A stretch of 36,909 nucleotides of DNA, taken from Planctomycetota bacterium. GTDB taxonomy: Bacteria > Planctomycetota > SZUA-567. A model generated the notes under the pieces. That model was not told the origin of the DNA. It was given only the letters and a program-made list of their open reading frames with translations, and made no database searches. Shown piece by piece: positions 1-36,909 of the stretch. Position 1 is the stretch's first letter, and the number at the start of each line of letters is the position of its first letter. The position numbers and the translations under genes were made by a program. The DNA lies in assembly GCA_031261425.1 (NCBI GenBank), contig JAISJR010000080.1:1-36909 (forward strand), written 5' to 3'.

Positions 1-10
1 GCGCGGCGGG

Positions 11-120
11 ACTGTCGGATGGTTCGCTTCGCGAACCGCTACCCAGGGTGGCGCGGCTGATAGAGCGTCGCCGCTTACCCTGGGCTGATATACGACGCGC
101 TTTCAGCGCGGCTGTCGGAA
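11..120. repeat. GC-rich inverted-repeat element at left edge
   Basis: This is a non-coding block of nested hairpins. A perfect 7-bp stem with a TTC loop lies at 21-37. CCCAGGGT at 42-49 is inverted as ACCCTGGG at 77-84, and a GCGCT/AGCGC hairpin lies at 97-109. CTGTCGGA occurs at both ends (about 13-20 and 112-119). From memory this layout resembles short dispersed repeats in Planctomycetes and relatives; I could not search for it. No ORF was found here. Confidence 0.5.
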
Positions 121-134
121 TAAATTATCAAAAT

Positions 135-149
135 CGCGTAACACGAGTT
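135..149. repeat. Solitary end of the TIR-bearing repeat family
   Basis: CGCGTAACACGAGTT is the exact reverse complement of the left terminal repeat of the elements at 1557-1800 and 30741-30964, but no element body follows. It directly abuts the heptamer repeat that begins at about 147. It may be a remnant or a target of the same process. Confidence 0.5.
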
Positions 150-275
150 GAGAGTTAAGAGAGAATGGGCAGTCGGTGGTGGACAGTGAATAGTCGCAAG
201 CAGTTACTGACCACTGACCACTGACTACTACTCACTCTCTCAACTCTCAACTCTAAACTTTCAACTCTTAACTCT
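147..275. repeat. Nested heptamer palindrome (GAGAGTT arms, CTGACCA inner arms)
   Basis: The outer arms are degenerate tandem GAGAGTT-type heptamers on the left and AACTCTC-type on the right. Inside them is a second set: a diverged AGTGGTCAG-like left arm and a clear CTGACCA tandem at about 208-228, around a short core near 190-205. The right arm runs into the 3' end of hisS and supplies its TGA stop and last residues. It is the only element in the window with two heptamer families nested. Confidence 0.7.
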
Positions 276-1535
276 GATTTTCTCCCGCACGGTTTGCTCG
301 AATTCCGCCAGCGGCACTTCGATTTGTTCGCCGTTTTCGCCGCGCAAGTCCTTAATGACGACGACGCCTTTTTCGAGTTCGCTGTCGCCGGCGATGAGCG
401 CCAGCAACGCGCCGCGCCGGTTGGCGGCGCGCATTTGCGCTTTCATCGAGCGCGCGCCGCAATCCATCGCCGCCGGCACTCCCGCCCGGCGCAACCGCGC
501 CAGCAAGCCGCAAATCGCCCGCTTGCCGTTTTCGCCGAGCGCGACGCCAAACACCGGCAACGGCGGCTCGCAATTGCACGTCTTTAACGCCTCTTGCGCA
601 ATCATCAGCCGCTCCACGCCAATCGCGAAACCGACCGCCGGCATTTCCACCTCGCCGAGTTCGCCGACCAAGCCGTCGTAGCGTCCGCCGCCGCCAAGCG
701 CGTCCTGCGCGCCGAGCGCCGGATGCGTAAATTCAAAAACCGTTTTCGTGTAATAATCCAAGCCGCGCACGAGCGTGCGGTCAAGTTGAAAATCGACGCC
801 GAGACCGCCCAAAAATTCTTGCGCGACGGCGAAATGGTCGCGACATTCGGCGCATAAAAACGCGGCGGCGTCCGGCAACGCGGCGGTTTTCGCGGCGTCG
901 CGCTTGCAGTCGAGCAGGCGAAGCGGATTGCGGTCGTAGCGTTTTTGGCAATTCTCGCACAGCGACGGCAACAGCGGCGCGGCGGCTTCGCGGAGCGCCT
1001 CGCGATAGCGCGGACGGCAGGCGGGACAGCCGATGGAGTTGAGGCGCGTGGTTACGCCGGTGATGCCGAGCAGAGAAAAATAATGCAAGCCGAGCGCGAT
1101 AATTTCCGCGTCGAGCATCGGGTCGGAACTGCCGATGGCTTCGCAACCGATTTGATAAAATTGCCGTTGTCGCCCTTTTTGCGGACGCTCGCGGCGGAAC
1201 ATCGGTCCGGCATACCAGAGTTTGCGGAGCAAGCCGTCTTTGTGGAGGTGGTGTTGCAAATAAGCGCGAATGACGCCGGCGGTGCCTTCGGGGCGGAGCG
1301 TCACCTGCTCGCTACCGGGCTGAAAGGTGAACATTTCTTTTTCGACGATGTCGGTGGTCGCGCCGATGCCGCGCGCGAACAATTCGGTCGGCTCGAAAAT
1401 CGGCGTAACGATACGCTCGTAGTCGTAGAGGGCGAACACTTTCGCCGCCGTCGCGAGATTCTCGGCAAAACGCCGACCGGCGGCGCCGAAATAGTCGTGC
1501 GTGCCTTCGACGCATTGCAACAGTTGTTTGGTCAT
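261..1535 (-). CDS. hisS: Histidyl-tRNA synthetase
   Basis: Class II aminoacyl-tRNA synthetase that charges tRNA-His in the cytoplasm; 424 aa, normal length. It shows GTHDY near the N-terminus, RPEGTAG, the motif 2 region (MFRRERPQKGRQRQF), the histidine-specific LVRGLDYYTKT stretch, GGGGRYDGL and motif 3 (GFAIGVERL), then a C-terminal anticodon-binding domain. A mid-protein insertion has CPAC, CENC and CAEC pairs, as I recall from other HisRS proteins. The ATG at 1533-1535 is chosen because AGAGGAG lies 7 nt upstream. The frame stays open for 45 more codons, but that part is encoded by the upstream repeat and lacks HisRS similarity. The C-terminal RVKS and the TGA stop come from the GAGAGTT-type repeat. 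It is divergent from rnr. Confidence 0.97.
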   Translation of the reverse strand: MTKQLLQCVEGTHDYFGAAGRRFAENLATAAKVFALYDYERIVTPIFEPTELFARGIGATTDIVEKEMFTFQPGSEQVTLRPEGTAGVIRAYLQHHLHKDGLLRKLWYAGPMFRRERPQKGRQRQFYQIGCEAIGSSDPMLDAEIIALGLHYFSLLGITGVTTRLNSIGCPACRPRYREALREAAAPLLPSLCENCQKRYDRNPLRLLDCKRDAAKTAALPDAAAFLCAECRDHFAVAQEFLGGLGVDFQLDRTLVRGLDYYTKTVFEFTHPALGAQDALGGGGRYDGLVGELGEVEMPAVGFAIGVERLMIAQEALKTCNCEPPLPVFGVALGENGKRAICGLLARLRRAGVPAAMDCGARSMKAQMRAANRRGALLALIAGDSELEKGVVVIKDLRGENGEQIEVPLAEFEQTVREKIRVKS

Positions 1536-1556
1536 AGCGTTCTCCTCTAAATTTGT

Positions 1557-1800
1557 AACTCGTGTTACGCGGTCAACAAAAAGACGCGAATTTTTTACGA
1601 ATAAAAAAAAGAGATTTCTTGTCCACGAATTCCACGAATTACACGAAATAAAGAATCGGAAAACGGACAAAAAAATTTGGAAAGCCCACTAACCTTCGCT
1701 TCGCTCGGTTTCGGGTTAATTCGTCTAATTCGTGTTAATTCGTGTTAAGTTCTTTTCGTGTTCATTCGTGGTTCTCTTTTTTTTGCGCGTAACGTGAGTT
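1557..1800. repeat. TIR-bearing non-coding element, copy 1
   Basis: About 244 bp, bounded by AACTCGTGTTACGCG (1557-1571) and CGCGTAACGTGAGTT (1786-1800), a 15-bp terminal inverted repeat with 2 mismatches. The interior has cacgaatt-type tandem units in both orientations, an A/T-rich spacer, and a CTTCGCTTCGCTCGG core. The same element recurs at 30741-30964 (direct) and 20408-20607 and 13103-13293 (inverted). No transposase is encoded, so it is MITE-like. It sits between divergent hisS and rnr, 21 bp upstream of the hisS start, so the hisS promoter may lie in it. Confidence 0.75.
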
Positions 1801-1936
1801 TGTAAATGAACGCCGGATTGTATTTTGCCGGAAACCGATTGCAAAACACTCCGCGAAAAAAATCGGCGGACGCTATAAATCCGCCGCGCCGTCCGTAAAA
1901 TGCGTCGCTTTACTTTTCTCACCTTGCGAAGCGACT

Positions 1937-3901
1937 ATGACCAATCAGAAAAAAATAACCGACGGCGAGCCGTTAATCGGCACCATCACCATCACCCACA
2001 GCGGTTGCGGCTTTTTTGTGCCGGACGACAGTTCGCTCTCCGACGTTTATATCGGCGAAGGGTATCTCGGCATGGCGTTAGACGGCGACCGCGTGAAGAT
2101 TCAACTTGACCACCCCAGCGGACACGGCGTCCGTAAATTCGGACACGTCGTCGAAGTCGTCGCGCGCTCCGCCGCGCACCTCGTCGCCACCGTCATCGAC
2201 GGCGGACGCGCCCGCCCCGAAGACCCGAAAAATCCGTTCGACTATAAAATCATCGACCCGCCGGCGGGTTTGCGCGCCGGCGTCAAAGTACTGCTGAAGA
2301 CCGTCGTCTTCCCCGGCGACGGCGAAGAGCCGCAAGCCGGCGTCGCCGAAATTTTAGGCGCGGGCGGCGAGCCGCGCACCGAAATCGCCGCGATTCTCCG
2401 CAGTTTTCAGGCGCCGGAAGCGTTCCCCGACGCCGTCCGCCAACACGCCCGCCAACTGCTCGGTCGCCTCAATTTCACCGCCGAAAACCGGAGCGACCTG
2501 ACGGCTTTGCGCTGTTGCACGATTGACCCGGACGACGCCCGCGACTACGACGACGCGCTGTCTTTTGAGCGCTTGAAAAACGGGCATTGCCGCGTCGGCG
2601 TTCATATCGCCGACGTTTCGGCTTTCGTTACGCCGGGCGACGTTATCGACGACGAAGCCGCCGAGCGCTCGACCAGCATTTATCTGCCCGACCGCGTTAT
2701 TCCGATGTTGCCGGAAGAATTGTCCAATGAAATTTGCTCGTTGCGCCCGAACGTGCCGCGTTACGCCAAAACGGTTTTCATCGAATTTTCGCCGGACGGC
2801 GAGCGCAAAAAATATCACATCGAACGCTCGCTCATCAAAAGTTCCCGCCGCCTAACTTACAAACAGGCGCGGCAAATTATCGACGACGAAACCGCCGCGT
2901 CGGCGCTCGGCGACGCGGCGTTGGTCGAGGATTTGCGCGGCTTGCACGCTTTGGCGCAAAGGTTGCGCGCCAAGCGTCTCGCGGGCGGCGCGATTGAACT
3001 CAATATGCGCGAAATGCAAATTACGTTTGACGAGAAAGGCAACGCGACCGGTTTGGTCACGGTCGAAAACGATTTTTCGCACCAATTGGTCGAAGAATTT
3101 ATGTTGGCGGCGAACGTGGCGGTGGCGGAGTGGTGCAAACAAAACGGCTTGCCGGTGTTGCACCGTCAGCACGAGCCGCCGAGCGACGAGGCGGTGGCGG
3201 ATTTGGCGGAATTTTTATCGGCGGCGGGACAGCCGTTTAAGCCGCCGTTTCAGCGCGAGCGCTTGCAGAAAATTATCGACAAAACCAAAGGACAGCCGGA
3301 GGCGCGCGCCATCAATCTCGCGGTTCTCAAAAGTTTTTCGCGCGCGGTGTATGGACCGCGCGGCGACATCGGGCATTTCGCGCTGAATTTTCCGAGTTAT
3401 TTGCATTTCACTTCGCCGATTCGCCGCTATCCCGATTTGCATTTGCACCAAATGCTGGATAAGGCGTTCGCCCTGACCGGCAAAGAAAAATTGCCGGTTA
3501 AATTGCGGCAAAAAATCCTGCCGTCGGCGACGGTCGATTTGACGAAATTGGGCGAGCATTGTTCGGGACGCGAGCGGCGGGCGATGAAAATCGAAGAGGG
3601 GGCGAAATCGTTTTTCCGCCTGCAATTATTGGACGCGACGCCGCAACGCGAATTTAAGGCGGTGATTACCGGCGTGCGCAAATTCGGGATTTTCGTGGAA
3701 ATCGAAAAGTATTTTGTCGAGGGGATGATTCCGCGCTGGTTGATTGAGCGCAAAGGATTTTCGATGCGGGAGGTCAATCCCAACGCGCGCGGCGCCGACG
3801 CCAAGGGCTTCCACTTGGGACAAGAAGTGCGCGTGCGCGTCATCAACCTCAACCTCGCCGAGCGCTATTGCGAATTCGACTTTATCGGGGTGGCGCGGTA
3901 A
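1937..3901 (+). CDS. rnr: Exoribonuclease, RNase II/RNase R family
   Basis: Hydrolytic, processive 3'-5' exoribonuclease for RNA decay; 654 aa. An N-terminal cold-shock-type OB region (GTITITHSGCGFFVPDD) comes first. The RNB catalytic domain has the aspartate cluster IDPDDARDYDDA (D197, D203, D205, D206), the HIADVSAFV and SIYLPDRVIPMLPEELS blocks, and TSPIRRYPDLHLH. The C-terminal S1 domain is near residues 570-650 (FKAVITGVRKFGIFVE). Length is nearer E. coli RNase II (644) than RNase R (813): the N-terminal helix-turn-helix and basic tail of RNase R are missing. The sequence style is RNase R-like, so rnr is the better name, with some doubt. No good Shine-Dalgarno precedes the ATG. Divergent from hisS. 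Confidence 0.93.
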   Translation: MTNQKKITDGEPLIGTITITHSGCGFFVPDDSSLSDVYIGEGYLGMALDGDRVKIQLDHPSGHGVRKFGHVVEVVARSAAHLVATVIDGGRARPEDPKNPFDYKIIDPPAGLRAGVKVLLKTVVFPGDGEEPQAGVAEILGAGGEPRTEIAAILRSFQAPEAFPDAVRQHARQLLGRLNFTAENRSDLTALRCCTIDPDDARDYDDALSFERLKNGHCRVGVHIADVSAFVTPGDVIDDEAAERSTSIYLPDRVIPMLPEELSNEICSLRPNVPRYAKTVFIEFSPDGERKKYHIERSLIKSSRRLTYKQARQIIDDETAASALGDAALVEDLRGLHALAQRLRAKRLAGGAIELNMREMQITFDEKGNATGLVTVENDFSHQLVEEFMLAANVAVAEWCKQNGLPVLHRQHEPPSDEAVADLAEFLSAAGQPFKPPFQRERLQKIIDKTKGQPEARAINLAVLKSFSRAVYGPRGDIGHFALNFPSYLHFTSPIRRYPDLHLHQMLDKAFALTGKEKLPVKLRQKILPSATVDLTKLGEHCSGRERRAMKIEEGAKSFFRLQLLDATPQREFKAVITGVRKFGIFVEIEKYFVEGMIPRWLIERKGFSMREVNPNARGADAKGFHLGQEVRVRVINLNLAERYCEFDFIGVAR

Positions 3902-3917
3902 GGGGGCGACCGCTTGC

Positions 3918-3967
3918 GCTCTATTTCAATATGCCACGCTTTTTAAGGCGTGGCAACTGAATAGAGC
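3918..3967 (+). terminator. Long hairpin downstream of rnr
   Basis: GCTCTATT (3918-3925) pairs with AATAGAGC (3960-3967), and inside it TGCCACGC (3932-3939) pairs with GCGTGGCA (3948-3955) around a T-rich loop. It begins 17 nt after the rnr stop. There is no U-run after the stem, so it may act as an mRNA 3' stabiliser rather than a classic intrinsic terminator. Confidence 0.45.
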
Positions 3968-3976
3968 CGCCGTAAG

Positions 3977-4014
3977 AAATTCCCCGCGCCTTTCGGCGCG
4001 AGGAAAGTGGAATT
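3977..4014. other. Second hairpin in the rnr-dnaK gap
   Basis: CGCGCC (3985-3990) pairs with GGCGCG (3995-4000) across a TTTC loop, flanked by weakly inverted GAAATTCC/GGAATTAC sequences. Its role is unknown. It may be part of one larger palindromic element with the hairpin at 3918-3967. Confidence 0.4.
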
Positions 4015-4023
4015 ACCGAGACG

Positions 4024-4050
4024 TTTAAGGCAATTATGTTTTAAGGCAAT
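4024..4050. promoter_or_regulatory. Paired direct repeats upstream of the sigma-54 promoter
   Basis: TTTAAGGCAAT occurs exactly at 4024-4034 and again at 4040-4050, 16 bp start to start, about 150-175 bp upstream of the -24/-12 element before dnaK. This distance suits a bacterial enhancer-binding protein. The assignment is inferred from position only. Confidence 0.3.
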
Positions 4051-4197
4051 CAAGAATCGCGCCCGCCAAAACATCGCGCCATTTTGACCATTCCGGCGTG
4101 AAGAATCAACCGCTGAGCGCCGCCGCCCCGCCCTGCCCCGTTATTTTATCATCTTAATAAATAACCGATTACGCCAACGCCGCCGCGCTCAAAATTC

Positions 4198-4213
4198 TGG
4201 CACGGCGCTTGCT
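4198..4213 (+). promoter_or_regulatory. Sigma-54 (-24/-12) promoter of dnaK
   Basis: TGGCACGGCGCTTGCT matches the RpoN consensus TGGCAC-N5-TTGCW at every defined position with the correct GG-to-GC spacing. Transcription would begin near 4224, giving a leader of about 80 nt before the dnaK ATG at 4305. No CIRCE inverted repeat was seen in the gap. Sigma-54 promoters need an activator ATPase; a candidate binding pair lies at 4024-4050. Confidence 0.7.
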
Positions 4214-4304
4214 ATGCGGCGCGCGGTTTCGTTTTTTGCCGTGCGAACGGTTCAACGATTTTCATTACGATTTTTCATCAAACTCAAAATAACGGAGGTG
4301 TCCT

Positions 4305-6266
4305 ATGGGAAAAATTATCGGCATTGATTTAGGCACGACCAATTCGTGCGTGGCGGTGATGGAAGGCGGCGACGCCAAAGTCATCCCCAACAAAGAAGGC
4401 AGTCGCACCACCCCGTCGGTCGTCGCGTTCGCCGCCGACGGCGAGCGGCTCGTCGGACAACTCGCGAAACGCCAGGCGGTAACCAATCCGAAAAACACCG
4501 TGTATAGCATCAAGCGGTTTATGGGGCGGCGCCACAACGAAGTCGCGACCGAAGAAAAAATGGTGCCTTACGAAATCAGCGGCGGCGCGAGCGACTTGGT
4601 CAAGGTCAAGGCGAACGGCAAAGAATACACCCCGCCGGAAATCAGCGCGGTGATTTTGCAATACTTGAAATCCTGCGCCGAGGATTATCTCGGCGAAAAA
4701 GTCGAAGACGCGGTCATCACCGTGCCGGCGTATTTCAACGACGCGCAACGGCAGGCGACCAAAGACGCCGGTCGCATCGCCGGTCTGAACGTCAAGCGCA
4801 TCGTCAACGAACCGACCGCCGCGTCGCTCGCTTACGGCTTGGACAAAAAGAAAAGTGAAAAAATCGTCGTCTTCGACTTGGGCGGCGGCACGTTCGACGT
4901 GTCGATTCTCGATGTCGGCGACGGCGTGTTCGAGGTCTTGGCGACGCACGGCGACACGCATCTCGGCGGCGACGATTTCGACGAGGCGATTATCCGCTGG
5001 TTGCTCGAAGAGTTCCGCAAAGACCACGGCATCGACCTGACCAAAGACCCGATGGCGATGCAACGGCTCAAAGAAGCGGCGGAAAAAGCGAAATGCGAAT
5101 TGTCGGCGGCGAGCAGCACCGCCATCAACATTCCGTATATCACCGCCGACGCCGGCGGTCCGAAACATTTGGCGCTCAATTTGACCCGCGCGAAATTCGA
5201 GGAATTGTGCGACAAATTATTTGACCGTTTGGTGGAACCGTGCGAAGCGGCGCTGAAAGACGCGAATTTGGACTCGTCGAAAATCGACGAAGTGGTGTTG
5301 GTCGGCGGCTCGATTCGGATTCCGAAAGTGCAGGAGTTGGTCAAGAAAATCTTCAAAACCAATCGCGACCCGAACAAAAGCGTCAATCCCGACGAAGTCG
5401 TCGCGGTCGGCGCGGCGATTCAGGGCGGCATTTTGGCGGGCGAAGTCCACGACGTGTTGCTTCTCGACGTTACGCCGCTGACGCTCGGCATTGAAACCTT
5501 AGGCGGCGTGATGACGCCGTTGATTGAGCGCAACACGACGATTCCGACGGAAAAAAGCGAGACGTTTTCGACGGCGGCGGACAATCAACCGGCGGTCGAT
5601 ATTCACGTCTTGCAGGGCGAACGGAAAATGGCGAAGGACAACCGGACGCTCGGCAAGTTCCAACTCGACGGGATTCCGGCGGCGCCGCGCGGCGTGCCGC
5701 AAATCGAAGTAACGTTCAAAATCGACGCCAACGGCATTTTGTCGGTGAGCGCGAAGGACAAGGCGACGAACAAAGAGCAGACGATTACGATTAAGGACAG
5801 TAGCGGTTTGTCCGACGCGGAAATCAAACGGATGGTCGAGGACGCCAAACAGCACGCGGCGGAAGACGAGGAAAAGAAACAACTCGTTGACGCGCAAAAC
5901 AAAGCCGAACAGATGGTGTTCCAGACCAAGAAAATGCTCGACGAAAATAAGGACAAAATCGACGCGGCGAAAGTCGGCGAATTGGAAAGCGCGATTGCCA
6001 AACTCGACGGCGTGAAGAAAAGCGCGAATCTCGCGGAAATCCAAAGCGCCCTCGCCGAGTTTGAAAAATCAAGCCACGCGATTGCCGAAGAATTGTATAA
6101 GGCAAGCGCGGCGGCGAGCGCGGGCGCTGGTGCGGGTTTCACCAACGCGGGCGGCGCGGGATTTACCAACGCGGGCGGCACAGCGCCCGACCCGGCGGCG
6201 GCGAGCAAAAATAACGACGGCACGATTGACGCCGATTTCAAGGTCGTCGATGACGAAAAGAAATAA
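4305..6266 (+). CDS. dnaK: Chaperone protein DnaK (Hsp70)
   Basis: ATP-dependent cytosolic chaperone that works with DnaJ and GrpE; 653 aa, full length. The nucleotide-binding domain shows [56 protein letters not shown] and the adenosine-site [10 protein letters not shown] (usually GGSTR; here Ile replaces Thr). The substrate-binding domain begins after [14 protein letters not shown], and the helical lid carries the Lys/Glu-rich C-terminal third. The tail has a short in-frame duplication of GFTNAGG near residues 609-625 and ends [15 protein letters not shown] strong Shine-Dalgarno (GGAGG) precedes the ATG. No dnaJ or grpE is adjacent. It stands alone between a sigma-54 promoter and an intrinsic terminator. 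Confidence 0.98.
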
Positions 6267-6283
6267 GGTTCGCCCAAAAAAAT

Positions 6284-6321
6284 AAAAGCGCGGGGGAGAG
6301 ATGCCCCCCGCGCTTTTTTTT
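6284..6321 (+). terminator. Intrinsic terminator of dnaK
   Basis: AAAAGCGCGGGGG pairs with the following CCCCC-CGCGCTTTT across a short AGAGATG loop, and the stem runs directly into a U8 tract. It starts 18 nt after the dnaK stop. The A-run before the stem would also let it act on the opposite strand, for the convergent gene at 6381-6701. Confidence 0.9.
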
Positions 6322-6385
6322 AGGGTTTTAAGAAAGTTAAGGGATTTAAGAATTTTAAGATGCTTAAACCCCTTAACTCCCTACC
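6322..6385. repeat. Heptamer-type palindrome (TTAAGGG/TTTAAGA arms)
   Basis: The left arm has repeated TTAAG units (TTTTAAGAAAGTTAAGGG and following). The right arm is the inverse, CTTAAACCCCTTAACTCCCTA. It lies between dnaK and the convergent small gene and contains that gene's TAG stop (6381-6383). The layout matches the other heptamer-arm elements. Confidence 0.5.
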
Positions 6386-6701
6386 CGACCAAATTAACTA
6401 AATGCGGTTGACCGTCGTTGTTCACGCCCATTCGCCAACCCGTTTTTTTGCCGGCGGATTCGTCTTTTTTGTCGCGGCGACGGCGCTGTTGGTTGGGCGC
6501 ATTGCCGTCGCCGTCGGAGTCAACCCCGCCCTGCTCGGCGTGAGTCAACGCGCCGACGCCTTCGCGTCCTTGCCGATGCGCTTTCGCCTGCATCGTTTCG
6601 GCGAATAAATGTTGCGCCCGCCCGACATCGGCGTCGCGCTCCGCCACCGCTTGCATCACCGGCGCCGTCGCCGACGGCAACGTTACTTGCACCGCGTCCA
6701 T
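6381..6701 (-). CDS. Small hypothetical protein with basic low-complexity middle
   Basis: 106 aa of unknown function. A canonical AAGGAGGG Shine-Dalgarno lies 5 nt before the ATG at 6701, which argues for a real gene. The N-terminal half (about 1-50) looks helical and polar; the middle carries RRRRDKKDES, and the end reads GQPHLVNLVG. The pattern of helical start, charged disordered middle and short hydrophobic C-terminal motif resembles small unclassified proteins in several bacterial groups, but I cannot name a family. It is transcribed towards dnaK, and its stop lies in the repeat after the dnaK terminator. The opposite-strand ORF inside it has no ribosome site and is taken as a shadow. 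Confidence 0.7.
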   Translation of the reverse strand: MDAVQVTLPSATAPVMQAVAERDADVGRAQHLFAETMQAKAHRQGREGVGALTHAEQGGVDSDGDGNAPNQQRRRRDKKDESAGKKTGWRMGVNNDGQPHLVNLVG

Positions 6702-6718
6702 ATTACCCTCCTTGTTAT

Positions 6719-6838
6719 GAATTAAAAATTACAAATTAAAAATTAAAAATTGGAGGAGTTAATCGTCAAAATTGCGCGAAGCGAATTTGAAAATCAAACA
6801 CCAAAATTTTTAATTTTTAATTTATAATTTTTAATTCG
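6719..6838. repeat. AAAAATT-heptamer palindrome, copy 1
   Basis: Arms of tandem AATTAAA/AATTACA heptamers (left) and AATTTTT/TTTATAA (right) flank a core with ggagttaatcgtcaaaattgcgcgaagcg. The right arm encodes the end of kdsC (its TAA is at 6831-6833). Other members lie at 8683-8822, 14466-14595, 15183-15290 and 20604-20712. Confidence 0.75.
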
Positions 6839-7340
6839 TATCTCTCCCCGCCAACAAAAAATCAAAAATTTCGCGGACGGCGCCGCGTCCGCCGGTTTTG
6901 GTCGTTACCGCCGCCGCCGCCGCCAGCGCGGGCGCGGTCGCGTCCGCCACCGCCACGCCGATGCCGGCGGCGCGCAAACACGGCGCGTCGGGGAAGTCGT
7001 CGCCGACGTAGAGAATTTCATCCAACGGCACGTTTAGGCGCTCGCCGATTTCGCGCAGACGCGGCAGTTTTTCCGCCGCCTGCGTGACGACGCAATCGAC
7101 TTTCAACTCGGCGGCGCGGCGCTCGACGGCGGCGCCGCCCCGTCCGGTCAAGAACGCCGTCAAGCCGCCGGCGCGATGCCACAAATCAAAACCCGCGCCG
7201 TCTTTGGCGTTGAAGATTTTGAAGTCCGCGCCGTCGCTCGTAATGCCGATGCCGCCGTCGGTCAACACGCCATCGACATCGCACACCACCAATTTAATTT
7301 TCCGCCACCGTTCCGGCGGCAATTCGTCCAATCGCGTCAT
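6831..7340 (-). CDS. kdsC: 3-deoxy-D-manno-octulosonate 8-phosphate phosphatase (KdsC)
   Basis: HAD-superfamily phosphatase that removes phosphate from Kdo-8-P in the pathway to LPS inner-core Kdo; cytoplasmic, 169 aa, the usual length for this C0-type, capless HAD family. Motif I is VCDVDGVLTDG (nucleophile D21, acid/base D23). FLTGRGG is motif II, EKLPRL supplies the motif III lysine, and YVGDDFPDAP is motif IV (usually GDDLNDLP). A strong AAGGAGA ribosome site precedes the ATG at 7340. The last residues (DTN) and the TAA stop are encoded by the AT-rich repeat. No kdsA, kdsB or kdsD is next to it. A related sialic-acid phosphatase role cannot be fully excluded from sequence. Confidence 0.9.
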   Translation of the reverse strand: MTRLDELPPERWRKIKLVVCDVDGVLTDGGIGITSDGADFKIFNAKDGAGFDLWHRAGGLTAFLTGRGGAAVERRAAELKVDCVVTQAAEKLPRLREIGERLNVPLDEILYVGDDFPDAPCLRAAGIGVAVADATAPALAAAAAVTTKTGGRGAVREIFDFLLAGRDTN

Positions 7341-7400
7341 TCTTATCTCCTTTTTTTCGTCGAGTCGGAATATAATGAATACGTTTCGTAACCTCCGCTT

Positions 7401-7548
7401 AATTCCCCTCTACGGAGGGGTGGCATCGCGACGCTCTGGTTCTATGTCGCGATGACGGGGTGGTTGCCGAAACAGGGGCAACGCAAAACAACCACCCCGT
7501 CAGGCGAGATAGAGCGTTTCGCCTGCCACCCCTCCGTAGAGGGGAATT
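7401..7548. repeat. 148-bp perfect-ended palindrome with three internal hairpins
   Basis: A 25-bp perfect inverted repeat (7401-7425 and 7524-7548, CCCCTCTACGGAGGGG type) closes the element. Inside are a TCGCGA hairpin (7426-7431/7447-7452), a 14-bp perfect stem TGACGGGGTGGTTG (7453-7466) with its inverse at 7489-7502, and an AGGCGA/TCGCCT hairpin (7502-7507/7519-7524). It can fold as a multi-arm junction. It lies between divergent kdsC and thiH. A partial GAGGGGAATTAAAG end recurs at about 12206-12219. Confidence 0.8.
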
Positions 7549-7563
7549 TAACAGGATTTCCCA

Positions 7564-8685
7564 ATGTTCCCCCCACTCGCGCTCACCGCCGCGGAAATCG
7601 CGGCGCATTTCGCCGCCGCCACCCGCGCGTCCGTCCGGCAGGCACTCGCCAAGCCCGCGCGGGATTTTTTCGATTTATTGACGCTCATCTCGCCGGCGGC
7701 GCAAACCCTCCTGCCGGAAATCGCCGCCGCCGCCACCGTCGCCCGCCGCCGCTATTTCGGCAAAACCGTCTCGCTCTACGCGCCGCTGTATGTTTCCAAC
7801 AGTTGTATTAACGGTTGCCGCTACTGCGACTTTAACGCGCGAAATCTTCAACCGCGAAAAATTTTGACGTTGGACGAAATCGCCCGCGAAGCCGACGCCC
7901 TGCGCGCGCTCGGTCTCGACGCCGTCCTCGTCGTCGCCGGCGAAAATCCGCACCGGTGTTCGACGGATTATCTCGCCGCCGCCGGCAAATTATTGCGCCC
8001 GCGTTTTTCGTCGTTAGCGCTCGAAGTCGCGCCGCAAACCGAAGAGGGTTACCGGCAACTATTCGCCGCCGGTTTCGACGGCTTGACGCTATTTCAGGAG
8101 ACCTACGACCGCGAACTTTACGCCGAACTGCATCCGTCGGGACCGAAACGCGATTACGATTTTCGGCTGTGGAGTCAACTCCGCGCCGGTCGCGCCGGCA
8201 TGCGCGTTTTAGGCGTGGCGTTTTTAATGGGCTTGACCGATTGGCGGTTGGAGGCGGCGTCGCTCGCGGCGCACGCTTTTTATCTGCAACGCGAATGTTG
8301 GCGGAGCAAATTGCAATTCGCGTTTCCGCGCCTGACGCCGATGGGCGGCGGTTTTACCGCGCCGGCGCCGGTGAGCGACGAAGAATTGGCATTGGCGATG
8401 AGCGCGTTTCGCGTGGTTTTTCCCGAAGCCGGAATGACGGTTTCGACGCGCGAACCGCCGGCGTTGCGCGACCGGTTGGTCGTCAGTTGCGCCGACAATA
8501 TGTCCGCCGGTTCCAAAGTTACGCCCGGCGGCTACGCGGCGGACGCGCGGGAAGAAGTCGGGCAATTTACGCTGAACGACGAGCGCCGCGTCGCGGAAAT
8601 CGCCGCCGCCATCCGCCGGCACGGACAAGCGCCCGTGCGCAAAAATTGGGACGCGGCGTTTAATTCCGCCTCCGGCGGAAATTAA
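7564..8685 (+). CDS. thiH: 2-iminoacetate synthase (ThiH)
   Basis: Radical SAM tyrosine lyase that cleaves tyrosine to 2-iminoacetate and p-cresol for the thiazole moiety of thiamine; 373 aa, normal size. The [4Fe-4S] motif is C81-INGC85-RYC88 after YVSNS. Later ThiH-like blocks are EVAPQTEEGYRQL, LFQETYDRELYAELHPSGPK, GRAGMRVLGVAFLMGLTDWR, FPRLTP and STREPPALRDR...PGGYA. These separate it from the close relative HydG, which is longer. thiG, thiS and thiF are not adjacent, and no TPP riboswitch was recognised upstream; the gene starts 15 bp after the 148-bp palindrome. The ribosome site (AGGA) is modest. The TAA stop lies at the start of the AACAATT repeat. Neighbouring genes suggest no linked pathway. 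Confidence 0.92.
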   Translation: MFPPLALTAAEIAAHFAAATRASVRQALAKPARDFFDLLTLISPAAQTLLPEIAAAATVARRRYFGKTVSLYAPLYVSNSCINGCRYCDFNARNLQPRKILTLDEIAREADALRALGLDAVLVVAGENPHRCSTDYLAAAGKLLRPRFSSLALEVAPQTEEGYRQLFAAGFDGLTLFQETYDRELYAELHPSGPKRDYDFRLWSQLRAGRAGMRVLGVAFLMGLTDWRLEAASLAAHAFYLQRECWRSKLQFAFPRLTPMGGGFTAPAPVSDEELALAMSAFRVVFPEAGMTVSTREPPALRDRLVVSCADNMSAGSKVTPGGYAADAREEVGQFTLNDERRVAEIAAAIRRHGQAPVRKNWDAAFNSASGGN

Positions 8686-8822
8686 CAATTAACAATTAAC
8701 AATTAAAAATTAAAAATTAAAAATGGTGGAGTTTGACGATTAAAAATCGCAAAGCGAACGCCAAGCAAAATCTTGATAATCACTCCTCAATTGTTAATTG
8801 TTAATTTTTAATTGTTAATTAT
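8683..8822. repeat. AACAATT-heptamer palindrome, copy 2 (between convergent genes)
   Basis: The left arm has tandem AATTAAC then AATTAAA heptamers; the right arm is the inverse. The core starts ATGGTGGAGTTTGACGATT and contains AAATCGC, shared with the inverted copy at 14466-14595. Both convergent neighbours, thiH and murG, stop inside or at its arms. Confidence 0.8.
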
Positions 8823-9875
8823 CTCTAAAATCCGCGCCGCGATGTCGCGCCCCGCCTGCGGACGCGCGGCTTGTCGCGCCGCCGCCGCCATTCGCGCCAG
8901 CGCCGCGTCGTCGCGCCATAACGCCGCCAAATTTTCCGCCAAACCCGCCGCCGTCAAAGACGGCTGTTCCCACAAAACCGCGCCGCCGCGGTCGGCTAAC
9001 CACTTGGCGTTATGCCACTGATGATTGCGCGCCGCCGCCGGCAACGGAATTAAAACCGCCGGCAGACCGAGCGCCGTCATCTCCGCGATGGCGCCCGCGC
9101 CGGAGCGCGACACCATCAACTTGGCGCGCCGGTATAAGTCCGCCATCCGGTCGCTAAAACCGAGCGCCTCCACCGGCAAATTTTGCGCGGCGTAAAAATC
9201 CCGCCATTTCGCCGCTTCCGCCGCGCCGGTCAAATGAATTATCGGCGCCTCGCCAACGGCGGCGATAAACGAACGCATCGCGCCCGCGACCAATTCGTTC
9301 AGCGCCGCCGCGCCCTGACTGCCGCCGACAATCAACAACGCCTCGCGGACGCCCGCGCTTAACGCGGTAATTTCGGCGCGGAGCGGCGAGCCGACCGGCA
9401 CAAATTCCGCCGCGGTCGGCGGAAAATAATTTTGCGCTTCGGCAAATTGCAAAAAAATTTGTTTCGCGAAGCGGGCGAGCAAACAGTTGACGCGCCCCGG
9501 CACGACGTTTTGTTCGAGAACGACCAACGGGATTTTTCGCCAACGCGCCGCGATGCCCGGCGGCGCCGCCGCGAAACCGCCGAGCGCGACGACCGCGTCG
9601 GGGCGTTCGCGCCCGAACAGCCGCCAACACTGATAAATCGCCGTCAAAAAGCGCGGCAGGTAACTCGGACGCCGCCAATTGAGCGGCGAGCCGCGACCGG
9701 CGGCAATCACGTCCACCGCGTAACCGGCGCGCGGCACGAGCGTTAAATCAAGCCCGCTCGCCGTGCCGATAAACGACACTCGCGCCGCCGGACATTGAGT
9801 TTGAATTTCGCGCGCCAACGCCAAGCCGGGGAATAAATGCCCGCCGGTGCCGCCGCCCGCCAGAATGATGCGCAT
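8808..9875 (-). CDS. murG: UDP-GlcNAc:undecaprenyl-PP-MurNAc-pentapeptide GlcNAc transferase (MurG)
   Basis: GT28 glycosyltransferase that converts lipid I to lipid II at the inner face of the cytoplasmic membrane; 355 aa, typical. The glycine-rich GGGTGGHLFPGLALA loop is at the N-terminus. VVALGGFAAAPP and EQNVVPGRVN follow in the acceptor domain, then VVGGSQGAAALNE and SRSGAGAIAEMTALGLPAVLIPLP (UDP-GlcNAc site). The ATG at 9875 directly precedes the conserved start, but no clear Shine-Dalgarno is seen. A GTG at 9975-9977, overlapping the preceding gene's stop, is in frame and would add 34 residues encoded by the GGGAAAA repeat. The last residues (IINN) and TAA come from the other repeat. 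No other mur or fts genes are adjacent. Confidence 0.95.
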   Translation of the reverse strand: MRIILAGGGTGGHLFPGLALAREIQTQCPAARVSFIGTASGLDLTLVPRAGYAVDVIAAGRGSPLNWRRPSYLPRFLTAIYQCWRLFGRERPDAVVALGGFAAAPPGIAARWRKIPLVVLEQNVVPGRVNCLLARFAKQIFLQFAEAQNYFPPTAAEFVPVGSPLRAEITALSAGVREALLIVGGSQGAAALNELVAGAMRSFIAAVGEAPIIHLTGAAEAAKWRDFYAAQNLPVEALGFSDRMADLYRRAKLMVSRSGAGAIAEMTALGLPAVLIPLPAAARNHQWHNAKWLADRGGAVLWEQPSLTAAGLAENLAALWRDDAALARMAAAARQAARPQAGRDIAARILEIINN

Positions 9876-9885
9876 AGTTTTTGGA

Positions 9886-9990
9886 GAGGGAAAAGGGAGA
9901 AAAGGGAAGAGGGAAAAGGGAAAAAAAAGAATAGGAAAGTTGCGCAACGGAAAATCTTTTCCCTTTTCCCTATTCACTTTTCCCTATTCC
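9886..9990. repeat. GGGAAAA-heptamer palindrome
   Basis: Tandem GGGAAAA/GGGAGAA heptamers on the left and TTTTCCC/TTTCCCT on the right flank a short AAGTTGCGCAACGG core (about 9938-9951). It lies between the radical SAM gene (stop TAG at 9970-9972 inside the arm) and murG. It has the same design as the GAGAGTT and AACAATT elements but a different heptamer. Confidence 0.7.
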
Positions 9991-11664
9991 GTCGTATTCG
10001 CGGCGCAACCAATCCTCGTTCGCGGCGTCGAGGTGCGACCACGGCAGAATCGCGTCCGGCGAAAATTCCCGCTCGGCAAACTCCGCCGGCGTCAGACCGT
10101 TTTCGGCGAACGCTTTTTCCCACGCCGCGCGATTAAAATGTTCGCTCCAATTATCCAACCGCGCCCCGTTTTGCCACGCCGCCAAAATCACTTTGCCGAG
10201 CCGCCGGTCGCCGCGCGCCAGCGCCGCTTCCAAAACGCTAACCTCAATATCGTGGCATTTGCAATCGACCGCGCGGCGATTGACCGACCGCAATAATAAT
10301 TGCTGACGGGCGCGCAAAATTTCCGGCGCGGTCATCGGACACCACTGCAACGGCGTGAACGGTTTCGGAATAAAATTGCCGACCGCGCACGTAATTTTCC
10401 CGCGCCGTCCCGCCGCCGCGTTGCACAATTCGGCAATCGCCAGCACGTCGTCGTCCGTCTCCGTCGGCAAACCCAGCATAAAATATAATTTAACCGCTTT
10501 CCAACCGCGCCGAAACGCCTCCTCGCAACCGGCGAGCAAATCCTCGTTGGTCACGCGCTTGTTAATCACCGCGCGCAACCGGTCGCTCCCCGCTTCCGGC
10601 GCGAACGTCAAACCGCTTTTACGCACCGTTTGCAAGCGGCGCGGCAGGTCGAGCAATTTACTGTTCACGCGCAAACTCGGCAACGACAGCCCGACGCCGA
10701 GCGGCGCGAACTTCGCGTCCAACGCCGTCGTCAATTCTTCCAAATGCGGATAGTCGCTACTGCTCAGCGACAACAAGCCGATTTCGTCGTAACCGGTGGC
10801 GCGATAAATGGCGTCGGCATGCGCAAGCAACGTCGCGACCGAGCGGTAACGCACCGGACGGTTAATTTGACCGGCTTGGCAAAAGCGGCAACCGTTCGGA
10901 CAGCCGCGCATAATTTCCAACACCACGCGCTCGTGCGCCGTTTCGACCAGCGGGACAATCGGCGCGAGCGACACCGGCGCGGCGTCCAAATCGGCGACGA
11001 CGCGACGCGCGATTTTCGCGGGCAACACCGGCGCGACGATGCCGTTGACGATGCGCGTCGGGTATAACGACGGCACATAAACGCCGGCAATTTGCGCGAG
11101 CGCGGTTAATTTATCGCGGCGCGGCGCGGTCGAATCGAAGCCGCCGAGCGTCCGCAAAATTTCCGCAAACACCTCTTCGCCGTCGCCAATCGCGAAGGCG
11201 TCCACGAAATCGGCGAAAATTTCGGGATTAAACGTCGCGTGTCCGCCGGCGATGACGATGGGCGCGGCATCGTCCCGCTCCGCCGCGAGCGGCGCGACGC
11301 CGCCTAAATCCAACAGCGACGGCAAAGCGGCGGCGTGCAGTTCGCAGGCGAGCGAAACGCCGAGCGCGTCGAAGGATTTTAACGGCGTGCCGCTTTCGAG
11401 CGAACCGAGCGGCAGACCGGCGGCGCGCAGTTCGCGCTCCATATCGGGCGCCGGATGAAACACGCGCTCGGCGCTCCAATCGGGAACGGCGTTCGCGACT
11501 TCGCGCAAAATCTGCAAGCCGAGATTGCTCATCCCGACGTGATAGAGGTCGGGAAACGCCAGCGCGATTTTCTTTTTCGCGTCGCGCTTGCCCGCGGTGT
11601 TGACTTCGCCGCCGACGTATTGCGCCGGCGAATTGACTTTTAACAACAGTGAGGAGATTGACAT
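9970..11664 (-). CDS. B12-binding-like radical SAM protein (TIGR03960-like)
   Basis: 564 aa. The start LLLKVNSPAQYVGGE followed by IALAFPDLYHVGMSNLGLQIL matches, from memory, the uncharacterised radical SAM family TIGR03960. The N-terminal third resembles a cobalamin-binding fold. The radical SAM motif is C255-PNGC259-RFC262 in MRGCPNGCRFCQAGQ, followed by PVRYRS. Later blocks include LTFAPEAGSDRLRAVINK and KLYFMLGLPTETDDDV, typical of YgiQ/MiaB-like proteins. The substrate is unknown. In many relatives a DUF2344 (TIGR03936) module is fused or adjacent; none is visible here. The ATG at 11664 fits the conserved start better than the upstream TTG. There is no strong ribosome site. The C-terminal GKSE and stop are encoded by the GGGAAAA repeat. 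Confidence 0.8.
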   Translation of the reverse strand: MSISSLLLKVNSPAQYVGGEVNTAGKRDAKKKIALAFPDLYHVGMSNLGLQILREVANAVPDWSAERVFHPAPDMERELRAAGLPLGSLESGTPLKSFDALGVSLACELHAAALPSLLDLGGVAPLAAERDDAAPIVIAGGHATFNPEIFADFVDAFAIGDGEEVFAEILRTLGGFDSTAPRRDKLTALAQIAGVYVPSLYPTRIVNGIVAPVLPAKIARRVVADLDAAPVSLAPIVPLVETAHERVVLEIMRGCPNGCRFCQAGQINRPVRYRSVATLLAHADAIYRATGYDEIGLLSLSSSDYPHLEELTTALDAKFAPLGVGLSLPSLRVNSKLLDLPRRLQTVRKSGLTFAPEAGSDRLRAVINKRVTNEDLLAGCEEAFRRGWKAVKLYFMLGLPTETDDDVLAIAELCNAAAGRRGKITCAVGNFIPKPFTPLQWCPMTAPEILRARQQLLLRSVNRRAVDCKCHDIEVSVLEAALARGDRRLGKVILAAWQNGARLDNWSEHFNRAAWEKAFAENGLTPAEFAEREFSPDAILPWSHLDAANEDWLRREYDGIGKSE

Positions 11665-11734
11665 TGCGGGTTCTCTGGGGAGGGACGGAATGATTTTATA
11701 AATCATCGCCTTGGCAATTATCAATTATCCATTA

Positions 11735-11753
11735 GCGGACGCGCGGCGTCCGC
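11735..11753. other. GC hairpin between hemerythrin and radical SAM gene
   Basis: GCGGACGC (11735-11742) pairs with GCGTCCGC (11746-11753) around GCG. It follows the 3' end of the hemerythrin gene (leftward transcription). Without a clear U-run it is only a possible terminator. Confidence 0.4.
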
Positions 11754-11778
11754 GCAACGCCCGCGCGACTACGCTTCG

Positions 11779-12189
11779 CTACGGTATCGTTTTTAAGTAC
11801 GCGCCTATTTTTTTGTCCTCGTTGCAAATGTGGGTAACAATCCATTTGACGACGACCTTGACCAAGATTTTTTGCAGGTCTTGGACGGAGCCGTTTTCTG
11901 CAAATTGCCCTTTGATGACCCCCACCGTCTTACGAAAATCATCGTGCATTTGCTTGTGCGCCGCATACCCCGGATAGTTGGATGAAACCTGCACCTTTTC
12001 CTCGGAATTGAAGTGATGCTCCACGTATTCCGCGACAAATTGAAGCGTTTTCCCCACGACCTGCGCCGCGGAACCTTTTTGGCAATGCTCGACTAGTTCG
12101 TTCAGCGATGCAAACAATTGTTTGTGCTGTTCGTCCACCTCGTCGCAACCGATGAGATAACTGTCGTCCCACGCGATACCGTTATGCAT
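11779..12189 (-). CDS. Bacteriohemerythrin
   Basis: 136-aa single-domain hemerythrin, a four-helix bundle with a non-haem di-iron O2-binding site; likely cytoplasmic O2 carrier, sensor or scavenger. The expected ligand set is present: H22 (DEQH), H59 and E63 (HHFNSEE), H78 and H82 (HKQMH), H120 and D125 (HICNED). There is no fused signalling domain. A near-perfect Shine-Dalgarno (TAAGGAGG) precedes the ATG at 12189. It lies downstream of rplI on the same strand, but a strong hairpin (12240-12273) separates them, so it probably has its own promoter. This suits an organism living at low or changing oxygen. Confidence 0.93.
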   Translation of the reverse strand: MHNGIAWDDSYLIGCDEVDEQHKQLFASLNELVEHCQKGSAAQVVGKTLQFVAEYVEHHFNSEEKVQVSSNYPGYAAHKQMHDDFRKTVGVIKGQFAENGSVQDLQKILVKVVVKWIVTHICNEDKKIGAYLKTIP

Positions 12190-12239
12190 AAAAAAATCCT
12201 CCTTAGAGGGGAATTAAAGTGGAGGTAATCTAACAAACG

Positions 12240-12273
12240 AGCAACGCCGCGACGTTAATTGCGCGACGTTGCT
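12240..12273 (-). terminator. Terminator after rplI
   Basis: AGCAACGCCGCG pairs with CGCGACGTTGCT (one mismatch) across ACGTTAATTG. On the minus strand it is followed by CGTTTGTT, a weak U-rich tail; the T5 run is on the plus side. Its position, 45 nt beyond the rplI stop and before hemerythrin, fits the end of the rpsF-rplI operon. Confidence 0.65.
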
Positions 12274-12317
12274 TTTTATGCGGCGCCGCGATAAACACCA
12301 CGGGCGCGGGCGTGAAA

Positions 12318-12770
12318 TTATTCCGCTTCTTTGCGCGTTACCACGAGTTTGATGGCGGTTTTGACTTCCGCGTGCAATTTCACCGGCACTTGGTATTCGC
12401 CGAGTTTTTTAATCGGCTCTGCCGGTAAAAACGCTTCCGGCGCGAGGTCGAAGCCCTGCGCCGCGACGACCGTCGCGAGGTCCGCCGCCGACACCGAGCC
12501 GTAAAGATTTTCCTCGTCGCTCACGAGCGCCGCGATTTCGACCGAGAGCAACGCCAATTTATCCGCCACCGCGCGCAATTCCTCGACGCGCGCCGCCTCT
12601 TCGATTAAACGTTGCTGTTTGACTTTTTCCAACGCGCGCAACGCGCCTTTGTTGACCGTCGTCGCGAGCGAGCGCGGCAATAAATAATTACGCGCGTAAC
12701 CGTCTTTCACATTCACCACATCGCCAATATGCCCCAAATTAGCGACGTTGTCTCTTAAAAGTAATTGCAT
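12318..12770 (-). CDS. rplI: 50S ribosomal protein bL9
   Basis: Large-subunit protein of 150 aa. The N-terminal rRNA-binding domain starts MQLLLRDNVANLGHIGDVVNVKDGYARNYL with the conserved G-Y-A-R-N-Y-L block. A long helix (about 40-75) links it to the C-terminal domain, which carries the usual SVSAADLA block. The ATG at 12770 matches the conserved start and has AAAGGG upstream; an ATG 5 codons earlier is less likely. It is the last gene of the rpsF - ORF - ssb - rpsR - rplI run, 39 nt after rpsR. Confidence 0.97.
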   Translation of the reverse strand: MQLLLRDNVANLGHIGDVVNVKDGYARNYLLPRSLATTVNKGALRALEKVKQQRLIEEAARVEELRAVADKLALLSVEIAALVSDEENLYGSVSAADLATVVAAQGFDLAPEAFLPAEPIKKLGEYQVPVKLHAEVKTAIKLVVTRKEAE

Positions 12771-12809
12771 CGGCAGCCCTTTCATTAAGTTAAATTGATT
12801 TCGCGTCGT

Positions 12810-13055
12810 TTAACCGCAGTATTTCAGCAACGCCAAAAAGCGGGCGCGTTTAACGGCTTTCGCCAAGACGCGCTGTTTTTTCGCGCTGACGCCGGTGCGC
12901 TTGGTGCTGACCATTTTGCCGTTCGTCGTTACAAATTTTTGCAACAACGTCGTGTCTTTGTAGTCGATACGCGGCGCGTTTTTACCGTCCAAACGCTCCG
13001 GCGGATTCATCAACGAACGCCCTTCGACCCCCGACGCAACTAACAAGTTAGACAT
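12810..13055 (-). CDS. rpsR: 30S ribosomal protein bS18
   Basis: 81-aa small-subunit protein that pairs with bS6. The conserved core is [19 protein letters not shown] and the basic [25 protein letters not shown], the rRNA-binding end. The N-terminus ([12 protein letters not shown]...) is short and not conserved. The ATG at 13055 has GAAAGGGG upstream; the reading frame upstream of it is a leader without similarity. The TIR-bearing repeat (13103-13293) lies between it and ssb, so an operon normally continuous in other bacteria is interrupted here. Confidence 0.96.
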
Positions 13056-13102
13056 ATTTTCCCCTTTCTTCCCGTAAAAATTAAGAATTTTCGGCAACCG
13101 CA

Positions 13103-13293
13103 AAAAAATAACTTATCCACGAATAAAGAACTTAACACGAATTTTCACGAAACCGAGCGAAGCGAAGGTTAGTGCGCTCTCCAAATTTTCTGTCCGTTTT
13201 TCGGTTCTTTATATTCGTGTAATTCGTGTAATTCGTGGACAAAAAATCTCTCTCTCTTTTATTCGTAAAAATTCGCGTTTTTTTATTGACCGC
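13103..13293. repeat. TIR-bearing element, copy 2 (inverted, ends degraded)
   Basis: It shares the interior of copies 1 and 4 in reverse: cacgaataaagaacttaacacg, the CCGAGCGAAGCGAAGG core, the CTGTCCGTTTTTCGG block, attcgtgtaattcgtgg units and a CGTAAAAATTCGCG block. Both 15-bp ends are missing or decayed. Its last bases coincide with the ssb stop codon. Confidence 0.7.
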
Positions 13294-13811
13294 TAAAACG
13301 GAATATCGTCGCCGCCCGCCGGACCGGTCGCAAAATCATCCGGCGGATTGTTTCGCGCCGGAGCGGACGCCGCCGGTCTTGCCGGCGCTTGATAACGCCC
13401 GGACGCCCGCGCGTTGCCGCCGCCGTAGGCGTCGTCGTGATTGCCGCCGCTAAAACTGCCGCCATCGCCCTCGCCGCGCCCGTTGAGAAACTGCACGCTC
13501 GACGCCACGACGCGAATTTTCGACATATTTTTGCCGGTTTCTTTATCGACCCATTTGTCCGCCGACAACCGCCCCTCGACCAATAGCGGATTGCCTTTGC
13601 GCATATATTGGCAGACGTTTTCCGCCGCGCGCTCCCACACTGTAACGTCGATAAACACCGCGCTACTGCCGCCGGCGCCGGCGTCGCTCCGCCCGCGAAA
13701 TTCGTTTATCGCCAACGTAATATCCGTAACCGCTTTGCCGTTCGGCGTCGTGCGCAACTCCGGGTCGCGCGTCAAATTGCCCACTAAAATCACTCGATTG
13801 AAACTCGGCAT
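13293..13811 (-). CDS. ssb: Single-stranded DNA-binding protein
   Basis: 172 aa. The N-terminal OB fold (about 1-110) starts MPSFNRVILVGNLTRDPELR, with KAVTDITLAINE, DVTVWERAAENVCQYMRKG and LLVEGRLSADKW. A Gly/Ala-rich flexible linker follows, and the acidic partner-binding tip is DDIPF. It protects ssDNA in replication, repair and recombination. The ATG at 13811 has AGGAGA upstream and matches the family start. The stop TAG directly abuts the inverted repeat element. Gene order (rpsF, small ORF, ssb, rpsR, rplI) is the classic bacterial cluster. Confidence 0.97.
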   Translation of the reverse strand: MPSFNRVILVGNLTRDPELRTTPNGKAVTDITLAINEFRGRSDAGAGGSSAVFIDVTVWERAAENVCQYMRKGNPLLVEGRLSADKWVDKETGKNMSKIRVVASSVQFLNGRGEGDGGSFSGGNHDDAYGGGNARASGRYQAPARPAASAPARNNPPDDFATGPAGGDDIPF

Positions 13812-13860
13812 TTTTTTTCTCCTGTTCGGTTCGCGCGGCACGCGCCAACCGCCAACGAAT

Positions 13861-14025
13861 TTACGCGGGAATAAACCGCACAATTTTATCGCCGCGCATT
13901 ACCGCGACTTCGCGTTGATGCAATTTTTTATCCGCCAACATTCGCTCATAAGCGAGGTCAAGCCCGCGGTCGATTTTTTCGACAAAATCACGCCATTTTT
14001 GACTCTCTTGCTCATTCGTCGTCAT
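13861..14025 (-). CDS. 54-aa small protein between rpsF and ssb
   Basis: Short ORF starting MTTNEQESQKWRDFVEKIDR and ending MRGDKIVRFIPA. A GAGG ribosome site lies 5 nt before the ATG at 14025, and it fits the gap between rpsF and ssb without overlap (40 nt from rpsF, 49 nt to ssb). The composition is ordinary (helical, charged N-terminal part, then a short beta-like VAVMRGDKIVRFIP end). The end resembles small uncharacterised proteins, but I cannot name a family. The position suggests co-transcription with ribosomal and SSB genes. An overlapping out-of-frame ATG upstream gives only six codons. Confidence 0.6.
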   Translation of the reverse strand: MTTNEQESQKWRDFVEKIDRGLDLAYERMLADKKLHQREVAVMRGDKIVRFIPA

Positions 14026-14065
14026 AACGCCTCATTCATTCGCGAGTGAACGAAATCGGTGGCGG

Positions 14066-14419
14066 TTATTTCGCTTCGGCGGTCGCCGGCGGGGTCGCCG
14101 CGCCGGTGTTGGTCTCAATGCCGTCTTCGTCAACCGTAATCAAGCACCGCAGTATCTGGTCGTTCAACTGAATTTGCCGGTCAACTTTTTGCACGTTCAG
14201 CGGGTCGAGGTTGAAATGCACCAAAATATACGTCCCGCGCTTGACCTTGTTGATTTCATACGTCAACCGCCGGTCGTCCCATTTGACCGCCTTGACAATT
14301 TCGCCGCCGTTACGGGTAATCGCGTTCAGACAGACGCCCTCAATTTGCGCGTAATCCTCGCGCGCCTTGACGCTGTCCACAACGAACATCGCTTCGTAAA
14401 GTTTCGTGTTAGCCGCCAC
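14066..14419 (-). CDS. rpsF: 30S ribosomal protein bS6
   Basis: 117-aa small-subunit protein that binds bS18. Conserved blocks are YEAMFVVD, GGEIVKAVKWDDRRLTYEINKVKRGTYILVHF and ILRCLITVDED, followed by an Ala/Thr/Pro tail. The start is GTG at 14417-14419 with AGAGGAG 7 nt upstream. It is the first gene of the leftward rpsF-ssb-rpsR-rplI group. pth lies upstream on the same strand with an AT-rich palindromic repeat in between, so a new promoter close to or inside that repeat is likely. Confidence 0.96.
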   Translation of the reverse strand: MAANTKLYEAMFVVDSVKAREDYAQIEGVCLNAITRNGGEIVKAVKWDDRRLTYEINKVKRGTYILVHFNLDPLNVQKVDRQIQLNDQILRCLITVDEDGIETNTGAATPPATAEAK

Positions 14420-14465
14420 TGTTGGTCTCCTCTATAAATTAGAATTTAGATGGTCGTTCGAATCA

Positions 14466-14595
14466 GAACAATTAACAATTAACAATTAACAATTAAGGAG
14501 TTAATTAGCAGAATTTCGCGAAGCGATTTTTAATCGTCAAACTCCACCATTTTTAATTTTTAATTTTTAATTTTTAATTGTTAATTGTTAATTGA
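14466..14595. repeat. AACAATT-heptamer palindrome, copy 3
   Basis: Inverted relative to the copy at 8683-8822. AACAATT arms lie on both sides, and the core GCGATTTTTAATCGTCAAACTCC with TTTCGCGAAGCG is in the middle. The right arm encodes the last residues (INN) and TAA of pth. Confidence 0.8.
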
Positions 14596-15132
14596 GTGGT
14601 AGCGGTCTTGACAAAATTTTATGCCGTTGTTCAGCCAATCGCGGCAAGCGTCCGCCGCCGCCTCGTAAAGCGCCGGCAACTGTTCGCGTTCAAGCGGTGA
14701 AAAATTGCCTAACACCTGTCCGAGCATTTTTTCGCCGCGCACCTCCCCGCCGTCGCCCACGCCAAAACGCAACCGCTGATAATTATCGTCGCCGAGCGCC
14801 GCCGCAATCGACTTCAAGCCGTTATGTCCGCCTGCCGAACCGCTTTCGCGGAAACGCAATTTGCCGAGCGGCAACGCGAGGTCGTCAACCACAATTAACA
14901 ACTCGTCGCGGCGAAAATCCGGCAACCATTTCAGCGCTTCGCCGGAAAGATTCATAAACGTTTGCGGCTTAACCAACCAATTGTCCGCGCCGCGCGCGAC
15001 GAGAAAATTTTTACGTTTTTCCCACTGCGCGCCTAATTTAACCGCCAACGCCTCGCCAATCATAAAACCGGCGTTATGCCGCGTCGTCGCGTATTCTTTA
15101 CCCGGATTGCCGAGAAAAACGAGGTGCTTCAT
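14581..15132 (-). CDS. pth: Peptidyl-tRNA hydrolase
   Basis: 183-aa enzyme that hydrolyses peptidyl-tRNAs released from stalled ribosomes. The start is MKHLVFLGNPGKEYATTRHNAGF, with the catalytic His in TRHNAG; then KPQTFMNLSGEA, VVDDLALPLGKLRFRESGSAGGHNGLKSI and RFGVGDGG. The ATG at 15132 is set by the conserved start; the longer frame upstream is repeat-derived. The ribosome site is weak. It follows rplY on the same strand, a common pairing (prs-rplY-pth), with a repeat in the gap. The C-terminal INN and the TAA stop are encoded by the AACAATT repeat. Confidence 0.96.
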   Translation of the reverse strand: MKHLVFLGNPGKEYATTRHNAGFMIGEALAVKLGAQWEKRKNFLVARGADNWLVKPQTFMNLSGEALKWLPDFRRDELLIVVDDLALPLGKLRFRESGSAGGHNGLKSIAAALGDDNYQRLRFGVGDGGEVRGEKMLGQVLGNFSPLEREQLPALYEAAADACRDWLNNGIKFCQDRYHSINN

Positions 15133-15182
15133 TGAACCACTGCGCAATTTAATTAGTAAATGCGGGCGATGGCAAATGCTGA

Positions 15183-15290
15183 ATGAATTAAAAATTAAAA
15201 ATTTTGGCATTTTAGCGGTCAAAATCGCTTCGCGCCATTTTGGTAACTATTCCTCAATTTTTAATTTTTAATTTGTAATTTTTAATTCCC
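15183..15290. repeat. AAAAATT-heptamer palindrome, copy 4
   Basis: AATTAAA arms (left) and AATTTTT arms (right) flank a core with GCGGTCAAAATCGCTTCGCGCC and a C-T-C-C end. It lies between pth and rplY. The rplY stop is 25 nt beyond it, so here the element does not supply the stop. Confidence 0.75.
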
Positions 15291-15314
15291 ATCACATAGA
15301 ATCTAAACTATGCG

Positions 15315-15983
15315 CTACTTCTTTTTCTCGTCTTTCTTTTCGACTTTCGCCGCGCCGTCCGGCTTCGCCGCCGCGTCGGTTTTCGCCGCGTCGCCCTCCG
15401 CCGGCGCCGCTTCCGCCGGCGCTTTTTCGACTTCTTCCGTTTTCAACCGGCAACTGACCACCGGCACTTCGGCGTGCGTAACATATCGCACATTCGGCAA
15501 TTGCGGCAGGTCGCTGACGAACCACACGTTGCCGACATCCAACTTGGAAATGTCCAACACGATTTCCGCCGGCAAGTCCTTGGGCAAACATTCAATCGTA
15601 ATCCGGTGCAAATTTTGTTCGATGAGCGCACCGGTTTGCGCCGAACCCGCCGCCTCGCCTTTCAGCGTAACTTCGACGGTCAGATGCAATTTAGTGTCGG
15701 CGTTGATGGCGCGAAAATCGGCGTGCAAAATGTCGTTGCCAATCGTCGCGTGCTGAATGTCCTTAATGACCGCCATCTGCTTCTGTCCGCCGATGTCGAG
15801 GTCGAGCAAGCGCACGCCGCTAGCGAGAATTTGATTTAATTCTTTTTGATTGACCGCGAGATTGAGGTTTTCTTTCAGCGCCGGACCGTAGGCGACCGCC
15901 GGAATTTTGCCGGTTTTGCGCAAAGCAAAAGCGATATATTTGCCGGATTTTTCGCGTTTTTCCGCTTGCAGAGTCGTAGCCAT
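15315..15983 (-). CDS. rplY: 50S ribosomal protein bL25, CTC form
   Basis: 222 aa, the long (Ctc/TL5) type with an N-terminal 5S rRNA-binding beta-barrel (about 1-95: KREKSGKYIAFALRKTGKIPAVAYG) and a C-terminal domain (about 96-190: CLPKDLPAEIVLDISKLDVGN). A disordered Ala/Lys/Asp tail of about 40 residues ends EKKDEKKK. A GAGGA ribosome site precedes the ATG at 15983. It follows hicB and prs on the same strand. Confidence 0.95.
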   Translation of the reverse strand: MATTLQAEKREKSGKYIAFALRKTGKIPAVAYGPALKENLNLAVNQKELNQILASGVRLLDLDIGGQKQMAVIKDIQHATIGNDILHADFRAINADTKLHLTVEVTLKGEAAGSAQTGALIEQNLHRITIECLPKDLPAEIVLDISKLDVGNVWFVSDLPQLPNVRYVTHAEVPVVSCRLKTEEVEKAPAEAAPAEGDAAKTDAAAKPDGAAKVEKKDEKKK

Positions 15984-16044
15984 TTTTCCTCACTTTCATT
16001 TTTTATTTTACAAAAAATTACGATTTTTACCCCCGTCTCGCCGC

Positions 16045-16377
16045 CTAAACCAACACCAACCGCGACCGCTCCGCGCCGACCGGCTCCAATTCGTCATTAT
16101 CGGTTAACCGGTCGCCGGTTATTCGCGAGGCGACATAAAATTTTGGTTCGATATAACAGACCTCGTCGCCGCTAACGTTATCGCCGACTTGGGACGGCGC
16201 CGGAATTTTATCGCCATATTTTCGCATTACTTTCAAGATGCCGTCAAGCGCGTCTCCCGCCATTAGTTTGGCTTCGCTCAAATTGTCCCCGCAGGTATTG
16301 CAACCGTCAAAGTCGATAAACTCGACCGCATAACGCCCGTCGTCTTCACGATGGAATGTCGCCGGATAAGCCGTCAT
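16045..16377 (-). CDS. hicB: HicB-family antitoxin
   Basis: 110 aa. The N-terminal partial RNase H-like fold starts MTAYPATFHREDDGRYAVEF, followed by DFDGCNTCGDNLSEAKLMAGDAL, the usual HicB pattern. The C-terminal part (about 65-110) shows no clear helix-turn-helix or ribbon-helix-helix, so DNA binding and autoregulation are uncertain. The start overlaps the hicA stop by 4 nt (ATGA-type), so the two are translationally coupled with toxin first. It neutralises HicA. The pair sits between prs and rplY. Confidence 0.88.
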   Translation of the reverse strand: MTAYPATFHREDDGRYAVEFIDFDGCNTCGDNLSEAKLMAGDALDGILKVMRKYGDKIPAPSQVGDNVSGDEVCYIEPKFYVASRITGDRLTDNDELEPVGAERSRLVLV

Positions 16378-16562
16378 TGGTTACTCCGCAAATTCTTGAG
16401 TAGTTTTCCTTCGGTTCCTTTGGGCAGGTCTCGATTGCTATGCACAGGAATGGTCTCGCGTCCGCGACCTTTCACCACAATGTAATGCGACCCGTTTATG
16501 CGGTCAATTATCCACCCGTTTTGCAGGTAAAGTTTGAGCATTGCTTTTCCGGTCAGCGGCAT
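16374..16562 (-). CDS. hicA: HicA-family mRNA interferase toxin
   Basis: 62 aa with a dsRBD-like fold. The motif NGSHYIVVKG carries the catalytic histidine (H26), followed by ETIPVHSNRDLPKGTEGKLLK, the standard HicA signature. It cleaves mRNA and tmRNA when free of HicB. The ATG at 16562 has GGAG 7 nt upstream; a GTG two codons earlier is possible. It begins 29 nt after the prs stop, so it may share the prs transcript or use a promoter within prs. Catalytic and core residues look intact. Confidence 0.9.
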   Translation of the reverse strand: MPLTGKAMLKLYLQNGWIIDRINGSHYIVVKGRGRETIPVHSNRDLPKGTEGKLLKNLRSNQ

Positions 16563-16591
16563 AACCACGCTCCATTAAAACAACGCCAAAA

Positions 16592-17524
16592 TCAAAACAA
16601 CGCGCTAACCGACTGATTCCGGTGAATGCGCACTATCGCCTCCGCCAATGTCGGCGCGACCGACAGCACCGTTAATTTCACGTCCGGCGGCGTCTCTTGC
16701 GCGTGTTGCGGCACCGTGTCCGTCGTTACAATTTCCACCGGCGCGACTTCCGCCAGTCGCTCCCACGCCGGTTTGACAAACAAGCCGTGGCTCACCGCCA
16801 CCATCACCGATTTCGCGCCGTTCTGCCGCGCGATTGCCACCGCGCTCGCCATACTGCCCGCCGTCGAAATCATATCATCGACGATAATCACATCACGGTC
16901 GCGGAGGTTGCCAATCACAAAACCGTGTTCGATTTCGCTCCCGCTACTGCGGCGTTTTTCGATAATCGCCATCTCCGCGCCGCCGAGCGCTTGACAAAAC
17001 GCCAACGCCATTTTCGCGCTACCGACATCGGGCGAAACCACCACCGGCGCGGCAAATTGTTTTTGGCGCAAATAACGCACGATAACCGGACGCGCGTAAA
17101 GATGGTCCATCGGAATATCGAAAAATCCCTGAATTTGTTGCGCGTGCAAATCCATACACAACACGCGATTGACGCCGGCTTCGACCAACAAATTCGCGAC
17201 CAGTTTGGCGGTAATCGGCACGCGCCCCTCGTGTTTGCGGTCTTGACGGGCGTAACCGTAATACGGAAGCACCGCCGTAATCCGACCGGCGGAAGCGCGC
17301 CGCAACGCATCGACCATAATCAACAATTCCATCAAATTATCGTTGACCGGCAAACACGTCGGTTGCACCACGAAAGCGTCCAGTCCGCGCACGTCGTCTA
17401 AAATCCGCACGTTGATTTCGCTGTCGGAAAAACTGCTGACCTCGCACAGCCCGGACGCCACGCCCAGATGCTTGCAGATGGCAAAACCGAGTTGCGGGTG
17501 CGCCCGTCCGGTAAAAATTCGCAT
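16592..17524 (-). CDS. prs: Ribose-phosphate pyrophosphokinase (PRPP synthetase)
   Basis: 310 aa; makes PRPP from ribose-5-phosphate and ATP for nucleotide, His and Trp synthesis. Conserved blocks: FTGRAHPQLGFAICKHLG, SFSDSEINVRI, VQPTCLPVNDNLMELLIMVDALRRASAGRITAVLPYYGYARQDRK, CMDLHAQQIQGFFDIPMDHLYA and the PRPP loop VDDMISTAGSMA. The ATG at 17524 matches the family start and has AGGTG upstream. The GAGE/flexible-loop region (EKRRSSGSEIEH) is slightly altered from the usual KRR block. It is the first gene of the leftward prs-hicAB-rplY-pth set. Confidence 0.96.
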   Translation of the reverse strand: MRIFTGRAHPQLGFAICKHLGVASGLCEVSSFSDSEINVRILDDVRGLDAFVVQPTCLPVNDNLMELLIMVDALRRASAGRITAVLPYYGYARQDRKHEGRVPITAKLVANLLVEAGVNRVLCMDLHAQQIQGFFDIPMDHLYARPVIVRYLRQKQFAAPVVVSPDVGSAKMALAFCQALGGAEMAIIEKRRSSGSEIEHGFVIGNLRDRDVIIVDDMISTAGSMASAVAIARQNGAKSVMVAVSHGLFVKPAWERLAEVAPVEIVTTDTVPQHAQETPPDVKLTVLSVAPTLAEAIVRIHRNQSVSALF

Positions 17525-17922
17525 CGTCCAACACCTGTCGGCAACCACAAAAAAAACGCCCCGCGAAATTCCGCGCGCGTTCCGTCCACTCAAACGATAA
17601 ATCGCGCCGCAACCGGCGCGGTAAAATTATCGCGGTTTTCAGTCGGCGTTTCCAACGGTCAAAGTTCGCCGCTCATAACGCCGTCGGCGGATAAATCTGC
17701 GCCGGAACGGAACTGAAATATATTTTCGCCGCCAATGCGGCAAACGAAGTGGCGGATTGTAGCGCGCAATTTCCGCGCCGCAAGAGGATTTTTTCGGGTG
17801 GCGTTGAAAACGCGGCGGGCGGAATTATCATTTGCGCCGTGCCGAGAAAATCCGGTCAATAAAAAAGCGTCCACGAATTTTCTTATAGTTAGCGAACCAT
17901 TCTCATATCGCAGGAAAACTTT
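17525..17922. other. Divergent intergenic region, prs / MBL hydrolase
   Basis: 398 bp with no convincing gene. On the prs side (about 17548-17582, minus strand) there is a short CGCG-GAATTT-CGCG hairpin followed by GGGCG and U8, a possible attenuator but with poor geometry. On the right, TATAGT at 17884-17889 could be a -10 box for the MBL gene; its -35 is not clear. No repeat family member is present, unlike most gaps here. Confidence 0.4.
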
Positions 17923-18549
17923 ATGTCCGCGCCCCAAATTATCGTTTTGCCGACCGGCGTTTTGTCGGTCAACACTTATCTCGTCGTTCACGGCAACGAA
18001 GCCATTGTCATCGACCCCGGCGGCGACGCGCCGGAAATTATCCGTCAACTCGGCGACGCCAAAATGGTCGCGCTGTTGCTGACCCATTCGCACTACGACC
18101 ATCTCGGCGCGGTCAATGAAATATCGGCGGCGTTTCCGGCGGCGGATTATTATTGTCATCCGCGTTGCGCCGCGCGCGCCGCGAGCGCCGCCGCCAATTT
18201 CAGCGCCGAAATTTGCGGCGAAAAATACGCCGTCGCCGCCCCGTCAAAACCGCTTAATGGCGGCGAAACGCTCAAATTGGCGGGGTTGAAAATGCAGACC
18301 TTTTTTGTGCCGGGGCATACCGACGACTCGCTTTGTTTTTATTTCCCGGACGCGGCGGCGTTGTTCAGCGGCGACACGGTGTTTGCGGGAAGCGTCGGAC
18401 GTAGCGATTTGCCCGGCGGCAACGGCGGACAACTTATCCGCGAAATCAAAAAAATGCTCGCGGTCTTGCCCACCGAAACCGCCGTTTATCCCGGACACGG
18501 CGAAGCGACCACGGTCGCGGTCGAATTGCAGAGCAACCCGTTTCTTTGA
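17923..18549 (+). CDS. MBL-fold hydrolase (glyoxalase II-like, YcbL type)
   Basis: 208-aa metallo-beta-lactamase-fold protein. The metal motif is H55-SHYDH60 (THSHYDHLG), with further ligands in PGHTDDSLCF, LFSGDTVFAGSVGRSDLPGG and the final PGHGEATTV. Length and the SVGRSDLPGG block match the YcbL-like group of small single-domain glyoxalase II relatives. The substrate may be S-lactoylglutathione or another thioester; sequence alone does not decide. AGGA lies upstream of the ATG. The stop TGA forms the first bases of the GAGAGTT repeat. It is divergent from prs. Confidence 0.9.
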   Translation: MSAPQIIVLPTGVLSVNTYLVVHGNEAIVIDPGGDAPEIIRQLGDAKMVALLLTHSHYDHLGAVNEISAAFPAADYYCHPRCAARAASAAANFSAEICGEKYAVAAPSKPLNGGETLKLAGLKMQTFFVPGHTDDSLCFYFPDAAALFSGDTVFAGSVGRSDLPGGNGGQLIREIKKMLAVLPTETAVYPGHGEATTVAVELQSNPFL

Positions 18550-18662
18550 GAGTTTAGAGTTGAGAGTTTAGAGTTGAGAGTTGAGCGACGGATGCGCTTC
18601 GCGCGTCTTAGAAATAAAACTCCACCGCTAAACTCTCAACTCTCAACTCTGCCTTTTCAACT
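18547..18662. repeat. GAGAGTT-heptamer palindrome (between convergent genes)
   Basis: The left arm has tandem GAGAGTT/TAGAGTT heptamers, then a core with GATGCGCTTCGCGCGTCTTAG and AAACTCCACCGC, then a right arm of CTAAACTCTCAACTCT. The stop codons of both convergent genes (MBL hydrolase and crcB) lie in the arms. Related copies are at 147-275, 19050-19153 and 22933-23090. Confidence 0.8.
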
Positions 18663-19034
18663 TTCCGAAAGCGCCCGTCCGAGAAAAATTCCGCCCACGG
18701 CGGCGGCGAGACCGAGTAAGTTTTGCGCCAACAGATTGATTGCCGCCATTTTACCGTCGCCGGTCAGCAATAATTGCACGGTTTCGAGCGCATAAGTCGA
18801 AAAAGTCGTGAAGCCGCCGAGAAAACCGACCGTAACAAAAAGCCGCCACGCCGGCGGCGCGGTAAAATTTTCAAACCAACCGCACCACAAACCGATGACG
18901 AACGAACCGGCGACGTTGACGACCAACGTGCCGAGCGGCAACGTCAGCACAAAACAATTGTTGACGGCGCGCGTGACCAAAAATCGCGCCACCGAGCCAA
19001 GCGCCCCGCCGATGGCGATAAGTAACAGATGCAT
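18657..19034 (-). CDS. crcB: Fluoride ion channel CrcB/Fluc
   Basis: 125-aa inner-membrane protein with four hydrophobic helices; it forms dual-topology dimers that export fluoride. Signature segments are [27 protein letters not shown] (conserved Asn) and [15 protein letters not shown] (the Phe-box region with TTFST). It is a single gene of usual length, so a homodimer. No fluoride riboswitch fold was recognised upstream; the leader is mostly the GAGAGTT repeat. The stop TGA (18657-18659) lies in the repeat after the gene. Confidence 0.95.
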
Positions 19035-19049
19035 ATTTTAGACCCGCTT

Positions 19050-19153
19050 CAATTTAGAGTTGAGAGTTGAGAGATTAGAGTTTAGCAGTGGAATTTTATT
19101 TTTAAGACGCGCGAAGCGCATCCGCCTTTCAACTCTCAACTCTCAACTCTGCC
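19050..19153. repeat. GAGAGTT-heptamer palindrome between crcB and aroA
   Basis: TAGAGTT/GAGAGTT arms (left) and CAACTCT arms (right) flank a core with GCAGTGGAATTTTATTTTTAAGACGCGCGAAGCGC, which is the inverse of the core at 18547-18662. The right arm encodes the last residues (VES) and TGA of aroA. Confidence 0.8.
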
Positions 19154-20356
19154 CCCCAACCGTTCCCAATCCGCGAAAAATTGCGGATACGATTTTTGCA
19201 CCGCTTCGGCGCGACTAATCGTGATGCCGTTTTCGCTCGCCAACGCCGCGACGGTCATCGCCATCACGATGCGATGGTCGTTGAAAGAATCGATTTCGCC
19301 GCCGCGAAGTTTTTTCACGCCGCGAATAATTAACCCGTCCGCCATTTCCGTAATGTCGCCGCCGACCGCCCGCAACGTTGCCGCGATTGCCCGCAACCGG
19401 TCGCTCTCTTTCAGCCGTAGCCGCGCCGCGCCGGTCAACCGCGTTTCGCCCGCGCCGACCGCCGCGACGACGCTTAAAACCGGCGCCAAATCCGGGCATT
19501 GCGCCACGCTGATAACGCGGTTTTCCGCCGCGCGCAAAGCGGGCAATAATTCCGTGACGACACGGTCGGGTTGCGCGGCATCCGCGCGTAAATTCTCGAC
19601 GTCAACCGCCGCGCCGAAACAATTGGCGGCAAGAAAAAACGCCGCGTTCGACCAATCGCCTTCGACGACATAACGGCGGGGCGACACATATTTCATTCCG
19701 CCGCGAACGGAAAAATTGTCGCCGTCCGCCGTGATTTCCACGCCGAAACGCCGCAAGACGGACAACGTCATCTCGACGTAGCCCCGCGATTCGAGCGGCG
19801 TGGTCAGCGTAATTCGACCGCCGGCGGCAAGGAGCGGCAACGCCATCAGCAAACCGGTTACGTATTGCGACGACACGTCGCCGGGCAAACGAAATTCACC
19901 GCCGCGCAAGTTGCTCCGCAACGAGTTGCCGCGCAACGTGAACGGCAATTTTTCCGCCGAAAATTCCGCGCCGTGTTCGATTAAGACCTCGCGGAGCGGC
20001 GACAGCGGGCGTTCCGGCAAGCGTCCGCGCCCGACAATTTCCGTCGGCAAACCGAGCGCGGTCAACAGCGGCAAAACGAACCGCAAAGTCGAGCCGCTTT
20101 CGCCGCAGTCCAAAAATCCGCTCGGCGGCATCGCGCGTGGAAAAATTGTCGCGCCGGCGGCGGAACGTTCGACTTTCGCGCCGAACGCGGACAAGCCGCT
20201 TGCAGTTACTTCAATGTCGGCGGAGGTGGTGTTAAAGACAATTTCCGTCGGCGCCTCGGCGAGCGCCGCCGCGAGCAGGGCGCGGTGCGCGTCCGATTTC
20301 GACGCGAGCGCGGCGAGCGTGCCGGAGGGTTTGGCGGGGGAAATGTGGACGCGCAT
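19136..20356 (-). CDS. aroA: 3-phosphoshikimate 1-carboxyvinyltransferase (EPSP synthase)
   Basis: 406 aa; joins shikimate-3-phosphate and PEP in the aromatic amino acid pathway. Blocks: SKSDAHRALLAAALA (usual SKS.SHRAL), DCGESGSTLRFVLPLL, GRGRLPERPLSPL, PGDVSSQYVTGLLMALPLL, EGDWSNAAFFLAA, LRLKESDRLRAIA and DSFNDHRIVMAM. The LPERP and GESGSTLR blocks are intact. The ATG at 20356 matches the conserved start; an earlier TTG-type start would add six residues. The C-terminal end (VES) and the TGA are encoded by the GAGAGTT repeat. No other aro gene is adjacent; cimA lies upstream on the same strand after a stack of repeats. Confidence 0.96.
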   Translation of the reverse strand: MRVHISPAKPSGTLAALASKSDAHRALLAAALAEAPTEIVFNTTSADIEVTASGLSAFGAKVERSAAGATIFPRAMPPSGFLDCGESGSTLRFVLPLLTALGLPTEIVGRGRLPERPLSPLREVLIEHGAEFSAEKLPFTLRGNSLRSNLRGGEFRLPGDVSSQYVTGLLMALPLLAAGGRITLTTPLESRGYVEMTLSVLRRFGVEITADGDNFSVRGGMKYVSPRRYVVEGDWSNAAFFLAANCFGAAVDVENLRADAAQPDRVVTELLPALRAAENRVISVAQCPDLAPVLSVVAAVGAGETRLTGAARLRLKESDRLRAIAATLRAVGGDITEMADGLIIRGVKKLRGGEIDSFNDHRIVMAMTVAALASENGITISRAEAVQKSYPQFFADWERLGGRVES

Positions 20357-20365
20357 AGTGTTTCC

Positions 20366-20411
20366 AATTAACAATTAACAATTCACAATTCACAATTCAC
20401 AATTAACAACT
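20366..20411. repeat. AACAATT/CACAATT heptamer arm (partial)
   Basis: Tandem AATTAAC then AATTCAC heptamers without a core or second arm. It abuts the TIR of the element at 20408-20607, on whose other side the complete AACAATT palindrome (20604-20712) lies. The TIR element may have inserted into, or next to, a heptamer array. Confidence 0.6.
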
Positions 20412-20607
20412 CACGTTACGCGCAAAAAAAAGAGTAGCCACGAATGAACACGAAAAGAACTTAACACGAATTTTCACGAATTAGACGAATTAACACGAAT
20501 TTTTTGTCCGTTTTCCGGCTCTTTAATTTCGTGTAATTCGTGGACAAAAAATCTCTTTTTTTATTCGTAAAAATTCGCGTCTTTTCGTTGACCGCGTAAC
20601 ATCAGTT
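20408..20607. repeat. TIR-bearing element, copy 3 (inverted)
   Basis: About 200 bp bounded by AACTCACGTTACGCG (20408-20422) and CGCGTAACATCAGTT (20593-20607). The interior is as in copies 1 and 4 in reverse, but the GAGCGAAGCGAAGG core block is missing, replaced by an extra attagacgaattaacacg segment. It is embedded between AACAATT-type arrays. Confidence 0.75.
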
Positions 20608-20712
20608 AACAATTAACAATTGCGGAGTAATTATCAAAATTGGCGCGAGACGAATTTGACCGTCAAATTCCAAAATTGTTAATTGTTAATTGTCAATTGT
20701 TAATTGTAAATT
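20604..20712. repeat. AACAATT-heptamer palindrome, copy 6
   Basis: AACAATT arms flank a core GCGGAGTAATTATCAAAATTGGCGCGAGACGAATTTGACCGTC. The right arm (TTGTTAA heptamers) encodes the last residues (TIDN) and TAA of cimA. Confidence 0.8.
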
Positions 20713-22257
20713 TAAGTGGTATTCCGCCGCATCAATCAACGCCTGCAAACTCGCCTCGATGATGTCGCCCGACACGCCGATGGTCGTCCATTGCCGTTTG
20801 CCGTCGGAACTGTCAATCAGCACGCGCACTTTCGCGGCGGTCGAGTTGTGGTCGTCGATGACGCGGACTTTGAAATCGGTCAAAAACATTTCGCCGATAC
20901 GCGGATAAAACGTCGCGAGCGCGCGGCGCAACGCCAAGTCGAGCGCGTTCACCGGACCGTTGCCGGTCGCCGCCGCCATCGCCGTTTCGCCCTCGACCTC
21001 GATTTTTATCATCGCCGACGCCGGCGTTTCGTTTTCGGGCGACGGAAATTCGCCGATGGTTTTATACAGCACCAACGAAAAAAATTTCCGTCCCTGCCCG
21101 ATGATTTTTTTCACTAACAATTCAAAACTCGCGTCCGCCGCTTCGTATTGATAACCGGCAAATTCCCGCTCTTTCAACTTCGCCAAAATCGTTTGCGTCG
21201 CCGCCGAATCGCGCTGTAACTGCGGCGCGTAAGCGTTGATTTTCGCCAGCAACGCGCCGCGCCCCGCCACTTCCGACAATAAAAACCGCCGCCGGTTGCC
21301 GACCGCCGCCGGGTCGATGTGCTCAAACGTGCCGGAATTTTTCAACACGCCGTCGATGTGCATTCCGGCTTTGTGCGCGAACGCCGAGTCGCCGACGTAG
21401 GGCGCCTGATTGTCGATTTTCAAATTCAGCACGGCGGCAATCGCCGCGGCGGTGTCGCGGAGTTGCGGCAGAGCGCCGTCGCAGGGGCGCGTTTTTTTCA
21501 GTTGAATGCCGGCGATAATCGCGCACAAGTCGGCGTTGCCGCACCGCTCGCCGACGCCGATAAAAGTCCCCTGCACGTGCGTCGCGCCGGCTTCGACCGC
21601 GACGAGCGAATTGGCGACGGCGCAACCGCTGTCGTTGTGCGCGTGAATGCCGAGGCGCGTTTGCGGAAACGCGGCGGCGACCGCCCGCACCGTCCGGTAA
21701 ATTTGCGTCGGCAACATCCCGCCGTTGGTGTCGCACAGCGTAACAATCGCCGCCGACGAAGCCGCGTCGATGACCGACAAAGCGTAAGCGGGATTGGCGG
21801 CAAAACCGGCGAAAAAATGCTCGGCGTCAAAAATCACTTCCCGTCCGCGGTCGCGCAAAAAGGCGATGGAGTCGGCAATCATCGCCAAATTTTCGGCGGG
21901 CGACGCGCGGAGAATTTCGGCGACGTGCCAGTCCCACGCCTTGCCGAAAATGACGACGACCGGCGTTTCCGCCGCGAGCAAATTTTGCAAATTTTCATCG
22001 GCGGCGGCGGCAACGTCTTTATGCCGCGTGCTTCCGAACGCGCAAATTTTGGCGCGGCGCCAAACGTTTTTTTGCGCGGCATGGAAAAATTGCAGGTCTT
22101 TCGGATTTGACGCGGGATTGCCGGCTTCGACGTAGGACACGCCGAAATCGTCGAGCAACCGCGCGATTGCCAACTTGTCGTTGACCGACAGCGCGACGTG
22201 TTCGGCTTGCGCCCCGTCGCGAAGCGTGGAATCGAGAATGGAGATAGAGGGAGGCAT
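20686..22257 (-). CDS. cimA: Citramalate synthase
   Basis: 523 aa. Condenses pyruvate and acetyl-CoA to citramalate, giving a threonine-independent route to isoleucine. The N-terminal TIM-barrel of the HMGL/alpha-isopropylmalate synthase family shows LDSTLRDGAQAEHVALS, VEAGNPASNPKD, IFDAEHFFAGF, CDTNGGMLP, LGIHAHNDSGCAVANSLVAVEAGATHVQGTFIGVGERCGNADL and the metal/linker SAFAHKAGMHIDGV. The C-terminal LeuA-like regulatory domain covers about 400-515. The GKAWDWHV block after VVIF is typical of the cimA (TIGR00977) type rather than leuA. No Shine-Dalgarno precedes the ATG; TAAAAT lies about 11 nt upstream, so a leaderless or nearly leaderless transcript is possible. The C-terminal TIDN and stop are from the repeat. 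Confidence 0.92.
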   Translation of the reverse strand: MPPSISILDSTLRDGAQAEHVALSVNDKLAIARLLDDFGVSYVEAGNPASNPKDLQFFHAAQKNVWRRAKICAFGSTRHKDVAAAADENLQNLLAAETPVVVIFGKAWDWHVAEILRASPAENLAMIADSIAFLRDRGREVIFDAEHFFAGFAANPAYALSVIDAASSAAIVTLCDTNGGMLPTQIYRTVRAVAAAFPQTRLGIHAHNDSGCAVANSLVAVEAGATHVQGTFIGVGERCGNADLCAIIAGIQLKKTRPCDGALPQLRDTAAAIAAVLNLKIDNQAPYVGDSAFAHKAGMHIDGVLKNSGTFEHIDPAAVGNRRRFLLSEVAGRGALLAKINAYAPQLQRDSAATQTILAKLKEREFAGYQYEAADASFELLVKKIIGQGRKFFSLVLYKTIGEFPSPENETPASAMIKIEVEGETAMAAATGNGPVNALDLALRRALATFYPRIGEMFLTDFKVRVIDDHNSTAAKVRVLIDSSDGKRQWTTIGVSGDIIEASLQALIDAAEYHLNLQLTIDN

Positions 22258-22633
22258 TTGCGGGCGGGATTTTACCGAAATAAATTAAAACGCCATAATG
22301 CCGGCGGATTACCGCGTAGCGTCAATTTCGTTTTTTCGGTAAAAATTTTATTTTTTTCTTCTCGCCGCCGGTCGCGACATACGCCGGTGCGCCGGCGCGT
22401 TTGCCACAAGATATGCCGTTTTTTCAACCATTGACCGGAAAACTCACAACTATTGCCGAAAATTTTACTCTTGCCAAGCGCGTTTTTCCCGCTATTTTCC
22501 CGCTTTTGCACGCCAACGATTGAAGTTGGTCGTTTTTTTTTGCCGGTCGGCGCGACGAAATTATGCGCGCGGGGAGCGCGGTCGCCGAACGGATTTTATC
22601 ATTTATTCGGTCAGAAAGGGGGATTGGGGGCTT
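22258..22633. other. Intergenic region, cimA / orphan gene
   Basis: 376 bp with lower GC than the genes. A short GCCGGTGCGCCGGC palindrome lies near 22382-22395. No repeat family member and no convincing ORF were seen; frames crossing it lack ribosome sites and repeat no known motif. Promoters for both divergent genes presumably lie here. Confidence 0.4.
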
Positions 22634-22933
22634 ATGTCTGCATTCGGAGGAAAAGAGGAGTTTTATTTGGGGTATCCGCTGGCGCAAGTGAAAAAATGGC
22701 GGGCGGACGTGTCGGCGCGGCGCGAAGCGTATTTTCGCCGCCGCTGGAAAAATCCGCGCAACATTCCGCCGCTTACGCCGCTCGAAAAATTATGGAATTT
22801 GGATTTTCTCCGCGACTGGTATAAAGAGTCCGGCGATTTGGCGAGTCAACAACAAAACATCCGCTTTTACGGCAAACAATGGAAAAACAGCGTCGCGCCG
22901 GTCGCCGCGCCGAACGCGGTTGCGCACGCTTAA
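22634..22933 (+). CDS. Hypothetical protein, 99 aa
   Basis: Small basic, aromatic-rich protein starting MSAFGGKEEFYLGYPLAQVKK. It contains REAYFRRRWKNPRN, PLEKLWNLDFLRDWYKESGDL and an Ala/Pro-rich end (VAPVAAPNAVAHA). G-rich sequence (GGGGGC) precedes the ATG. There is no signal peptide or membrane segment. The frame is open for 38 codons upstream, but that part looks non-coding. I do not recognise the family. The stop TAA directly precedes a GAGAGTT-type repeat, as for many genes here, which supports it being a real gene. Confidence 0.6.
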   Translation: MSAFGGKEEFYLGYPLAQVKKWRADVSARREAYFRRRWKNPRNIPPLTPLEKLWNLDFLRDWYKESGDLASQQQNIRFYGKQWKNSVAPVAAPNAVAHA

Positions 22934-23090
22934 AGAGCAGAGTTAAGAGTTTAGAGTTTAGAGTTGAGCAGTGGTTGCGCTTCGCGCATATTGAAAATAA
23001 CTCCACTGCTAAACTCTAAACTCTCAACTCTAAACTTTCAACTTTCAACTTTCAACTTTCAACTTTCAACTCTAAACTTGCAAATCCGCC
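22933..23090. repeat. GAGAGTT/TAGAGTT-heptamer palindrome with long right arm
   Basis: The left arm (AGAGTTAAGAGTTTAGAGTT...) is followed by the core GCAGTGGTTGCGCTTCGCGCATATTG, then AACTCCACTGC and a right arm that ends in about five tandem CAACTTT heptamers (23035-23070). Here the heptamer has expanded asymmetrically, an example of repeat-number growth. Confidence 0.8.
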
Positions 23091-23166
23091 CTCCCCGACA
23101 CCTTACTTTGCCGCCGCCGTTCGGTTAAAATTGGCGGCAGATTATTTTTCGGAAAGGAACGGGCGG

Positions 23167-26100
23167 ATGCATATCAAGCGGACTTTTTTCTCCTGCGCGG
23201 CGATTCTTGTTGTTTTATGGCTGACGATGCCGGTTAATTTCGCGGCGGCGAACGAGCGGTTAGACCAAGCCCAAAAATTAGCCGCCGACGGCAATTATCG
23301 CGACGCGCTGACGCCGTTGACCGCGTTATTTGACGACGACGCGCTCACCGGCGACGAAATCGCCGCCGCCGTCCAACTGCTAACCGCCAATTATTTGCGC
23401 TTGCGCCAATTCGACGAAGCCGCCGCCGCGCTCGAAAAAATCGCGGAAAAACACCGGCAGAATTGGCGCTATCTTTTTGCCGTCGCGCAACAGTATCCGC
23501 GCCTGCCGACCGCGGGGACGTGGTTTGCGAACGAATTTCACCGCAATCGCGGCGTCAACGGCGAACCCCGGAGCGCCGCCGCCCGCGACCGCGCGCGCGT
23601 CCTGCAACTTTGCGGCGCCGCGCGGGAACTTATCGAAAAAGACGCCGCCGCGGAAAAAACGGCGTTTTATCTTTACTACGCCGACCGCTGGCTCTCGCCG
23701 CAAGCGCCGCAGGCGCAAGCGCAAACGCAAGCGTGGAAATTGCAACTTCTCACCGACCTGACGACGCTCCCCGACTATCAAACGTTTGACGAAATTGCCG
23801 ACTTTTCGGCGACCGGCGCCCCCGTCAACGCGGACGGTTCACCGCTACTTTACGCCGTTCCGCCGTCGTTCGCCGCCGCGAAAAACGACGGCGAGCGGTG
23901 GCGCTCGATTTTGGCGCGACTCGAAGAAATCGACGCGGACGCCGCGACCGCCGCCGCGCTCCGCCTACTTGATTTCAGTCAATCGCAATTCGGACTGGAC
24001 TCGCTTCGTTATTTTTGGCGCGACGGCGAGAACGCCGACAAATTCTTCGACGGCATAATGGCGCTCGACCAATTGTCGGACAACGAATACGTCGCGCGCT
24101 TGGCGTCCGGCATCAGCCGCTTCGCGTTGCCGGACGACTACGCGCCGCAAAAATTGCGGCGGAAAATTTTCGCGTCCGCGACCGACCGGCGCGCCGCGAT
24201 GGCGAAGCAACTTGCCGATGAATATCGCGAGCGCCGCCAATATGAAAACGCCGTCGAATGGTATGAAAAGTTGCGCCCGTTCGACGCGCCGGCGGCGGAA
24301 CGGGAAATCGCGGCAATCACCGGCAAATGGGCGAAATTTGAGCCGGCGGACGGCTCCCCGCGTCTCGTGTTTCGCAACGCCGACAAAATTTCGTTCGTTC
24401 TTTACCGCCTGAAAGTCGAAGAGCTACTCGCCGACACGCTCGACTATTTGCGCCAGACGCCGCAACCCGACCAGAGTAAAAGCGACGTCAACGACATCGG
24501 CCGCCGTCTCGTTTATGACGGCGAAAAGGCGTATCTCGGCGAAAAAGTCGCCGCGTGGGAAATGGACTTAACGCCGTTCGCGGCGGCGAAAAAATTTGCC
24601 GACGCCGCGGCGGCGGTGAATTTGCCCGCCGCCCTGCCCGCCGGCGGCTATCTATTGGTCGGCAAATTCGCCGAAGGCAACGCCGCCGCGCGGATTGTCG
24701 TTTGGCGCGACAACACGGCGCTCGTGCAAAAAACGCTCGCCGGCGGCGTTTTGCATTACGTCGCCGACGCAAACACCGGCGCGCCGCTCGCCGGCATGCA
24801 ACTAACCGCGTGGGGCTACGCCCGCGTCTGGCGCGACCGCAATTTAGAGCGGCGCTTCGTCGAAAAAACGTTGACGAAAACCACCGGCGCCGACGGGTGC
24901 GCCGTGTTCACCGCCGCCGAAATTTCCGCCCCTAATGACGATTATTATCAGTGGCTCGTTACCGCGACCGGCGACGGGCGGCACGCTTTTTACGGCTTTT
25001 CGGGAATGTGGACGAGCGCTTACGCGCCGGACGCGGCATCCGCGCCGCGAACTTTTTTCATCACCGACCGTCCGGTTTATCGCCCGAACGACGCCGCGCA
25101 AATCAAACTTTGGACGCGCGAAGCCGGTTACGCGCCGGTCGCGCCAGCCGCTCAATCCGACCCGATTGACAATTCCGCCGGACAAAAATTCACGGTGAAA
25201 ATTATCGCGCCGAACGGCGAGGTCGCGAGCGAAAAGGAAGTAACCGCCGACCGCTTCGGCGGCGCGACGCTGACGTGGCAAATTCCCGCGTCCGCGCCGC
25301 TCGGACGCTGGACGGTCGCCACCGACTACGGCGCGGGCTCTTTCCGCGTCGAAGAATATCGCAAGCCGGAATTTGCCGTCACCGTCGCCGCGCCGGAGAA
25401 GCCGGTCGCGCTCGGCGATAAAATCACGGCGACGGTCAAAGCGCGGTATTATTTCGGCGAGCCGGTGAAAAACGCGACGGTGAAATATCGCGTCGTTCGC
25501 GACGTCTACCGCGCCGATTGGTATCCGCCGCATCCGTGGGACTGGCTTTACGGCAACGGCTTCGGCTGGCTCGCCGAGGATTGCGCTTGGCTACCCGGCT
25601 GGCGCGATTGGGGTTGCGTCCGTCCGCCGGTCGGCGGTTGGGGGCGCGCCACGCCGCCGGAACTGGTCGCGGAAGCCGTCGCGCCGCTTGACGAGAACGG
25701 CGAATTGTCCGTCGTCATCGACACCGCGACGGCGAAATTATTGCATCCCGACCTCGACCACCGCTATCGCGTAACGGTCGAAGTAACCGACGCCAGCCGC
25801 CGGACGATTGACGGCGCCGGCGCGGTGCTGGTCGCGAAAAAACCGTTCGTCGTAACCGCGTGGAGCGACCGCGGTTTTTACGAATTGTCCGCGGCGCCAA
25901 TGCCGGTTAAACTGAGTTTTCACGCGCAAACGCTCGACCGTCAGCCCGTCCTCGGCGACGGGACGCTAAAAATTTCGCGGCTATCTTATCAGAACGGCGT
26001 CAATGAAACCGTCATTCAAGAAATCGCGCTGAAACCGGACGCCGGCGGCGAGGCGCATTTTGATTTTATGCCGCAAGAAGCGGGGCAATATCGCGCCGCC

Positions 26101-29100
26101 TACACGTTGACCACGCCGGAAAAAATCGCGCAAACCGGCGCGACGGTGTTCACCGTGCGCGGCGACTCGTCGCGTAGCGCGGCATCGCTCGACGCGCGGT
26201 TTAATCCGCTCGAAATCGTGCCGGAAAAAGCCGCCTACGCCGTCGGGGAAAAATGCCGGTTGCAAATTAACGCCAATCAAAAAGACGCGACGGTTTTGTT
26301 GTTTTTGCGCGGCGTTGACGGCGTCAATTTGCCGCCGGTTTTGCTTCGCCTGTCAGACCGGAGCGCCGTCTATGAATTTCCCCTTCTCGCGTCCGACCAA
26401 CCGAACATTTTTGTCGAAGCCCTCGCCGTGAGCGGCGGCAAAGTGTTTAACGTCGTGCGCTCGCTCGCCGTTCCGCCGCAAAAGAAAATTCTGAACGTCG
26501 CGCTGAAACCGGCGGCGACCCAACTCGCGCCCGCCGCCGCGTCGCAACTCACCGTGCGCCTCACCGACCTCGACGGCAAGCCGTATCGCGGGCAGGCGGC
26601 GCTGACGATTTACGATAAGAGCGTCGAATACATTGCCGGCGGCTCGAACGTGCCGGACATCAAAAATTATTTCTGGTCGTGGACGCGGTCGCACCACGGC
26701 GGCTTTGCGACTTCGCTGAACAAACCCGCTTACAATTTATTGAAAAAAGGCGAGACGCCGATGACGGCGCTCAGCCGCTTTGAGGAAACGGCGCGGGATT
26801 TGGACGCGGCGCGTCCGCGGGCGATGATGTTGAAAAACGCGGGCGGCGACGATTTAATAATGTTGGAAGCCCTCCCCGCGCCGTCGTCGGCGGCGCCGAT
26901 GATGCTGAACGCGAGCGGCGGGGTTGCGGACGACGCGGCGGCGGACGACGCGGCGGCGATTAGCGACGATGATTTAAGCAACGTCGCCGCGCGGCAAAAT
27001 TTTGCCGACACCGCCGTTTGGCGCGGCGAAATTTTGACCGATGAAAACGGCGAGGCGACGATTGATTTTGTCATTCCCGAAACGCTGACGACGTGGCAAG
27101 TCCGCGTTTGGGCGATGGGCGACGGGACGGCGGTCGGACAAGGCGAAACGACCGTTACGACGTTCAAAAATTTGCTCGTGCGCTTACAAACGCCGCGCTT
27201 TTTAATCGCCGGCGACGAGACGACGTTGAGCGCGAATATCCATAACTACGCCGCCGCGACGCCGGTGAAAACGCAAATCGCGCTCGCCGGCAACGGTTTG
27301 CGCCTCGCCGACGACGAACGCGCCGTCATCGCCTCCGCCCTGCCCGCCGACGGCGAAGCCCGCGCCGATTGGCGCGTCGTCGCCGCCGGCGAGGGCGAGT
27401 CCGAAATCACGGTGCGAACGCTCGCGGCGGACGGGGCGAACGACGCGATGTTGACGCGCCTGCCGGTTTTACCGGCGGGCATTGATAAAACCGTGTCATT
27501 CAGCGGCGCGCTCCGCCCGTCCGGCGAAACGGCGACGCTGGTCTTTGACGTTCCCGCCGACCGGCGGCTCAACACCACGCGCTTGGAATTTCGCTATTCG
27601 CCGTCGCTGGCGCTCGCCGTCATCGACGCCCTGCCCTACCTCGCCGAATATCCTTACGGATGCACCGAACAAACGCTCAACCGTTTCGCGCCGCTCGTCG
27701 TCGCGCAAACCGCGCTGAAAAAAATCGGCGTCAATCTCGCCGCCGTTAAAGACAAGCAAACGAATCTCAACGCGCAGGAACTCGGCGACGGGCGCGAACG
27801 CGCCGAACAATGGGCGAAAAATAAGCGCGAAAGTTTTAATCCGTTGACCGGCGAAAAAATTCCGTTCGCGCCGGTGTTCGACGAAAAGTTGGTAGGCGAA
27901 ATGGTCGAATACGGCGTCAAACGCCTGACCGCGATGCAAAACGCCGACGGCGGCTGGGGCTGGTTTAGCGGCGCGGGCGAGCAAAGTTTTCCGCACACCA
28001 CGGCGGTCGTTCTGCGCGGCTTAATCGCGGCGCGCCACGGCGGCGCGTTGATTCCGGGCAACATCATCGCCCGCGGCGCGGACTGGTTGCGCCGCTACCA
28101 AGCCGCGCAAGTCGCGGCGCTGTCCGCTTATGAAAAATGGCTCGCGGACGGCGCGGATAAAAATAAACCGGCGGGCAAACCGCTCGCCGACAATTTAGAC
28201 GCGCTGATTTTTATGACGCTCGCTTCGGAAGCGGACGCTCAAACCTCCAATCCCTCTCCCCTGCTTTCTTATTTAATTCGCGACCGCGCGCAACTTTCGC
28301 CTTACGGCAAAGCGCTGTTCGGCTTGGGGCTGTATTACGCCGCAAACAACGCCGCGCCCGACTCCACGACCCGCGCCGACTTGAACGCGGAACTTGCGGC
28401 GGTGATGAAAAATCTCTCGCAATTCGTCGTCGTTGACGACGAAAATCAGACGGCGTATCTCGACCTCGGCGGCGAAAATACGTGGTGGCGCTGGTATGGC
28501 TCGCCCATCGAAACGCTGGCGACGTATCTGCAACTGCTGGCGCTGACCGACGCGCAAAATCCGCTCGCGCCGCAGTTGGCAAAATACTTGCTCAATAATC
28601 GCAAACACGCGACGCGCTGGAATTCGACGCGCGACACCGCGCTCGCCGTCGAGGCGCTGACGACCTATTTACAAACGAGCGGCGAAATGGCGCCGGAGAT
28701 GACGGTCGAGATTTCGCTCGACGGAAAAATTCGCAAAACGGTCGCCGTCAAGCGCGATAATTTATTCACGTTCGACAATACGCTCACGCTGACCGACCGC
28801 GACTTGCCGACCGGCAAACATCAGTTGACCGTGCGGCGGCGCGGCGCGGGCGCGGTGTATTTCAACGGTTATTTGTCGTATTTTTCCACCGCCGACCACC
28901 TTGACGCCGCGGGTTTGGAAATCAAGGCGACGCGAAAAATTTATCGCCTGACGCCGCCGACCGGCGCGACGACCACGGCGGACGCGCGAGGCAACGCCGC
29001 CACGCAAGCGACCACTCGTTATGACCGCATCGAACTCCGCGACGGCGACGCGATTAAGAGCGGCGATTTGTTGGAAGTCGAATTGCTTCTCGAAGCGAAA

Positions 29101-29430
29101 AACGATTACGAGTATTTGATTTTCACCGACCATAAATTGGCGGGAACGGAGCCGGTGAGTTCGACCAGCGGCTACGCCGGACGGGGCTTCGGCAAGCGCG
29201 GCGCGACGGACGACGCGAGTTTCAGTTCGCTACCGGCGTATGTGGAATATCGCGACGCGACGGTGAATTTTTTCCTGCGCGAACTGCCGCGCGGCGCGAA
29301 CACGGCGCGTTACCGCGTCCGCGCGATCTATCCCGGCGCTTACCACGCGCTCCCGACCGCCGGCGAAGCGATGTATGCGCCGGAACTGCGGTGCAACGGC
29401 GAGTCGATTAAAGTGAAGATTGGGGAATGA
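23167..29430 (+). CDS. Secreted alpha-2-macroglobulin family protein
   Basis: 2087 aa. A Sec-type signal peptide (about 1-29, ending FAAA) has no lipobox, so the product is probably soluble in the periplasm or outside. A TPR-like helical region covers about 30-480. MG-type beta domains follow, with TDRPVYRP at 633-638 and FRVEEYRKPEFAVTV. A Met/Ala/Asp-rich low-complexity stretch at about 1219-1277 may be the bait region. The A2M block (TAVWRGEILTDENGEATIDF, PETLTTWQVRVWAMGDG) leads to the thioester motif PYGC1499-TEQ1502, followed by the alpha-toroid (DGGWGWFSG near 1595). The family traps proteases, using the thioester to cross-link attackers. A Trp-rich insert (eight Trp in 785-825, with two Cys) lies in an MG domain. 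No pbpC is adjacent, unlike proteobacterial homologues. The ATG at 23167 is chosen for the signal peptide. Confidence 0.92.
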   Translation: MHIKRTFFSCAAILVVLWLTMPVNFAAANERLDQAQKLAADGNYRDALTPLTALFDDDALTGDEIAAAVQLLTANYLRLRQFDEAAAALEKIAEKHRQNWRYLFAVAQQYPRLPTAGTWFANEFHRNRGVNGEPRSAAARDRARVLQLCGAARELIEKDAAAEKTAFYLYYADRWLSPQAPQAQAQTQAWKLQLLTDLTTLPDYQTFDEIADFSATGAPVNADGSPLLYAVPPSFAAAKNDGERWRSILARLEEIDADAATAAALRLLDFSQSQFGLDSLRYFWRDGENADKFFDGIMALDQLSDNEYVARLASGISRFALPDDYAPQKLRRKIFASATDRRAAMAKQLADEYRERRQYENAVEWYEKLRPFDAPAAEREIAAITGKWAKFEPADGSPRLVFRNADKISFVLYRLKVEELLADTLDYLRQTPQPDQSKSDVNDIGRRLVYDGEKAYLGEKVAAWEMDLTPFAAAKKFADAAAAVNLPAALPAGGYLLVGKFAEGNAAARIVVWRDNTALVQKTLAGGVLHYVADANTGAPLAGMQLTAWGYARVWRDRNLERRFVEKTLTKTTGADGCAVFTAAEISAPNDDYYQWLVTATGDGRHAFYGFSGMWTSAYAPDAASAPRTFFITDRPVYRPNDAAQIKLWTREAGYAPVAPAAQSDPIDNSAGQKFTVKIIAPNGEVASEKEVTADRFGGATLTWQIPASAPLGRWTVATDYGAGSFRVEEYRKPEFAVTVAAPEKPVALGDKITATVKARYYFGEPVKNATVKYRVVRDVYRADWYPPHPWDWLYGNGFGWLAEDCAWLPGWRDWGCVRPPVGGWGRATPPELVAEAVAPLDENGELSVVIDTATAKLLHPDLDHRYRVTVEVTDASRRTIDGAGAVLVAKKPFVVTAWSDRGFYELSAAPMPVKLSFHAQTLDRQPVLGDGTLKISRLSYQNGVNETVIQEIALKPDAGGEAHFDFMPQEAGQYRAAYTLTTPEKIAQTGATVFTVRGDSSRSAASLDARFNPLEIVPEKAAYAVGEKCRLQINANQKDATVLLFLRGVDGVNLPPVLLRLSDRSAVYEFPLLASDQPNIFVEALAVSGGKVFNVVRSLAVPPQKKILNVALKPAATQLAPAAASQLTVRLTDLDGKPYRGQAALTIYDKSVEYIAGGSNVPDIKNYFWSWTRSHHGGFATSLNKPAYNLLKKGETPMTALSRFEETARDLDAARPRAMMLKNAGGDDLIMLEALPAPSSAAPMMLNASGGVADDAAADDAAAISDDDLSNVAARQNFADTAVWRGEILTDENGEATIDFVIPETLTTWQVRVWAMGDGTAVGQGETTVTTFKNLLVRLQTPRFLIAGDETTLSANIHNYAAATPVKTQIALAGNGLRLADDERAVIASALPADGEARADWRVVAAGEGESEITVRTLAADGANDAMLTRLPVLPAGIDKTVSFSGALRPSGETATLVFDVPADRRLNTTRLEFRYSPSLALAVIDALPYLAEYPYGCTEQTLNRFAPLVVAQTALKKIGVNLAAVKDKQTNLNAQELGDGRERAEQWAKNKRESFNPLTGEKIPFAPVFDEKLVGEMVEYGVKRLTAMQNADGGWGWFSGAGEQSFPHTTAVVLRGLIAARHGGALIPGNIIARGADWLRRYQAAQVAALSAYEKWLADGADKNKPAGKPLADNLDALIFMTLASEADAQTSNPSPLLSYLIRDRAQLSPYGKALFGLGLYYAANNAAPDSTTRADLNAELAAVMKNLSQFVVVDDENQTAYLDLGGENTWWRWYGSPIETLATYLQLLALTDAQNPLAPQLAKYLLNNRKHATRWNSTRDTALAVEALTTYLQTSGEMAPEMTVEISLDGKIRKTVAVKRDNLFTFDNTLTLTDRDLPTGKHQLTVRRRGAGAVYFNGYLSYFSTADHLDAAGLEIKATRKIYRLTPPTGATTTADARGNAATQATTRYDRIELRDGDAIKSGDLLEVELLLEAKNDYEYLIFTDHKLAGTEPVSSTSGYAGRGFGKRGATDDASFSSLPAYVEYRDATVNFFLRELPRGANTARYRVRAIYPGAYHALPTAGEAMYAPELRCNGESIKVKIGE

Positions 29431-29465
29431 GCCGTTTCCCCGCCGCGGCGGGGAATGAGAACGGC
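29431..29465 (+). terminator. Palindrome after the alpha-2-macroglobulin gene
   Basis: CCCCGCCGCGGCGGGG (29438-29453) is a perfect 16-bp palindrome, extended by GCCGTT (29431-29436) and AACGGC (29460-29465). It begins directly after the stop. The U-run is poor. It lies just beyond the 3' end of the convergent tRNA gene, so it could act on both strands. Confidence 0.55.
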
Positions 29466-29484
29466 GGTTTCAGTTGAAAAATGG

Positions 29485-29559
29485 TGGTGGGCGCTATTGG
29501 ATTTGAACCAATGACCCCCGCAATGTGAATGCGGTGCTCTGCCGCTGAGCCAAGCGCCC
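29485..29559 (-). tRNA. tRNA-Val (anticodon CAC)
   Basis: On the minus strand the acceptor stem GGGCGCT pairs with AGCGCCC. The D arm is GCTCAGCGGCAGAGC. The anticodon stem-loop is CCGCA-TTCACAT-TGCGG, giving CAC (decodes GUG, Val). The T arm GGTTCAAATCC is standard. Discriminator A is followed by an encoded CCA (29485-29487). All stems pair. The 5' end is only 24 bp from the divergent coding start at 29584. Confidence 0.95.
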
Positions 29560-29583
29560 TCCGAAAAATGCAAGGGTGGAACC

Positions 29584-30681
29584 GTGCCGGAAAAATACAA
29601 ACGCTATTTTCGCCGTTTTCGGCGGTGTCTTATCTGCATCGGCGGCGCGTTAATCGCCGCCGGTTTGAGCAATTCCGTTTTTGCCAATCACCCGACCAAT
29701 CAAGCCGCGGCGGTCGAATGGCAGTGGACCGCCGCCGAAGAAAAATTTATCCGCCAAAAACTTCTGCCGCAAGTAACCACCAATCGCGACGGCTCGTTCT
29801 CGCTCGAAAGCGCCCACTGGCGCGTAACCGCCTATCTGACGCCGCTTTTCACCGCGCAAGCCGCCGCGTATCTCGACTTTTTCGCGGACGTTTTTCATCG
29901 CGCGTTCCCGTTCAAAGACACGGCGAAGTGGCGGGACTATAAACCGGAAGCGCTCATTTACAAGAGCCGCGCCGACTACTTGCGGCACAGCGGCGGCGAA
30001 GAATGGTCGGCGGGCATCTGCCGCCACGCGCTCGACAGCGACGGCAAACCGCAAATCACGCTGTTCGCTTATTACGAGCCGAGCGAGCGCGAGTCGCTCG
30101 CGTTCGACGACCGCGCGCCGTTAAGCACGATACAACACGAAGCCACGCACGCCTTGCTGTTTCGCCTGCTCGGCACCGCGCCGATTCCGCTGTGGTTGAA
30201 CGAAGGCGCGGCGACTTATTACGGGCATTGGCAACCGCGCCAAAAAATCACCAAGCGGGGCAATCAGCCGGTCGATGTCGCCGCGCGGCTGTCGCGCGCG
30301 GACAAGTCCGCGGCGCCGGAACGTCTGCGGGAATTTTATCGCGCGCGTCCCGACGCGCCGTTGCCGAGTTTGTCGCGTTTAGTCGCCGGCGACACCGACC
30401 AAGAATTTTACGCCGGCGGCGGCGGCGAAGCCACGCGGTTAAATTATCTGTTGGCGGAAAGTTTTATTGATTTTTTAATGCGCTCGCAAAAACGGCGTCC
30501 GTTGTTGCAGGCGATTGTCGAGCGCGTTCAAGCGCGAAAAAAGCCGCTGACCGCAACCGAACTGCGGCGTTGCGAAGCGCAATGGCTGGTTTTTCTGAAA
30601 GATAAATGGGACGTGCCGTTGGCGGAAAAACGCCTGCGCCGGCAATTGAAAAATTTGCAGTCGCGCGCCGCCGGTGAATAG
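29584..30681 (+). CDS. Exported zinc metallopeptidase-like protein (HExxH)
   Basis: 365 aa. The N-terminus is basic (KYKRYFRRFRR) with a hydrophobic core ending near NSVFA, consistent with a signal peptide or anchor of about 35 residues. The zinc site is H185-EATH189 with a downstream N206-E207-G in LWLNEGAATYY, the gluzincin pattern with 18 residues between the last His and the Glu. The layout resembles DUF1570/peptidase MA-like proteins found in Planctomycetes and relatives, from memory. The substrate is unknown. GTG is the likely start, with AAGGGTGG upstream. It is just downstream of the alpha-2-macroglobulin gene on the same strand, separated by the opposite tRNA gene. A protease beside a protease trap suggests a shared role in envelope proteolysis, but this is inference. 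Confidence 0.75.
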   Translation: MPEKYKRYFRRFRRCLICIGGALIAAGLSNSVFANHPTNQAAAVEWQWTAAEEKFIRQKLLPQVTTNRDGSFSLESAHWRVTAYLTPLFTAQAAAYLDFFADVFHRAFPFKDTAKWRDYKPEALIYKSRADYLRHSGGEEWSAGICRHALDSDGKPQITLFAYYEPSERESLAFDDRAPLSTIQHEATHALLFRLLGTAPIPLWLNEGAATYYGHWQPRQKITKRGNQPVDVAARLSRADKSAAPERLREFYRARPDAPLPSLSRLVAGDTDQEFYAGGGGEATRLNYLLAESFIDFLMRSQKRRPLLQAIVERVQARKKPLTATELRRCEAQWLVFLKDKWDVPLAEKRLRRQLKNLQSRAAGE

Positions 30682-30740
30682 ACGGCTACTTTTTTATTGC
30701 CGCGCCGCCCGCAAATCATAAAAACCTTTTTTTTATTCGT

Positions 30741-30964
30741 AACTCGTGTTACGCGGTCAACCAAAAGACGCGAATTTTTACGAATAAGAGAGAGAGATTT
30801 TTTGTCCACGAATTACACGAATTACACGAAATAAAGAACCGGAAAACGGACAAAAAAATTTGGAAAGCACACTAACCTTCGCTTCGCTCGGTTTCGTGAA
30901 AATTCGTGTTAAGTTCTTTTCGTGTTTATTCGTGGCTTCCTTTTTTTTGCGCGTAACGTGAGTT
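30741..30964. repeat. TIR-bearing element, copy 4
   Basis: About 224 bp with ends AACTCGTGTTACGCG (30741-30755) and CGCGTAACGTGAGTT (30950-30964), identical to those of copy 1. The interior is nearly the same as copy 1. It ends 30 bp before the ATG of the 1240-aa glycosyltransferase fusion and leaves only the ribosome site in between, so promoter activity from or across the element is needed for that gene. Confidence 0.8.
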
Positions 30965-30994
30965 CGTAAAAATTAATTTCAACGAGGAGACCTT

Positions 30995-33900
30995 ATGCCC
31001 ACCTTTGCCGATTTGCGACCGTTGACGGCGGATTTGCCGCCGCTCGTGCTGTTGAGTTCGCTTGATTTCGGCGGCGCCGGAAGCGCGGCGAGTCGGTTGC
31101 TTGAGGGTTTGATTGCCGCCGGCGCCGACGCGCGGATGATTTGTTTGCAAAAAAAATCGAATTTGCCGCAGGTCGGCGAATTGAAACATCCGCAAACGGG
31201 ACAACCGTTGTGGAATTATGATTGCGCGTTGCGACAGGAAGTAATGCGGAGTTATCCAAATCCTCCGGCGGGATTAGAAATGTTTTCGCTGACGAAATCG
31301 TTAGTCAATCTCGCCGATTTTGATGTGGTGAAAAACGCGCCGTTGATTCATTTGCATTGGGTCGCGGGGCTCGTCGGCTTTCCGCAAGCGCGCGAGGTCT
31401 TGCGGAATAAACCGGTGGTGTGGACGGCGCGGGATATGAATCCTTTCACCGGTGGTTGCCATTATTCCGCCGGTTGCGAAAAGTGGAAAACCGACGGTTG
31501 TCAAAGTTGTCCGCAACTCGGCGCCACGACGGTGGATTACGATTTGGCGGCGGGAAATTTTGTTAATAAATACGACGGCTATCAGGGATTGAACCTAAAC
31601 ATCGTAACGATCAGCCGGCAATTTGAACAGTTAGTCGGCGAAAGTTTGTTACTTAAAAATTATCCGCGAGTCGTTATTCATAACGGTTATTCGGCAGAGA
31701 CCTTCGCCGCGCCGCCGCGAGAAAATGCCCGCGCCGCATTCAAATTTCCGCGCGATAAAAAAATTATTCTTTTTGTCGCCAACGACGTTAAGCGCCGCAA
31801 CAAAGGATTTTATTTGTTGGTCGCCGCGCTCGACCGTTTGCGTAAAACTTGGGCGGAAAATCCGCCGCTGTTAGTGGTTGTCGGAATGCCGCCGAAAGAG
31901 ATGTTGCCGCAAGGATACGATTGCTGTTTGTTCGGGAAGATTGACGACAAGCAAAAAATGACCGCCATTTACGCCGCCGCCGACGTTTTTGTGTCGTCGT
32001 CGTTGCAGGAAGCGTTTGGTAATGTAACGGCGGAAGCGCAAGCGGCGGGAACGCCCGGAATCGTTTTCGCCGACACCGGCGGCGCCGATACGGTGATTGA
32101 CGGCGTTACCGGTTTCGTGGCGAAGCATCCAGGTTTGCCGCTTGCGGACGCGCCAATGGCGACGCAAGAGGAAAGCGTGAGCGATTTAGCCGCGAAAATT
32201 AAACAAGTTTTATCTATGCCTGCCGCCGACTATGAGAAAATGCGGGAAAATTGCCGTCAAAATGCGCGAGCGGAATTTTGTTTGGAATTGCAGGTCGAGC
32301 GTCATCTGCGACTTTATCGAAAATTGTTGGGCTTGCCGGAAACGCCGACCGCGCGGACGACCGTGCCGGTCGCCCCGCCGGCGCCGCAACCCGCCGCCGC
32401 GCCCGTCGCCGATTACGACTATATTTCGCCGGAATTGAAATCAATCAACCTTGATACCGCTTTCCCGAATTTAATCATTGGCGATAAAAACGTGTCGCAA
32501 TGGCAATGGAGTCGCAAAAACATTCCGCACCATCATTACGTTGATCGGAGGATTCCTGATTGCGGTTTTCTCGATCGCGACGAAGCGATTCTGCTTTACA
32601 ACTCCGCATTGCCGTTCGCCGGTCAACCGGCGTTGGAAATCGGATGTTTTATGGGGTGGTCAGCGTGTCATTTAGCAAGCGCCGGCGTGATTTTAGACGT
32701 GGTTGACCCGCTGTTGAAACGAGATTTATTCGCGCAAAGCGTAACGTCATCGCTGACGGCGGCGGGAGTGCGCGAGCGGGTTAATTTAGTCCCCGGTTTT
32801 TCGCCGCAAGAAGTTGAACGTTTGGCGTTGGCGGGCAAGCGGTGGAAATTTATTTTTATTGACGGCAATCACGAGGCGCCGGGTCCGTTACAAGACGCGC
32901 AAGTTAGCGAAAAATACGCCGCCGATGACGCGCTGATAATGTTTCACGATGTCAACGCGCCGGCGGTTGCCGCCGGAGTGGACTATTTCCGTCAACGCGG
33001 TTGGTCAATCAAAATTTATCACACGACGCAAATAATGGCGGCGGCGTGGCGCGGCAAAATTACCGCTCCCGCGCACACTCCCGACCCCAAAATCAAATGG
33101 GAAATCCCCGCGCATTTGCAATTTTTAGCGGCGTATTTTGAATCTGTGGAATCGCAAGATGTCGCCATTACTGGCACGTTAAATGCGGGGGGGGGCACTG
33201 TCAACGGCGGAAAAATTCGCCGCACGCCGCTTGAAACTAACGCGCAAACTTTGGCGCGATTCTATGCCGACGAAATTGCGAAAATTATCGCGGCGGCGAA
33301 ACAATATGAAATGGCGTGGCGCGAAAATCTGCCCATTCCGGCGCCGCGCGAGGAGTTGACTGATTTTTATCTCCAGTCAACCTCATTTGATCGTAGCGGC
33401 AATGTTTTAATCAAAACCGTCAACGGACAAAAAACTTATTATCGCGGCATTGTTGCGGACAAGGCGGAGGATTTTCGGCAACTTTATCATTGCGGCGTCT
33501 TGACGGCGATTGCCGATGCCGGTCGGTTAGTCCGCGTAAAATTGACCAATTATTACACCGAGGATTTTCCACTGATTTTCGAATTAGAAACGTTGCGAAT
33601 TGTCAGTAGCGCGTATTGGTCTTTTTCGATGCTACGCGAAGCCGCGGTCAATATGTTGGTCATTAATGCCGTTTTGAAACATTATGGCTACGGCGTTTGG
33701 GACGGGCACTGTGCCAACACCACTTTTATGCGCAATCGACCGGTATTTTTCGATGTTGGCAGTTTAGTAAAAGGTGGCAGTCGGAGTTTTTTCAACGAAG
33801 TTTTTTCGTATGCTCTAATTCCTTTGATGATGCTCGCCACCGGAAAAAGTCATTTTGCGCGGAGCGCCGCCTATTATGTCGCGCCGCGAATTTTACCGGC

Positions 33901-34717
33901 GTCTATCGGGCGCAAGGAATCCGCCGAAATCCAAACGCTGTTTTCGATGTTTATGCAACATCACGCGCGACATAGCGCGGATGCCTATAACACCATATTA
34001 CGAGAAGTGTTTCAACAAGGAATAATAAAGCCGGAATATATTGATTTCCTCTTTCCGTATTGCTCGACAACGAAAACCGCGTGGGGCGATTATCACGATA
34101 AGGCGTATGCCCAAATCGCGCCGGACAAACGGTACATTCGAATTTTGGAATTGATAAAACAGTTTTCTCCTGACGCGCAAACTTGTGTCGATATTGCGGG
34201 CAACGCCGGTTACGTTGCGTATTTGTTGGCGGAAACCGGACAATTTTCTTCGATTATCAATCTTGATTACGATGAAAATGCGGTCGAAAGCGGACGAGGT
34301 AAAATAAAATCCGATACCGTCGATTTCTATTTGACTAACGCGATGGCTGCCGATGGCAATATGCCGCTTGCCGATTTCACCGCGTCGGTCAGGTCGGATT
34401 TGGTGTTAGCGTTGGCGGTTACGCATCATTTACTCTTAACGCAATGCTACAATATCCACGCGGTTTTAGCGAGGATTTCGATGTACACGCGGAAATACGC
34501 CTACGTTGAGTTTTGTCCTTTGGGAATGTATAACTCGGAATTCCATAAAGACAATCCGCCGCCGGTGCCGCCGTGGTATAACGACAACTGGTTTGAACAA
34601 AATTTTAAGAAAGCATTTAAAGTTATTCACAAAGAAGTCGTGGCGCGAGCCGTAATCGCGGGTGTCGAACGCGACCACCGAATTTTGTATATCGGCGAAA
34701 AAATTGAACGGAGTTAA
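30995..34717 (+). CDS. Three-module glycosyltransferase-methyltransferase-methyltransferase fusion
   Basis: 1240 aa. Module 1 (about 1-440) is a GT4-type GT-B glycosyltransferase: DFGGAGSAASRLLEGL, HLHW (119-122), VVWTARDMNPFTGGCHYSAGC and the donor-site EX7E (E339 and E347). Module 2 (about 475-715) is a class I SAM methyltransferase (LEIGCFMGWSACHLA near 548, FIFIDGNHEAP, MFHDV). Module 3 (about 735-1240) resembles NoeA-like nodulation methyltransferases: a region with YGYGVWDGHCANTTF...PVFFDVGSL, then a second SAM fold (VDIAGNAGYVAYLLAETG, INLDYDENAV). A nine-G tract (33187-33195) lies between modules 2 and 3 and is in frame. A GAGGAG site precedes the ATG. It probably modifies a surface glycan. 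Gene 34745 follows after 27 nt and shares the N-terminal start. Confidence 0.85.
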   Translation: MPTFADLRPLTADLPPLVLLSSLDFGGAGSAASRLLEGLIAAGADARMICLQKKSNLPQVGELKHPQTGQPLWNYDCALRQEVMRSYPNPPAGLEMFSLTKSLVNLADFDVVKNAPLIHLHWVAGLVGFPQAREVLRNKPVVWTARDMNPFTGGCHYSAGCEKWKTDGCQSCPQLGATTVDYDLAAGNFVNKYDGYQGLNLNIVTISRQFEQLVGESLLLKNYPRVVIHNGYSAETFAAPPRENARAAFKFPRDKKIILFVANDVKRRNKGFYLLVAALDRLRKTWAENPPLLVVVGMPPKEMLPQGYDCCLFGKIDDKQKMTAIYAAADVFVSSSLQEAFGNVTAEAQAAGTPGIVFADTGGADTVIDGVTGFVAKHPGLPLADAPMATQEESVSDLAAKIKQVLSMPAADYEKMRENCRQNARAEFCLELQVERHLRLYRKLLGLPETPTARTTVPVAPPAPQPAAAPVADYDYISPELKSINLDTAFPNLIIGDKNVSQWQWSRKNIPHHHYVDRRIPDCGFLDRDEAILLYNSALPFAGQPALEIGCFMGWSACHLASAGVILDVVDPLLKRDLFAQSVTSSLTAAGVRERVNLVPGFSPQEVERLALAGKRWKFIFIDGNHEAPGPLQDAQVSEKYAADDALIMFHDVNAPAVAAGVDYFRQRGWSIKIYHTTQIMAAAWRGKITAPAHTPDPKIKWEIPAHLQFLAAYFESVESQDVAITGTLNAGGGTVNGGKIRRTPLETNAQTLARFYADEIAKIIAAAKQYEMAWRENLPIPAPREELTDFYLQSTSFDRSGNVLIKTVNGQKTYYRGIVADKAEDFRQLYHCGVLTAIADAGRLVRVKLTNYYTEDFPLIFELETLRIVSSAYWSFSMLREAAVNMLVINAVLKHYGYGVWDGHCANTTFMRNRPVFFDVGSLVKGGSRSFFNEVFSYALIPLMMLATGKSHFARSAAYYVAPRILPASIGRKESAEIQTLFSMFMQHHARHSADAYNTILREVFQQGIIKPEYIDFLFPYCSTTKTAWGDYHDKAYAQIAPDKRYIRILELIKQFSPDAQTCVDIAGNAGYVAYLLAETGQFSSIINLDYDENAVESGRGKIKSDTVDFYLTNAMAADGNMPLADFTASVRSDLVLALAVTHHLLLTQCYNIHAVLARISMYTRKYAYVEFCPLGMYNSEFHKDNPPPVPPWYNDNWFEQNFKKAFKVIHKEVVARAVIAGVERDHRILYIGEKIERS
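33187..33195 (+). repeat. Poly-G (G9) tract at a module boundary
   Basis: Nine G follow AAATGC and are read as A731-GGG. It is in frame in this sequence, so all modules are made. Ten G would put TGA (33232-33234) in frame after 12 more codons; eight G would also truncate after a few dozen codons. Either change leaves the glycosyltransferase and first methyltransferase and removes module 3. Confidence 0.85.
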
Positions 34718-34744
34718 TCCGTTATTATTTAAAGAGGAAACCTA

Positions 34745-35950
34745 ATGCAGACCTTTGCCGATTTGCGCCTGCTGACCGCCGATTTACTTCCAGTGTTGAC
34801 GCTTGCCGCGACCGATTTTAGCGGCACGGCACCGAATCTTGCCACGCTAATTCATTTTGGCTTAACGCAAGCCGGTGCCGAAGCCCAAATGGTAACGCTG
34901 TGGAAAAAGACGAATATCGCGACCATTGGCGAATTACAAAAAAATGGCAAGCCATTGTATCATATTGTTCGCGGCGGCGGCGCGCAGAACGCGCATTTTT
35001 ATTTAAACCAAATTGCGGATTTACTGAATAACGCGGGATTGATTCTCTTGTTTGATATTCGCGGTTTAGTCGATTTTCCGACGGCGGCGCCGCTTTTGCG
35101 CGGCAAGAAAATTGTCTGGACGCTTGAAAGCGCCGAGCAATTAGCCGACGCCAACGCGCTGACCGTCATCGGCGAACCGCCGCTAAATCTCGTCGTGGTT
35201 ACGCCGACCGAGGAACTTGCCACAGAAGTTAAACAACATCCGGTGCTGAAAAATGTCTCCGTCGTCGCGATTCCCTCCGGTGGTTCCGATGACTGTTCGC
35301 GTTTTACCGCGCTCACGCTTTATTTGCAACTCTGCCGCCGCAGGTTGGCGCTTGTCGAAATCACCGCCGAACAGTTTTCGCGCGTTCGCGCCGTCGCCGC
35401 CGCCGAGCCGCAATTTTATAACAATATAATGAACTACACGACGGCGTTTTCCCGCCAATATCGCTACGCCGACTCGCGCCCGCCGCAAAATTCCGCGCCG
35501 ATCGTAATTTGGATTGGCGACGGCAAGCGCTGGATCGGAGGTTTGGCCGACCGTTTGGGCGGCATCGTGTTTGCATTTCAAATGTGCCGACAAGTTGGGC
35601 GCGATTTCAAAATCCATTTTGTTCACCCGTTTCGTTTGACAGATTATTTACAACCCAATCAATACAATTGGACGATTGCCCCGGAAGCGATTTCTTATCA
35701 TCCGCAATATTCTCAACCGGTGATGTTGATAGATGGAGGGGGGGGGATATGCGAGTCGCGTTGGCGCAAGCGTGGTTCGACGGCGTTTATCGGCAATTGC
35801 ATTGTTACACCAATTGGGGGATTGCCGGTATTGATTTTTGCGAAAATTTTACGCGGCTATTTAAACCCACCGCGGCGTTGCAAGCGCAACTCGACTACTG
35901 GACGGCGCAAATCGGCGGTGCTTATATTTCGGTCTCGTTCCGCTTCTTAA
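34745..35950 (+). CDS. Glycosyltransferase-like fusion, 5' part (frameshifted)
   Basis: 401 aa as read. Residues 1-190 are a diverged copy of the N-terminal GT-B half of the upstream gene (shared FADLRxLTADL start, GAxAxM and KKxN); no donor-site half follows, so this part is probably not catalytic. From about 250, GGLADRLGGIVFAFQM (G265 onward), FKIHFVHPFRLTDYLQPNQY and ISYHPQYSQPVMLID resemble the N-terminal half of a bacterial fucosyltransferase-like (NodZ/O-FucT-type) family. After G9 (35738-35746) the frame becomes nonsense (an Arg/Ser-rich end) and stops at 35950. The true continuation is in another frame (35749-36402). One more G, or two fewer, restores a 34745-36402 ORF of about 552 aa. 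A GAGGAA site precedes the ATG; the gene is 27 nt after the larger fusion. Confidence 0.75.
   Translation: MQTFADLRLLTADLLPVLTLAATDFSGTAPNLATLIHFGLTQAGAEAQMVTLWKKTNIATIGELQKNGKPLYHIVRGGGAQNAHFYLNQIADLLNNAGLILLFDIRGLVDFPTAAPLLRGKKIVWTLESAEQLADANALTVIGEPPLNLVVVTPTEELATEVKQHPVLKNVSVVAIPSGGSDDCSRFTALTLYLQLCRRRLALVEITAEQFSRVRAVAAAEPQFYNNIMNYTTAFSRQYRYADSRPPQNSAPIVIWIGDGKRWIGGLADRLGGIVFAFQMCRQVGRDFKIHFVHPFRLTDYLQPNQYNWTIAPEAISYHPQYSQPVMLIDGGGGICESRWRKRGSTAFIGNCIVTPIGGLPVLIFAKILRGYLNPPRRCKRNSTTGRRKSAVLIFRSRSAS
35738..35746 (+). repeat. Poly-G (G9) tract causing a frameshift
   Basis: Nine G after ATGGA. The upstream frame reads DGGGGICES; the downstream frame needs GGGGDMRVALAQAW. G10 or G7 joins them. 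The tract also forms a GGAGG-like ribosome site just before ATG 35749, so the downstream part could start on its own. Confidence 0.85.
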
Positions 35951-36402
35951 AACTTCTGGGCGACTTTGTCGATGTGGACACGGTCTTGCCCTTGCCGCCA
36001 TCGGAACGCGACGCGCTAATTAACCGATGCTTGCACCATTTGTCCGATATTTATGAACGGGAAAAAGACGGAATAAACCGAGTTTTGGTATGTAGCGACA
36101 GCGCGACTTTCTTACAAGCGGCGGCGCAACTGCCCTTTGTATTTAGCGTGCCGGGAAAAATCCGTCATATCGACCGCGACAGGAGTTGCGATAATGACGC
36201 GGCAATGAAAGCGTTCGTCGATTATTTTCTAATTAGCCGCGCGCAAAAAATTTTTCTGGTCATCGACGGACAAATGCGTAACAGCGGTTTCCCGAATTCT
36301 GCCGCGTTACTTGGCGGCAAAACGTGCGAGGTCTGGCGCGAAGAGCCGGCTTCAACACCTCCGGTGCCCATTGAAACGCCGAATAAATACGACTCGAAGT
36401 AA
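35749..36402 (+). CDS. Glycosyltransferase-like fusion, 3' part (frame-shifted continuation)
   Basis: 217 aa from ATG 35749 (MRVALAQAWFDGVYRQLHCY). The frame is open back to 35509, but the part before 35749 is out-of-frame translation of the upstream gene. It contains RVLVCSDSATFLQAA, GKIRHIDRD, AMKAFVDYFLISRAQKIFLV and a RNSGFPNSAALLGGK end, a pattern like the C-terminal half of O-fucosyltransferase/NodZ-type enzymes (SDS...D...LS....S.F...AA..G). It is thus the second half of the domain begun in the 5' part. Independent expression is possible because the G tract gives a good ribosome site. A Pro/Thr tail closes it. Confidence 0.7.
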   Translation: MRVALAQAWFDGVYRQLHCYTNWGIAGIDFCENFTRLFKPTAALQAQLDYWTAQIGGAYISVSFRFLKLLGDFVDVDTVLPLPPSERDALINRCLHHLSDIYEREKDGINRVLVCSDSATFLQAAAQLPFVFSVPGKIRHIDRDRSCDNDAAMKAFVDYFLISRAQKIFLVIDGQMRNSGFPNSAALLGGKTCEVWREEPASTPPVPIETPNKYDSK

Positions 36403-36619
36403 ATGACTGCAGTCGCGCCGCTCCGAACACGCATTCCGACGAGCCGCTAAACTTAATTTCCTATTCCGTTAATCAGTGCCGAGATCATTGTTTAAGTCGT
36501 AAATCGGCGGTTTCTAGTGGATGAACCTAAAATTTACACTGCGTGATATGTAAGATAAGGCGACTATCATTACGTCAACGTCGTGTTCGCGCCGTATTCA
36601 CCCATCAGAAAGGATTTTT

Positions 36620-36909
36620 ATGAAGCGCTTATTGCCCATCGGCATTCAGGATTTTATCGGCATCCGGCAAGACGGTTTTGTTTATGTCGATAAGACCGCG
36701 CGGATTTATGACTTACTTACCGGTTCGGGCAAGGCGTATTTTTTATCGCGTCCGCGCCGGTTCGGCAAGTCGCTGACTTGCTCGACGCTTGACGCGATTT
36801 TTTCCGCGCGCCGCGAACTGTTCGACGGCGCGGTCGGCGGCGCCGCGTTGGCGATAAACTCGCTCGACTGGGACTGGAAAAAACATCCGGTGATTCGCCT
36901 TGACCTCAA
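36620..36909 (+). CDS. AAA-ATPase-like / PD-(D/E)XK family protein, N-terminal part (cut by window end)
   Basis: 96 codons visible, running off the right edge. It starts MKRLLPIGIQDFIGIRQDG, then VYVDKTARIYDLLTGSGKAYFLSRPRRFGKSLTCSTLDAIF and later NSLDWDWKKHPVIRLDL. The YVDKT, FLSRPRRFGKSL (Walker A-like) and HPVI.LD blocks mark the AAA-ATPase-like family (PF09820), whose full proteins (about 500-600 aa) usually end in a PD-(D/E)XK nuclease-like domain (DUF1703). They are often multicopy and of unknown role. AAAGGA precedes the ATG. The 217-bp gap before it (36403-36619) holds no recognised feature. Confidence 0.88.
   Translation, partial: MKRLLPIGIQDFIGIRQDGFVYVDKTARIYDLLTGSGKAYFLSRPRRFGKSLTCSTLDAIFSARRELFDGAVGGAALAINSLDWDWKKHPVIRLDL

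Follow-up and report, generated by a model that had tools for sequence, protein, structure and literature searches.

Poly-G tracts as probable contingency switches in predicted modular glycan enzymes of a planctomycete

Two adjoining genes of a probably uncultivated Planctomycetota bacterium each carry a tract of nine G residues, and both tracts are probably slipped-strand contingency switches, by which gene 1 would be trimmed by a module and a domain of gene 2 turned on and off. The window, that is the whole stretch of 36,909 nucleotides that was analysed, is contig 98 of a draft genome (2.62 Mb in 104 contigs). It contains exactly two G-runs of six or more, these two G9 tracts. The features concerned are the following.

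30995..34717, + strand: gene 1, 1240-aa fusion; GT4 and Methyltransf_24 domains lie ahead of the tract, and a C-terminal module containing a second methyltransferase domain lies behind it; reads ON
Residues 242–425 of gene 1: GT4 domain (Pfam Glycos_transf_1)
32633..32953, + strand: module 2 of gene 1, Methyltransf_24 domain (Pfam), residues 547–653
33187..33195, + strand: G9 tract of gene 1, in frame, boundary of modules 2 and 3, codons 731–734
33399..34714, + strand: module 3 of gene 1, about residues 802–1240, defined by homology to free-standing proteins; lost on a one-base slip
34745..36402, + strand: gene 2, N-terminal domain related to that of gene 1 and a fucosyltransferase-like domain of predicted NodZ/FUT8-like fold; reads OFF
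35738..35746, + strand: G9 tract of gene 2, within its fucosyltransferase-like domain, where the frame breaks

An earlier note on this DNA had placed an in-frame G9 tract at 33187–33195 in a 1240-residue fusion, between its second and third modules; the tract of gene 2 is not named there. Exactly this tract was found in that frame, nine Gs without interruption read as GCG GGG GGG GGC (Ala-Gly-Gly-Gly), and the Pfam order (GT4, Methyltransf_24, tract, then 506 residues) agrees with the assigned position. The part behind the tract includes a weak second methyltransferase domain (Pfam, residues 1066–1159). By frame calculation, G8 yields a product of 787 aa and G10 one of 746 aa in place of the 1240 aa at G9, the stop codon lying 13–54 codons downstream. 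A one-base change removes 453–494 residues, close to the predicted loss of about 500, and retains the GT4 domain and the first methyltransferase.

The further claim that a slip acts on a module gained from comparison with other genomes. Ten distant genomes of the phylum encode free-standing proteins (open frames of 457–530 aa) with which the part behind the tract can be aligned, and module 3 is also homologous to a sequence in the congener (G001:C95). The alignments begin about 50–70 residues past the tract, with the conserved start of the free-standing homologs at about 65–70, and the tract therefore lies in a linker before a complete module. This anatomy supports the view that a slip in gene 1 would remove a complete module. 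In L214, the one module 3 homolog checked by Pfam, the next gene encodes a sulfatase-family protein. The label NoeA-like, given to module 3 in the earlier note, gained no support, as no Pfam or NCBIfam family names the module; its methyltransferase domain is only weakly recognised. The AlphaFold model of module 3 reached a pLDDT of only 30, and sequence search revealed no solved structure for module 3 or for the domain family of gene 2.

The front part of gene 1 occurs with other partners. No relatives of the 1240-aa protein were found in the collections of genome contigs and viral contigs. The GT4 domain of the congener is 62–65% identical to that of gene 1 but is joined to other glycosyltransferases in a protein of 2085 aa. 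In this syntenic gene (L135 5935–12276), a single open frame encodes three GT2 domains together with one GT4 and one methyltransferase domain, and no long G tract is present. The congener has no counterpart of either window tract; its module 3 ends at a contig end. In the genome under study, an open frame of 1538 aa combines a related N-terminus with GT2, pyruvyl transferase, deacetylase and radical SAM domains. As the GT4 domain and the N-terminus are fused to differing partners, the locus appears to make modular glycan enzymes with exchangeable parts. The end of the window (36803–36909) is identical to the first 107 bases of contig C52 (L137 1–107), which carries the 1538-aa frame with the same N-terminal domain. 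It is possible that gene 2 is followed by this frame, but the 107 identical bases may also be a repeat.

In gene 2 the tract interrupts a domain of about 270 residues. G9 gives a frameshifted product of 401 aa, G10 one of 552 aa and G7 one of 551 aa; a change by one unit thus separates 552 aa from 401 or 362 aa. Five paralogs of gene 2 in the two congeneric genomes match both sides of the tract point in single open frames. Because these paralogs run uninterrupted across the tract point, the reading frame of gene 2 is disrupted and the gene is OFF at G9. Three paralogs contain arrays of AACG within the coding sequence (peptide TNER) in 19, 9 and 11 copies. The 19- and 9-copy arrays are in frame with the conserved N-terminus (ON), the 11-copy array is out of frame (OFF). 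With AACG arrays in the paralogs and poly-G in gene 2, two repeat types would therefore switch one enzyme family. Neither a Pfam match nor an informative NCBIfam family was found for gene 2. A Foldseek search with the model of a paralog (pLDDT 59.5, pTM 0.57) yielded only fucosyltransferases down to rank 43, with a best E-value of 1.7e-6; among the matches are the GDP-fucose transferases NodZ, FUT8, Arabidopsis FUT1 and POFUT1/2.

The window alone is weak evidence against chance, since two or more G9 tracts were matched in 5 of 100 dinucleotide shuffles, which keep the tracts' own GG dinucleotides; the genome-wide excess is decisive. The genome contains 96 G-runs of 8 or more, compared with 1.8 expected under an order-2 model of the window, an excess of about 50-fold. 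Run lengths and gene classes were counted in stretches fetched around the tracts. In these 647 kb the numbers of runs are 226 (length 5), 35 (6), 5 (7), 7 (8), 12 (9), 9 (10), 10 (11), 13 (12), 20 (13) and 11 (14), so that the distribution is bimodal, reaching its low point at length 7 and peaking again at length 13. In the congener (G001), 71 runs have a length of at least 8. Runs of 10 or more number 77 here, 54 in G001 and 4–39 in the other genomes of the family. Many tracts are close to the 5' ends of genes, in the first tens of codons or immediately ahead of the start codon; unlike these, both window tracts are located mid-gene. The sequence A/T-A/T-T-A/G-C (WWTRC) directly precedes 49% of the G10–20 runs in this genome (G000) and 26% in G001, compared with 1–4% of G4–6 runs. 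An origin of the tracts as pieces of a long mobile repeat is not supported, as the conservation of the flanks fades within about eight bases.

Among the 57 tract-associated genes that were scanned, 41 have Pfam matches: 13 glycosyltransferases (GT2, GT4, GT9, GT10, GT87, PMT), 7 glycan modifiers (AT3 acyltransferases, sulfatase-family enzymes, FkbM methyltransferase, Kdo kinase, polysaccharide deacetylase), 7 autotransporter-type proteins, 9 signalling proteins (six hybrid histidine kinases, a chemoreceptor, a Ser/Thr kinase and a PAS protein) and 5 others. These classes are those expected of contingency loci, judged from the composition of the tract-gene set alone. Taken together, the tracts look like a very large collection of switches that turn surface genes on and off at random. 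In four hybrid histidine kinases, G9–G14 tracts are located 5–8 codons ahead of the stop codon (L036 4549, L040 4475, L069 4518, L100 4491); slippage would alter the C-terminal tail only.

Lengths and frames vary across the tracts. Among 27 tracts flanked by long open frames, the frames on the two sides are in phase at 11 and out of phase at 16. Comparison of the tract regions of the two genomes revealed about 15 tracts at a shared site with differing length, among them (here/congener) 11/8, 10/9, 10/13, 9/11, 13/11, 9/12, 15/12, 12/10, 15/14, 14/12 and 12/14. One subtilase autotransporter and its ortholog differ in state: G12 in this genome is out of frame (OFF) and G14 in the congener is in frame (ON). 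In L064, a G10 tract puts the two halves of a histidine-kinase ATPase domain in two frames. MutS and MutL are both present in the genome, so that the tracts are not explained by a loss of mismatch repair; slippage is thus independent of mutS or mutL loss. The earlier suggestion of phase variation was supported by the genome-wide tract set, the length differences between orthologous sites and the ON and OFF homologs, with further evidence from the bias to surface and glycan genes and from the AACG arrays in the gene 2 paralogs.

Slipped-strand phase variation accounts jointly for the tracts, the frames, the length differences, the gene classes and the AACG arrays. The G tracts would gain or lose Gs by slipped-strand mispairing during replication. 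At G9, gene 1 would be produced as the full fusion of 1240 aa; with one G more or less, GT4 and the first methyltransferase would be retained and module 3 would be missing, so that slippage would switch a single glycan-modifying step and leave the remaining enzyme in place. The placement of the tract supports such a module-level outcome, for which the NgoAV HsdS switch offers a precedent. The tract of gene 2 is enclosed in a single catalytic domain, and slippage there would toggle the entire fucosyltransferase-like activity, the assembled sequence being OFF. In both genes a one-unit change toggles between a full-length and a truncated product, as in phase variation. Judged from the sequence, the length of both window tracts would vary from cell to cell, the truncated product of gene 1 may be stable and active, and the products of both genes are predicted to modify a surface glycan. 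G9 is at the short end of the tract lengths of this genome, and both window tracts may therefore switch more slowly, being presumably less mutable.

The gene 1 tract might instead be a real contingency tract that switches off the whole gene, the truncated product of GT4 and methyltransferase being degraded or its mRNA decaying. This would resemble the many tracts here that act near a 5' end, and the tract of gene 2, which clearly breaks a whole catalytic domain. We consider it rather unlikely for gene 1, where the tract lies between modules and module 3 is free-standing elsewhere. The entirely different C-terminal partners of the GT4 domain in the congener also make it plausible that the front half works without module 3. 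Transcriptional or translational slippage, by which RNA polymerase or the ribosome would derive the two products of each gene from DNA of constant sequence, would account for gene 2 keeping two intact halves while out of frame, and homopolymers are able to support transcriptional slippage. However, tract lengths differ across species, and the gene 2 paralogs hold AACG arrays, which are classic substrates of DNA slippage and are not known as sites of transcriptional slippage. An origin at the RNA level is therefore very improbable.

Another explanation of the G9 in gene 1 would be an ordinary Gly-rich linker written in GGG codons and devoid of a regulatory role. The linker is indeed rich in Gly, and a tract of nine is short by the standard of this genome. 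However, GGG is rare (10% of the Gly codons in the 13 ORFs of the window) and the gene 1 tract is the sole GGG-GGG case among the 65 Gly-Gly pairs of these ORFs. Given also the excess of long runs described above and the G9 in the adjoining related gene, chance is quite improbable. Tract lengths in the draft could also be wrong, by poly-G artefacts of two-colour Illumina sequencing or by homopolymer miscalls, and gene 2 would then truly be in frame. The G22 and G66 that stand at contig ends do look artefactual, as does a G34 in the congener, and several tracts are near contig ends. Four contig-end runs resemble sequencing artefacts (G9 and G22 on C3, G17 and G66 on C26), which leaves about 92; runs of this appearance (G22, G66, clustered G20–G34) are located at L032 1–70, L049 4536–4627, L164 and L165. 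An artefact is accepted for the few contig-end runs only. Interior tracts recur at matching sites in the separately assembled congener, carry the conserved WWTRC flank and cluster in surface genes, and a G9 is usually inside the accuracy of short reads; assembly error is thus an improbable source of the tracts considered here.

Phase variation mediated by simple sequence repeats, the reading that we prefer, is of a known kind and here unusually large; module-level switching would be a variant of it if the short form is active. Contingency genes of the Haemophilus lic type carry tetranucleotide repeats. Like the paralogs of gene 2, they have repeat arrays near the start of glycosyltransferase-like genes, with ON and OFF states; the repeat unit is another one and the glycosyltransferase family is unrelated, as the arrays here are AACG and the fold is predicted to be NodZ/FUT8-like. 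Strains of Campylobacter jejuni contain 18–39 phase-variable genes, and for one strain variability has been validated in tracts of at least 8 Gs (PMC6321876). The tract of gene 1 lies inside the reading frame at a length not below this threshold. The poly-G/C surface-glycan genes of C. jejuni (PhasomeIt, PMC6321876) resemble those described here in having intragenic tracts of 8 or more, ON and OFF frames, many tracts per genome and a surface bias. The differences are in scale, with 18–39 genes there and about 90 tracts here, in the commonest tract length, 9–10 there and 13 here (PMC6321876), and in the presence of MutS and MutL in this genome.

For switching between parts of one protein, the closer comparison is NgoAV hsdS of Neisseria gonorrhoeae, in which poly-G selects a truncated active subunit or a fusion of different specificity (PMC9577141). 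As in gene 1, the tract is between two halves of one protein and the switch is at the level of modules; the NgoAV switch alters the specificity of DNA methylation, whereas gene 1 would lose a module of a predicted glycan enzyme (PMC9577141). Late-gene tracts of G10–G14 in Helicobacter canadensis change C-termini or join two CDSs (PMC2823697). They resemble the tracts ahead of the stop codons of the hybrid kinases, but the C-terminal changes are mostly of a few residues, compared with about 450–490 in gene 1 (PMC2823697). In the part of the literature that was searched, poly-G phasomes were not reported for any uncultivated lineage; the nearest uncultivated case found was a Gracilibacterium with a repeat-driven hypervariable gene (PMC6851277).

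Cultured pathogens and commensals adapted to hosts have so far supplied most known cases of repeat-driven phase variation. In this organism it would operate at a comparable or larger scale, with a sister species at hand for comparison, and surface variation in this genus is testable from metagenomic reads alone. The fusion of gene 1 is a clean candidate for module-level switching, in which a slip would alter the action of an enzyme and not its production. As a tentative picture, in which we place somewhat less than even confidence, the organism has a simple-repeat phasome (poly-G and tetranucleotide) that is among the larger ones recorded and in which giant modular glycan enzymes are edited by module, giving alternative glycan programs from cell to cell.

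Repeats of other types were also observed. Heptanucleotide tandem repeats (AGAGTTG, AATTGTT, TTTCAAC and rotations, 4–13 copies) are scattered in both congeneric genomes, and in the window they are located at 14467–14494, 14549–14576 and 23033–23067. The intergenic region upstream of gene 1 (30780–30950) contains repeated, partly inverted CACGAATTACACGAA / TTCGTG motifs.
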